DNA from: Alphaproteobacteria bacterium
Lineage (GTDB): Bacteria; Pseudomonadota; Alphaproteobacteria; UBA9219; RFNS01
Length of the DNA stretch: 64,000 bases
Assembly: GCA_037200005.1 (NCBI GenBank)
Contig: JBBCGY010000001.1
Location: 1,325,812 to 1,389,811 of the forward strand
Direction of reading: 5' to 3'
The notes below the pieces were generated by a model. It searched no databases, was not told the DNA's origin, and was given only the letters and a program-made list of their open reading frames with translations. The translations under genes were made by a program, and so were the position numbers. How positions within the stretch are numbered: the first letter of the stretch is position 1; every line of letters begins with the position of its first letter. Shown here piece by piece: positions 1-64,000 of the stretch.

Positions 1-636
1 GCCAATCGCCATCACGGCGCCCTGAAGCCACGCAATTTGCCCGCCGAAGAGAAAAAACAGGCACGCGCCGACACTGCTCATGAAATTATAGATTTTGGCC
101 CGCATGGTGGCTTCATCCAGCCTTAATCCCAGAAAACTTACCAGCCCCATGGCGAAGAAAGTTCCCGTCCCAGGGCCGAAGAATCCATTGTAAAAACCGA
201 TGAGAGGAATGAGAGTGAAGTTAGAGACGGCGAAAGATAATCGCGCCGCCCGTGGCACCTCGCCTAGTTTGGGGCTGCACAAAATCCATAAAGCGATTCC
301 GATCAATAAGAACGGTATCAGAATTCGCAAAACGCCTTGATCCAGGAAAGAAACGCTTAAGGCTCCTACGATCGATCCGGCGAACGCCGTCAGCGCGGGA
401 ATCCAATGATCACGCAGCCGCAGCTTGCCCATGCGCCAGAAATGAATAGTCGCGCTTAATGTGCTGAAGATGCCCTGGAATTTATTGGTGGCGAGGGCGG
501 CAACGGGAGACAGGCCGCTCGCCATCAGGCCGGGCACCGTCAATAGCCCACCGCCGCCCACCATCGCATCGATCGTGCCCGCGATTAAGGCTAGAAGAAA
601 AAGCCCGCCGAGGCCGAAAAAGGAAATATCATCCAT
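1..636 (-). CDS. TauE/SafE-type membrane permease, N-terminal part (runs off the left edge)
   Basis: The frame is open from an ATG at 636 to base 1, giving 212 residues with no stop, so the C-terminus lies outside the window. The protein is very hydrophobic. It starts with a transmembrane segment followed by the glycine-rich motif GTIDAMVGGGGLLTVP and later NGFFGPGTGTFFA, the paired loops typical of the TauE/SafE (YfcA) family of putative sulfite or organosulfonate exporters. It ends 16 bp after the mfd stop on the same strand, so it may be co-transcribed downstream of mfd. A second, divergent family member lies at 25417-26166. The substrate cannot be told from sequence. Confidence 0.85.
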   Translation of the reverse strand, partial: MDDISFFGLGGLFLLALIAGTIDAMVGGGGLLTVPGLMASGLSPVAALATNKFQGIFSTLSATIHFWRMGKLRLRDHWIPALTAFAGSIVGALSVSFLDQGVLRILIPFLLIGIALWILCSPKLGEVPRAARLSFAVSNFTLIPLIGFYNGFFGPGTGTFFAMGLVSFLGLRLDEATMRAKIYNFMSSVGACLFFLFGGQIAWLQGAVMAIG

Positions 637-652
637 CTATCGGCAATATATC

Positions 653-3600
653 TTAAGCCGCCAATTCCGCAAGCTGGGTCAGTTCCCGGCGCAGGCCGCG
701 CAAACGTCCGGCGGGATCATCCCAAGTGCGGATCAAAACCAACTTCTGGTCGGGGCGCATTTTAGCCAGACCGCTTTGCTTGTTAAGCCAGGCGATCAAC
801 TTCTCCGGATTGCCGAAGCTGTTTTGGTAGAATGAAATGACCGCGCCCTTCGGCCCGACATCGACGCGGTCGATCCCGGCCTGCTTGCAGATTTGCTTGA
901 CAGCGATGGTGTGCAGCAGGTTTTCCACTTCGTCCGGCAGCTTGCCGAAACGGTCGGCAAGCTCCGCCGCGAAGCCGTCGATCTCCGCCTGATCGACCAG
1001 CCCCGCGATCCGACGGTAAAGCCCGAGCCGGACATGCAGATCGGCGACATAGGTTTCCGGAATCAAGACCGGCACGCCGAGATGAATTTGCGGCGTCCAA
1101 TCGCGCTCGACATGTTCCGCGCCGCCCGCCCGCGCCGCCGCGACGGCATCCTCCAGCATCTGCTGATAAAGTTCGATGCCGACTTCGCGGATATGGCCCG
1201 ACTGCTCTTCGCCGAGCAGATTGCCGGAGCCGCGAATATCCATGTCGTGACTCGCAAGTTGGAAGCCCGCGCCCAACTGGTCGAGAGTCTGGATCACCTC
1301 CAGCCGCCGCTGTGCGGTCTGCGCCAGAATCTGCTGCGGCGCGTAGGTGAAATAGGCATAGGCGCGCTGCTTGCCGCGCCCGACGCGCCCGCGCAGCTGG
1401 TAAAGCTGCCCGAGGCCGAACATATCGGCGCGATGAATGATCAGCGTGTTGGCGTTCGGAATATCGAGGCCGGATTCGACGATATTGGTCGAAAGCAGCA
1501 CATCGAACTGCCCGGCGTCGAACGCGGTCATGATATCTTCAAGCGCCGTCGGACTCATGCGTCCGTGGGCGCTGACCATCCGCGCTTCGGGCACCAGTTC
1601 GCGCAGGCCGCGCTCGACCTCCGCCATATCCTCGATGCGCGGACAGACATAGAAAATCTGCCCGCCTCGGAAATGCTCGCGCATGATCGCCTCGCGGATC
1701 ACCATCGGATCGTAGGGCAGCACGAACGTATGCACCGCGAGCCTATCGACCGGCGGCGTGGCGATCAGGCTGAGCTCGCGCACGCCCGCGAGCGCCAGTT
1801 GCAGCGTGCGCGGAATCGGCGTGGCGGTGAGCGTCAGCACATGAACCTCGCTGCGCAACTGTTTCAGCTTTTCCTTCTGCTTGACACCGAAATGCTGCTC
1901 TTCGTCGATGATGAGCAGGCCGAGATTCTTGAACGCCATATCTTTCGCCAGCAGCGCGTGGGTGCCGATGACGATGTCCACATTGCCGTCGCGCGCCTCC
2001 TGCTTGGTCTGCGCGGCGTCCTTCACCGGAACGAAACGCGACAGCTGCGCGATGCGGAACGGAAATCCGGCGAAACGGCGGGTGAAATTCTGGTAATGCT
2101 GCCGCGCCAGCAGTGTCGTCGGCACCACCACCACGACCTGCAACCCCGCCTGCGCCGCCAGGAAAGCGGCGCGCAAGGCGACTTCCGTCTTTCCGAATCC
2201 GACATCGCCGCAGATAAGCCGATCCATGGGCTTTCCACTGGCAAGATCGCCCGCGACATCTTCGATGGCTTGCGATTGATCGTCGGTTTCCATATAGGGA
2301 AACCGGCTGCAGAATTCATGGAACACGCCGTCCGCCGCTTCGATACGCTCGCCCTGGCGCAATTCACGCGCGGCGGCGATTTTCAGCAGCTCGTCCGCCA
2401 TGTCTTTCAGGCGTTTCTTGACCCGCGCCCGCCGATTTTGCCAGCCGACGCCGCCGAGCTTATCCAGCGACGCGCCGGAATTGTCGGAACTGTAGCGCGA
2501 CAGCACTTCGAGATTTTCGACCGGCACGAACAGCTTATCGCCGCCGTCATAGATAATTTTGAGGCAATCATGCGCCGCGCCGGAAACATGCAGTGTCTCC
2601 AGCCCCTCATAGCGCCCGATGCCGTGCTCGGCATGCACCACCAGATCGCCGAGATCGAGCGCCCCAAGCTCCAGGCGGAACTGGTCGGCGGCGCGCCTTT
2701 TCCGGGGAGCGCGGATAAGCCGGTCGCCGAGCAAATCCTGCTCCGTGACCACAGCGAGATCGCCGCTGACGAAACCATGATCGAGGCCGAGAATAATTGC
2801 CCCTGCCGCATTGCCCGGCAAACGGCGCAGCGCGTCATAGCTATCGACGGCGGCCAGCATATCGACGCCCTGCTCGCGGGCCATGACCAGCAGTCTTTCG
2901 CGCGCGCCGGAACTATAGCAAGCCAGCGCCGTTCGCTTATTCTGTTTTTGCTGTCCGATAAAATAGCTATGCAGCGCCGGGAAAATGCCGTGCGCCTCCC
3001 CTCCTCCAGGCGCTGGGGCATTTCTTATCGCTCCGAAATCCATCCCCAGCTTGCCGCCGCAATCGACCGCGCGTTCGTCGCCGGGTGCGGCGGCAAAGGG
3101 CGATAGCTGCAAGCGGCAATGCACCGCCATCATTTTCTCCAGCGCGGCGGGCGCCAGATAAAGCTGCTCCGGCGGCACCGGCTTATAGACGATAGCCATC
3201 TTCGTCGCGCGTTTTTGCTTCTCGGCCTGATAGAGCGTCAAGCGCGCCTGATAGAAATCATCGATCTGGGTTTGCCGCGCCGCCAGGGACTCATCCATAT
3301 GCGTGTCATAGCTGACCGCCGCGCGCGGCAGGTAATCAAACAAGGTGCCGAGCCGCTCGTAAAACAGCGGCAGCCAATGCTCCATGCCGGGAAAGGCGCG
3401 CCCTTCGGTCACGGCTTCGTAAAGCGGGTCCGCGCCCTGCACTGCGCCGAACAGAGCGCGATACTGGCTGCGGAATTTTTCCTTGGCCGCCTCACCGCCC
3501 GGTATCTCCGCCATCGGGCGCAAATCGAGCGCGGGCAATTGCCCCACCGTCATTTGCGTCAGGGGATCGAAGCTGCGGATGGTTTCGATCTCGTCGCCGA

Positions 3601-4150
3601 AGAAATCCACCCGCACGGCGTGATCGATGCCCGGCGGGAACAGATCGACGATGCCGCCGCGCACGGCGAATTCGCCGGCCTCGCGCACCGTTTCGGCGCG
3701 GCGATAGCCATGCCCGGCCAGGAACCCCAGCAATGCCTCCATCGCCAGCCGCCCGCCGGGACGCATCGCCAGCCCAGCATCGCGATAGGTTTCCGGCAAG
3801 GGGATTTTCTGCGCAATGGCGCTTACCGTGGTCAGCAGCAGTCTCGGCGCGGCGCTTTCATGCAATAGGTCGCTGAGAGTCGCGATCCGCCTGCCGATAA
3901 TCTCATGGCTCGGCGATACGCGGTCATAGGGCAGACAGTCCCAGGCCGGGAATTCCAGCACCGTCACGTCCGGCGCGAAGAACGCCAGCTGGTCAGCCAG
4001 CGACGCCGCGCGCATATCGTCGGTGGCGATATGGATCAGCCCGGCCGCGCCCGCCTTGCGCGCCAGTTCGCCCAGCGCGCGCGCGTCATGCCCGGCGGGA
4101 CAGCCGGCGAGGGTCCATTGCTTATTTTGGTTTAAGTCGATGTCGATCAT
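653..4150 (-). CDS. mfd: Transcription-repair coupling factor Mfd
   Basis: About 1165 residues, the usual length. Mfd binds RNA polymerase stalled at lesions, pushes it off with its translocase motor and recruits UvrA. In order: UvrB-like N-terminal region (about 1-330), an RNA polymerase interaction domain near residue 500 (GDLVVHAEHGIGRYEG), Walker A GDVGFGKTEVA near 646, DEEQ box (IDEEQHFG) near 748, the LRGRVGRG motor motif, and a C-terminal TRCF domain. I chose the ATG at 4150 (MIDIDL). An in-frame TTG lies 12 codons upstream. Neither has a strong ribosome-binding site. The neighbouring order mfd ... sdhE-recG is typical of alphaproteobacteria, but here two unrelated genes sit between them. 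Confidence 0.97.
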   Translation of the reverse strand: MIDIDLNQNKQWTLAGCPAGHDARALGELARKAGAAGLIHIATDDMRAASLADQLAFFAPDVTVLEFPAWDCLPYDRVSPSHEIIGRRIATLSDLLHESAAPRLLLTTVSAIAQKIPLPETYRDAGLAMRPGGRLAMEALLGFLAGHGYRRAETVREAGEFAVRGGIVDLFPPGIDHAVRVDFFGDEIETIRSFDPLTQMTVGQLPALDLRPMAEIPGGEAAKEKFRSQYRALFGAVQGADPLYEAVTEGRAFPGMEHWLPLFYERLGTLFDYLPRAAVSYDTHMDESLAARQTQIDDFYQARLTLYQAEKQKRATKMAIVYKPVPPEQLYLAPAALEKMMAVHCRLQLSPFAAAPGDERAVDCGGKLGMDFGAIRNAPAPGGGEAHGIFPALHSYFIGQQKQNKRTALACYSSGARERLLVMAREQGVDMLAAVDSYDALRRLPGNAAGAIILGLDHGFVSGDLAVVTEQDLLGDRLIRAPRKRRAADQFRLELGALDLGDLVVHAEHGIGRYEGLETLHVSGAAHDCLKIIYDGGDKLFVPVENLEVLSRYSSDNSGASLDKLGGVGWQNRRARVKKRLKDMADELLKIAAARELRQGERIEAADGVFHEFCSRFPYMETDDQSQAIEDVAGDLASGKPMDRLICGDVGFGKTEVALRAAFLAAQAGLQVVVVVPTTLLARQHYQNFTRRFAGFPFRIAQLSRFVPVKDAAQTKQEARDGNVDIVIGTHALLAKDMAFKNLGLLIIDEEQHFGVKQKEKLKQLRSEVHVLTLTATPIPRTLQLALAGVRELSLIATPPVDRLAVHTFVLPYDPMVIREAIMREHFRGGQIFYVCPRIEDMAEVERGLRELVPEARMVSAHGRMSPTALEDIMTAFDAGQFDVLLSTNIVESGLDIPNANTLIIHRADMFGLGQLYQLRGRVGRGKQRAYAYFTYAPQQILAQTAQRRLEVIQTLDQLGAGFQLASHDMDIRGSGNLLGEEQSGHIREVGIELYQQMLEDAVAAARAGGAEHVERDWTPQIHLGVPVLIPETYVADLHVRLGLYRRIAGLVDQAEIDGFAAELADRFGKLPDEVENLLHTIAVKQICKQAGIDRVDVGPKGAVISFYQNSFGNPEKLIAWLNKQSGLAKMRPDQKLVLIRTWDDPAGRLRGLRRELTQLAELAA

Positions 4151-4197
4151 AGACGCGGGAGTATCATATACTCTTGCCGCGCACAAATTCCTTCGCC

Positions 4198-4899
4198 TTA
4201 TTTCTTTTTAATTCCTTCTTTCAGCGTATCGACGAATTTCCGGTCGTCCAATTTGCTGCGCGAACGCGCCGGAACGGCCTTGCTAAGGCTCCACAGGAAT
4301 TCAAACTGACGCCGGAACGTATCGGTGATCGATTGGTTGCGGACGATAAGGACTCGCTGCGCGTCGCACATGAGCAAAGCGAACCGGTCATTATACAGAA
4401 GATAAGGAATGGTGCCGATCAATTCCGGCGGCAGCCAGCGATAGACGGAGGGTTGCGATAAAAAGAACGAATCTCCCTCCCGCAACAGAATTCTTTCCCG
4501 GAATCCGGTCTTTCTGGCGTAGGCGTCATAGCGCAGGCATTCTTCCGGATCGCGGGCCGGGAATTCGCGCTCGTCGAGATTGCACATCATGATCTCGTCA
4601 TGCGGCCCGCGCATGCAGGAATAGATATCCCTGTTCAGCACGCGGATGAAATCAGGACCATGATGCCGCTGCACCTCGAAGGTTTCCTTATGCAAGGCGA
4701 CGCCCATATTATCGGAAAAAACGATCCCCGCATTGCTCAACGCATTTTCGATCGCCTGCATCGTGCCGACACGCGGTGAGCCGAGCGCGCGCTCGATATT
4801 ATTGATGCTGGGCAGAGAGACGCCGGATGCCTTGGCCAATTCCGATTGCCGCCATTTCAGCAGGGCGCGAGCGGCTTTAATTTGTTCGGGCGCGATCAT
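4198..4899 (-). CDS. XRE-family transcriptional regulator with C-terminal sensor-like region
   Basis: 233 residues. Residues 5-60 form a lambda-repressor-type helix-turn-helix (QSELAKASGVSLPSINNIER) followed by RVGTMQAIENALSNAGI, typical of Xre proteins. The remaining 165 residues match no domain I recognise; they are aromatic- and Arg-rich and may bind a ligand or another protein. The C-terminus ends in a lysine run. The gene is divergent from the periplasmic binding protein at 5029 across a short AT-rich interval that holds a near-palindrome, so control of that gene and of itself is plausible. Both genes interrupt the usual mfd-sdhE-recG order. Confidence 0.8.
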   Translation of the reverse strand: MIAPEQIKAARALLKWRQSELAKASGVSLPSINNIERALGSPRVGTMQAIENALSNAGIVFSDNMGVALHKETFEVQRHHGPDFIRVLNRDIYSCMRGPHDEIMMCNLDEREFPARDPEECLRYDAYARKTGFRERILLREGDSFFLSQPSVYRWLPPELIGTIPYLLYNDRFALLMCDAQRVLIVRNQSITDTFRRQFEFLWSLSKAVPARSRSKLDDRKFVDTLKEGIKKK

Positions 4900-4930
4900 T
4901 AGTATGGGCTCGTCATAAAATCGGCGATCA

Positions 4931-4944
4931 TATTATGCATTATA
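4931..4944. promoter_or_regulatory. Candidate operator between XRE regulator and binding-protein gene
   Basis: TATTATGCATTATA is a 14-bp palindrome with one mismatched pair, centred on TGCA, inside the only AT-rich stretch between the two divergent genes. Position and symmetry suit an Xre operator. No binding evidence is visible beyond that. Confidence 0.35.
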
Positions 4945-5028
4945 TATACTTTTTGATGTTTTGAAACTATATTATTGGCGGTAGATTGCCCGGATAGCAT
5001 TTCGCCAAATTGGAAAAGGATGAAGATT

Positions 5029-5905
5029 ATGGCCATGAGTTATGCGCGTTTCCCGATTTTTTTCCTTGTCATCGCCGGATTGCTTTGCATCTGGCCCGCG
5101 ACAGGCCGGAGCGAAGACAAGCAGGCGGGCAGCGTCTATGAAAAGGTTCTGGAGCGCGGCAGCATCCGCTGCGGATATCTGGTGTGGCCGCCCTATATTA
5201 CGAAAGACCCGAACACGCTTCAGCTTGGCGGGATCAATTATCTTATCATGGAAGAAATCGGCAAGACGCTCGGCCTCAAGATCGAATGGGTTGAGGAAGT
5301 CGGGGCGGGAGAAGCCATCCAGGGACTCAATACGGGCCGATACGACGTCATGTGCGCGACGCTATGGCCGGATCAGGCGCGGCTGAAATCGTCGCTGATG
5401 ACGCGCCCGACATTCTATTCGACGGTCTACGCAGTCGTGCGGGCGGACGATAATCGCTTCGACGGTAAACGAGAGAACATGAACGCACCCGATGTCACCT
5501 TCACCGGCATCGAAGGAGACGTCACGAAAAGCCTGGCAATGGAAAGCTTTCCCAAGGCAAAAAATGCTCGCCATGCCGGAAAGCGCCGACGGAAGCCTGC
5601 TGCTGCAAAATATCGTATCCAAAAAGGCCGACATCGCGCTTATCGATCGCGGCATGCTGAAGACCTTCATCAAAGCCAACGGTTCTCTGCTTAAGCTGGT
5701 CGCAGGCATCGAGCCGATCGGCGGCGCTTTCGGCGAGACGCTGGTGGTGCGCAAGGGAGAAGTCGAGATGAAGCTTCTCCTGGATAACGCCATAGGGATT
5801 CTTATCGACAAGAATGCGATCGCGGAACTCGGAACCCAATTTCCCGACAACGGCTATCTCTATCCCTTGCCGTCATGGAAGGCCGCGCCGGAAAACCGCC
5901 CATAG
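5029..5905 (+). pseudogene. Family 3 extracellular solute-binding protein (one frameshift)
   Basis: Starts at ATG 5029 (MAMSYARF), about nine bases after AAAAGG. A signal peptide (FFLVIAGLLCIWPATG) is followed by the amino-acid/polar-ligand binding fold: VLERGSIRCGYLVWPPY, INYLIMEEIGKTLGLKIEW, GLNTGRYDVMCATLWP. The frame breaks at the A-run near 5560 (GGCAAAAAATG). With one A fewer, translation continues as MLAMPESADGSLLLQ to the stop at 5905, giving about 291 residues. The single homopolymer indel suggests a sequencing slip, although a true pseudogene cannot be excluded. No ABC permease or ATPase genes adjoin it, so it is an orphan binding protein; a sensing role with the divergent XRE regulator is possible. 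Confidence 0.75.
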
Positions 5906-5910
5906 ACGCC

Positions 5911-6180
5911 CTAAACGATCTTATGCCGCAGGAACATCTGCATCACGCCGGTCAGCTTATTGCTTTCCGGGCGGGTTTTTCCCGTGAGCCATTCGTATAA
6001 GTCCGGGTCGGGTTCCGCGAGCAGATTTTCGTAATCGTCCAGTTCCGCCACGCCGAAATCATGGATATGCCGGTCGGCGAAGCTGCCGAGCAGCAAGTCC
6101 ATTTCCTTGGTGCCGCGATGATGGCTGCGATAGCGCAGGCGCTCGCGGCGGCGGTGGAGGATTTCGGGTTGGTCATCCAT
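5911..6180 (-). CDS. sdhE: FAD assembly factor SdhE
   Basis: 89 residues from ATG 6180 (MDDQPEIL). The protein has the SdhE/Sdh5 signature RRRERLRYRSHHRGTKEMD, including the RGxxE motif needed for covalent attachment of FAD to succinate dehydrogenase, then LDDYENLLAEPDPDLYEWL. It acts in the cytoplasm as a flavinylation chaperone for SdhA. It is divergent from recG with only 25 bp between the start codons, so the two promoters must overlap or lie inside coding sequence. The reading frame is open further upstream into recG, but that extension has no support. Confidence 0.93.
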   Translation of the reverse strand: MDDQPEILHRRRERLRYRSHHRGTKEMDLLLGSFADRHIHDFGVAELDDYENLLAEPDPDLYEWLTGKTRPESNKLTGVMQMFLRHKIV

Positions 6181-6205
6181 GATCCATCTCTTATAATCCC
6201 CTCCC

Positions 6206-8260
6206 ATGCGCCCTGCCATCCTTTTTCCGCTCTTCGCCCCCGTCACGTCGTTGCCGGGCGTCGGGCCACGCCTGGGCAAACTGTTGGAGAAACTGTGCGG
6301 CCCGCATATCACCGACCTGCTGTGGCACCGTCCGTTCGCGGTTATCGACCGTGCCTACCGGCCCACGATTGCCGAAGCCGAACCTGGACGCACCGCGACG
6401 CTGGCGGTCAGGATCGCCGAGCATATCGCGCCGAAAAATCCCCGCCTGCCCTACCGTATCGTCGCTTATGACACGAGCAGCGAGCAAATCACGCTGAATT
6501 TTTTCAACACGCAGGCGAAATACCTGACCGAGCAATATCCTGCCAATGTCGATCTTCTTATCAGCGGGCGCGTTGAGCTATATCGCGGCGAGAAGCAGAT
6601 GAGCCACCCGGATTTCGTGGCGCCCGCAGCGGAAGCTGAGAAAATCCCGCTGGCCGAGCCGGTCTATGGTTTGACCGAAGGGCTGAACGGCAAGCAGATG
6701 CGCCGCTTCATCGCCGCCGCGCTCGAGAAGCTTCCCGCGCCGCCGGAGTGGATCGATCCGCATCTGATGGCGGCGCGGCAATGGCCGGAATGGAGCGCCG
6801 CGCTGCGCCAATTGCACAACCCCGCAAGCCCCGACGATCTGGCTCCGGCCCATCCCGCGCGGCAGCGGCTCGCCTATGACGAACTGCTGGCGAACCAGAT
6901 GGCGATGATGATCTATCGCCGCAACCGGGGTCATAAGGGCCGCGCCTTCCAGGCGACCGGCAAATTCACCGCGCCGCTGCTGGCGAGCCTGTCCTTCAAG
7001 CTGACCGACGCGCAGGAACGCTGCCGCGCCGAAATTGCCGGGGCCATGAGCGGCGAAGACCCGATGCTGCGCCTGCTGCAAGGTGATGTCGGCAGCGGCA
7101 AGACTGTCGTCGCGCTGCTCGCCATGCTGCAGGCGGCGGAAGCGGGGTCGCAGGCCGCTCTGCTCGCGCCCACGGAAATATTGGCCAAGCAGCATTGTGC
7201 GAATTTGCGCGCCATGCTGCAACCCATCGGCATCGAGATCGGTCTGTTGACCGGCAAGATCAATCCGCAGGACAAGCGCGCCGTCACGGCGGCGCTTGCC
7301 GATGGAACTTTGTCACTTGTCGTCGGCACTCATGCGCTGATCCAGGACGATGTCGCGTTCCACGATCTCGGCCTCGTGGTGATCGACGAACAGCACCGTT
7401 TCGGCGTGCAGCAACGCGCGCAGCTGGCGAAAAAAGGCCGCGGCGTCGATATTCTCGCGATGACGGCAACCCCGATCCCGCGCACGCTGATGCTGACCGC
7501 CTATGGCGACATGGAAGCGTCGCTGCTCGACGAGAAGCCGCCGGGACGGCAGCCCATCGATACCCGCGCCGTCGATATCGCGCGGTTGGGCGAAGTGATC
7601 GCGGGCCTGGAGCGTCATGTCGCTTCTGGACGGCAGGCTTACTGGGTCTGCCCGCTGGTCGAGGAATCGGAATTGATCGACCTTGCCAATGTCAAAGACC
7701 GCGCCGCGCTGCTGGCGGCGCAGCTGGGCGCGAACGCTGTCGGCCTGATTCACGGCCAAATGCCGGTGCCAGAGCGCGACGCGATCATGGCGCGCTTCGC
7801 CGCCGGAGAACTCAAGGCGCTTGTCGCCACCACGGTGATCGAAGTCGGCATCGACGTGCCGAACTCTACGCTGATGGTGGTCGAACATGCCGAGCGGTTC
7901 GGCCTCGCGCAGCTGCATCAATTGCGCGGGCGCGTGGGACGCGGCGACGACCGCTCGGTTTGCCTGCTGCTCTACCAGGGGCCGCTCGGCGAAGCGGCCA
8001 AGGCTCGGCTCAAGATGATAAGGGAAACCGAGGATGGATTCCGCATCGCCGAGGAGGATTTGCGGCTGCGCGGCCCCGGCGAAATGCTAGGCACGCGCCA
8101 AAGCGGCGCGCCGGAGTACAAGCTGGCCGATCTTGCGGCGCACTATGATTTGCTGGCGGTCGCGCGCGACGACGCCCGCCTGGTTCTGGACAAAGATCCG
8201 GCCCTGCAATCGCCGCGTGGACAAGCCATGCGCATTCTGCTTTACCCTGTTCGCCTATGA
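6206..8260 (+). CDS. recG: ATP-dependent DNA helicase RecG
   Basis: 684 residues, normal length. RecG reverses stalled replication forks and migrates Holliday junctions. Visible parts: an N-terminal wedge/OB region starting with SLPGVGPRLGKLL, Walker A GDVGSGKT near residue 293, the DEQH box (VIDEQHRFG) near 393, TATPIPRTL, and QLRGRVGRG near 571. The frame is intact. It starts 25 bp from divergent sdhE and is followed by panD on the same strand. Confidence 0.97.
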   Translation: MRPAILFPLFAPVTSLPGVGPRLGKLLEKLCGPHITDLLWHRPFAVIDRAYRPTIAEAEPGRTATLAVRIAEHIAPKNPRLPYRIVAYDTSSEQITLNFFNTQAKYLTEQYPANVDLLISGRVELYRGEKQMSHPDFVAPAAEAEKIPLAEPVYGLTEGLNGKQMRRFIAAALEKLPAPPEWIDPHLMAARQWPEWSAALRQLHNPASPDDLAPAHPARQRLAYDELLANQMAMMIYRRNRGHKGRAFQATGKFTAPLLASLSFKLTDAQERCRAEIAGAMSGEDPMLRLLQGDVGSGKTVVALLAMLQAAEAGSQAALLAPTEILAKQHCANLRAMLQPIGIEIGLLTGKINPQDKRAVTAALADGTLSLVVGTHALIQDDVAFHDLGLVVIDEQHRFGVQQRAQLAKKGRGVDILAMTATPIPRTLMLTAYGDMEASLLDEKPPGRQPIDTRAVDIARLGEVIAGLERHVASGRQAYWVCPLVEESELIDLANVKDRAALLAAQLGANAVGLIHGQMPVPERDAIMARFAAGELKALVATTVIEVGIDVPNSTLMVVEHAERFGLAQLHQLRGRVGRGDDRSVCLLLYQGPLGEAAKARLKMIRETEDGFRIAEEDLRLRGPGEMLGTRQSGAPEYKLADLAAHYDLLAVARDDARLVLDKDPALQSPRGQAMRILLYPVRL

Positions 8261-8307
8261 TCGCGCCGCCGGTCCTTTTGAAGGGCGGCTGATACCGAAG
8301 GAACACC

Positions 8308-8658
8308 ATGCTGCTGACTTTGATGAAGGCAAACTCCACCGCGCCACGGTGGACCGAGGCCCATCTGGATTATATGGGATCGGTGGCCATCGACGCCGAT
8401 TTGATCGCGGCGGCGGGCTTTTTGCTATGGGAACAGGTGGATATCTATAATATCAGCAACGGCGAGCGGTTCACGACCTACGTCGTGGAAGCCCCCGCCG
8501 GAAGCCGCACCGTCAGCATTCAGGGCGCGGCGGCGCATAAAGCCGGGCCGGGCGATCTTATCATCATCGTCGCCTATGCGCAGATGGAAGAATCCGAAGC
8601 GCGCGGATTCAAGCCAAAGGTGGTGCTGCTGGATGGAAAAAATACGCCGATTAAATGA
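8308..8658 (+). CDS. panD: Aspartate 1-decarboxylase proenzyme PanD
   Basis: 116 residues. It makes beta-alanine from aspartate for pantothenate and CoA synthesis. The self-cleavage site is visible as Tyr22-Met-Gly24-Ser25, where cleavage before Ser25 creates the pyruvoyl cofactor, and the conserved core [18 protein letters not shown] and [11 protein letters not shown] follows. Start ATG 8308. The 3' end overlaps the converging RND permease gene by 8 bp. Confidence 0.95.
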
Positions 8659-11600
8659 CTTCAGGCTCGGCGTTTCTTGATTCTCGCTTGCGCTTCACCC
8701 ACCCCGACAGATGCTCCAGATACAGATAGATCACCGGCGTGATGTAGAGCGTCAATAGCTGCGAAACCAAAAGACCGCCGACCACGGCGATGCCAAGCGG
8801 CTGGCGCAATTCCGCGCCGGCGCCGAAGCCGACGGCGATCGGCAAAGTGCCGAACAGCGCCGCCATCGTCGTCATCATGATCGGGACGGAAACGCAGGAC
8901 GCAGGCCTGATAGATCGCCTCCTCCGGCTCCACGCCCTCATGCCGCGCCTGAATGGCGAAATCCACCATCATGATTGCGTTCTTCTTGACGATGCCGATA
9001 AGCAGCACGATGCCGATGATGGGCGATGACGCTCAAATCCATTTTGAAAATATAGAGGGCCAAAAGCGCGCCGATCGCCGCCGAGGGCAATCCGGATAAG
9101 ATCGTGATCGGATGGACGAAGCTCTCATACAGCATGCCGAGGATGATATAGATCACCAGTACCGCGACCAGCAGCAGGAATCCCTGCCCCCGCCGACGAG
9201 TCCTGGAACGCCTGCGCCGATCCCTGGAAATTGGTCACCAGCGTCGCGGGCACGCCAAGCTGCCGCTCGACGGCGCGCAGGCGGGTTATGGCCTCGCTCA
9301 GCGCGAAATTCTTCGCCAGATTGAACGACAACCGTCACGGCGGGCAATTGCCCTGGTGATTGACCGAAAGCGGCCCGGTCGTCTGGCTTAAGCTCGCGAT
9401 GGCGTCGAGCTGCACCAGCTTGCCGCCCTCGCCGCGCACATAAAGCTGCTTGATGTCCGCGGGATTGCGCTGGCTCTCTTTCGCGACTTCGAGAATAACC
9501 TGATAGTCGTTGGTCTGGCCGTATAGCGTCGCGATCTGGGCGTTGCCGTAAGCAGCATAGAGGGTCTGGCGGATATCCTCGTAACTGATGCCGTAGCTCG
9601 CCGCCTTGTCGCTATCCACGTCGAATCACGAGTTCCAGGCTCTTAAGCTGAAGATCCGTCGTCACGTCCATGAAGCCCGGTTCCTTGAGCAGCGCCTGCT
9701 CAGCTTTGCCGCCCATTCGTACAATTCGTCGAGATCGCTGCCTTGCAGGGTATATTGATACAGGCTTTTGCTCAGCCTGCCGCCGATCTGGATATTCTGC
9801 ACCGGCTGCATGAAGACGTTGAGGCCGGTCACTTCGCCGAGCTTGCCGCGCAGCCGCTGGATGATCGCCAGGGCCGGAGGCCGCTTGCCTTGCGCCGCGA
9901 GACTGAAGAAAATGCGCCCGGAATTGAATGAGCCGCGCCCGCCGCCGATGGCGAAAAAGACGTTTTCCACCGCGGGATCGGCCTTGATGATCGCCGCCGC
10001 CTGGCGCTGTTTTCCACCATCGCTTCATAGGAAACATCCTGCGCCGCCTCGGTGAAGGGCGAAAACGAAACCGGTATCCTCCAGCGGAAAAAATCCCTTG
10101 GGCATGTTTCATGAATCCGGCCATCGATCCGCCCAGCGTGAGAAAGGTGACGAACAGGGTGAGGCGGCGATGCCGCAGAACGAACTGCAAGCGTCTTTTC
10201 ATAAAGCCCCAGCATCGCGTTGAAACCGCGCTCGAGCCATTTGCCGAAGCCCGATTCCTCATGCTCGCCGGTATGCGGCTTCAGCCAGCGGCTGCATAAC
10301 ATGGGGGTAAGCGTCAGGGAGATCAATCCCGATGCCAGAACGGCGAAGCTGATCGTCACGGCGAATTCGCGGAACAGGCGCCCGATGATGCCGCCCATGA
10401 AAAGCACCGGGATGAACACCGCCACCAGCGACAGGGTAATCGAAAGAATCGTAAAGCCGATTTCCTTCGAGCCCTTGAGCGCGGCCTCGAACGGCGTCAT
10501 GCCCCGCTCTATATAGCGAACGATGTTTTCCATCATGACAATGGCGTCGTCCACCACGAAGCCGACGCATAAAGTCAGGGCCAGCAGCGAGACGTTGTTG
10601 ATGCTGAATCCGAGCAACGCCATGCCGCCATAGGTCGCGATGATCGATAGCGGCACGACGATGGCCGGGATCAAGGTCGCCGAGACGCGGCGCAGGGAAA
10701 AGGAAAATCACCAGAATGACCAGCGCGAAGGTAAGCTGCAGCGTGAACTGCACGTCATCCACCGAATGCTTGATCGAGGTCCGACCGGTCGAACATCGGC
10801 GTCATTTCAATCGAAGCGGGCAATTGAGAGCGAAATACGGGAAGGAGCGCCCTCACCTTGTCGACGACGGCGATAGTGTTGGCGTCCGGCTGGCGCTGGA
10901 TGGCGATGACGACCGCGTTGTGACCGTTGATGGAGCCGATCGTGCGCTGGTCCTCCACCGAATCCGATACTTTCGCCACATCCTGCAGCCGCACCGGCGC
11001 GCCGTTAGCGCCATGCGACGATCAGCGGACGAAATTCCGGCCGCATTGTCGGGCTGCCCGGCAACCCGAAGATTAAAGAGCTGCGCGCTGCCGCTGATGA
11101 CGCCGACGGGCGTCACCGACGCGGCATTCGCCACCGCCTTGCTCACTTCGGACATCGCGATATCGCGCGCCGCCAGAAGCCGGGGATCGGCTTCGATCCG
11201 CACCGCGTATTTCTGCGCGCCATAGACCTGAACCTGCGCCACGCCCGGCAGCACCGAAATGCGCTGCGCCAGCATCGTGTCCGCATATTCGTTAACCTGC
11301 GAGACCGGCAGCGTATCCGACGATATGGCGATAAAAAGGATCGGCTGGTCGGCGGGATTGACCTTCTGGAACGATGGCGGCGACGGCATCTCGGTCGGCA
11401 GCCGCCGGGCGGTCGCGGCAATCGCCGTTTGCACATCAAGCGCCGCGCCGTCGATATTGCGATCAAGATCAAACTGCAGGCGTGATCTGCGTGCTGCCCA
11501 GCGTGCTGCTCGACGTGATCGAACTGACGCCGGAAATGGTGGAGAATTGCCGTTCGAGCGGCGTCGCCACGGATGCAGCCATGGTCTCCGGGCTGGCGCC

Positions 11601-11757
11601 GGGCAGATTGGCGCTTACCTGAATAGTCGGAAAATCGACCCGCGGCAGCGCGCTGATCGCCAGGGTCCGATATCCGGCAATGCCGCCGACGACAATAGCC
11701 AGCGTCAGCAAAAATCGTAAAAACCGGGCGGCGGATACAGAATTCAGAAATATTCAT
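8651..11757 (-). pseudogene. RND multidrug efflux permease (AcrB/MdtB family), about 17 frameshifts
   Basis: Starts as [16 protein letters not shown] at 11757 and can be followed to EPEVI at 8651 by switching frame at about 17 single-base sites. Between sites the family sequence is intact: [54 protein letters not shown] with the charged transmembrane residues, MPKGFFPLEDTGF when corrected, [17 protein letters not shown]. Breaks lie near 11711, 11477, 11041, 11011, 10782, 10697, 10190, 10106, 10060, 10013, 9700, 9623, 9346, 9330, 9190, 9024 and 8892; most are one extra base. Inferred: a working inner-membrane proton-driven pump of about 1030 residues, mis-sequenced here. Its ATG overlaps the adaptor stop (ATGA), so the two are translationally coupled. 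Confidence 0.85.
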
Positions 11758-12917
11758 GGCGTCTGCTTATCGGTTTTCGGCGAAACGATCTCCAGTTGAG
11801 CGCCTTCGGTGACGCGCAGCAGGCCGTCGATCACGACCTGTTCGCCCTCGCTCAGCCCCTCGGTGACGATAGCGGAATTATCGGCCTGCGGCAGGGTCTT
11901 GATCATGCGCTTTGCCGCTTTGCGGGTTGCCACGTCGACAACGAAGACGAAATTATTGCCCCGATCGCCCTGCACGGCCGTCATCGGGATGACGAGAGCG
12001 TCCTTGGTGACGGCAGGTGTCAACGTGACATCGACGAACATGCCGGGCCAGAGCTTCTCGTCGGGGTTGGCGAATTTGGCCCGCGCGGCGAAAGTGCCGT
12101 TGCTCTGATCGATGGCGTTGTCGATATAATCGAGCGCGCCGGCGAGGCTGCCCTGCATTTCCGCGCGCGCGGCCTGTACCGGAACCTCCCCCGCCGCCGT
12201 GGCGGCTTTCAGCCTGTCGAAATAGCGTTGGGGAACCGCGAACTGCACCCGCACCGGATCGATTTTATTGATCGTGACGATGGGCTGCGTGTCGTTGGCC
12301 TTGACGTTATTGCCCGCGGTCACCGTGATCATGCCTGCCCGGCCGGTAATGGGAGCCTTGATCACCATATAGCTGAGCTGCACATCGAGACTGTCGAGCG
12401 CCGCTTTGGTCGCGACCACGTTGGCGGCCTGCGCGTCATAGGCGGTTTTATCCATGTCGCTTTTTTCTTTGGTGACATATCCTTGATTCACGAGCTGCTG
12501 AGAACGCTCGTATTGCGACTTGGCGTTCTTGAGCTGCACCTGATCGCGTTCGAGATTGGCCGCCAGCTGGGCGCGCTGAGCCAGGAGCGAGCGCGCGTCG
12601 AGTTCAAGCAGCACGTCCCCCTCATGCACCAGATCGCCATCGCGGAAACGCACATTGACAATCTGCGAGTCGGTCCGCGATTTGATCGAGACCGTCTCGT
12701 AAGCATAAACCGCGCCCACCAGCTTGATGTCCTGCGGCACGTCGCGGCGGACGACCGATGCAACGGTAACCCGAACCGGCGGCGGAGGGGCTGCCACGGC
12801 GCTTTTTCCTGTCTCGGCATAATACTGCCAACCCCACCAACCGCCACCTCCCATGAGGATCAGCAACGCGAGGACAATCCACGAACGGTGGGATTTCTTT
12901 TTATGGGACTTAGGCAT
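11754..12917 (-). CDS. RND efflux periplasmic adaptor (AcrA/MdtA type)
   Basis: 387 residues, frame intact. A short basic N-terminus and one membrane anchor (WIVLALLILMGGGGWWGWQ) are followed by the membrane-fusion-protein layout: lipoyl half-motif SIKSRTDSQIVNVRFRDGDL, a helical hairpin rich in Gln and Lys (about 110-175), second lipoyl half (MVIKAPITGRAGMITVTAGN), beta-barrel (FAVPQRYFDRL) and membrane-proximal domain. It links the inner-membrane pump to an outer-membrane channel; no TolC-like gene is in the window. The start overlaps the marR stop by 8 bp and its stop overlaps the permease start, so marR-adaptor-permease is one operon. Confidence 0.94.
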   Translation of the reverse strand: MPKSHKKKSHRSWIVLALLILMGGGGWWGWQYYAETGKSAVAAPPPPVRVTVASVVRRDVPQDIKLVGAVYAYETVSIKSRTDSQIVNVRFRDGDLVHEGDVLLELDARSLLAQRAQLAANLERDQVQLKNAKSQYERSQQLVNQGYVTKEKSDMDKTAYDAQAANVVATKAALDSLDVQLSYMVIKAPITGRAGMITVTAGNNVKANDTQPIVTINKIDPVRVQFAVPQRYFDRLKAATAAGEVPVQAARAEMQGSLAGALDYIDNAIDQSNGTFAARAKFANPDEKLWPGMFVDVTLTPAVTKDALVIPMTAVQGDRGNNFVFVVDVATRKAAKRMIKTLPQADNSAIVTEGLSEGEQVVIDGLLRVTEGAQLEIVSPKTDKQTP

Positions 12918-13380
12918 CTTTCTTCCGTTCCGCCGTACAAGAACGGCATATATTGCTGTTCAGCTTATTGAGCAGCGTCAAAAGTGTAGCATGCTCCCGC
13001 CGCGTGAAACCATGAAGCGAATCGCGCCTCAATTCCAGCGCCAATTCCTGCATCTGCCGCACGACCCCGCCAACCTGCGCCGTGAGATAGAGCCGGTGCA
13101 TTCTGCGGTCGCGCTTGTCGGGCTTGCGCACCACCCACCCGGTTTTCTGCAGGCGGTCGATCAAACGCGTCAGCGTAATCGGCTGAACGTCAAGCATTTC
13201 GGCAAGCTCTTTCTGATTGACGCCGGGATTGCGGCGCAGATTGCCCAGCACCTGCCATTGGGCGCGCGTCAGGCCGATATCCCTGGCGCGGCAATCGAAA
13301 TCGCGGCGTATGGCGCGGCCCGCTTCGACGATAAGCAAGGCTTCATTGGTCTGGTCGTCACTGGTCAGCCATTCCGGCAT
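12910..13380 (-). CDS. MarR-family transcriptional regulator of the efflux operon
   Basis: 156 residues with the MarR winged helix: LTRAQWQVLGNLRRNPGVNQKELAEMLDVQPITLTRLIDRLQKTGWVVRK is the helix-turn-helix region (shown here only as LTRAQW...GWVVRK), and KRDRRMHRLYLT is the wing. Two cysteines lie in the C-terminal tail (NICRSCTAE). The start ATG at 13380 has a strong GGAGGA site. As first gene of the operon it very likely represses itself and the pump; the palindrome placed inside its promoter (13409-13434) supports this. The inducer is unknown. Confidence 0.93.
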   Translation of the reverse strand: MPEWLTSDDQTNEALLIVEAGRAIRRDFDCRARDIGLTRAQWQVLGNLRRNPGVNQKELAEMLDVQPITLTRLIDRLQKTGWVVRKPDKRDRRMHRLYLTAQVGGVVRQMQELALELRRDSLHGFTRREHATLLTLLNKLNSNICRSCTAERKKDA

Positions 13381-13408
13381 GAACTTCCTCCATGCATTCG
13401 TATGCCAG

Positions 13409-13434
13409 TATATTATAAGCTAGCTTACTATATA
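13409..13434. promoter_or_regulatory. Candidate MarR operator
   Basis: A perfect 12-bp palindrome, TAAGCTAGCTTA (13416-13427), sits in a longer symmetric frame: after two unpaired positions on each side, five further pairs (TATAT/ATATA) match. It lies within the spacer and -10 box of the marR promoter, so bound protein would block RNA polymerase. Confidence 0.7.
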
Positions 13435-13439
13435 GTCAA
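13412..13439 (-). promoter_or_regulatory. Sigma-70-type promoter of the marR-efflux operon
   Basis: On the minus strand: TTGACT at 13439-13434, a 16-bp spacer, then TATAAT at 13417-13412 (perfect -10). The transcript would start about 25 bases before the marR ATG and include the GGAGGA ribosome-binding site. Confidence 0.75.
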
Positions 13440-13461
13440 TAGACGAAAAAGCCTGGACATG

Positions 13462-13481
13462 AAAAAGCCCGGCGCTTTTTT
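13462..13481. terminator. Bidirectional intrinsic terminator
   Basis: AAAAAGC-CCGGC-GCTTTTTT forms a hairpin flanked by an A-run and a T-run, so it can stop transcription from either side. On the minus strand it follows the small gene ending at 13527 and insulates the marR promoter from it. Confidence 0.6.
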
Positions 13482-13526
13482 AATAGCTGCCGGGCAATCT
13501 TCCCCCGCTCGACCGAGAAACGCGGA

Positions 13527-13700
13527 TTATTTCATGTCATGCTTGAGATAGGCGGCGGTTGAACTTGGCCCCTGGCAAACTACGCCGACGCTGCGCGGCG
13601 GCCGCCTTCGTAATGCGCCAAGCAGCGCGTTGTCGGCGGCAACGCTGGCCATAAGCTGCCTTCTCAATAACTCATCGAGTTCTTCGCTACGGTTCGCCAT
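13527..13700 (-). CDS. Small hypothetical protein, 57 residues
   Basis: I do not recognise a family. ATG 13700 is preceded at good distance by AGGAGGG. The N-terminus MANRSEELDELLRRQLMASV looks like an amphipathic helix; the rest is Arg/Pro-rich and ends HDMK. A terminator-like hairpin follows 46 bp after the stop. Ribosome-binding site and terminator together make it more likely real than its size alone would suggest. An in-frame ATG eight codons upstream lacks such a site. Confidence 0.55.
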   Translation of the reverse strand: MANRSEELDELLRRQLMASVAADNALLGALRRRPPRSVGVVCQGPSSTAAYLKHDMK

Positions 13701-13872
13701 CGCTGCCCTCCTGCTACCTCGCATAAATTGTGCGATAGCGAAATCATACCGCAGCGCCGTAAAGGGAGGTTAAAGATTACCGATCATTTTAGCTAAATTT
13801 GAGCGATTAAAACACCATCAACCAATTGATAATGCTATCAAAATTACAAGCCGCTTACAAAATGGTGCCTAA

Positions 13873-13900
13873 TTGATTCAAATTCGCGAAGGTTTATACT
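13873..13900 (+). promoter_or_regulatory. Promoter of the GST gene
   Basis: TTGATT (13873-13878), a 16-bp spacer and TATACT (13895-13900), 32 bp before the ATG at 13932, inside an AT-rich intergenic region. Confidence 0.55.
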
Positions 13901-13931
13901 CGCGGCTGCAACCAACCAAAAGGAACCCGTC

Positions 13932-14568
13932 ATGTACAAGCTGTTTTATTCTCCCGGAGCCTGTTCGATGGCGGTGCATGTCGCGCTGAACGAATGCGGC
14001 GCTAAATTCGATGTGGTGGACGTCAGCCAGCCGGGCATGAAAGATCCCGGCTCGGAATTCCTGAAAGCCAACCCCAACGGCGCGGTGCCGACGCTGATGG
14101 ATGACGGGCTGCCGATCCGCGAGGGCGGCGCAATTTTGACCTATCTGTGCGACAAGGAAAAATCGCCGCTGCTGCCCCGCATCAGGGCCGGAGCGCGCCA
14201 CAGCCCTGTCATGGCTGATGTGGTGCAACGCCACGCTGCATCCCGCTTACGGCAAAGTGTTCTGGACGATGAAGAAGCTGAAAGACCAGCCGGCCTTGCA
14301 GCAACAGCTTTTCCCCATGTTCATCGCCGGGATTCAGGAGATGTGGGACGAGGCCGAAGCCCGTCTCGCCCAGTCGCCGTTTCTTGCGGGGGCCGCAAAT
14401 CACCATCGGCGATATCCTGCTGACCGTGATCGCCAACTGGAATGGCTACCTGCCGCAGCGGTCAATTACGGGCCGAACACGAAACGCCTGCTGCAACAAG
14501 TCAGCGCCCGCCCCGCCTATCAGAAAGCACTAGCGGCGGAAGGCGTGGAATATAAGGCGGCGGCGTGA
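13932..14568 (+). pseudogene. Glutathione S-transferase family protein (three frameshifts)
   Basis: Begins MYKLFYSPGACSMAVHVALN, the thioredoxin-fold N-terminus with the catalytic Ser-type motif (SPGACS) of bacterial beta-class GSTs, then NPNGAVPTLMDDG with the cis-Pro and IREGGAILTYL. The frame breaks in a C-run near 14177, near 14393, and at about 14460; correcting one extra base, one extra base and one missing base gives a C-terminal helical domain ending RPAYQKALAAEGVEYKAAA, about 211 residues. The intact family sequence between breaks points to sequence error. GSTs conjugate glutathione or act as peroxidases; the substrate is unknown. Confidence 0.8.
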
Positions 14569-15428
14569 TGAGCGCCTTTACCAGGGCGTCGGCGTCAGGC
14601 CCGCGCGTCAGGCTGTGCCTAAGCGTCATGCGGCGATCGCTGTATTCGGCGCGCTGAAAGAAATTCTCGATCTCGGCGCCGCTGCGGAGATGCCATGTCG
14701 CGTCCGGATGATGCGGCAATGATGGCGGTTTCGCCATTCGAGTTGGCGTGAAACAGCACTTGCGCGACCGGCCCTCCCGCAAGAATGGCGGAATCCATGC
14801 CGGTTTTGGAATCCTCGATTTTCAGACACTCATCTTGCCTGAGCGGCTGCCCGACCATTCCCCTGCTGCATAATTCTTCTGCGCCAAATGCCAGGGATCG
14901 GCGCACGTCGCGGATTTCGGATTCCGCCCGCGCTCCTTTACGGTCGTCGCGCCGATGACGAACTCGAAAAGATCCGCCACATTCGCCCGCTCGAGGCCGG
15001 CATTGACCAAGCTGTCTTCGGTATTGGATACGGCGACGATGGAAATCCCGGCAATCTTGGCCATTTTATAGCCGAACCATATGCCGTCCTTGGCCGGAAC
15101 TTCATATTTCTCGACCATGGCCGCATATTCCGCCAAGCCCTGCGCGGCGAACTCATCCTTGCTTATTCTTTTGCCGAAACCGGGATTTTCCTGCGCCAAA
15201 AGCGCATAGCTGCCGCCATAGCCCCTGCCCGAATGCCGCATCCAATCCGCGTCGGTGATCGGCCTTCGCGCCCAAGGGCACGGCGACGATATTCATCGCG
15301 TCGCGATGCTTGAAATCGCCGTCCAGCACCACGCCGTCGATGTCGCTCAGAATCGCGCGCGGCGTCCAGATTTGCTCTTTATTCATCTGCGTAATGAAAT
15401 GAGGAAGGCTGGACAAAATATTTCGCAT
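14501..15428 (-). pseudogene. HAD-superfamily hydrolase (at least three frameshifts)
   Basis: Starts at 15428 (MRNILSSLPHF). HAD motif I is AILSDIDGVVLDGD with the two catalytic aspartates; motif II is near SIVAVSNTED; the motif IV region is ECLKIEDSKTGMDSA. This pattern suits the beta-phosphoglucomutase-like group. Frame changes occur near 15270, 14870 and 14700. The true 3' end is uncertain: the last open frame runs to 14501, inside the converging GST gene, but an alternative frame stops near 14578, which is more likely. Phosphatase or phosphomutase activity is a family inference. Confidence 0.65.
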
Positions 15429-15591
15429 TTCTATTCTTCCTATAAGGTCACGGGCTATATGAGCGATATAGCGCGCCCGTGTCCTGCATCGCAAGCAGAC
15501 TCAATACTTTCAATCATGGTTAATCATCATATTCCTTACCACCTGCTTCTCATGAAAGTAATAAAGCCCGTCTCTATGATAAAATGCCGGT

Positions 15592-16332
15592 ATGACTGAT
15601 ACAGACAACGAAATACCCCCGAAGGTGATGGACATCTATCTTTCGGCCGAAGATTATTACGCCCAGGGACGCCAGGCGATCAAAGACCGCGATTATCGTT
15701 TGCTGGCCACGACGCTTCATGATTACCGCATGCGAGTTGAAGAAAACCGTGCCCATCCGAGAATCAAGCAAATACGGCAACTGTTCAAATTGGCGAAAGC
15801 GCTGCTGCGCGCGCCGCAAGAACTCAAAGGGGCCCGTGGCCCGGACATCGTCCAGGAAGCGCTGCACGCCCTTCAAACCGCGCATGACGTTGGACGGACG
15901 CCCCATGATGGCGGCTTCGCGGCGGCGGCGCGCGATTTTCTATATCTCCGCTCTTTCCGGGAAAAAGTGGCGCGAACCCTTGTCCGGCATGCCGAAGAGC
16001 ATCCCAATAAGGATAACCGGTTTACTTTATTCATATGGGCGGAGCATTCCGTCAAACCCGGCTCTCGGGAGTACGGAAAGAGCCTGGAAGGGCTATTGAA
16101 ATATATGCCGTCCCATCATCATCTGGATGGATCGATGCTTACGCGGGCGGAGCCTTTTATGGCCAGCACGGCATGTCCGCAGGCCTTAAAAGACAACATG
16201 CTCGCAAGGCTTCGCGACTGCGAAATTTCGTATCCCCCTTATCGCGAGCATGTCGAGAGAGTCATCGCCGCCGCTTCGCAGCCTCCCGCGAGAAGTTTTC
16301 TGTCCCGTAAGCGCCCGAAGCCCAGCCCTTAA
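15592..16332 (+). CDS. Hypothetical helical protein, 246 residues
   Basis: Not recognised. ATG 15592. The sequence is charged, without signal peptide or membrane segment, and mostly helical by composition, with short segments such as YYAQGRQAIKDRDYRLLATT that resemble TPR- or HEAT-like helices. The C-terminus is basic and proline-rich (SFLSRKRPKPSP). Its stop lies one base before the converging gcvPB stop, leaving no room for a terminator between them. The frame is intact and composition matches the neighbours. Confidence 0.7.
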   Translation: MTDTDNEIPPKVMDIYLSAEDYYAQGRQAIKDRDYRLLATTLHDYRMRVEENRAHPRIKQIRQLFKLAKALLRAPQELKGARGPDIVQEALHALQTAHDVGRTPHDGGFAAAARDFLYLRSFREKVARTLVRHAEEHPNKDNRFTLFIWAEHSVKPGSREYGKSLEGLLKYMPSHHHLDGSMLTRAEPFMASTACPQALKDNMLARLRDCEISYPPYREHVERVIAAASQPPARSFLSRKRPKPSP

Positions 16333-16333
16333 A

Positions 16334-17845
16334 TCACCCCCGCCACCGCAGCACCGGCTGCCTTGCCGCCCGGGTTTCGTCGAGGCGGCGGCGCGGGGTG
16401 TGGCGCGGCGACTGTTTGAATATATCCGCTTCGCCGCGCTTGGCCGCCTCGGCCAGATCGCGCAAAGCGGCGATGAATTCGTCCAATGTTTCCTTGCTTT
16501 CAGTTTCGGTCGGCTCGATCAGCAGCGCGCCATGCACGACCAGCGGAAAATACATCGTCATCGGATGGAATCCGCGGTCGATCAGCGCCTTGGCGAAATC
16601 GAGCGTCGTTACGCCGGTTCCTTCCAGGAACTTATCGTCGAATAAGGCTTCATGCATGCATGGCCCGGCGAAGGGCGCGCTCATGACGTCTTTCAGCGAC
16701 GCCAGGATATAATTCGCGCTCAACACTGCGTCGCTCGCCACCTGATGCAGCCCGTCCGCGCCGTGCGACAGCATATAGGTCAACGCGCGAACGAACATGC
16801 CCATCTGGCCGTGGAAGCTTTTGATTCTGCCGAACGGCGCGCCTTCGGCGTCTTTCGCATGTTCGATCAGCCGCAATTTGTCGCCTTCCCGTACGATGCG
16901 GGGCAGCGGCGCATAAGGCGCAAGGCTTTCGGCGAACACCACCGGGCCCGATCCGGGGCCGCCGCCGCCATGCGGCGTCGAAAACGTCTTATGCAGATTG
17001 ATATGCATCACGTCGATGCCGAGATCGGCGGGACGCACGCGTCCGACAATGGCGTTGAAATTCGCGCCGTCGCAGTAGAAATAGCCGCCTGCCTTGTGAA
17101 TATCGGCGGCGATGGCGATGATATCGCGCTCGAACAGCCCGCAGGTGTTGGGATTGGTCAGCATGATCCCGGCGACATCCGGGCCGAGCTTGGCCTCGAA
17201 CGCCTTGAGATCGACGCGCCCGTCAAGCGCGGGAATCGGATCGACCGTGAAGCCGAGCGAGGCCGCCGTCGCCGGATTGGTGCCATGCGCCGATTCCGGC
17301 ACCAGCACGCGCCGCCGGTGGCCCTCGCCGCGCGCTTCCAGCGCCATCTTGATCGCCGCCATGCCGCAAAATTCGCCATGCGCGCCCGCGCCCGGCGACA
17401 TCGCGACGGCATGCATGCCGGTGAGCTTGAGCAGCCAATCGGCCAATTCGTCGATCAGCGCCAGCGCGCCCTGCACGGTTTCGATAGGCTGCATCGGGTG
17501 CAGGTCGGCGAAGCCGGGCAGCCGCGCCATCTTCTCGTTCAGGCGCGGGTTATGCTTCATCGTGCAGGAACCGAGCGGGTAGAAGGTGCTGTCGATGCCG
17601 AAATTCTTCTGGCTCAGGCGGGTGAAGTGCCGCACCACTTGCGGCTCCGACAATCCGGGCAGACCTATTGCCGAACGCCGCAAACCACCGAGCCGGTCAT
17701 GCTTGAGACCGGCGGGCGGGAAATCGACCCCGGTGCGGCCCTCTTGCCCTTGCTCGAAGATCAACGGCTCTTCGAGCATCAAGGCGCGGTTCTCGGATGG
17801 CGCTACGCTGGCTGGGGAGGAAGGGCGGCCCTGACGATTCAGCAT
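16334..17845 (-). CDS. gcvPB: Glycine dehydrogenase (decarboxylating) subunit 2
   Basis: About 503 residues, C-terminal half of the glycine cleavage P-protein in its two-subunit form. It carries the PLP-binding lysine in [16 protein letters not shown] (near Lys286), with [11 protein letters not shown] and [13 protein letters not shown]-protein decarboxylates glycine and passes the aminomethyl group to lipoylated GcvH. Start MLNRQGRPS at 17845, overlapping the end of gcvPA by 7 bp, so the subunits are translationally coupled. Last gene of the long minus-strand operon. Confidence 0.95.
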
Positions 17846-19191
17846 CCGCATACCTCGCGCAAATTCTTTACGAAGACATCTGTATCTTTGTCCGTATTGA
17901 GTTCCGTTGCCGCAACCAAAAGCAGGTTTTCGAGTTTCTTCTGGCCGGTATAAAACCGCGAAACCGGCACGCCCGCCAGAATCGGCAGCTTCGCCAGCTT
18001 CTCCACCACTTCCGCCGCGGGCTTCGGCAAGGCAATGGTGAACTCATTGAAAAAGCTGTCATTCAAAAGCTTGCAGCCCGGCACATCGGCGATCTTATCC
18101 GCCAATTGCATAGCCTTCGCATGATTGAGCGCGGCCAGTCGCCGCAGTCCTTCTTCGCCCAGCAGGCTTACATGAATGGTGAAAGCCAGCGCGCAAAGCC
18201 CCGAATTCGTGCAGATATTACTCGTGGCCTTCTCGCGCCTGATATGCTGCTCGCGGGTGGAGAGCGTCAGCACGAAACCGCGCTTGCCTTCGGCATCCAC
18301 CGTCTGGCCGCACAGGCGGCCAGGCATCTGCCGCACGAACTTGTCCCGGCATGCGAACAACCCCAGATAAGGCCCGCCGAAATTCAGCGCATTGCCGAGC
18401 GACTGCCCCTCCGCCACGACGATATCCGCGCCCATCTCGCCGGGAGACATCAGCAGGCCGAGCGCCACGACCTCCTTGACCGAAACGATCAGCAGCGCGC
18501 CCTTGGCGTGGACGGCTTCGGCCAGCGCCCGGTAATCGCGCACATGGCCGAAGAAATCCGGATAGCCGACGACGACGCAGGCCGTCTCGCCGTCGATCAC
18601 CGAAGCTAAATCCTCATGCCCGTCCGGCGCGGGCGGCGCGGCCAGCGCGGTAAATCCGGTCAGGCGCGCCATCGTCCGCGTCACGTCGATATCATGCGGG
18701 TGGAGATTGCCCGACATCACCGCGCGCGACCGCCCGGTGATCCTGGCGGCCATCATCACGGCTTCGGCGCAGGCGGTCGAGCCGTCATACATCGAGGCGT
18801 TGGCGACATCCATCCCGGTCAGCATCGCCACCTGGGTCTGGAACTCGAACAGGGCCTGCAGCGTGCCCTGGCTGACCTCGGGCTGATAGGGCGTATAGGA
18901 AGTCAGGAACTCGCCGCGCAGCAGCAACTGATCGACCGAAGCCGGAATATGGTGCCGGTAGGCGCCCGCGCCGAGAAAACTGGGGCATGATCCCGCCGCG
19001 ACATTTTGCGTCGCCAGCGCCGCGACATGCCGCTCGACCTCGATTTCGCCCTGATGCGGCGGAAGGCCGGCAATCGGGCCGTTCAGCCATGCCTTCTTCG
19101 GCACGTCGGCGAACAGTTCATCGACCGATGCGACGCCAATAGCCTCGCACATGGCGGAACGGTCTGCGGGGGTTAAAGGGAGATAGCGCAT
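17839..19191 (-). CDS. gcvPA: Glycine dehydrogenase (decarboxylating) subunit 1
   Basis: 450 residues, N-terminal half of the split P-protein, starting [14 protein letters not shown], with [20 protein letters not shown] and [20 protein letters not shown] as in all GcvPA proteins. It forms a heterotetramer with GcvPB. It lies 6 bp after the class V aminotransferase gene and overlaps gcvPB. The split form is common in alphaproteobacteria and Gram-positives. Confidence 0.95.
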
Positions 19192-19197
19192 GAATTT

Positions 19198-20448
19198 TTA
19201 ACCCGGTCTGCTGTCGGGCGGCCTGATGGGCCCGATGTTCAAAATCTTCTCGATCGCACTCGGGCGATATGGGGGATCGGCCCTATCGTAACCGGGCTTA
19301 CGCATATCCAATACCACCTTAGCCAGTTTCTCGAAATCCTCGGGGCCATTATAGATTTGTGCCGCGACCCGTGTCCACAGGCGGCCTTGCGCCGCAAAAG
19401 GAACATAGGCGACGATGGAATGCTTGCGCGCCAGATGCTGCTGCAAGGCGTAGCATCCGTCATCATCGGCCTTATAGGGCAAATCCTCCGGCAGCGGCAC
19501 GAGAATCATGCTGCCGATCATCTCATCTGGCACTTTGCCGCGCACGCCCCAGGCTTCGGCAAGAATGTCCCGTCCCTGGCGGATCAGCGCATGATTATGC
19601 CGAAGGACATTGTCTTCGCCCAATCTATCCATAAATCCGAAAGCGGCTGGAATCGACAGGAAGTTGGAATCGTCACGCGTGCCGGTGAACTGAAAATTAT
19701 TCGGAAAAGGATATTTCGAATCCCATGACAGAATCGAAGGCTGCAAAGCCGCCTGCCGGTCCGGCGCGGCCCACAGAAAAGCGCAGCCGCGTGGCGCGAA
19801 ATGCCATTTATGCAGGCTGGCGACATACCAATCCGCGCCGGTTTCCTTGATGCTGAAGGGAATATTGCCGGGCACATGCGCGGCATCCACCAGAACCTGA
19901 ACGCCGCGCTCATGGCAAAGCTTGGTCATCGCCGCGATGGGCATGACCAGGGCCGTGCCGGACGTGATGTGATCGAGAATAGCCAGCTTCGTGCGCGGCG
20001 TGATGGCGGCGCGCACGGCATCCAGCGCCTGTTCGGGGCTGGGAGAAAAAGGATCAATTGCAGCCAACGTAACCTTCGCGCCATGGGATTTGGCGATATG
20101 CTCCGCCGTCATCGTGATGGAGCCATAACCCGTGGATGTCGTCAGGATTTCATCGCCGGGAGCAAAGGCCTGCGCGCGGAGAATGGCATTGATGCCCTCG
20201 GTTACGTTGCCGATCAGCGCCACTTCCTGCCCCGCGACGCCGAAACGTTCCGCGACCAGCGCGGCGACTTTCTGCCATGCGGGCCGCTGCGTATCCAAGG
20301 CATAGGGTACGGGAGACTCTTCGACAGCTCTTCGCACCGCCTCCCGCGTATCGAGAACTTCGCGCGGCGTCACGCCCGTCGCGCCATGATTGAGATAAGT
20401 CACGCCCGGCTCGAAGGAGAAAAACTCTTTGGCGGAGGGGACAAGCAT
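19198..20448 (-). CDS. Class V aminotransferase (isopenicillin N epimerase-like), inside the gcv operon
   Basis: 416 residues, PLP fold-type I. The N-terminus YLNHGATGVTPREVL binds the cofactor phosphate region; DAAHVPG (189-195) holds the PLP-contacting Asp and His; Lys214 in SLHKWHFAPRG is the Schiff-base lysine, in the context typical of CefD/isopenicillin N epimerase-like and cysteine-desulfurase-like enzymes. The substrate is unknown. It sits between gcvH and gcvPA with 1- and 6-bp gaps, so it is co-translated with the glycine cleavage genes. An amino-acid racemase, lyase or desulfurase role connected with glycine or serine is a guess from context. Confidence 0.85.
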   Translation of the reverse strand: MLVPSAKEFFSFEPGVTYLNHGATGVTPREVLDTREAVRRAVEESPVPYALDTQRPAWQKVAALVAERFGVAGQEVALIGNVTEGINAILRAQAFAPGDEILTTSTGYGSITMTAEHIAKSHGAKVTLAAIDPFSPSPEQALDAVRAAITPRTKLAILDHITSGTALVMPIAAMTKLCHERGVQVLVDAAHVPGNIPFSIKETGADWYVASLHKWHFAPRGCAFLWAAPDRQAALQPSILSWDSKYPFPNNFQFTGTRDDSNFLSIPAAFGFMDRLGEDNVLRHNHALIRQGRDILAEAWGVRGKVPDEMIGSMILVPLPEDLPYKADDDGCYALQQHLARKHSIVAYVPFAAQGRLWTRVAAQIYNGPEDFEKLAKVVLDMRKPGYDRADPPYRPSAIEKILNIGPIRPPDSRPG

Positions 20449-20449
20449 A

Positions 20450-20821
20450 TTATTTTTTCACCAACTCCGCATACGCTTTCTCGTCCATCAGCCCTTGCGC
20501 CTGCGCCGCATCGGCGGGCTTCAGCTTGAAGAACCAGCCCGCGCTCAATGGCGCGGCATTGACGAGCGACGGATCGGCGGCCAGCGCGTCATTGACCGCG
20601 ACGACTTCGCCGTCAATAGGCGCATAGACCTCGCTCGCGGCCTTGACGGATTCGACGACGGCAAGCTGCTCGCCCTGTTTCGCCTTGCTCCCGATGGCGG
20701 GCAATTCGACGAACACGACATCGCCGAGGGAGTTTTGCGCGAATTCGCTGATGCCGCAGACGGCAACATCGCCCTCGATCCTGACCCATTCATGCTCTTT
20801 GGTGTAATATTCCTGGCTCAT
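20450..20821 (-). CDS. gcvH: Glycine cleavage system H protein
   Basis: 123 residues. It carries the aminomethyl group between P- and T-proteins on a lipoyl arm. The lipoylation site is Lys60 in VVESVKAASEVYAPIDG. The C-terminal GWFFKLKPAD is typical. Its ATG overlaps the gcvT stop (ATGA) and its stop is 1 bp from the aminotransferase start. Confidence 0.97.
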   Translation of the reverse strand: MSQEYYTKEHEWVRIEGDVAVCGISEFAQNSLGDVVFVELPAIGSKAKQGEQLAVVESVKAASEVYAPIDGEVVAVNDALAADPSLVNAAPLSAGWFFKLKPADAAQAQGLMDEKAYAELVKK

Positions 20822-21933
20822 GATGTTTTCCTCACATAGCGATGCGGCACGAACGGCATTTTGACGATGCGCGCTGGAATTTTCCGCCCGCGCAGCGGAA
20901 CAACGACCTGATTTCCGGCGACGGCGGAAGCGGTTTCAATATAGGCCATGGCGATGGCGGCGTCGAGCGACGGCGCGAAGCTTCCGCTGCTCACCTGCCC
21001 GATCACTTGGCCGCTCTCGTTTTCGACGGGCGTATGCTCGCGGGCGATGGCTTTGCCCTCCAGCATCAGCCCGACGCGGCGGCGCGGCGCACCCGATTGC
21101 ATTTCATTCATGATCCTGTGCGCGCCGGGGAAATCCTGCGCGGCGCGGCGCGGCTGGCCGATGACCCAGTTCAGCGCGGCCTCGACCGGAGAAATCGTCT
21201 CGTCGAGCTCATGCCCATACAGGCATAGGCCCGCTTCCAGCCGCAGCGTATCGCGCGCGCCAAGCCCGGCAGGCGCAACCTCTTCCTCCGCCAGCAATTT
21301 CCGCCAGAAATCCGCAGCCGCCCGCGCGGCTATCGAAATCTCGAAGCCGTCCTCGCCGGTATAGCCGCTGCGGGTGATGAAAATCTTTCCGAAGCGGGGA
21401 ATTTCATATTCGCCCGCATTCATGAAAGCGAGCCGCGCCGCGCCTGAGCAAAACCGCTCCATCACCGAAACCGCACCCGGCCCTTGCAGCGCGATCAGCG
21501 CCTGCGTGGGATGCAGGCTTATGCTTTCGGCGGCGGGCAGCCTGGCGCGCAAATGAGCGAGATCGACATGCTTGCGCGACGCGTTGACCACCAGAAACCA
21601 GTTCTCGCCCGCGCTATCCAGCCGGGTAATCATAAGGTCATCGATGACGCCGCCTTGCGTATTGAGCAGCAGCGAATAGAGCGTCTGCATCGGCGCGAGC
21701 GCGGCAAGATCGCCGGGCACCAATTTCGCCAGATCGGCCAAGGGGCAGCGCAGCGCAATCTGCCCCATATGGGAAACGTCGAACAGCCCGGCTTTGGCGC
21801 GCGTATGCAGATGCTCCTTGATGATGCCGGACGGGTATTGCACCGGCATATCATAGCCCGCGAACGGCACCATCTTGGCCCCCGCCTCCACATGCGCGGC
21901 ATAAAGAGACGTGCGCTGCAGGAGATCGGTCAT
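20818..21933 (-). CDS. gcvT: Aminomethyltransferase (glycine cleavage T protein)
   Basis: 371 residues. It transfers the methylene group from GcvH to tetrahydrofolate with release of ammonia. N-terminal LYAAHVEAGAKMVPFAGYDMPVQY and DVSHMGQ, then YTGEDGFEIS and the C-terminal barrel domain (RVGLMLEGKAIAREH). It starts 5 bp after the lipoprotein gene, leaving no space for a glycine riboswitch directly upstream. Confidence 0.96.
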   Translation of the reverse strand: MTDLLQRTSLYAAHVEAGAKMVPFAGYDMPVQYPSGIIKEHLHTRAKAGLFDVSHMGQIALRCPLADLAKLVPGDLAALAPMQTLYSLLLNTQGGVIDDLMITRLDSAGENWFLVVNASRKHVDLAHLRARLPAAESISLHPTQALIALQGPGAVSVMERFCSGAARLAFMNAGEYEIPRFGKIFITRSGYTGEDGFEISIAARAAADFWRKLLAEEEVAPAGLGARDTLRLEAGLCLYGHELDETISPVEAALNWVIGQPRRAAQDFPGAHRIMNEMQSGAPRRRVGLMLEGKAIAREHTPVENESGQVIGQVSSGSFAPSLDAAIAMAYIETASAVAGNQVVVPLRGRKIPARIVKMPFVPHRYVRKTS

Positions 21934-21938
21934 AGGGG

Positions 21939-22499
21939 CTACCGGCGTTTATTCAGTTTCGGCGGCGTCATGCCTTGCGACGGCGCGGCGGCGGGTTCGC
22001 CGCGATTGAAGGCCAGCTGCTCCGGCGTCAGCTGGAAGCCGACCAGAACCCGCCAGCCCTTGCCGTCGTCGGCATTGGGAATCGTGACATGCAGTTTTTC
22101 GGTGCTGTCGGCGCGTCTGTCGTCGCCGGAGAATTTGAAGACCACCGCCACATTCTGTTTTCTCACGGGAATATCCGCAGGCGTGACCAGCGCGACGAAA
22201 TACGGGAATTCGACCCGGTCCACGCCCAGTTTCGGCCCGCGCTCGGCCAGCATTTTCGCGTCAAGAACGACATCGATGCCGCCCCCGTCGCTGAATTTGC
22301 AATCGCCGTCGACGCGGTCGATTTTCGCGGCGGCGACCAGCTCGCTCCGGCGCGGCTCCTCGCGGCCGAAATCGGCGATTTGCGCCAGATCGCGCACCGC
22401 CGCTATCTGCGGGCACTGGCGATCAGGCTTGGCGGAATCGTCGCTCGCGCAGGCGGCCAGCAATAGAAGCGGAAGAATGCCGAGTTTATTTATCTTCAT
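21939..22499 (-). CDS. Hypothetical lipoprotein
   Basis: 186 residues from ATG 22499. Signal sequence [19 protein letters not shown] with a lipobox (LAAC, Cys17), so it is probably lipid-anchored. The mature part is soluble and beta-rich in appearance; no family recognised. The start overlaps the end of argF by 14 bp and its stop is 5 bp from gcvT, so it is an integral part of the arg-gcv operon. Function unknown; nothing links it to glycine metabolism except position. Confidence 0.75.
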
Positions 22500-23400
22500 G
22501 TTCCAGACACCATAGCATAATGGCCTTTTGCACATGCAGGCGGTTTTCCGCCTCATCCCAAACGGCGGATTGCGCGCTATCGATCACTTCATCCGTGACT
22601 TCCTCGCCGCGATGAGCGGGCAGGCAATGCAGGAAAATAGCGTGCGGCGGCGCAAGCTGCATCAGCGAGGCATTGACCCGGTAAGGCTCCAGCAGCGCAT
22701 GGCGATGCGCGGCGTCGGTATTGTGCATGGAGACCCAGGTGTCGGTCACGACGGCGTCGGCCTCCGCGACCGCCTGCCGCGCGTCCTCGCCGACGGAAAT
22801 TCTCGCGCCTTTCGCCTGCGCCAGCGTAATGCGTTCGCGCGAAGGGCCAAGCTCGGCGGGACAGGCGATGCGCAACTGAAAACCGAACGCGGCGCTGGCC
22901 TGGATGAGGCTGTTCAGCACGTTATTCTCGCCGTCCCCAACCCAGGCGATGGTGCGCCCCTTGGCGGGGCCGACGCGCTCTTCCACGGTCATGATGTCGG
23001 CCATCACCTGGCACGGATGCGTGGCGTTGGTCAGGCCGTTGATGACCGGTATCGTCGCTCCGGCCGCCAGTTCGTCCAGCTTATGCGGATCGCCGGTGCG
23101 GATCATCATCATATCGACGAAGCGCGACATGACCCGCGCCGTATCGCCGATCGTTTCGCCGCGCCCCAGCTGCATTTCCGCGCCGGTCAGCACCACGGCC
23201 TCGCCGCCGAGCTGGCGGATGCCGACCTCGAAAGACACGCGGGTGCGGGTCGAGGGCTTTTCGAAAATCAGCGCGATGGTCTGGCCGTTCAGGCCGCGGA
23301 AATCTTCCGGATTGGCTTTGATTTGCCTGGCCTGATCCAGGATTTGCCGCAGGGCATTCGGTTCGATCTGATCGAGGTCGAGAAAATGTCTTATCATCAA
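22486..23400 (-). CDS. argF: Ornithine carbamoyltransferase
   Basis: 304 residues. It makes citrulline from ornithine and carbamoyl phosphate in arginine synthesis. Carbamoyl-phosphate site [13 protein letters not shown], the HPCQ motif ([11 protein letters not shown]), and the ornithine-loop [15 protein letters not shown] are all present. It starts 2 bp after argD, a common alphaproteobacterial pair. Confidence 0.97.
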
Positions 23401-23402
23401 CG

Positions 23403-24611
23403 TTATGCCTGTCCCTGAATTGCCGCGGCGACATCGTGCAAGATAGAAACGGCATCGTCAATCTGTGTCTCGGTCACGGTCAAGGCAGGCAGCAGACGGA
23501 AGACATTTTCGTTGGCGGTCATGACCAGAAGTTTCCGCTCGCGAGCGGTTTTCCGGACTTTTTCTTCCGGCACCGCGCAGCGCAGCCCCTGCATCATGCC
23601 CATGCCGCGGCGCTCGGCATAGATTTGCGGATGGCGCGCCACGAGATCGTTCAGCTTCGCCTCCAGATACCAACCCTTGCGCGCGACTTCATCCAGAAAG
23701 CCGGGCGCGGCCAGAAGATCGAGCACCTTATCCACCACCGCCATGGCCAGAGGATTGCCGCCATAGGTGCTGCCATGCACGCCGTAGGTCATGCCCTGCG
23801 CCGCCTTGGCGCTCGCCAGGCATGCGCTGACCGGAAAGCCGTTGCCGATGGATTTGGCGATGCACATCACATCGGGAACGATGCCCGCCCATTCATGGGC
23901 GAACAGCTTTCCCGTGCGCCCCATGCCGCATTGGATTTCATCGAAATAAAGCAGCAGCCCATGCCGGTCACATAACGCCCGCAAGCCGCGCAGAAATTCC
24001 GGCGACGACGCGCGAATACCGCCATCGCCCTGTATGGGCTCGATGACGACGGCGGCAGTCTGCGGCCCTATCGCGGCTTCGACCGCCGCCAGATCGCCAA
24101 GCTCGACCTGATCGAACCCGTCGGTAGGCGGCCCGAAGCCCTTGACCAGCTTCTCGGCCTTGGCAGCGGAAATGGCGGCCAGCGTGCGCCCGTGGAAGCA
24201 ATTCTTGAAAGTGATAACGCGATAGCGTTCCGGCTTGCCGATGGCGCTGAAATATTTGCGGATGATCTTGATACCGAGTTCCCACGCCTCGACGCCGGAA
24301 TTCTGGAAAAAGGCCGTATCGGCAAAGGTCAGATCGACAAGGCGCTTCGCCACTTTTTCCTGGAGGTGCGATTTGTAATAATTGGACGCGATCCAGAGTT
24401 TTTTCGCCTGGACATGAAGCGCCTCGACCAGAACCGGGTTGGCATGGCCGAAAGCCGTGACCGCGATCGCGCCGCCGAAATCGAGATAACGCTCGCCTTG
24501 ATCGTCGAACAGATAACAGCCCTCGCCGCGCTCGAAATACACGTCGGCGGGCTGATAGACCGGCATGAGCGCGGGCATATCTTCGGGCTTGATCGGCGGA
24601 TAATCGGCCAT
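23403..24611 (-). CDS. argD: Acetylornithine aminotransferase
   Basis: About 402 residues, class III PLP aminotransferase that converts N-acetylglutamate semialdehyde to N-acetylornithine; related enzymes also serve lysine synthesis. Features: [42 protein letters not shown], and the PLP lysine in [11 protein letters not shown]. The usual NSGAEANE segment reads [12 protein letters not shown], a mild deviation. ATG 24611 chosen; a GTG lies one codon upstream. It is followed directly by argF. Confidence 0.94.
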
Positions 24612-24622
24612 CACGGATGCCT

Positions 24623-25414
24623 CTAAGATTTCAGTTTATATCCCGTGCGAAACATCGCATAGGCGACGACCAGCAGCACGAGATCGGTCAGCAGCACCAC
24701 GACGACACCGGTATGCAGATTGCTGTCGCCCGCGCCGACAAAACCATAGCGGAAACCGTCGATCATGTAAAAAATCGGGTTGGCGTGGCATAAAAATTGC
24801 CATTGCTCCGGCAACTGGCGCGCCGAAAAGAACGTGCCCGACAGGAAAGTCAGCGGCATGACGATGAAATTCTGCACCATGGCCATCTGATCGAATTTAT
24901 CCGACCAGATTCCGCCGATGATGCCGACCAGCGCGAGCATCGCGCCGCCGAATACCGCATGGAACATGACGTAAAACCAATCATGGATCGGCATGTGAAT
25001 GAGCAGCATCAGCGTCACCGCGCTGGCGACGCCCACGACCAGGCCGCGCGCGATGCCGCCGACGGTAAAACCGGTGATCAGTTCTCCGGCGGACAAGGGC
25101 GGCATGAGAAGATCGACGATGCTGCCCTGCACCTTGGCGATCACCAGCGAGCTCGACGTGTTGGCGAAAGCGTTCTGGGCAATGGTCATCATGATGAGGC
25201 CGGGCGCGATGAATTGCAGAAAGCCGACGCCCTCGACGCCGCTGGGATGATCGCCCATCGCCACGGAGAAGACCAGATAATACAGCAACGCCGTGACCAC
25301 GGGCGCCGAGATCGTCTGGGCGTGGACTTTCATGAACCGCCCGATTTCCTTCGCGGTCAGCGTATAAAGTCCCTGCCAGTTGACGATGCCGAACGTACGC
25401 ACATACCCCTCCAC
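24623..25414 (-). CDS. ABC-2 type transporter permease
   Basis: 263 residues with six hydrophobic segments and the ABC-2 family pattern (QFIAPGLIMMTIAQNAFANTSSS, PLTFLSGTFFSARQLPE, PIFYMIDGFRYGF). GTG start at 25414 with AGG upstream. No ATPase gene is adjacent; the ATP-binding gene at 28822 already has its own permease, so the partner of this one lies elsewhere or is shared. Placement immediately before argD is seen in other alphaproteobacteria as far as I recall. Confidence 0.88.
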   Translation of the reverse strand: MEGYVRTFGIVNWQGLYTLTAKEIGRFMKVHAQTISAPVVTALLYYLVFSVAMGDHPSGVEGVGFLQFIAPGLIMMTIAQNAFANTSSSLVIAKVQGSIVDLLMPPLSAGELITGFTVGGIARGLVVGVASAVTLMLLIHMPIHDWFYVMFHAVFGGAMLALVGIIGGIWSDKFDQMAMVQNFIVMPLTFLSGTFFSARQLPEQWQFLCHANPIFYMIDGFRYGFVGAGDSNLHTGVVVVLLTDLVLLVVAYAMFRTGYKLKS

Positions 25415-25416
25415 GA

Positions 25417-26166
25417 CTACCTGAAGATCAATCTTATTCCCATAAACGCGACAGCACCCAGCATAATCGCTCTCAGTTTCCGGTCGCCCAATTTAATGGC
25501 ATATTTCGCGCCGAATGTCGCGCCGAGAAATTGGCCGCCGAGGCTGCATGCCAGATAAGCAGGATCGAAGAATCCATGCATGATATAAACGATCGCCGCG
25601 CCCGCGCAGAGGAAAAAACAGGGGATTTTATCGGTGCCTTTATATTCCAGGATCGTCAGCCCGAAGAGGCCAAGATATACGTAAGCGACGAAAATTCCCG
25701 ATCCCGCCGCGAAAAATCCAGCCCATATGGCGATAAGAAAATACACGCCATAGCCGAAATACCGCCGGCTTGGCGCGGGCGTGAAGCTTTCGATGCCCAT
25801 ATTCTTATTAAGAAATAAAAACGGCAGGATTAGCAGGATCAAGAAACCGGAGATTTGATTGAGCAGAACCGGATCGGCTTTCACCAGAATATTGGCGCCG
25901 ATCATCGACCCGGCGAAAGCGAGCGCCGCCATGGGCCAGACCAGCTTCCAGACGATCTTTTGGGCTTTTTGGAATTGAATGAGTCCGCCGAGACTCCATC
26001 CGAGGCCGCCCGTCATATGCGTCGCCACGGCCAATTGCGGCGGCATCCCGGCAAGGATCATGGCCGATATGGAAATCAGCGCATTGGTGCCGCTTATGAT
26101 ATTGCCGATAAAGCCGCCGGTAAAACCGATGGCCAATATAAGCAGCAGAAATGACGGATGCTCCAT
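25417..26166 (-). CDS. TauE/SafE-type membrane permease
   Basis: 249 residues from ATG 26166 (MEHPSFLLLILAIG). Eight or so hydrophobic segments and the family glycine-rich repeats (FTGGFIGNIISGTNALIS; GFFAAGSGIFVAYVY). Predicted exporter of sulfite, sulfoacetate or similar small anions; the actual substrate is unknown. It sits 2 bp before the ABC-2 permease and 5 bp after the HD-GYP-like gene. Confidence 0.87.
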   Translation of the reverse strand: MEHPSFLLLILAIGFTGGFIGNIISGTNALISISAMILAGMPPQLAVATHMTGGLGWSLGGLIQFQKAQKIVWKLVWPMAALAFAGSMIGANILVKADPVLLNQISGFLILLILPFLFLNKNMGIESFTPAPSRRYFGYGVYFLIAIWAGFFAAGSGIFVAYVYLGLFGLTILEYKGTDKIPCFFLCAGAAIVYIMHGFFDPAYLACSLGGQFLGATFGAKYAIKLGDRKLRAIMLGAVAFMGIRLIFR

Positions 26167-26171
26167 GCCGG

Positions 26172-27443
26172 TTATTGCCCGGCCAGCCACTCGATCTTGT
26201 GATCCCTGAGCGCGATGGCGTTGGTCAGCGCGGCGACGACGTGGCCGTCATAGGCGCGGCCCGCGCTCTGCTGCAAGGCTTCGATCGCGACGCGGATCGA
26301 CATGCTGGGACGATGCGCGCGGGCGCTGACCAGCGCCACGAAGGCGTTGGCGACGGTGACGATGCGCGCGGTGATCAGGATGGCGTCGCCCTTCAGGCCG
26401 CTCGGTATCCCGCTGCCGTCATAGCGCTCCATCACCTGCCGCAGCGTGGGAACGACCGGCTGGGAAAAGCCGATCAGCGCGAGAATGTCGGAGGACGTCA
26501 AAAGACTTTCCCGCACCTGCTTCAATTCGTCGGGCGACAAAGCCGTGGTCTTGGTGAGGATGGCGCGGGGCACGAGAACTTTGCCGAAATTCATCAGCAG
26601 CCCGGCGATTTCCGCCGTTTCGACCTGCACGGCATCGAGCTGCAATTGCTCCGCGACCGCTCGCGCGATCTGGCCGACGCGCACCGAATGGCCGGCGGCG
26701 AAAGGATCGCGGCGGTCGACGACCGCCACCAGCGTATCGATGACCTGACGGAACATGCGCTCGCGGGCCTCGCGCTCCACCAGCAGGCTGGTGACATCTT
26801 CCTCGCTGATCATCGTCGCATTGATCATGTTGGAGATCGACGGCATCGGCACGGCATGCAGCTTGATGAAGCGGGTCTGTCCGTCTTCCTTGACTTTGCT
26901 GATGGTATCGATCGGCTCCCCGGTTTGCCGCACATGCTGAAGCAGCGGGAGAATCCGAAGCACATCGGATTCCGGGAAGGTTTTCTCGAACGGCCGCCCG
27001 ACAATGTCTCCGGCGGGAAGGGCGACGCTTTTAGCGGCATGGCTGTTGATGAACCACAGCCGGTCTTCCCCGTCGATAATCAGCGTCTTGCCCGGCCTGT
27101 GATCGGCAATCAGCCGCATGAGGTCCTGGTGATAATGCTGCCGGTTCTGCAGCCCGGCGATCTGATTATGGAAGCTCGCTTCCGAGCTGTAATACACATA
27201 GCGCACCGCGACGATCGCGGCGGTCAGGCCGAAGACAAAAATCGGCGCCACGACAAGGAAAAGCCGCTGCATAAGCTGGCCGTCTTCTATGTCGCTTTTC
27301 TGGGACGCCCAATTGAACAGATCGACGATTTCGAGTCCGCTCAAGACCAGAAAAAGCGGGCAGGCCAGGAACAACAGCCACCATACCAGCGGAGGTTTGG
27401 CGGAAACCGTTTTGGTTGCTAGAAGTCCGGTTGGCATGGGCAA
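26172..27443 (-). CDS. Membrane PAS/HD-GYP-like protein with degenerate HD-GYP domain
   Basis: 423 residues. Two transmembrane segments (about 17-38 and 60-83), a PAS-like region (about 105-215: LIIDGEDRLWFINSHAAKSV) and a C-terminal HD-GYP-type region (230-423). In active c-di-GMP phosphodiesterases the core reads HD...GYP. Here the HD pair is Met284-Asn285 (GLLMNFGKVLVP), the later HHE is VME, and GYP is GIP (RYDGSGIPSGL), although [11 protein letters not shown] is kept. Metal binding and catalysis are therefore unlikely. I infer a signalling or scaffold role. First gene after a 44-bp gap in the operon. Confidence 0.82.
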   Translation of the reverse strand: MPMPTGLLATKTVSAKPPLVWWLLFLACPLFLVLSGLEIVDLFNWASQKSDIEDGQLMQRLFLVVAPIFVFGLTAAIVAVRYVYYSSEASFHNQIAGLQNRQHYHQDLMRLIADHRPGKTLIIDGEDRLWFINSHAAKSVALPAGDIVGRPFEKTFPESDVLRILPLLQHVRQTGEPIDTISKVKEDGQTRFIKLHAVPMPSISNMINATMISEEDVTSLLVEREARERMFRQVIDTLVAVVDRRDPFAAGHSVRVGQIARAVAEQLQLDAVQVETAEIAGLLMNFGKVLVPRAILTKTTALSPDELKQVRESLLTSSDILALIGFSQPVVPTLRQVMERYDGSGIPSGLKGDAILITARIVTVANAFVALVSARAHRPSMSIRVAIEALQQSAGRAYDGHVVAALTNAIALRDHKIEWLAGQ

Positions 27444-27487
27444 CTTTAAGGTGAGACGGGAAATCCACCGTTCTTGATACAGAAAGA

Positions 27488-28426
27488 TTATTGACGGTTC
27501 TTTAACAAACCCTGCACGGATTCCACGACGGTTGCAACCGGCAGGCTATCCATGAGATTGGGGGCCGCGGCGCCGGGATGAGGCAGGCGGGCGAGCAATT
27601 CCGCCGTGCTTTCCGGGGTACGAAGCGCAATCCCTCCCCAGGGGCCATAAATCTTCTCATAGCCGGGACCGAACAAGCCGAGGGTCGGCACCCCCATCGC
27701 CGCGGCAAGATGCATAAGCCCGGAATCGTTGCCGATGAAGACCTTGGCCCGCTGGAGGCATGCGGCGGCGAGAGATAGCGACCCGCCGATGATCTCAATG
27801 CGCTGGCTCGCGGGAATTGCGTTCAGGACGGGCAAGATCGCGTCCCGTTCATGCGCGGCGGCCAGCACCATGACCCGATTGCCCGCCAGCGCCGGATCGC
27901 CCAGCAGCGTCGCGACCAGAGCGGCGAATTTCTCCGCCGGCCATTGCTTGGGATACCAGTTCGCCGCCGGGCCGAGCGCGATGATCGGCGCGCCGGAACC
28001 GACCAGATCAGCCGCCTGCCGGTCGACGGCGGCGCTGACCCATATTTTCGGGGCGGGCGGCGGAGCCAGCGCCATGACGGCAGCGTTTTCCAGCACCTTG
28101 TGCGTATTCTCGTCGCCGCCGCGGTGAAGATATAGCTTGCCGTGCCGCAACAGGCGGCTCACCAGGCTGTTGCGCAGATCGACGATAATATCCCAGTGGA
28201 ACGGCGCGCAGCGCCGCCACAAATGCCACCAGTGCCGGTTCCAGCTTTGCTTGGGCATCGGGATGATCTGCTCCAGCCCCGGCAGACCCTCGAACAAATC
28301 CACGCATAGCGGGCCGCAGGCCACGGTGAATTCCGCGCTTGGATACGTATCGGCCAGATGCCTCAGCAATCCCGTGGACAGGATCGCGTCGCCGATGCGG
28401 TTGGCTGAGATGAAAAGGATTTTCAT
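27488..28426 (-). CDS. Glycosyltransferase family 9 (heptosyltransferase-like)
   Basis: 312 residues from ATG 28426 (MKILFISANRIGDAILSTGL). GT9 features: the N-terminal glycine-rich strand-loop, GPAANWYPKQWPAEKFAAL, and the ADP-sugar binding FIGNDSGLMHLAAAMGVPTLGLFGP. Family members add heptoses or related sugars to lipopolysaccharide core at the inner face of the cytoplasmic membrane. The start overlaps the yciI-like stop (ATGA). Confidence 0.9.
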   Translation of the reverse strand: MKILFISANRIGDAILSTGLLRHLADTYPSAEFTVACGPLCVDLFEGLPGLEQIIPMPKQSWNRHWWHLWRRCAPFHWDIIVDLRNSLVSRLLRHGKLYLHRGGDENTHKVLENAAVMALAPPPAPKIWVSAAVDRQAADLVGSGAPIIALGPAANWYPKQWPAEKFAALVATLLGDPALAGNRVMVLAAAHERDAILPVLNAIPASQRIEIIGGSLSLAAACLQRAKVFIGNDSGLMHLAAAMGVPTLGLFGPGYEKIYGPWGGIALRTPESTAELLARLPHPGAAAPNLMDSLPVATVVESVQGLLKNRQ

Positions 28427-28752
28427 GAGAGTGATGACGCCGTGATCTTTTCGAGAATGTTCTGGAATGACGGCCCTACGCGGCATTCCACGACTTCCGT
28501 TTCCTTCCAGACCTGTCCCGTGACATAAGGCTCCTCGCGCAGCCACCCGTCAAGCGCCTCGCGGCTGGCGAAATCGCATAACAGAACCGAGCCGCACATC
28601 TTACCTTCGCCGTCGAGCAACGCCACGCCCATGAGAAGATTCCCCGACGCGACGAGCTTGTCGCCAAGCGCGATATGCGCCGCCCGCGCCGCCATTCTGC
28701 GCGCTAGCGCATCGGCGTCTTTTCCGTCGCGACCGATAACGATAAATTGCAT
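28423..28752 (-). CDS. YciI-family protein
   Basis: 109 residues, MQFIVIGRDGKDADALARR with the ferredoxin-like YciI fold; His26 (RAAHI) and Asp60 (LLCDFASREALDGWL) fit the conserved His/Asp pair. The biochemical role of the family is poorly known. It is divergent from the ABC ATPase gene, with 69 bp between starts, and heads the long minus-strand operon. Confidence 0.88.
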   Translation of the reverse strand: MQFIVIGRDGKDADALARRMAARAAHIALGDKLVASGNLLMGVALLDGEGKMCGSVLLCDFASREALDGWLREEPYVTGQVWKETEVVECRVGPSFQNILEKITASSLS

Positions 28753-28821
28753 TTTCCGTCCTGCATAGGCAAAGTGATTGGCGTTCTCTGTAACCCATCT
28801 TCTGTCGTCTGTCACCCGGTC

Positions 28822-29559
28822 ATGCAACCCGCTATTATCGTTAAAGGCCTGCGCAAGGAATATGGCAATGTCGTCGCGGTGGCGGGGCTGGATTTCACGG
28901 TCAAATGCGGCAGTATTACCGCGTTGCTCGGCGGCAACGGAGCGGGAAAAACCACGACCATAGGCATGCTGCTGGGCATATTGCTGCCGACGGCGGGAAA
29001 AATCACCGTCCTGGGCGCGGATATGCTGCGCAACCGTTATGCCGTCCTGCCGGACATGAATTTTTCGTCGCCCTATGTCGATCTGCCGGGACGGCTGACC
29101 TTGCGCCAAAACCTGACCGTTTACGCCCATCTTTACGGCGTGCCGGAGCCGGGCCGGCGGATCGGGGAGCTGGCGGCGGATTTGCAGATCGTCTCATTGC
29201 TGGAAAGGCCCTACGGCCAGCTTTCCGCCGGGCAGAAGACCCGCGCCGCGCTCGCCAAGGCGCTCATCAACCGGCCCAGACTTCTATTGCTCGACGAACC
29301 GACAGCCTCGCTCGATCCCGATACCGCCGACTGGGTGCGCGGCTATCTTCACGATTACCGGCAGAAGACCGGCGCGACCATCCTGCTCGCTTCGCATCAT
29401 ATGGGCGAAGTCGAGCGCCTGTGCGATCATGCCATCATGATGCGCACCGGGGAGATCGCGGCGGAGGGCAGCCCCGCCGAGCTTATTGTCTCCTACGGCA
29501 GAACCAACCTGGAAGAGGTGTTCCTTGACATCGCCCGAAACCGCCGCAATCCGGCCTGA
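28822..29559 (+). CDS. ABC-2 exporter ATP-binding protein
   Basis: 245 residues from ATG 28822. Walker A GGNGAGKTTT (37-46), signature LSAGQKTRAALAKAL, Walker B LLLLDEPTASLDPDTA and the H-loop LASHHMGEVE are all present. Sequence style is that of NodI/CcmA-like ABC-2 exporters. Longer upstream starts exist but have no ribosome-binding site. It overlaps the permease gene by 35 bp if the latter starts at TTG 29525. Confidence 0.92.
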   Translation: MQPAIIVKGLRKEYGNVVAVAGLDFTVKCGSITALLGGNGAGKTTTIGMLLGILLPTAGKITVLGADMLRNRYAVLPDMNFSSPYVDLPGRLTLRQNLTVYAHLYGVPEPGRRIGELAADLQIVSLLERPYGQLSAGQKTRAALAKALINRPRLLLLDEPTASLDPDTADWVRGYLHDYRQKTGATILLASHHMGEVERLCDHAIMMRTGEIAAEGSPAELIVSYGRTNLEEVFLDIARNRRNPA

Positions 29560-30367
29560 AACCACGCGCCACGGCGGCGCGTCGCGCCGCATCCTCGGCA
29601 TGGTGCTGCGGCACTATTACCTGCTGCGGGGATCGATCCCCCGGCTGGTGGAATGGTTCTATTGGCCGATGCTCAATATCCTCATGTGGGGCTATTTGAA
29701 CAAATTCCTGTATCTATCCCGCGCCACGCCGCTGCTGACGTTCGGCATCCTGCTCGGCGGCGCCATGCTGTGGGAAATCGTCATCCGCGGCCAGATGGGC
29801 GCGATGAAAGTCACCTTCGAGGAAATGTGGTCGCGGAACCTGACGCAATTATTCGTCAGCCCCCTGTCGCCGTCGGAATTCCTGGTCAGCCTTGTCGTCA
29901 TCAGCTTCCTGAGCACGACGGTCGCCTTGATTCCCTGCACGATCGCGGCAAGCTGGGTTTTCGGATTCTCGATCTTCGATCTCGGCTGGCAGCTCGGCGC
30001 GTTTTACTTCATGCAGCTCATGACCGGATGGTGGATGGCCGCGTTGATGGCGGCGCTGCTGGTGCGCTACGGCCTCGGCATGGAATGGATCGTCTGGATG
30101 TCGATATGGATTCTGGCGCCGATTACCGGCTGCTATTATCCGGTCACGGTTCTGCCGGAATGGCTGCAACATATTTCCTGGCTGCTGCCGCCTACTTATA
30201 TTTTCGAGGGCATGAGGCAGATTCTGAACCACCAGACTTTCGACGCCATGCTGCTGCTCAAAAGCCTGGGGCTTAATATTCTATATCTGGCCGGATCGTG
30301 CGGGATATTCCTATACGCTTTCGACGCCGCGCGGCGGCACGGCAGCTTGCTGCAGGCGGGGGAGTAA
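29525..30367 (+). CDS. ABC-2 exporter permease
   Basis: About 280 residues with six hydrophobic segments and ABC-2 motifs (GGAMLWEIVIRGQMGAM, WILAPITGCYYPVTVLPE, YIFEGMRQIL). The likely start is TTG 29525, preceded by GAGGTG; an ATG at 29600 (MVLRHYYLL) is the alternative. Partner of the ATPase just upstream; the exported substrate is unknown. Confidence 0.88.
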   Translation: MTSPETAAIRPETTRHGGASRRILGMVLRHYYLLRGSIPRLVEWFYWPMLNILMWGYLNKFLYLSRATPLLTFGILLGGAMLWEIVIRGQMGAMKVTFEEMWSRNLTQLFVSPLSPSEFLVSLVVISFLSTTVALIPCTIAASWVFGFSIFDLGWQLGAFYFMQLMTGWWMAALMAALLVRYGLGMEWIVWMSIWILAPITGCYYPVTVLPEWLQHISWLLPPTYIFEGMRQILNHQTFDAMLLLKSLGLNILYLAGSCGIFLYAFDAARRHGSLLQAGE

Positions 30368-30376
30368 GCGATGTCC

Positions 30377-30393
30377 CCTTCCCTGAGGGAAGG
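30377..30393. terminator. Hairpin between the converging ABC permease and rpoC genes
   Basis: CCTTCCC-TGA-GGGAAGG is a perfect 7-bp stem in the 59-bp gap between two converging stops. There is no T-run after it on either strand, so intrinsic termination would be weak. Confidence 0.4.
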
Positions 30394-30426
30394 TTACACC
30401 GCTTTGCTCATCCATCTTATGCTTAA

Positions 30427-34620
<4,194 letters not shown>

Positions 34621-34636
34621 TTATCTCAAACCGGCA

Positions 34637-35656
34637 TCAGCCGACTGAAGCAACATTGGATTGAATAGCACGAATGGGCGGCGCGCGATCCACCCGAACC
34701 GGCGCGACAACAGACTGTTGCATGTTAGCATTGGCGGCCTCACGGCGCGCCGCCACGGCTTCCTGCATGGTTTCCGACGCCCCAAACAACATCTGTATGC
34801 CGGGCACATGCTGCAGCGACATGACTGCCCAAGCAGGCAATTTTACCAACGCCACGTCTTGCGGCTTGTTACCTTCAGAGAAGGTCGTCGCATAACCACT
34901 AACGACGCCTCTGCTCTTCCCGACAAAATCACGCAATTCGTCTGCGGACTGTTTCGAAGAAACTGGCGGATTGATAGCCATGCGAACCAGTACGGTCTTT
35001 GCTGCCGATTGGGCTACGCGTTGTACGGCTTCCGATATGAAGACCTCTTGATTTGGCACAGACGGCGCAGAAGCCGCCATCGACGCCACCGGCGAAGACC
35101 TTTTGACTTCGGATATCTCTTCGGTGACCTCGAAGTCGAAGGCCGGATCTTCTTTTACAGCCGTCTGGACGGGCGCAACGGCAACAACCGATGCGGCCTT
35201 AGGCCGGTCGACTTGGAATGTGATGCCATGCGCGGCGTCTGCCACCATGTCCTGCCAGCCGGAGACGGAACGGTCGATTTCCGACATATCGGCCTTGCCC
35301 TTATTGTTCATCGTCAGAACAGGAAATTCGGCAGGCGCTGACAATTCCTTCACCCGGCCCCACTGCGCAAACCCTTCCATTTTGTCCAAGGGTATTTTCA
35401 TATGGAGCAGTTCGCGGGCTTCGCCGTTGGGATCCTGCACACTTCCATAATTGACGAGGGTGGCGCCTGTATCCTGCGCGTACTGCTGCACCTGCCACAA
35501 GGTCATCTCCGGCGTTACGCCTTCCTTGGGCCGCAACTCGACAACGACGGGCGCCGCCCAATTGGGCATGACGCCATCGTTCGCAATCGTCAGATTGAGG
35601 ACGAACTCCGCCATCCTGGCGGAATAAGGCACTTCTCGCTTTTCTTGCGTAGCCAT
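34637..35656 (-). CDS. Unrecognised 339-residue protein encoded between rpoB and rpoC
   Basis: I recognise no family. ATG 35656 (MATQEKREV) is chosen because GGGAGGGG sits 8 bases upstream; an ATG two codons earlier is too close to it. No signal peptide, membrane segment or cysteine. Layout: an alpha/beta-looking region (about 19-105), a Pro/Ala/Ser-rich linker (about 150-205), a second alpha/beta-looking region (about 220-290) and an Ala/Gln/Arg-rich tail. Residues 53-105 and 238-290 align without gaps over 53 positions with shared Tyr, Lys-x-Pro and hydrophobic pattern, suggesting an internal duplication. It is 21 bp after the rpoB stop and 43 bp before the rpoC start, same strand, and base use matches its neighbours, so it must be expressed with RNA polymerase. 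A role with RNA polymerase is inference from position only. Confidence 0.85.
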   Translation of the reverse strand: MATQEKREVPYSARMAEFVLNLTIANDGVMPNWAAPVVVELRPKEGVTPEMTLWQVQQYAQDTGATLVNYGSVQDPNGEARELLHMKIPLDKMEGFAQWGRVKELSAPAEFPVLTMNNKGKADMSEIDRSVSGWQDMVADAAHGITFQVDRPKAASVVAVAPVQTAVKEDPAFDFEVTEEISEVKRSSPVASMAASAPSVPNQEVFISEAVQRVAQSAAKTVLVRMAINPPVSSKQSADELRDFVGKSRGVVSGYATTFSEGNKPQDVALVKLPAWAVMSLQHVPGIQMLFGASETMQEAVAARREAANANMQQSVVAPVRVDRAPPIRAIQSNVASVG

Positions 35657-35677
35657 GATCATCCCCTCCCTGTTCCG

Positions 35678-39946
<4,269 letters not shown>

Positions 39947-40227
39947 GAGCGTCCCTACGTCCGGCATCGCCACAAAGGCAATGCGCAAGTCATCGATATT
40001 CGCTTTCCGAGCAACCAAGCAAAAATTTTTGCTGAAAAATCGAAAGCAAAAAGCCGCGCAGGCGCGTGACCGTTCCCGATCCAGCACCGCTGCGTGGTTG
40101 ATTTTATGCTTCAGCTGCTCATAAGTCGGTGCAATATCGCGAATCTTAGGGGTCTGCGCAAGGAGAATCTTGATCCCTATAAAGATTCTATGTTCCAAGG
40201 CGTTCATTTAAGATTTTTGGAGGCGAC

Positions 40228-40245
40228 CGCATATATACTTATGCG
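40228..40245. promoter_or_regulatory. Inverted repeat in the rpoB leader
   Basis: CGCATA-TATACT-TATGCG, six perfect pairs around a TA-rich centre, overlapping a possible -10 (TATATA) for rpoB on the minus strand. Could be an operator. Confidence 0.3.
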
Positions 40246-40263
40246 TGTGAGCTTCCTAAAAAG

Positions 40264-40277
40264 CGCGGAATTCCGCG
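40264..40277 (-). terminator. Palindromic hairpin with T-run upstream of rpoB
   Basis: CGCGGAATTCCGCG, followed on the minus strand by CTTTTTA, has the form of an intrinsic terminator (5-bp GC stem, AATT loop). It lies about 320 bp before the rpoB start, so on that strand it could only act as an attenuator or stop antisense transcription from the right. Confidence 0.35.
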
Positions 40278-40473
40278 AAAATTCAACCAAGGCTTGCCAT
40301 AACTTGATTTGTCTCCCAGGCAAAATTCATGTATAAACGGCCTTTCCATGAGGTAGTTTGAATGGATCGGCAGAAAAGCCATCTTCAGCCTTCAGATTCT
40401 TTCGCAACCGCGCGCTGTACCCGGCCAAGAGCGCCGGATTTTGGCTCCGCCTTATCAAAGTCCGGCGGCGGCA

Positions 40474-41247
40474 ATGAGCAGTAAATCGAACCCTCCGCGA
40501 CTGCTTGCGTTATCTTCCGATCCTGAAATTATCATTCACGAAACCGACATTCTCTCCCTGCCACTAAGATATCAGAGAATTATAAGTGATTTCAAAGAGA
40601 TAGCTGTAGCCATTGCCAAGCAAGCCAAACAAAAAACTCCTATCTATGAATTTTACGATTTGCCCGACGACCATACGCGCATGAGGGAAATGCTGGAAAA
40701 AAGCGTCCTTGGCCAGCAATTGCTGGCCCATGGCGGCGAACGCGCGATACCCGTACTCATGGCTTACGCCAAGAACAAGACCAGCATTCTCGGCTGCTAC
40801 GATACCGTGGAAGACGGCATCGTCGTCGTCAACAGCGGCGATGTCGAGAATGCCATAACCGAAGGGCATGAGCTGGCGCACTCTCAAATTCCTGAAAATA
40901 CAGGGGCCGCGCAACGATTATAAGGACAAGGGAACGCTGGCGGGGCCTGCTTACGGCATCCTCAATGAAGCCACGGCGCTGGCTAGCGATCATATCGTTA
41001 AGCGGCAGATCGAAAACGCCCTCATCAGCCCAAAGAAAGTGCCGCTGTCTCGCGAAGAAATTTACGCGAAGCGCGGCAAATTTTTGTCAATGTCACCACC
41101 GATGAAGCGGAAGCCCGGTCATGCGTGGGGGACTATCTGGTTGACAACAAGCTGGCCTATCCTCAACCGAATGCCTTGGTCTATGTCGAAAGGGAGTTCG
41201 GCGCAAACTTTGTCGACCGCGCGATAGCGATATGGAGCAACGGTTAG
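40474..41247 (+). pseudogene. Putative zinc metallopeptidase with HELAH motif (two frameshifts)
   Basis: Starts MSSKSNPPRLLALSS (ATG 40474; an upstream in-frame TTG at 40441 is possible). A HExxH zinc motif is visible as EGHELAH, followed about 33 residues later by GILNEATALASDH, where the Glu can serve as third zinc ligand as in gluzincins. The frame breaks just after HELAH (near 40887, one extra base) and in a T-run near 41083 (one missing base). Corrected, it runs to TAG 41245-41247, about 257 residues. No signal peptide, so probably cytoplasmic. No specific family recognised; peptidase activity is inferred from the motif. Confidence 0.65.
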
Positions 41248-41256
41248 AAATTATAG

Positions 41257-41720
41257 TCAGTCCGCCTTGATCGCGAAAACCGCCTCGACTTCCACTGCTG
41301 CGTCGAGCGGCAGCGAGGGCGCGCCGACGGCGGCGCGGGCATGGCGGCCCGCTTCGCCGAACACCGCGAGCATCAGTTCGGATGCGCCGTTGACGACTTT
41401 CGGATGATCGGTGAAATCCGGCGTGCAGGCGACGAAGCCGCGAGCCTCACGACCCGCGCGACTTTCTCAAGACTGCCGAGCGCCGCCTGAGCCTGCGCCA
41501 AAAGATTGATCGCGCAAAGCTTCGCCGCTTCCTGTCCTGTGGCGATATCGACTCCCGCGCCCAGCTTGCCGGTGAATTTCACCTTGCCGTCCGCCGACGG
41601 AATCTGGCCGGAGACGAACAGCAGATCGCCCGCGCGCACGAAAGGCACATAGGCCGCGACCGGAACGGGCGGCGTGGGCAATGTGATGCCGAGTTCGGCA
41701 AGGCGGTTGGCGATGGTCAC
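41257..41720 (-). pseudogene. RidA/YjgF-family protein (one frameshift)
   Basis: GTG start at 41720 with AAGGA upstream. Reads [62 protein letters not shown]; after one missing G near 41450 it continues [20 protein letters not shown] to the stop at 41257. This is the longer RidA-like subgroup. RidA proper hydrolyses reactive enamine/imine intermediates of PLP enzymes; subgroup members may differ. Converges on the metallopeptidase gene with 9 bp between stops. Confidence 0.82.
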
Positions 41721-41763
41721 GGTGGCTATCCTTAGGGGACACAATACGAAACGATAACTGCTT

Positions 41764-44085
41764 CTACTTCTCCACGAGCGCTTTTTTCTTGCCGATTTTT
41801 TCTTCCCGCTCTCCGCCTTGATCTCCGGCGCGTCGGGATAGGAGAAGCTTAGCTTATCCGCTTTCTCGTCGAGGCCGATCAGCACCGCGCCGCCCTTGGC
41901 CAGCTTGCCGAACAGCAACTCGTCGGCCAGCGGCTTTTTGACTTCCTCCTGAATGACCCGCGCGAGCGGGCGCGCGCCATAGAGCGGATCGTAGCCCTTC
42001 TTGCCGAGCCAGCGCCGCGCCGCGTCGGTCAGTTCGATGGTCACGCCGCGTTCCGCCAGCTGGCCTTCGAGCTGAAGGATGAATTTATCCACCACCCGGT
42101 CGATGACATCCATGCCGAGCGCGTTGAATCCGATAACGGCGTCGAGCCGGTTGCGGAATTCGGGCGTGAACATGCGATTGATCGCTTCTTTGTCCTCGCC
42201 CTCGCGATGTTCGCGGAAAAAGCCGATGGCGGGCTTGGCAAGATCGGCGGCGCCCGCATTCGTGGTCATGACCAGGATGGCATTGCGGAAATTGACCGAT
42301 TTGCCGTTATGGTCGGTGAGCTTGCCGTGATCCATGACTTGCAGCAGCACATTGAACAAATCGGGATGCGCCTTCTCGATTTCGTCGAGCAGCAGAACGC
42401 AATAGGGATGCTGATCCACCGCGTCGGTGAGCAGCCCGCCCTGATTCGAAACCGACATAGCCCGGCGGCGCGCCGATCAAGCGGCTGACCGCGTGGCGCT
42501 CCATATATTCCGACATGTCGAAACGGTGCAGTTCGATACCGAGCGATTTCGCCAGTTGCCGCGCCACTTCGGTCTTGCCGACGCCCGTCGGCCCCGAGAA
42601 CAGATAGCAGCCGATGGCTTCTCGGCTTCGCGCAGCCCCGCCCGCGCCAGCTTGATGGCGGCGACCACCGCCCCGATGGCCTGATCCTGCCGAAGACCGC
42701 GTTCTTCAAATCTTGTTCCAAATTCTTCAACACCGCCCGGTCATCATGATTGACGGTTTTGGCCGGAATGCGGGGCGATCTTGGCCACGACCGCTTCGAT
42801 ATCCTTGATGCCGAGCGTGCGCTTGCGCTTGCCGGGCGGCAGCAAAGCCTGCGCCGCGCCGCTTTCGTCGATCACGTCGATAGCCTTGTCGGGCAGCTTG
42901 CGGTCATGGATGTAGCGCGAGAAAGCTCCACCGCGCCCTTGATGGCGTCGGCGGTGTAATGAACCTTGTGATGGTCTTCGTAATACGACTTCAAGCCGTT
43001 CAGAATCTTGATCGCGTCCGCACTGTCGGCTCGTTGATGTCGATTTTCTGGAACCGGCGCACCAGCGCGCGATCTTTTTCAAAGTGGGTGCGGTATTCTT
43101 TATAAGTGGTCGAGCCGATGCAGCGCAGCGACCCGGACGCCAGCGCGGGCTTGAGAAGATTGGATGCGTCCATCGCCCCGCCCGACGTCGCTCCCGCGCC
43201 GATGACGGTATGGATTTCGTCGATGAACAAAACGGCGCCCGGCATCGACTGCAATTCCGACAGCACGTTCTTCAGCCGTTCCTCGAAATCGCCCCTGTAT
43301 CGCGTGCCTGCCAGCAACTGCCCCATATCGAGGCTGTAGATCACGGCGTTCGCCAGAACCTCCGGCACTTCGCCGCGAATGATGCGCCGCGCCAGCCCCT
43401 CGGCGATGGCCGTCTTGCCGACGCCCGGATCGCCAACCAGCAGCGGATTGTTCTTCTGGCGGCGGCACAGGATTTGCGCCGTGCGCTCGACCTCGGCGGC
43501 GCGGCCGATCAGCGGGTCGATCTTGCCCTGCTTCGCCTTCTCGTTGAGATTCACGCAATAGGCGTCGAGCGCGTCCTTACCGCGCCGGACCACGCGCTCG
43601 GCTTCGGCGTCTTCGTCGGCGCCGCTGGCCGAAGCGGAGGCGAAGCCGCCGCCCGCCACCTTGGTGATGCCGTGCGAGATGTAGTTCACCGCGTCGAAGC
43701 GCGTCATGCCGTGATTTTGCAGGAAATAGACGGCGTGGCTTTCGCGCTCGGAGAACAGCGATACCAGCACGTTCGCGCCCGTCACCTCCTCGCGTCCCGA
43801 CGACTGCACATGGATCGCCGCGCGCTGCAGCACGCGCTGGAAGGCGGTCGTCGGCTTTGGATCGGCCGTGTCGGGCGCGAGGGTGCCGAGGCCGTCATCC
43901 AGATGCTCGATAAGCTCGGCGCGCAGTTTTTCGATATTAAGGCCGCAGGCGCGCATGACCGCGACGGCGTCCTGATCCTCGGTCAAGGCCAGCAGCAGAT
44001 GCTCGAGCGTCGCGAATTCGTGACGCCGCTCATGCGCGAATTGCAGCGCCCGATGCAAGGTTTGTTCGAGATTGCGCGCCAGCAT
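41764..44085 (-). pseudogene. clpA: ATP-dependent Clp protease ATP-binding subunit ClpA (several frameshifts)
   Basis: Starts [20 protein letters not shown] (Clp N-domain). The first AAA+ module is intact: [36 protein letters not shown]. Then come frame changes near 43018, 42925, 42765, 42690, 42620, 42453 and 41795; the second AAA+ module is readable in pieces ([38 protein letters not shown]) to the corrected C-terminus KKALVEK and TAG at 41764. ClpA unfolds substrates for ClpP. The start is 3 bp after clpS. An essential-type reading frame broken seven times without other damage points to sequence error. Confidence 0.9.
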
Positions 44086-44088
44086 GAA

Positions 44089-44424
44089 CTACTCCTTTTC
44101 CATCGTGCATTGCAGGGGATGCTGTTTCCGCCTCGCGGCGTCCATGACCTGCGTGACTTTCGTTTCGGCGACTTCATGCGTATAGACGCCGCACAGCCCC
44201 ACGCCGCGCTGATGAACATGCAGCATGATGCGCGTCGCCTCCTCCCGGTTCTTGCCGAAAAAGGTTTCCAGAACCTGAACCACGAATTCCATCGGCGTAT
44301 AATCGTCGTTGAGCAGCAGAACTTTATACAAAGACGGCTTTTTGGTCTTCGGCCTGCTTTTGACGGCAAGACCGGCAGCGGGATCGTCGCGGTCGTCGGG
44401 AAGATGCGGTTTCTTCGGGGCCAT
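44089..44424 (-). CDS. clpS: ATP-dependent Clp protease adaptor ClpS
   Basis: 111 residues from ATG 44424 (MAPKKPHLP). It binds the ClpA N-domain and delivers N-degron substrates. The N-degron pocket motif [35 protein letters not shown] and the terminal EKE are present. It forms the usual clpS-clpA pair. Confidence 0.96.
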
Positions 44425-44499
44425 GGGGCCGATTATAGCAGAATCCGGAGACAAATCGAGGGCAAATAAGGGCGCGAAATCCCCGCTTGACTGGATATC

Positions 44500-44520
44500 A
44501 TCCCGCTACAATAGTGGGAT
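44500..44520 (+). promoter_or_regulatory. Inverted repeat upstream of the 105-residue gene
   Basis: ATCCCGCT-ACAAT-AGTGGGAT pairs over 8 positions with one G:T wobble. It lies directly after TTGACT (44487-44492) and 25 bp before the ATG at 44545, so it is either an operator overlapping the promoter or a leader hairpin. Confidence 0.35.
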
Positions 44521-44544
44521 AAATCCTTTCATGAGGAGTTTGCC

Positions 44545-44862
44545 ATGCAGGCAAAAACCATACTTTTCCAAACGACCCCGGAGCAGCGCGTCCAGATTCC
44601 CCCCATCGCCCTTGAACTGCGCAGAAGCGGCCAAGCGGCTTCTTTCGTGGAAAGCGTCATGGAGGTGGCGGGCGGCGATCAGGGCGTATTCGATATGCTG
44701 TCGCTGTGGAAACAAGCTAAAACCGAGCAGGATCGCGGCGCGGCGCTTGCCGATCTCAAGGATATGGTGCTGAACTATGGGCATGAGGTGCCGGGCATGC
44801 CCGCGCCGAAAGTTCCCAAGACGACATTCAGCCCGCGCGGCGACATCATCCAGAACGACTGA
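44545..44862 (+). CDS. Hypothetical protein, 105 residues
   Basis: Not recognised. ATG 44545 with GAGGAG upstream. The protein is soluble: MQAKTILFQTTPEQRVQIPP, a helical middle (SFVESVMEVAGGDQGVFDML) and a Pro-rich tail ending SPRGDIIQND. It is followed after 15 bp by rsfS, where many genomes have nadD, so it is probably co-transcribed with rsfS and rlmH. Confidence 0.7.
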   Translation: MQAKTILFQTTPEQRVQIPPIALELRRSGQAASFVESVMEVAGGDQGVFDMLSLWKQAKTEQDRGAALADLKDMVLNYGHEVPGMPAPKVPKTTFSPRGDIIQND

Positions 44863-44877
44863 CAGGAGTAAAATAGC

Positions 44878-45390
44878 GTGGCTAAAAAAACGCCGGTGAA
44901 ACCGGCCAAGAAATCCTCCGCCAAATCTTCCGCACCAAAGAAGACAGCGAAGAAGAAGATTCCGGCAAAATCCGCCAAACTTCTTGCCGCCAAAAAACCC
45001 CCGGCGAAAAAACCGGCGGCCAAAGCGGCGAAGGCTAAGGCCGCGCCCGCCAAATCCGGCAAGCCGGAGCAAATCCGCGATATCGTTCTGCATGTCCTGG
45101 AAGACCGTCAGGCCGATCAGATCATCACGCTGGATTTGCGCGGCAAAAGCAGCATGGCCGACTATCTCATCATCGCTTCGGCGCGCGCCGCGCGGCAAAT
45201 CGGGGCCATCGCCAGCCTGATCCGCGAGGAACTCGCCAAGCTCGGCATCCGCCAGGTGCGCAGCGAAGGCGTCACGCAAGGCGACTGGGCGCTGGTCGAC
45301 GCGGGCGACGTGATCCTCCACCTGTTCCGCCCCGAAGTGCGGAAATTCTACAATATCGAGCGGATTTACGGAGCGGACGCGCCGGAATGA
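44878..45390 (+). CDS. rsfS: Ribosomal silencing factor RsfS with Lys/Ala-rich N-terminal tail
   Basis: 170 residues from GTG 44878 (GGAG upstream). The C-terminal 110 residues are RsfS: HVLEDRQADQIITLDLRGKS, MADYLIIASARAARQ, GDWALVDAGDVILHLF and FYNIERIYG. RsfS binds uL14 and blocks subunit joining in starvation. The first 60 residues are unusual: a low-complexity run of Lys, Ala and Pro (PAKKSSAKSSAPKKTAKKK and similar) resembling a histone H1 tail, likely to bind RNA or ribosome. The stop overlaps the rlmH start. Confidence 0.93.
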   Translation: MAKKTPVKPAKKSSAKSSAPKKTAKKKIPAKSAKLLAAKKPPAKKPAAKAAKAKAAPAKSGKPEQIRDIVLHVLEDRQADQIITLDLRGKSSMADYLIIASARAARQIGAIASLIREELAKLGIRQVRSEGVTQGDWALVDAGDVILHLFRPEVRKFYNIERIYGADAPE

Positions 45391-45833
45391 AACTCGAAAT
45401 CCGCGCCATCGGCAAATTGCGCGGCCCGCTGGCGGAGATGTTCGACGAATATCGCAAGCGTCTCGGCAAAGACCTGACCTGCCGCGAATATGAAGCGCCC
45501 AAAGGCTTGACCGGCGCGGCGCTGAAGAAGAAAGAGGCGGCGTTGCTGCTGGCCGATCTGCCGCCTTATCCCGTCATCGCGCTCGACGAGCGCGGCAAAG
45601 ACGAAAGCAGCGCGGCATTTGCCGAAAAATTCTCCAAATGGCATGAGGTGGGCGGCGCGACATTTCTGATCGGCGGCGCGGACGGGCATGACGACAGCGT
45701 GCGCGAACGCGCCGATCATCTTTTATCGCTGGGGAAGAAAACCTGGCCGCATCTGCTGGCGCGGGTGATGCTGGCCGAGCAAATCTACCGCGCCCGGCAA
45801 ATTTTGGCGGGGCATCCGTATCATCGGGAATAG
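45387..45833 (+). CDS. rlmH: 23S rRNA (pseudouridine-1915-N3)-methyltransferase RlmH
   Basis: 148 residues, SPOUT methyltransferase. VIALDERGKDESSAAFAEK, FLIGGADGHDD (AdoMet-binding loop) and the C-terminal RVMLAEQIYRARQILAGHPYH are diagnostic. ATG overlaps the rsfS stop. Acts on assembled 70S ribosomes. Confidence 0.97.
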   Translation: MKLEIRAIGKLRGPLAEMFDEYRKRLGKDLTCREYEAPKGLTGAALKKKEAALLLADLPPYPVIALDERGKDESSAAFAEKFSKWHEVGGATFLIGGADGHDDSVRERADHLLSLGKKTWPHLLARVMLAEQIYRARQILAGHPYHRE

Positions 45834-45835
45834 TA

Positions 45836-46150
45836 TTACTTACACACCGGCGTGAACGTCACCGGGCCTTGGGAGCCTTGCAGCGTCACAGGGCGGGCAG
45901 GTTCGGCTCGACAGGCGGCGGCAATGACATCAGCTTGCTGATTCTCGGCCTCTCGTTGAAGGCCGGGCTTCGCTGCCTGGTATCCAACGACCGCCCCAAG
46001 CGCCACAGAAACAACGCCAGCAGCAATAGACTTCCAGCGATTTGGAGCAGATATATCTGGGATATAGAGGTTCTCAACAGGATGGTAAACCTTGTTACCC
46101 CCTCTACGCGTTTCAACAAGCGTGGCACTCTCGGCAAAAACTTCAAGCAT
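45836..46150 (-). CDS. Small single-span membrane protein with ENLYIP motif (copy 1)
   Basis: 104 residues from ATG 46150 with GGAGATAATA upstream. Layout: short polar N-terminus, VENLYIPDISAPNRWK, one transmembrane segment (SIAAGVVSVALGAVVGYQAA), then a polar tail with two cysteines (AACRAEP, PVCK). It resembles the protein at 51731-52008, which has the same ENLYIP motif, a Trp-Lys before the membrane segment and the same AVVG-GY pattern. Its stop is 3 bp from the converging rlmH stop. Family and function unknown. Confidence 0.7.
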   Translation of the reverse strand: MLEVFAESATLVETRRGGNKVYHPVENLYIPDISAPNRWKSIAAGVVSVALGAVVGYQAAKPGLQREAENQQADVIAAACRAEPARPVTLQGSQGPVTFTPVCK

Positions 46151-46241
46151 TATTATCTCCGTGTTCTGAAAAACAGTTCGTCCAAACGCACACAGCCACT
46201 GTAGATTGCGTCCGGTGCGCCAACAACGCATTTAAATAGTT

Positions 46242-47081
46242 TCATGCACCATTAACCGTGATTTCCTGGAATTTTCCTATCCGCCAGCCGCCATCCCGCA
46301 ACAATGCGGCGAAACCATCGCCGCGCAGGAAATCATATTCATGCTCGCGCCAGCCGGTCAGAGGATCGCCGGCGATAGGCCATGCGCCGGGATGACAGTT
46401 GATCAGCGTCCCCTCCCCCGCTTCGCGCAGCCATTGTTCGTATAGGGAATGGGCGGAGCGCTTCTCCGGCCGGAAATCATGGATGCCGAAAAATTCCCGG
46501 TTATGCGAAATGGCGGCACCCTGAAGCGCGTCGCCGAAACCCATGCCCATCGCATTGACGGCCAGCGCCTTGATGGGCGAAGCGGCTCGCTTCGCGATCA
46601 TGGAAAACTGCGTCGCGCAATGCCGGACATAGCATCCATGCGCCGCCGCGAGTTCGATCACCGCGTTACGGATCACGGGAAAGACATGCACATGCTGGTG
46701 ACCGTCGATATGGCTCGGCAACTTCCCCATCGCCCGGCAAAATTCATCGAACTGCCGGCGGCATTCGGCGCGGATTTCGGCGGCATCGAGCCGCCCCGAA
46801 AGCGCGATCATCATCAGGCGGTTCAATCCCGGCAATGTTCCGCCGGGTGCAAGCCTTGGCATCGCGCCGAGCGGCGCATAGTCGGTGAAGTTAAGATGCA
46901 GCCCGGCATCGATATCGCATTGCGCCGCCGCGAGGATTGGGGCAGATTGGCTCCAGTCCGCGCCGTTCACCATGCAGCTCGCGGCGCTGATGCGCCCGGC
47001 ATCCGCCAGCTCGAGAATCGCGCGGCTGATGGCGGCGTTCTGGCCGAAATCATCGGCGCAAAGCGTCAAAATTTTCGTCAC
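46242..47081 (-). CDS. YdjC/ChbG-family carbohydrate deacetylase
   Basis: 279 residues from GTG 47081, chosen because GGAGG lies nine bases upstream. Metal site: LCADDFGQNAAIS (Asp-Asp) and HIDGHQHVHVFPVIRN (His-x-His), plus NCHPGAW near the end. ChbG and the hopanoid-associated HpnK are in this family; they remove N-acetyl groups from sugars. Divergent from a GT2/GT83 pair, suggesting it deacetylates a lipid-linked sugar here, comparable in role to ArnD although from a different family. Confidence 0.87.
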   Translation of the reverse strand: MTKILTLCADDFGQNAAISRAILELADAGRISAASCMVNGADWSQSAPILAAAQCDIDAGLHLNFTDYAPLGAMPRLAPGGTLPGLNRLMMIALSGRLDAAEIRAECRRQFDEFCRAMGKLPSHIDGHQHVHVFPVIRNAVIELAAAHGCYVRHCATQFSMIAKRAASPIKALAVNAMGMGFGDALQGAAISHNREFFGIHDFRPEKRSAHSLYEQWLREAGEGTLINCHPGAWPIAGDPLTGWREHEYDFLRGDGFAALLRDGGWRIGKFQEITVNGA

Positions 47082-47132
47082 GGGCGAGCCTCCGATTGAC
47101 GGCATACCCTATCGTGCAACATTATACGCGTC

Positions 47133-48094
47133 ATGTCCCTCTCAGCACCGCTTCTCTCCATCGTCCTTCCGGCCCATAATGAGTCGGCTACTTTGCCCGA
47201 ACTCATGCGGCGGATTCACGCCGCGTTGGCCGGGCTGGACGGAGACTATGAAATCATCGTCGTCGATGACGGCTCCACCGACGCGACCCATAGCACGCTC
47301 CGGGAATTGCGGCAAAGCGATCCGCGCCTGCGCCTGATACGCCTTGCGCGCAATTTCGGCAAGGAGGCCGCCCTAAGCTGCGGCCTCCATACCGCGCGCG
47401 GACAAGCGGTCGTGACCATGGACAGCGATTTGCAGCATCCGCCGGAAATGCTGCCCGACCTGATCGCCGCATGGCGGAAAGGCGCGGCCATCGTCATGAC
47501 GGTGCGGCGGAACCGCCAGATCGACAATAAGCTGCGGCGCGTCTTCACCAAGATATATTATCGGCTGATGTCATGGCTCAGCGAGGTAAAAATCCCCACG
47601 GGCCTCGGCGATTTCAATCTCTATGACCGGCAGGTGGTCGAAGCCCTCAAGCAGCAGATACCGGAACGCAACCGCTATATGAAAGGCATCGTCAGCTGGG
47701 TGGGGTTCAACCGCGCGCTGGTTCCGCTGCATGCCGAGCCGCGGCGGCACGGCAAAAGCACGTTCTCTTTTGTCTTGCTGCTGCGCCTCGCGCTGGTCGC
47801 GCTGACCTCCTTCAGCAATTTTCCGCTCAAGATATGGTCGATGCTCGGCGTGGCGATCTCGCTGATCGCGCTCGGCTATGGCGGATATTTGACGGTGCGC
47901 ACCATGGTGTCCGGCATCGATCTTCCCGGTTACCCTTCGCTGATCGTGGCGATTTTGTTCCTCGCGGCATCCAGCTTATCAGCCTCGGCGTGATCGGCGA
48001 ATATCTTGGCCGCGTCTTCACCGAAGTCAAAGCGCGGCCGCTCTATCTGATTTCCACGCGCGAAGGATTCGAGGATGACTCGAACAAGCCATGA
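47133..48094 (+). pseudogene. GT2 polyprenyl-phosphate glycosyltransferase, ArnC/DPM1-like (one frameshift)
   Basis: About 320 residues. GT2 domain with IVLPAHNESATLPELM, IIVVDDGSTDATHSTL and the DxD-type MDSDLQHPPEMLPDL, then two C-terminal membrane segments. One missing G near 47963 shifts the frame; corrected it reads [19 protein letters not shown] to TGA 48092-48094. Such enzymes load a sugar onto undecaprenyl phosphate. The stop overlaps the next start (ATGA). Confidence 0.88.
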
Positions 48095-49554
48095 TGACCG
48101 CAGCGCATTCCTGGTTTTGGATCTTCGCCCTAAGCCAATTGGCGCTCTGGATCGCGTTTCCGGCAATCTGTTCCGTAACCTTCCTTTGGATGTCATGGAA
48201 GGCTTGGTCTGGGGGCATGGCTGGCCGCTCGGCACCTATAAGCACCCGCCCCTCCAGGCATGGATTCTCGAAATCGCCTCCGTGATCGGCGGCCATAGCG
48301 ACGCGGCGATTTACGCCACCGGCGCGGGCAGCCTTTTCATCACTTACGTCGCCTTATGGCAGCTGGGGAAAATGTTATTGCCGCCCGCTCAGGCCGCCAC
48401 CGGCGTTCTGGCGATGGCGGCGTGCTTTTACTTCGCCACCACCATTCCGGAATTCAACCCCAATGTCGTGCAGATACCGCTATACGCGCTGTGCGGACTG
48501 TTCTTCTGGCGCGGCTTTCGGCATGACCGGCTGAAGGATTGGCTGATCTTCGGCCTCTGCGCGGGACTCGGCATGTGGGGGAAATACACCTTCGTGCTGC
48601 TATTGACCGGCTTTCCGATATTCATGCTGTGGGAACCGCAAGCGCGGCGATATGGAAGCGTCCCGGCCCCTTATAGTGCCGCGCTCACGGCGACGCTGGT
48701 TTTCCTGCCGCACCTCATCTGGCTGATCGGGCATGACTGGCTGCCGATGCAATACGCCGCTTCGCGAACGGAACCGGTTTCGTATTTCTGGGAGCGGTTC
48801 TGGTGGCCGGTGATGTTCCTTCTGACGCAACTGCTCGCTATCGGGCCGAGCATCGCGATCATATGGCTTGCGCGGGAGCGCGGCCCCAAAATCGAAACAA
48901 CGCCAACGCCGCAAGCGGCCCGCCTTTATCTCACGCTCCTGGCCTTCGCGCCCCGCCTTGTCGCTTGCCGCTCTCGTGGCTATTGGCGGCGGCAAGCCGC
49001 GCGATATGTGGGGCATGCCGTCCTGGCCGTTCATCGGCCTGTGGGCGACATGCCTGTGGCGCGGCGATTTCGCGCATAGCCGCGCGGCGCGGATGCTGCT
49101 TATCTTCGCCATACTGGCGATGCCGGTCGCGCTATGGATCGGGGATCGATTAAGCGCGCCATTCGGCTATCCGGCATGGCGCACGAGCTTTCAGGGCAAA
49201 TATCTGGCGCGGGAAGCAGACGTTCTCTGGCGCGAGCAGAATTTCGGCGAACGGCCGCTGATGATCGTGCTGGGCGACAGCTGGTATGGCGGCAATATCG
49301 CCTGGTACGGTGAGGCCCGCCCTCAGGTCATGATCAACGGCAGTCGCTCTATAGCCCATGGGTGAATCCGGACGACGTCGCCCGACATGGCGCGCTGGCG
49401 GTATGGGATATTGACGGCAATGGCATGGATGCTCCGGATTGGGCGGCGCAATACGGAGCCGTCCTCGCCACCCGCATCGTCTTCCTGCCCTACGGCAATC
49501 GCACGCTACGCGCCCGACTGGCAATTATCGCCCCGAATCGGCGATATCAGATTA
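48091..49554 (+). pseudogene. GT39/GT83 (ArnT-like) membrane glycosyltransferase (at least four frameshifts)
   Basis: Starts [20 protein letters not shown] at 48091. After correcting a missing T near 48160, an extra C near 48953 and a missing C near 49350, it reads NLPLDVMEGLVWGHGWPLG, TYKHPPLQAWILE (the acidic/KHPP first loop typical of the family), several membrane helices and a soluble C-terminal part (VLGDSWYGGNIAWYG, LAVWDIDGNGMDAPDW). The exact end is unclear; a frame stop at 49552-49554 is likely. The family transfers a sugar from a polyprenyl carrier to lipid A or other envelope acceptors on the periplasmic side. Confidence 0.82.
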
Positions 49555-49735
49555 GTTGCTCGAACCGGGTTTCCAGCCTGCTGGGCTTGGATTCTTGTTG
49601 TGGTGCTTTTTCCGTTTGGGCTCTCCAGGAGTCTGCGCGGGAGCGGGCTGCGGTTGAGCCGTGGTGCCGGCCACTTCGGAATTGGCGTTTTCCCCATTCG
49701 ATTTGCGCAACGCGCCAAGCATTATTCTTACCCAT
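49552..49735 (-). pseudogene. Small hypothetical basic/Pro-rich protein (one frameshift)
   Basis: ATG 49735 with GAGGGG upstream; MGKNNAWRVAQ, then, after removing one extra base near 49700, a Pro/Gln-rich, basic tail (TAQPQPAPAQTPGEPKRKK, PSPAGWKPGSSN) to TAA 49552-49554. About 60 residues, no family recognised. Supported by the ribosome-binding site and natural-looking tail composition; the frame correction is a reading choice. Confidence 0.4.
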
Positions 49736-50179
49736 ATTATTTCCCCTCAATATCGATTCACATTATCAGTTACGTAATCTGCCAAATTTTTCCGCAATGT
49801 CGAATGTAATTTTTACTTTCATCACCAACTATAGTTAATCAGCGGCATGCGCCGCTCACCTTCCGGCAAGGTAGCGCCCGGAAATTCTAAGTTTTAGGCT
49901 CGTCATTTGGCTTGGCCGGGCGAGGCAGACCTGGCCTTCCGGGAGAAGAAGCGGCACAATGGGCACCGGCTGCGGCATCAGGGCCGCCTAAGATCGGGAT
50001 GGCGATACGTCATCGGAAATCCGAGTTCGCGATTCCGGTCTAAATCTATGCCCGTGGGCACTGGCCGCGGCGGCTGTTGCGGTATGATTGGCATGGGCGC
50101 TTTATATACCGCTTATATTCACTTTCAACATCGTCCTTATCGCTATAAAATTGTTCCAGCTTTAACTCAAGGATACGAA
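49736..50179. other. Intergenic region before gpmI
   Basis: 444 bp. Contains a short hairpin AGCGGC-ATGC-GCCGCT (49841-49856) and possibly one small minus-strand gene (49887-50094). A TATAAA box near 50146 lies about 30 bp before the gpmI start. No RNA gene is recognisable. Confidence 0.4.
49887..50094 (-). pseudogene. Possible small Pro-rich protein (one frameshift)
   Basis: Reads [20 protein letters not shown] from 50094; after one extra base near 49990 it continues [12 protein letters not shown] and ends in a typical Pro-rich tail [17 protein letters not shown] at TAG 49887-49889. No clear ribosome-binding site. Kept at low confidence because both halves have protein-like composition and no other feature explains the stretch. 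Confidence 0.25.
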
Positions 50180-51729
50180 ATGACCGCCCATCATCCTAAG
50201 CCTGTTGTGCTCTGCATTCTCGACGGCTTCGGCTGGCGCGAGGAAACGGCGGACAATGCCGTGGCCCAGGCGCACAAGCCGAATTTCGACGCGCTGTGGG
50301 CGTCATGCCCGCGCGGCTTTCTGGATGCCTGCGAGGAGCATGTCGGGCTGCCTCACGGCCAGATCGGCAATTCAGGAAGTCGGGCATATGAATCTCGGCG
50401 CGGGGCGCGTGGTGTTTCAGGATTTGCCGATGATCGACCGCGCCATCGCAGCGGGCGAGTTTCAGACCAACCATGCCCTGAACGAACTTATCGGCAAGCT
50501 CAAGACGACGGGCGGCACATGCCATCTGCTTGGCCTGACGTCGCCGGGCGGCGTGCACGCCCATGAAAAACCACATGCTGGCGCTGGCGGCGCGGCTTGC
50601 CGAAGCCGGTGTTCCGGTCGCCTTCCATGCCTGGCTCGACGGGCGCGACGTGCCGCCGCATCAGGCGGTCACGGACGCTGCCCGCTTTGATGAAAAAATC
50701 GCCGCGCTGCCGGGCGCGAAGATTGCGACGATGGAAACCATCTGCGGGCGCTATTTCGCCATGGATCGCGACAAGCGGTGGGAGCGGGTCGCGCAAGCCT
50801 ATGACCTGCTGTTGACGGCAAGGGCGACGCGATCACCGATCCGGTCGCGCGCTGAACGCGCACTACGCGACGGGAACCGGCGACGAATTCATCCCGCCTC
50901 TGGTCATGCCCGGCTATCAGGGCATGAAGGATGGCGACGGCATCCTATGCGCCAATTTCCGTGCCGACCGCGCGCGGGAAATCCTGACCGCGCTCCTTGA
51001 TCCCGCTTTCGACGGCTTCGCGCGCGGGCGCGTGGTGAATTTCGCGGCGGCAAGCGGCATGGTGGAATATTCGACGGCGCTCAACAAACTGCTGACGACG
51101 TTATTCCCGCCCCAAAGATATCCGCGACGGCCTGGGCGAAGTCGTCGCCCGCGCCGGATTGAAGCAACTGCGCATCGCGGAGACCGAGAAATATCCGCAC
51201 GTCACCTTCTTCTTCAACGGCGGCAACGAAGTTCCTATGAAGGCGAAGAGCGCATCATGGTGCCCTCGCCCAAGGTCGCCACGTATGATCTTCAGCCGGA
51301 AATGTCCGCAGCTGAAGTCACCGATAAAGTCGTCGCCGCCATCGACAGCGGCAAGTTCGACCTCGTCATCATCAACTACGCCAATCCCGACATGGTCGGG
51401 CATTCCGGCATTCTCTCCGCCGCAATCAAGGCGGTGGAAGCGGTGGATAAGGGGCTAGGCGGTCTGATCGCCGCCGTGAAGCGCCAGGGCGGCGCGGCGC
51501 TGGTCACCGCCGATCACGGCAATTGCGAAATGATGCGCGATCCCGAAACCGGCGGGCCGCACACGGCGCATACGCTCAACCGCGTGCCGATGCTGCTGTT
51601 CGGCGCGCCCGAAGGCGTCAAGACGCTGCGCGACGGCAAGCTGGCCGATGTCGCGCCGACCACTGCTGGAGCTTCTGGGACTACCGCAGCCTGCCGTGAT
51701 GGGATGGGAAGAGTTTGATGGTGCGGTAA
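50180..51729 (+). pseudogene. gpmI: 2,3-bisphosphoglycerate-independent phosphoglycerate mutase (about eight frameshifts)
   Basis: Starts [21 protein letters not shown] after AAGGATACGAA. The alkaline-phosphatase-fold metal motifs are readable in pieces: [24 protein letters not shown] (with the catalytic Ser, when one extra G is removed), [43 protein letters not shown] and GGPHTAHTLN. The corrected end is GKSLMVR with TAA 51727-51729. GpmI interconverts 3- and 2-phosphoglycerate in glycolysis. Followed by envC-ctpA-rppH as in many alphaproteobacteria. Intact motifs between indels point to sequence error. Confidence 0.9.
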
Positions 51730-51730
51730 G

Positions 51731-52008
51731 TTACGGCGCTTTCGGGGCGGCGTGCGCGGAATGCGCCGGCGGCATGGGCCGGACGGGCGCGACGACCGCC
51801 GCATGCGCCGGACGATGATCCGAAAAATCGCCCCGCAGATAGCCTATCGCGCCTACCACCGCCGTGGAGGCCAAAAGGCTCACGGCGCTTGAGACAAATT
51901 CTTTTTTCCAATTCACACGGCGCAATAGGATCATAGCTCCCTCCGCTGCCGTTTCGGGATCGGTTCCGGGGATATATAAATTCTCGCGGGCCGCAGCACT
52001 CTTTTCAT
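51731..52008 (-). pseudogene. Small single-span membrane protein with ENLYIP motif (copy 2, one frameshift)
   Basis: ATG 52008 with GAAAGGAAACG upstream: MKRVLRPA, then after one missing base near 51985 ENLYIPGTDPETAAEG, VNWKK, one transmembrane segment (SAVSLLASTAVVGAIGYL) and a Pro/His/Ala-rich tail (VRPMPPAHSAHAAPKAP). 92 residues. It resembles the 45836-46150 protein in motif, order and membrane segment. Its stop lies next to the converging gpmI stop, and its start faces envC divergently. Function unknown. Confidence 0.6.
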
Positions 52009-52093
52009 ATCGTTTCCTTTCAAATCCAGTCAGGACGGCAGAATAGCGGCCGGGTTTGATATTGTCGATACCGGTGTTACCCTCGCCGCGATC

Positions 52094-53219
52094 ATGAATC
52101 GCTTTGCCGTTTTCGCCATCTTTCTCGTTTTCGCGCCCCTGCCCGCCGCCGCCGACACGGCCGGAGAGCTGCAGAAGGTTGAGTCCGCCCTGCGGGAAAA
52201 GCAGAACGCCGCCGCCGCCGCCGCCAAGGCTGCCGCGGAGGCGCAGCGCGAGCTTGTCCAGTTGCAGGAAAAGCTGCGCGCGGCGGCCCAAGGAAGAAGC
52301 GGCGCTGCAAGATCAGCTCGACGACATGACCGTCGAACTCGGCAGCCTGCGCGAACAGACCGCCGCCGTCCCGCCTAGAAACTCGACGCCACCGCCAAAA
52401 CGGAAACCAGCAGCCTGGGCATTTTATTGAGGCTTGGGCAGCTGCCGCCCGCCGCCTGTGGTTCTATGACGGCGTATCGATCGACCAGGAGCGCCGCATG
52501 CTGCTGCTTCGCACGGCGGCGCGCGGCCTCGACGCCCAGGCCGCCGATCTGCGGCAAAATCTGCTGACCGCCGACCGGCTCAAGGCCAGGCTCGCGGCGA
52601 AGCAGGACGAGCTTGTGACCGCCAAGAGCATGCTGCAGTCCAAGCAGGACGAGCTGAACGACCTGATCGCCGCCCGCCGTGCCCTGGCCGCCACGCATCA
52701 GGCCGAACAGGCGGAACTCTTGCGCGATACGGCGAAACTGACGGCGACCGCCGCCGATCTGCGCGGCCTGCTCGACAATATGACCCGCAAGAAGAAGCAA
52801 ACAGGCCGGCCCGCCATCCTGCAGGCCCGTCCCGACATTACGCTGCCGGTCGCGGGGCCGGGTGACGCGCGCCTATGGCGTCCGCGACCGTTTCGGCGTC
52901 AACAGCCGGGGCGTGACGATCGCGGGCAAGCCCGGCGGGTGGGTCGTCGGCGCCGCAGGGCGGAAAAGTGGTTTTTGCCGGTCCGTTCAAGGGTTACGGC
53001 AACATTTTGATCCTGCAGCATATGGGCGAATATCACAGCCTGCTGGCCGGATTCGGCAAAATCGACGTCAATATCGGCCAATCGGTCATGGCCGGAGAGC
53101 CCATAGGCTCCCTTAAGCAGCGGGGCGATGCCGCCGAACTTTATTTCGAATTGCGCCGCAACGGAAACCCCATCGATCCGCTCCTGGTTCAAACGCCGCA
53201 ACGGGGACGGAAAAGGTAG
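52094..53219 (+). pseudogene. envC: Murein hydrolase activator EnvC family, M23 domain (about five frameshifts)
   Basis: Signal peptide MNRFAVFAIFLVFAPLPAAA, then a long coiled coil rich in Ala, Gln and Glu (LQKVESALREKQNAAA, KQDELVTAKSMLQSKQDEL) and a C-terminal LytM/M23 domain (VFAGPFKGYGNILILQHMG, GQSVMAGEPIG, LYFELRRNGNPIDP). Frame changes lie near 52290, 52378, 52430, 52795 and 52965. EnvC-type proteins usually lack a complete M23 zinc site and activate amidases at division; the frameshifts prevent checking all ligands here. Confidence 0.85.
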
Positions 53220-53296
53220 CGCAAGCCCTTGTGAAGGCAGCCCGCTTTCTATACATTGCAGTGAAAGAATCTCTCTTCGCGCTTGGATTTCCGCTC

Positions 53297-54739
53297 ATGC
53301 TGCATCGTTTTATTCCCGTTCTGGTGGTGTTCCTTCTCGTCGGCGCCATCCCGCTTCACGCTGAAACCCCATCAGCTCGGTGACATCCAAGCCGAAAGAA
53401 TCCGCGATAACGAAACGTTCAAACAGCTTAGCCTGTTCGCCGACGTTCTGGAGCGCACCCGCGCCGATTATGTCGAAGAAGTCTCCGACGAAAAACTGAT
53501 CGAATCCGCATCAATGGCATGCTGGTCTCGCTCGATCCGCACTTCGTCATACCTGAACCGTAAAAGTTTCGCCGAGATGCAGACCCAGACCAAGGGCGAA
53601 TTCGGCGGCCTCGGCCTCGAAGTCACCATGGAAAACGGCCTGGTCAAGGTGGTGTCGCCGATTGACGGCACGCCCGCGGCCAATGCCGGAATGCAGCGGG
53701 CGACCTTATCACCCATATCGACGGCAAGCCGGTGACCGATCTCACGCTGGCCGAAGCGGTTGACCAGATGCGCGGCCCGCAGGGCACCAAGGTCACGCTG
53801 ACCGTGCGGCGCGGCGGCCTGGTCGGCCAGCCTTTCGACCTGCCCATCACGCGCGCGGTGATCCGCATTCAGTCGGTGCGTTTCCGCGCCGAAGGCAATA
53901 TCGGTTATATCCGCATCACCACCTTCAACGAGCAAACCCAGACCGGCCTCGACAAGGCCCTCGCCGAACTCGATAAAACCGTCGGCGACAAGCTGATCGG
54001 TTATGTCGTCGATCTGCGCAACGATCCGGGCGGGCTGCTCGAACAGGCGGTATCGGTCCGCGGGCACCTTCCTGCCCAAGGGACGCGGAAGTCGTCTCGA
54101 CCCGCGGCCGCCATACGGAAGACAGCCAGAGCTATACCGGCAAGAGCGGCGACAAGGACCGGCGGCAAGCCGATCGTGGTCCATCATCAATGGCGGATCG
54201 GCCTCGGCTTCGGAAATCGTTGCCGGCGCACTGCAGGACCATCACCGCGCGATCCTCATCGGCACCAAGAGCTTCGGCAAAGGATCGGTGCAGACCATTA
54301 TTCCCATCGCCGGATCGGGAGCGATGCGCCTGACCACCGCGCGCTATTACACGCCGTCGGGACGCTCGATCCAGAAACTGGGCATCGAACCCGACATTCT
54401 CGTCCAGCAAGCCAAGCTGGAAGAAATCAACGCCGGAAAAGGCATCAGCGAAGCGGATTTGAAAGGCGCCTTGGCCAACCCCGACAGCGCGGCGCCGGCC
54501 AAGCCGGTCGATCCCGAAGAAAACTCGGAAGAAGACGAGAGTGCCAAAGAGGCCAAGCCGCCCAAGGACAAAGATAAAGACGGCAAAGCCAAGGACGGCA
54601 AGGGCAAGGATGGCAAGGGCAAGGATGGCAAAGATAAAGACGCCGCTAAAAAAGAACCATACGACAACCAATTGGCGCGGGGCGCTAGATCTCCCTGCGC
54701 GGCATCAATCTTTATGAGCAGAAGGCCAAACATCCTTGA
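53297..54739 (+). pseudogene. ctpA: Carboxy-terminal processing protease CtpA, S41 family (about eight frameshifts)
   Basis: ATG 53297 (MLHRFIPVLVVFLLVGAIP, signal peptide). In pieces: FADVLERTRADYVEEVSDEKL, the PDZ region (GEFGGLGLEVTMENGLVKVV, GTKVTLTVRRGG), the substrate strand [26 protein letters not shown], the catalytic Ser in [18 protein letters not shown], and the Lys in [12 protein letters not shown]. Unusual is a C-terminal stretch of Lys/Asp/Gly repeats ([16 protein letters not shown]) before a corrected end [12 protein letters not shown] 54737-54739. The periplasmic protease trims envelope proteins and hydrolases. Confidence 0.88.
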
Positions 54740-54768
54740 CGCCCATCCAATCCGACTCTTGAGTTGCG

Positions 54769-55822
54769 ATGATTATACTGTCTGATTGGCGCACGACTTT
54801 ATCCCGCTGGCCCCCACGCGCTTGCCCTTCTGCTGGCGGCAATATGCTGACGCTCGTCATCATGTTGCTGTGGCCCGCACCCGACGCACGGACCAAGTAC
54901 GAGGTCAAGCAAGACATCGCCAAGGCTCCTGAAGCGGCTGAAATCGGCAGCGCCTCCGATTGCGGCAGCCGTTCAAGACATCTCGCCGTCTCCCGCAGCC
55001 GTCATTGCCGATATAGAGCCGGAAGATAAGATTCAGCTGCCCGCCGCACCCGACCCTATCGTCACGGAAAAAACCAAAACCGGCGCGCTTCCCGTCATCG
55101 CCGAAGACGGACGCAAACCCTGGCAGGTTTACGCGCGGCCCTACGCCGCCGTTAAAAGACCGCAGGTTGCCATCGTGATGGGACCCGTAGGCAATGATCG
55201 CGTGGTCACCATGCCGCCATAGAACATCTTCCGGCGCTCGTGACGCTGGCGATTGATGCTCAGGCGTCGGATTTAAACGAATGGTTCACCCGCGCGCGGC
55301 AAAACGGACATGAAACCTTGCTCGCCATTCCCGCCGAGCCGCTGGATTATCCCCAAAGCGATCCGGGCCCCGGCCTTTTATTGTCCGGCGTCACCGACGC
55401 GGAAAATGTCCGCAGGCTTCTGGCTCACCTGGCCAAAGGATCGGGATATATCGGCGTGACGACATTTTCCGGCAGCCGGTTCGTCGGCATGCCCAAACTG
55501 ATGCAGCCGGTCGTCGCCGAGATCAGCAAGCGCGGCCTCGGCCTTTTCGGACGCCAAACTGTCGGAGCGCAGCGTGCTGGCTAATCTCGCAAGTCAGCAG
55601 AAAGCGCCGCTTGCGGCCATCGATTTCCGCATCGACGCCGATCTCGCGTCGGAATCCATCGACCAAATTCTGGCGCAGGCGGCGCGTCAGGCGCAACAGA
55701 CCGGCAACGCCGTATGCCTGATCGCCCCCACGCCGCTCGCGATCGACCGACTCAATCATTGGGTGGCGGGATTGCGCGCTTCGGGCATAAGACTGGCGCC
55801 GCTTTCGGCCATGCTGCATTAA
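54769..55822 (+). pseudogene. Divergent polysaccharide deacetylase family protein (about three frameshifts)
   Basis: ATG 54769, N-terminal hydrophobic segment (MLTLVIMLLWPAP), then a Pro/Ala/Lys linker, KTGALPVIAEDGRKPWQVYA, VAIVMGPVG, a segment LAIDAQASDLNEWFTRARQNG, ETLLAIPAEPLDYPQSDPGPG and IDFRIDADLASESIDQIL. This order is that of the divergent polysaccharide deacetylase family, which commonly follows ctpA. Frame changes near 54955, 55218 and 55560. Enzymatic activity of the family is not well established. Its end abuts rppH. Confidence 0.8.
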
Positions 55823-56377
55823 TGACGGCGACCCCTTCCAAAAAAAACCGCGACTTACGATCCCGGCGACGGACTGAGTCCGTACCGACAGGGCGTCATG
55901 CTGTTTTTGTTCGACCGGCGCGGCTTGATTTTCTGCGGCAAGCGCCGCGACAGCGATCCCGCGAAAAGCGGCGAAGGCTGGCAAGTGCCGCAAGGCGGCA
56001 TCGACCAAGGCGAAACTCTGGAAGCCGCGGTCGCTCGCGAATTGAAAGAGGAAGTCGGCGCGCATGTCGCCGCGCGGATCATCGCCGCCGCGCCCAAACC
56101 CATGTTCTACGATTTCCCGGATTTCCTGGGCAGCCGCAAGGCGTTCAACGGAAAATATCGCGGCCAGATGCAGCACGCCTTCCTGTTGTTTTATTCCGGC
56201 GACGGCGGCGATATCGACATCAGCCATAGCGCGGACGGCGAGCCGCCGGAATTTTCCGCCTATGACTGGAAAACGCCGGAACAAATCAGGAGCCTGATCG
56301 TCGTCTTCAAGCGCCCGCTTTACGACCATGCGCTCGATTATTTCGAGCCGATGATCGCGGAATATAACGCCCGGTAA
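55822..56377 (+). pseudogene. rppH: RNA pyrophosphohydrolase RppH, Nudix (one frameshift)
   Basis: ATG 55822 (MTATPSKK). One extra A in an eight-A run near 55845 shifts the frame; corrected it reads TYDPGDGLSPYRQGVMLFLF and on to TAA 56375-56377. The Nudix box is complete: GGIDQGETLEAAVARE followed by LKEEVG. WQVPQGG and the C-terminal FKRPLYDHAL fit RppH, which removes pyrophosphate from mRNA 5' ends and so starts decay. The 3' end overlaps the converging amidase gene by 40 bp. Confidence 0.9.
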
Positions 56378-57060
56378 AGCCGCAACCGCGCCGCCGTTCC
56401 GGCGTTAGGCAATCCCGTCAGATTGTCCTGATGCCAATGCCGCTGAAAAGCGAGCAGGCACAGACGCAGTTCGCGGTCGTATTCTCCGGCCTCGGGGCAC
56501 TCATAACCGATTTGCCGCAAAGACCGCCTGATCTCCGCAATATCCATCGCGCCTTCATGTTCCGCCGCCGGTTCGCCCCACAGGCCGATGCCGCGCGCGG
56601 CCAATGCCTTCCATGGAAAATATTCGCCGGGGTCTTCTTTGCGCATCGGCGCGATATCGCTATGCCCGATAATATTGGATGCGGGAACGGCGTGGCGGTG
56701 CATGATATCCAGAATCAGGTCTCCGCATACTCCGATCTGCGCGTCCGGAAAAGTCTCATAGCCGAATTGGTGCCCGCGATTGACCAGCTCGATGCCGACC
56801 GAGACGCCGTTCATGTCGCGCTCGCCGCGCCAGAATGACTGCCCGGCATGCCATGCGCGCTTATCCTCGCCGACGAATTGCCAGATTTTTCCGTCGCGCT
56901 CGATCATGTAATGGGAGCTGGCTTTGGCCGCGGGATCGCACAGGCGGTGACGCGCCGCGTCGGCGCTTTCCATGCCGGTATAATGCAGGATCACATATTG
57001 AACGGCCTTGCCGTCCGCCCGCTCATCCCAGTTCGGAGAATCCTGGCGGACAATCTGCAT
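56338..57060 (-). CDS. N-acetylmuramoyl-L-alanine amidase (AmpD/Amidase_2 type) with C-terminal peptidoglycan-binding region
   Basis: 240 residues from ATG 57060 (MQIVRQDSPNWDERA). Zinc ligands are visible in VILHYTGMESA (His), AWHAGQSFW and IGHSDIAPMRKEDPGEYFPW (His and Asp), with a helical C-terminal PG-binding-like region (IRRSLRQIGYECPEAGEYD). It has no signal peptide, consistent with AmpD-like recycling of anhydro-muropeptides in the cytoplasm. It starts 2 bp after the djlA stop and overlaps rppH tail-to-tail. Confidence 0.9.
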   Translation of the reverse strand: MQIVRQDSPNWDERADGKAVQYVILHYTGMESADAARHRLCDPAAKASSHYMIERDGKIWQFVGEDKRAWHAGQSFWRGERDMNGVSVGIELVNRGHQFGYETFPDAQIGVCGDLILDIMHRHAVPASNIIGHSDIAPMRKEDPGEYFPWKALAARGIGLWGEPAAEHEGAMDIAEIRRSLRQIGYECPEAGEYDRELRLCLLAFQRHWHQDNLTGLPNAGTAARLRLYRALYSAIIGSK

Positions 57061-57062
57061 GC

Positions 57063-57865
57063 TCAGGTCATCCCCCGCGCTTTGCATATCTGGTCATAGG
57101 CGGCGTTGATGCGTTTCATTTTCTCGGTGGCCACCGACACGAACTCGGCGGCCATGCCCGCCGCCACGAGCTTGTCGGGATGATGCTCGACGATAAGCCT
57201 GCGGTAAGCCGCCTTGACCGCCGCCGGGGTGCTGGCGGGCGTAACGCCGAGAATCCTGTATGGGTCGTCCACGGCCTCGGCGGATGGCCGGCCGGGTTTT
57301 TTGCCGCTGCCGGTGGCCGGGGAATGCGCCGCTACGCGCCGCGATCAGGCTGAATTCGTAGGGGCTGAACCCGAAAATGCGCGCGACATCGCGCAGAAAT
57401 CTTTCTTCCCTCGGGAACGATGCCCGCATCCGCCGCGGCAATGAGCATCAGGCCGGTCAGAAGCTCTTCCAGCACGGCAGGCCGGGCATGAAACAGGCGG
57501 GCAAGCTGCGCGGCGTAAGCTTCATAGCCCGCCGCGTCCTGCCGCGCCTGATCGAACAGCGCGCCGATTTGCGCTTCATGCTGCGACGGAATCTGGAAAA
57601 CGCGCTTGAACGCCTCGATCTCGCTGCGGGTGACTTTGCCGTCGACCTTGGCCATTTTCGCCCCCAGCACCACGATGCCGACGGTAAACGCGACCTGATC
57701 CATATTGCCGCCGATATTAATTCCGGCGGCATGGGCGTCGCGCAGAAAATCCTGATTGTTCCGGCTGAGCCGGACGTCGGCATAATGCCCGGCCATCAAA
57801 CCCAGAACGAGGCCGGGAAAGCCGAATATCGCTCCCACGGCGCTGCCGAAGATTTTTCCGATCAT
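57063..57865 (-). pseudogene. DjlA-like co-chaperone: TerB-type domain plus C-terminal J domain (two frameshifts)
   Basis: Starts MIGKIFGSAVGAIFGFPGLV at 57865 with one N-terminal membrane segment. A TerB/DjlA-type helical domain follows (FTVGIVVLGAKMAKVDGKVT, the usual acidic/Asp-Gly loop), and, after removal of an extra C near 57415 and an extra A near 57340, REERFLRDVARIFGFS and a complete J domain: DPYRILGVTPASTPAAVKAA and EHHPDKLVAAG with the HPD motif. It stimulates DnaK at the membrane. Two bp upstream of the amidase. Confidence 0.87.
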
Positions 57866-57906
57866 CGTATCTGTCCAAAACCCATTCGGCCAAAAACCTA
57901 TCCGGC

Positions 57907-57939
57907 TTGTGCCTGCGTCCAATCTGCTATACTCTAGCA
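57907..57939 (+). promoter_or_regulatory. Candidate irr promoter with inverted repeat
   Basis: TTGTGC (57907), a 15-bp gap and TATACT (57928), overlapped by TGCTA-TACTC-TAGCA (57925-57939). The repeat over the -10 box would suit self-control by a Fur-family protein. The spacer is short, so this is tentative. Confidence 0.35.
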
Positions 57940-57976
57940 TAATGATCCTATTTGGCGGAATCCTCGGCGGGCGGCA

Positions 57977-58396
57977 ATGAAAACCTCCGAAAATCATGCA
58001 ACCGGCGTGCCAGTCGCGGCGCTTTTGTCCCGCGCCGGGATACGCCCTACAAAGCAGCGCATAGCGCTGGGCCAGCTGCTGTTCGACGGCAAGGACCGGC
58101 ATATCACCGCCGAACAGCTGCATGACGCCGCACGCAGCCACGGCCATACCATGGCGCTGGCGACAGTTTATAACAGCCTGCATCAGTTCACGGCGGCAGG
58201 ACTGCTGCGGCAGGTTGTGGTCGACGCCACGAAAGTCTATTTCGACACCAATACCGGCCACCATCATCATTTCTTCGATCCGGGCACGGGATCGCTGGCC
58301 GATGTGCCGGGAGAAGCCGTGCGGATCGAGCGGCTGCCGTCGCCCCCCGAAGGGCGCAGCATCGATCATGTCGATGTGATTATCCGCCTGCGCTGA
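57977..58396 (+). CDS. irr: Fur-family iron response regulator, Irr type
   Basis: 139 residues. Fur winged helix (AGIRPTKQRIALGQLLF, TMALATVYNSLHQFTAAGLL) and a metal/haem region YFDTNTGHHHHFFDP with four consecutive His (95-98), as in alphaproteobacterial Irr proteins, which sense haem status and repress or activate iron genes. The Cys-rich zinc site of classic Fur is absent. Assignment to Irr rather than Fur or Zur rests on this motif. Confidence 0.8.
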   Translation: MKTSENHATGVPVAALLSRAGIRPTKQRIALGQLLFDGKDRHITAEQLHDAARSHGHTMALATVYNSLHQFTAAGLLRQVVVDATKVYFDTNTGHHHHFFDPGTGSLADVPGEAVRIERLPSPPEGRSIDHVDVIIRLR

Positions 58397-58406
58397 TCCT
58401 GTTCTC

Positions 58407-59198
58407 ATGGCAAAATCTCTCTGGCTGGCGGTTCTGTTCTCTCTTGCCGCGCTGACCGCGATCCGGCCCGAAACCGATCTTCTTGTATCGCGCTGGTTTT
58501 ATACGCCGGGCAACGCGCCCGACGAAAGATTTCCGCTGCGCTTCTGGGGCGTCACGGACATGATCCACACCCTCGCCGTCAATATGTGGATGCCAATGGC
58601 GGCGATCCTGGCCGGGGGGCTGCTTTGGGCCGTCCGGCGCAAGAAGTCGCCGCGCGCCTGGCTGTTTCTTTTGCTGGTTCTTTTGATAGGCCCAGGCCTT
58701 GTCGCCAATGCCGTGCTGAAGGACCATTGGGGGCGCGCGCGTCCGGCGCAGGTGCAAGAATTCGGCGGCGGCGCGATCTTCACGCCCTATTGGCAGATCG
58801 CGGATCAATGCCGCGACAATTGCTCCTTCATCGCGGGCGACGGCGCTTTCGGCTTCGTACTGCCCGCGCTCGGCCTGGTGCTGGCAAGGCGGCGCACCTG
58901 GTTCTGGAGCGGAATAACCGCCGGAATTATCATGGGCGGCAACCGCATCGTCATGGGATCGCATTTCATGTCCGATGTCGTGCTGGCGGCGCTGCTGATG
59001 CTGCTGACGATGCTGTTGCTCCATGCCGCGATCTACGGCCCGCGCGCGACCCGGGCAGGCATGGCGGGAAATTTAGCCTATTTTACTTCTTCTCTTCCTC
59101 AGCCATCAAATCGTCAATCAGCCAGCCCTGGAACAATTCGACGCCGAGTTTCCGGCCGATATCCAGGGCGGCTTCGTTGTCGCAGCGATAGAAGATGA
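58407..59198 (+). CDS. PAP2-superfamily membrane phosphatase with altered second motif
   Basis: Up to 263 residues, about six membrane segments. PAP2 motif 1 is KDHWGRARP (Lys105, Arg112); motif 3 is NRIVMGSHFMSD (Arg180, His186, Asp190). Motif 2, normally PSGH, is FIAGDGAFGF, with Asp145 in place of His. The last 40 residues look unnatural and overlap the converging EAL-like gene by 116 bp; another frame stops at 59071-59073, so a missed indel near 59000 is likely. Lipid A or undecaprenyl pyrophosphate phosphatases belong to this family; the substrate is unknown. Confidence 0.8.
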   Translation: MAKSLWLAVLFSLAALTAIRPETDLLVSRWFYTPGNAPDERFPLRFWGVTDMIHTLAVNMWMPMAAILAGGLLWAVRRKKSPRAWLFLLLVLLIGPGLVANAVLKDHWGRARPAQVQEFGGGAIFTPYWQIADQCRDNCSFIAGDGAFGFVLPALGLVLARRRTWFWSGITAGIIMGGNRIVMGSHFMSDVVLAALLMLLTMLLLHAAIYGPRATRAGMAGNLAYFTSSLPQPSNRQSASPGTIRRRVSGRYPGRLRCRSDRR

Positions 59199-60309
59199 TT
59201 TTCTCGCGCGGCAAAGCCTGCATGGCCTGCAGCACGCCGGGATCGCTCAGCGGCGCGATGACATCCTTGCTGACGCGGATTTTGTAGTAGTCGGCATCGA
59301 ACTTAGCGACATTCAAATAAGTCAGCAATGCGGGATGCAGCGCGTCGAGCGTGACCTGGAATTTTTCCTGCCGCAGCAAATCGATCGCGGTAAGCGTCGT
59401 ATCCAGGTTCAGCAGCAAATCGCCGCGATTGATCTCAAACCCGATCTGGCGGCGGCGCTCGACCGGCACCGCCTTGGTGAATTTGGCGAAGGGCGCGCCC
59501 AGCACGCTCTCGACGGCGATATTCAGGTTGATCATGCCCGCGGCTAGGCTTTCCGGGCGATCGGCGAACTGATTCAACAGCCGATGGTCAAGGGCGCTGC
59601 ATAATTCCATGAACAGGCGTTCGGGCGTCCGGATATCCAGGCGCGGAAAACGCTCGCGCTTGAGCTCGTCGACGGCGACGAAATATTCCGCCCCCGCGAC
59701 TTGCCATTCGCCGCCCGCATGACGGTAGATAGGCTGATGGCGCACATAACGGCGAATGTCGATTTCCTCGAACAGCTTTTCGATCTGGTTGAGCGTCCAG
59801 ACGGTCAGAGGCCCGCGCACGGAATCGCTTTGCAGCGCGAGTTCGGGGCTTGGGTTGGCCGAACCGATTTGCGAAGCGGCGCGCGCCGCTTCGATATAAT
59901 GATTGCTGCGCTCGCGGATTTGCGGATAGCCGCCGGGCAATTCATAGACATGGATCAATTGAGCGGCGGCATCGCCGCCCGTTTCGGGACACGTTACCGC
60001 CGCCGTGATTCGCTCAATGGTTTCGGCGCGCGGCCTTCCCCCCGCGAGCGGCGCGACCACGAAGCCATCTCCATTGGACATGAAGTGGAGTTCAGCGCCC
60101 TGCTGCTTTGTGGCCTCGGCCAATTGCCGCTGCAATCGCTCTTTCAACTCCAGATCGGCATGCAAAGCCGCGATGGACGCAAAGGTAATATTCACGACAA
60201 GATAGGGCACGCCCTGGCGATGCCTATGGCGCAGGCGCATGATGAAATCCTGCTCCCGCACCATATCGCCCGGCATGGCCTTCACATCGTCGACTTCCCA
60301 TACGCGCAT
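59083..60309 (-). CDS. EAL-domain-like protein lacking catalytic residues
   Basis: 408 residues, no membrane segment. The C-terminal half (about 170-405) follows the EAL fold: RHQPIYRHAGGEWQVAGAEYF at the first strand (given as HQPIYRHAGG and AGAEYFVAV), MINLNIAVESVLG, IGFEINR, FQVTLDALHP, IRVSKDV and GVELFQGWLIDDL. The signature EAL is AEY, and most metal ligands are missing, so c-di-GMP hydrolysis is unlikely. The N-terminal half (about 20-140) may be a remnant GGDEF-like domain. Role unknown; a c-di-GMP receptor or scaffold is possible. It is divergent from the DJ-1-like gene. Confidence 0.75.
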   Translation of the reverse strand: MRVWEVDDVKAMPGDMVREQDFIMRLRHRHRQGVPYLVVNITFASIAALHADLELKERLQRQLAEATKQQGAELHFMSNGDGFVVAPLAGGRPRAETIERITAAVTCPETGGDAAAQLIHVYELPGGYPQIRERSNHYIEAARAASQIGSANPSPELALQSDSVRGPLTVWTLNQIEKLFEEIDIRRYVRHQPIYRHAGGEWQVAGAEYFVAVDELKRERFPRLDIRTPERLFMELCSALDHRLLNQFADRPESLAAGMINLNIAVESVLGAPFAKFTKAVPVERRRQIGFEINRGDLLLNLDTTLTAIDLLRQEKFQVTLDALHPALLTYLNVAKFDADYYKIRVSKDVIAPLSDPGVLQAMQALPREKIIFYRCDNEAALDIGRKLGVELFQGWLIDDLMAEEEKK

Positions 60310-60383
60310 AGACTGCAGGGTAGCATTTGTTTTCCTAACCAGTTGTTAACCCGCCGAATGGCGGCCCGAAAGTAAAATTGTCG

Positions 60384-60412
60384 TTGCACCCGCCCCCACT
60401 TCCCGATATAAA
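60384..60412 (+). promoter_or_regulatory. Promoter of the DJ-1/PfpI-like gene
   Basis: TTGCAC (60384-60389), 17-bp spacer, TATAAA (60407-60412). The leader to ATG 60513 is about 95 bases. Confidence 0.6.
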
Positions 60413-60444
60413 CCCCCTCACACACAACAGCTTGCTTCGCATAG

Positions 60445-60464
60445 CCGTCCGGTTCAAAGGACGG
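60445..60464 (+). other. Leader hairpin before the DJ-1/PfpI-like gene
   Basis: CCGTCC-GGTTCAAA-GGACGG, a perfect 6-bp stem in the presumed 5' untranslated region, without a following T-run. It may affect mRNA stability or control. Confidence 0.35.
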
Positions 60465-60512
60465 GGGCATTTCGCACCTGCAAAGCCAGCATTAACCCTC
60501 TAGGGAGTCCGC

Positions 60513-61082
60513 ATGGCAGCTTCGGTTTTGTCCTCTTCGGTTCAGAATGTTTTGATTTTAGTGGCAAGTGGCGTTGATGAGGTACAATTAACCGAGATGC
60601 AGCGGGCCTTGATCAAGGTTGGCGCCAAATTCCGCGTCGTGGCGCCGGAACAAGGGCTGGTGAATGGCTGGCATGACAATGCCTGGGGTCATTATTTTCC
60701 CGTCGACCAGACGGTCGGCGAAGCGCTCGGATCGGATTTCGATATCCTGGTGCTGCCGGGCGGCGAGCGCAGCGCGCATAAGCTGAAGCAGAATCTCCAT
60801 ACCCGCCGGATCATCAACCATTTCCTCGACGCGAATAAGCCGATCTCGGCCATCGGCGAAGGCGTCGGCCTGCTGGCGCTCGGCACCCGTTGCGGCGGCC
60901 GCACCGTCTCGGCTCTCCCTGCTCTCGCCGCCGACCTTGCCGCGGCGCAAATATCCGTCGCGGCGGATGAAACGATCGCCATCGACGGCAATCTGCTCAC
61001 CGCGCAAGGCCCCGCCGCCGTGGCATGGATCGCGATGCTGATCGAGCGCATGACCGCTCCCGAAGTGCGGCAGGCGGCCTAA
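60513..61082 (+). CDS. DJ-1/PfpI-family protein without the nucleophile cysteine
   Basis: 189 residues. DJ-1 fold: VLILVASGVDEVQLTEMQRA with the conserved Glu, FRVVAPEQGLV, FDILVLPGGERSAHKL and NHFLDANKPISAIGEGVGLL. At the nucleophile elbow, where active members have AICHG, this one has AIGEG, so Gly115 replaces Cys. Amidase, glyoxalase or protease activity is thus unlikely. The start has AGGGAG upstream. The stop overlaps the converging ctaA gene by 4 bp. Confidence 0.87.
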   Translation: MAASVLSSSVQNVLILVASGVDEVQLTEMQRALIKVGAKFRVVAPEQGLVNGWHDNAWGHYFPVDQTVGEALGSDFDILVLPGGERSAHKLKQNLHTRRIINHFLDANKPISAIGEGVGLLALGTRCGGRTVSALPALAADLAAAQISVAADETIAIDGNLLTAQGPAAVAWIAMLIERMTAPEVRQAA

Positions 61083-62110
61083 ACTTTATCGGGATATAGC
61101 TGCCGCAAATTGACGATGACAAGCGTCAGCGTCAGAATCGCCCCCGCTTGATGCAGGGCCGCCAGAACGATATTCGCGTGGGTCAGCAGCGTGGCGATGC
61201 CAAGGGCAAGCTGCAAAGCGAGCATATGCGCGAGCGCGATGGCCCAGCGCCTTGACGGTTTCGACGGCGCATTCCGCAGCAGCCTCCAGCACCATGTCCA
61301 TAAAACGCCCGCCGTGCCGATCGCGAGAACGCGGTGCATGAATTGCACCAGCGCGGCATTGTCGAAAAAATTGATCCATAGCGGCCTTATCGTCCATGCC
61401 GCCGCGGGAACGATCTCGCCATCCATCAGCGGGAAGGTATTATAAACCCATCCCGCCTTCAGCCCGGCGACCATAGCGCCCCATGAAATCGTTACGGCCA
61501 GCAAGGCAAGCCCTGTCCAGCCGTGCTGCCGCATGACGCCGCGCGCCGGATGGTTTTCCTTGCCGGTTTCTTGGCGCAGCAACAGCCCGCAGGCAATCCA
61601 TAGCAAATAAGCATAAATGCCTAGCGCCAGAACAAGATGCAGCGCCAGCCGAATATGGGCTGACATAGACGCGCTCGCTCAGGCCGCTTGCCACCATGAA
61701 CCATCCGACGGCGCCTTGCAGCCGCCAAGCACGAGGCCGAGCCATAGCTTGCCCGTCATATCCGGGGAAATTTTCCGGCGTAACAGGAAATAAAAGAACG
61801 GCAACGCGTAAACTACACCAATCAGCCTGCCCCATAGCCGGTGCAGCCATTCCCAGAAATAAATCGCCTTGAAATTATCGAGGCTCATGCCCTGATTGAG
61901 CATCTGATACTGGGGAATTTTTTGGTAAGCGGCAAAAGCCTGCTGCCATGCCGCATCGTTCAACGGCGGCATGATCCCGGCTATCGGCGCCCATTCGGTG
62001 ATCGACAATCCGGATTCCGTCAGCCGGGTCACGGCGCCGATGACCGCCATGGCGAAAATCATGGCGCAGCAGAGCAGCAGCCAATGGGCGATGGGTTTCA
62101 CGTCGTTCAT
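61079..62110 (-). pseudogene. ctaA: Haem A synthase CtaA (two frameshifts)
   Basis: ATG 62110 (MNDVKPIAHWLLLCCAM). Typical sequence: IGAVTRLTESGLSITEWAPI, FKAIYFWEWLHRLWGRLIGV with haem-ligand histidines, then after a missing C near 61723 and an extra base near 61667, MSAHIRLALHLVLALGIYAY, GWVYNTFPLMDGEIVP and VQFMHRVLAIGTAG. Eight membrane helices. It converts haem O to haem A for cytochrome oxidase. The start overlaps the upstream gene in ATGA form. Confidence 0.9.
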
Positions 62111-62830
62111 GATAATGGCATGGAACCTGTTCAGAAATCTTGTCAGGCGCGGCCCCAGATATTTATCCATGCTGCGCCTGCGCTCATAGCGCGCCAATCC
62201 GCGGCGCAGAGCGATTACCAGAGCGGCGATTCCCAGTGCGGCCGGCAACGGCCATTGCAATTGCGCCGGCAGGAAGGAGCTCGCGATGATAGCGAAGTTA
62301 GCCATCATGCTCCCCGTCATGCCGCGACATGGCGCGTGAGCCAGCCTTCCGCCAGCCCGTCATAGGGACGTTGCAGGTCCTTGATTTCCTGGACGACCAT
62401 GCTTGCGCCGCCCAGCGCGAACAAAGCGAACAATATGGCCGCGCGAGGATTGGATTGCGCGAACGCGACCCAGGCGACGTTCAGGGAAACAGCGGCCAAA
62501 ATGCCGAGGATCGCCCAGTCGATCCAATTGCCGCGCCCTTTCCTGTATAAAGCGCGCCAGCCGGAAAGCAGCATATAGGCAAAGAAGCCGTTAAAGCAAA
62601 ACAGCAGCAAGAGTTTTGCCGCCAGGCAATCGTGTACAGCCAAATCCGAACGCCAGCATCGCGCATACAAGATATATCTGTCCGGCATCGCGGTGAATAT
62701 CGCTGCCCTTGGCAGCCAAAAGCGGCAGCAACCCGATCATGAGCGCGACAATGACGCAGGAAATGTGCGTAAGCTGCAAACTCCAATCGAGCACGGATAA
62801 ATTGCTGTCGGCGAATTCAAACAAGTTCAT
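62107..62830 (-). pseudogene. Multi-span membrane protein, possibly DUF2306-like (two or three frameshifts)
   Basis: ATG 62830 with AGGTGG eight bases upstream: MNLFEFADSNLSVLDWSLQL, then alternating hydrophobic segments (HISCVIVALMIGLLPLLAA, WAILGILAAVSLNVAWVAF, AAILFALFALGGASMVVQEI) and DLQRPYDGLAEGWLTRHVA. Frame changes near 62615 and 62322, and one near the end, where TGA 62107-62109 would overlap the ctaA ATG. The layout resembles DUF2306-type membrane proteins, but I am not certain. Tight coupling to ctaA is suggestive only. Confidence 0.55.
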
Positions 62831-63057
62831 ATGCTCATCCACCTAATTTCGCATCGCTATCGAGCATGGAAGCCAGCCGGCAATAAATCAATTTTAAGCA
62901 TTCATTATCCATAATCCATCTCGGCCGCGAAGCTAGGCAATTCTTACCCGGCAATTATGGTCTCCGCCAGGAAAATTCTGCCTTGCATTTTCTGCCGGCT
63001 TTACGCCGCGCCGTGACGAACCAAATAAATCCAAGGACATAGCGTCTCGCGGCGCGT

Positions 63058-63073
63058 TGGCACGAATATGGCA
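63058..63073 (+). promoter_or_regulatory. Sigma-54-type promoter of flagellin
   Basis: TGGCAC-GAATA-TGGCA matches the -24/-12 consensus (TGGCAC-N5-TTGCA) in all positions but one, with the required 10-bp spacing between GG and GC. The start would fall near 63085, giving a leader of about 95 bases. Sigma-54 control of late flagellar genes is usual in alphaproteobacteria such as Caulobacter. Confidence 0.7.
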
Positions 63074-63139
63074 TATCTGGTGCACGTGCTGTTAAGCCTA
63101 ATTTCACGGGTGTGAGTTAGTCTTTCGCACGTTAAACCT

Positions 63140-63154
63140 GCGGAAGGAGTCCGC
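63140..63154 (+). other. Hairpin in the flagellin leader
   Basis: GCGGA-AGGAG-TCCGC places a Shine-Dalgarno-like AGGAG in the loop, 26 bases before the ATG; a second AGGAG (63167-63171) is the normal site. It could be a contact point for post-transcriptional control such as FlbT/FlaF-type regulation. Confidence 0.35.
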
Positions 63155-63179
63155 TTTACCGGGAAAAGGAGTTCATCCC

Positions 63180-63998
63180 ATGGCTATCAGTGGCATTTCT
63201 CTTAGTGAATCAGCCAGATCAAACTTGGTCTCGCTGCAACAAACGACCCAACTGCTCAACTCGACAGAAGATCGTCTTGCCTCGGGCAAGAAGGTTAACA
63301 GCGCGATCGATAACGCTTCCGCGTTCTTCAAATCGCAATCCTTCTTAAACCGCGCCAGCGATCTTTCGGAACTCAAGGATGGTCTCTCGACCGCGCTGCA
63401 GTCCGTGAAAGCGGCCTCCAACGCGATCACTGCCATCACGAGCGTCGTGAAGCAGCTGCAAGGTCTCGCGAATGACGCGCTGCAGAAAACCAACTCTGAC
63501 GACAAGCAGACGCTGGCCACGCAGTTCAATTCGCTGCGCGATCAGTTGGACGGTCTCGTCGACGATGCCACCTTCAACGGTGTCAATCTGTTGACGTCTG
63601 CCGGCGAACTTGTCGTGAAGTTCAACGAAGATGGCAGCAGCACGCTGACGATCTCGGGCGTCGATCTAAGCGCAGACGATGGTCTGGGCATTGATGCGGC
63701 GACTGACTTCGGAAGCACTGAAGACATCAATACCTCGATCAGCCAGTTGTCGACGGCTCTGAATACGCTGCGCACCACCGCCAGCACGTTCGGTACCAAC
63801 GCGACTCTGATCCAAACGCGTTCCGACTTCACCACGTCTCTGGTCAACATCCTGCAGGTCGCTTCGGACAAGCTGGTGTTGGCGGATACCAACGAAGAAG
63901 GCGCGAACCTCCAGGCGCTGCAAGCTCGCTCTCAGCTTGGTATCGCGGCCCTGGGAATTTCGGGTCAGCAGCAGTCCGCCATCTTGCGGTTGTTCTAA
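63180..63998 (+). CDS. Flagellin
   Basis: 272 residues, a short flagellin with little or no variable central domain. N-terminal D0/D1 helices MAISGISLSESARSNLVSL, TEDRLASGKKVNSAIDNAS, and C-terminal TNEEGANLQALQARSQLGI to SGQQQSAILRLF are typical of Rhodospirillales flagellins. ATG 63180 after AAAGGAG. The central part is a small Asp-rich segment (GVDLSADDGLGIDAATDFG). Secreted through the flagellar export apparatus; no signal peptide. Frame intact and complete before the window ends. Confidence 0.95.
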   Translation: MAISGISLSESARSNLVSLQQTTQLLNSTEDRLASGKKVNSAIDNASAFFKSQSFLNRASDLSELKDGLSTALQSVKAASNAITAITSVVKQLQGLANDALQKTNSDDKQTLATQFNSLRDQLDGLVDDATFNGVNLLTSAGELVVKFNEDGSSTLTISGVDLSADDGLGIDAATDFGSTEDINTSISQLSTALNTLRTTASTFGTNATLIQTRSDFTTSLVNILQVASDKLVLADTNEEGANLQALQARSQLGIAALGISGQQQSAILRLF

Positions 63999-64000
63999 GG

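Follow-up and report, generated by a model that had tools for sequence, protein, structure and literature searches.

A lineage-restricted orphan gene between rpoB and rpoC in an alphaproteobacterium, probably a passenger in a permissive spacer

The genes rpoB and rpoC usually lie directly next to each other. In the window (the whole stretch of 64,000 nucleotides analysed here), they are separated by an additional gene, which raises the question of whether its product belongs to RNA polymerase or whether the gene only resides there. The initial annotation had described an intact 339-residue gene on the strand of rpoB and rpoC, and the ORF coordinates (Table 1) confirm this arrangement: all three genes are on the minus strand, with 21 bp between rpoB and the start of the orphan gene and 43 bp between its end and rpoC. 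The ribosome-binding site that had been claimed is present and good. A second in-frame ATG is found at 35662, 6 nt upstream of the one at 35656; since it overlaps the Shine-Dalgarno run, the start at 35656 is more likely. At the composition of the gene, an open frame as long as this one has a probability of about 4e-6 per frame, and codon usage prefers this frame to the other five. On these two grounds, the ORF qualifies as a real gene by sequence criteria. Neither a membrane segment (maximum Kyte-Doolittle mean over 19 residues of 1.05) nor a cysteine was found in the 339 residues of the protein, as had been annotated.

Table 1. Coordinates of the orphan gene, its neighbours and the predicted parts of its product in the window
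Feature	Position	Strand	Remarks
Orphan gene	34637..35656	-	339 aa, ATG to TGA, pI 5.2 (acidic), 36.6 kDa, cysteine-free
rpoC	30427..34593	-	ORF list and RpoC matches
rpoB	35678..39946	-	Start set within a longer mechanical ORF reaching 40207
Shine-Dalgarno-like sequence GGGAGGGG	35662..35672	-	5' of the orphan start
C-terminal domain, aa 213-316	34709..35020	-	Predicted ferredoxin-like fold (beta-alpha-beta-beta-alpha-beta) with an additional helix at the C-terminus
Probable N-terminal globular domain, about aa 31-112	35321..35566	-	Beta-alpha-beta-beta-alpha, low confidence, block pLDDT about 25-56
Probable disordered linker, about aa 113-211	35024..35320	-	pLDDT mostly 23-34

The absence of a recognised family, also claimed initially, was borne out by profile HMM and sequence searches, the protein having no match in Pfam, NCBIfam, PHROGs, PADLOC or the PDB sequences. 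Two weak hits, a profile match to arginine N-succinyltransferase (E 0.088) and a PDB match to IS629 OrfA (E 0.84), were dismissed as chance. Homologues were absent from GTDB contigs, viral contigs, phages and plasmids, in scans based on exact short peptides that detect close relatives only. Furthermore, none was detected in a 59-genome sample including genomes of the order, in a class sample of 385 genomes or in a phylum sample of 398 genomes (these samples overlap in part), apart from the source genome. The gene has hence been seen in one genome only. With a coding signal in frame and homologues detectable at most within a narrow lineage, it can be classified, as far as these searches reach, as a lineage-restricted orphan gene (ORFan).

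The initial annotation also held that its composition matches that of the flanks. This is not the case for rpoB and rpoC, which have a GC content of 60.4% and a GC3 of 0.80, versus 57.2% and 0.64 for the orphan, whose codon usage is not optimised as it is in these highly biased genes. However, its GC3 is ordinary among 64 surrounding long ORFs picked mechanically (first quartile 0.644, median 0.711). Since its GC3 is below that of rpoB and rpoC yet ordinary among nearby ORFs, the orphan cannot be called clearly foreign, nor does it show the adaptation of its neighbours. A scan of 34400-35900 gave no promoter-like site and no terminator that is convincing (two terminator-like patterns occur versus 1.5 expected), and for this reason rpoB, the orphan and rpoC are likely to be co-transcribed. 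The earlier statement that the gene is obligatorily co-transcribed is an inference. Rfam gave no match in 28000-42000.

The rpoB-rpoC spacing in related genomes, a check proposed in the initial annotation, bears most directly on the question. The nearest relative with sequence at the site (G003; RpoC N-terminus 93% identical) and another member of the same family (G002) have spacers of 53 and 48 bp, respectively. A third member of this family (G001) carries a different orphan of 190 aa. Gaps larger than 300 bp are found in 7 of the 23 genomes of the order, source genome included, versus 1 of 77 other Alphaproteobacteria (Fisher p = 1e-4, which is indicative, the genomes not being independent). 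All seven gaps hold a gene co-directional with rpoBC: two GIY-YIG genes, one 23S_rRNA_IVP gene and four different orphans, including that of the source genome. The GIY-YIG genes, in G011 and G032, have Pfam E-values of 2e-13 to 3e-13 and are 62% identical to each other; the four-helix-bundle 23S_rRNA_IVP gene of G006 (L026 / L131) has an E-value of 3e-33; the orphans of G014 and G017 encode 148 and 108 aa. No homologue of the orphan under study was detected, at the site or elsewhere, in G001, G002 and G003, nor in the other members of the order that were searched. Since unrelated genes occupy the spacer in some relatives and the site is empty in others, the junction can be viewed, from these comparisons, as permissive for gene insertion in this order of Alphaproteobacteria, and the orphan as a lineage-restricted passenger. 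An exact-phrase literature search for "between rpoB and rpoC" retrieved no paper on gene insertions at that junction.

Other features were seen in and around some of the spacers. In L018 and L019 (gaps of G032 and G011), the GIY-YIG nuclease gene is inserted between rpoB and rpoC and, at least in L018, occurs together with sequence that translates as WIPAYAGMT / RHSGVSRNPE, like REP-type palindromes. The gap of G021 (L011) is a 135-bp spacer whose sole content is a long REP-like inverted repeat (CGTCATCCCCGCGAATGCGGGGATCCA...). In G013 (L132:4504-8669), rpoC is seemingly split into two overlapping frames (594 and 815 aa), possibly by a frameshift.

The surroundings of rpoBC also vary, and the genes around them differ among relatives. 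In the source genome, rplL (C1:449046) is about 0.9 Mb from rpoB, and the S10-spc operon is intact. The idea that rpoBC are detached from rplJL throughout the order proved wrong: in G024 and G026, rplJ seems to have remained close to rpoB, and in G024 about 5.7 kb separate rplJ (C16:309) from rpoC (C16:5991), a distance that fits rplJL-rpoBC. In the rplA-rplJ interval of the source genome, of about 2.0 kb, another, small orphan gene is repeated in tandem, in at least four diverged copies and a doubtful fifth. In this array (L143:3337-5054, G000:C1; motif TIIIPEQMPK..VEQQWRVVERxMC), each copy has a ribosome-binding-like site and two copies have broken frames. No such array was found around rplJ in relatives; where rplA was found in these genomes, the distance from its stop to the L10 domain match is mostly 214-496 bp, the exceptions being G016 (846 bp) and G005 (1103 bp). 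A separate orphan of 203 aa was observed at L141:2242-2853, right after adk, the usual place of rpsM.

Structure prediction gives a fold type for part of the protein. The full-length model is poor (pLDDT 38), and the C-terminal domain modelled alone (AlphaFold2, single sequence) reaches a pLDDT of 69 and a pTM of 0.56. The structure-based search that had been proposed, run here with Foldseek and VIA-align 2, placed this domain among ferredoxin-like and similar alpha-beta domains, with matches to IlvN, the MgtC C-terminal domain, ribosomal S6, S10 and EF-G, and pointed to no specific family. The best PDB match has a Z of 9.1 (rmsd 2.1, 69 aligned residues), just slightly higher than the best Z of 7-8 typical of models without a clear match; Foldseek against the PDB gave no E-value below 0.001, and the ranked PDB matches have sequence identities of 4-18%. 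ACT domains are among the many near-tied Foldseek matches, with no Pfam match. BFVD matches (best E 9e-4, to an unnamed viral protein, 8% identity) were read as reflecting the same common fold. We therefore consider, with moderate confidence, a ferredoxin-like fold plausible for the C-terminal domain, and make no claim of homology. This fold is very common, too common to give the orphan a function. The N- and C-terminal domains, suspected by eye of having arisen by internal duplication, showed no significant sequence similarity (p 0.08-0.43).

Taken together, we favor, with a probability of roughly 0.7, the view that the gene, a lineage-restricted orphan, is a passenger in a permissive, expressed rpoB-rpoC spacer and that its product is not part of RNA polymerase. 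We infer passenger status from the absence of homologues in the order, class and phylum samples, contig collections, profile libraries and PDB, from the empty site in G003 and G002, and from the enrichment of large gaps in the order with other genes in them. The tandem orphans at rplA-rplJ, the intact S10-spc operon and a codon usage unlike that of rpoB and rpoC point in the same direction. The passenger is probably young or fast-evolving, and its spacer probably strongly expressed. It would have been inserted, in the same orientation, into a short spacer and would be expressed from the rpoBC operon. Its product would probably be soluble and cytosolic, a disordered linker of about 100 residues joining its N-terminal domain to a predicted ferredoxin-like C-terminal domain. 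Its biochemical function is a guess, the best one being a non-enzymatic binding or accessory protein produced at a roughly constant level. Against passenger status, no boundaries, repeats or mobility gene were found at the orphan. Among the options of the initial annotation, a lineage-specific protein using the strong promoter is thus supported, whereas a polymerase-associated or assembly factor gained nothing beyond its position.

Such a factor, lineage-specific, made in step with the subunits it binds or assembles and evolving too fast for sequence searches, is unlikely. Its position and spacing between rpoB and rpoC would suit it, and some ribosomal and translation proteins have the type of fold predicted for its C-terminal domain. 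However, a conserved polymerase subunit or factor should be kept in close relatives, and the nearest ones have no gene at the site while others carry unrelated known genes there; the codon usage of the orphan also differs from that of rpoB and rpoC. By eye, the gap orphans of G014 and G017 resemble single beta-alpha-beta-beta-alpha-beta domains and share its strand-helix pattern, as would be expected if a fast-evolving gene had been retained at this position, but sequence similarity is at chance level and homology was not retained. That the three orphans form one very fast-evolving, ferredoxin-like, RNA polymerase-binding family is highly improbable; if true, the order would have a previously undescribed polymerase accessory protein.

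There is likewise little chance that a small mobile or selfish element targeting the spacer brought the gene as cargo or left it as a relic. The similar GIY-YIG genes in the spacers of G011 and G032 and the REP-like palindromes that G021 and G032 have at this site are consistent with such an element, but the gap of the window contains no nuclease, transposase or repeat, and the orphan has no phage, viral or plasmid relative. It matches no mobile-element or phage family in Pfam, PHROGs, phages, plasmids or viral contigs, and its DNA has only chance-level matches elsewhere in the searched stretches of the genome. According to the initial annotation, a match to a known mobile or unrelated family without conservation of position would speak against its proposal: position is indeed not conserved among relatives, but no known mobile family was matched. 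Finally, a spurious frame or assembly artefact is extremely unlikely given the open-frame probability, ribosome-binding site, in-frame codon bias and predicted folding domain, although the assembly does not appear flawless, a clpA-like gene (identified by eye; 41373-44085) being broken over several frames, probably by assembly frameshifts or as a pseudogene.

One bacterial order repeatedly tolerates unrelated genes between rpoB and rpoC, and this junction is therefore not inviolable. These insertions constitute a natural series for testing the effect of insertion on the balance of polymerase subunits. Moreover, the orphan warns against inferring function from position alone.

Comparable insertions are known in this operon cluster. 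A survey of Gammaproteobacteria and Bacilli indicated that operon disconnection usually starts with the insertion of a few genes (PMC8046335). For instance, nrdHEF is inserted within the rpoBC operon of Lactobacillaceae (PMC8046335). Like the orphan, it is a lineage-restricted insertion of non-transcription genes within the rplJL-rpoBC cluster (PMC8046335), but it consists of known genes and lies between rplL and rsmC, whereas the orphan lies between rpoB and rpoC. The GIY-YIG and 23S_rRNA_IVP genes of relatives share its site, position and orientation but are unrelated to it in sequence. Lastly, ferredoxin-like domains such as ACT, ribosomal protein S6 and the C-terminal domain of EF-G have the topology predicted for its C-terminal domain, although identity is only 4-18% in the ranked PDB matches and no single family stands out.
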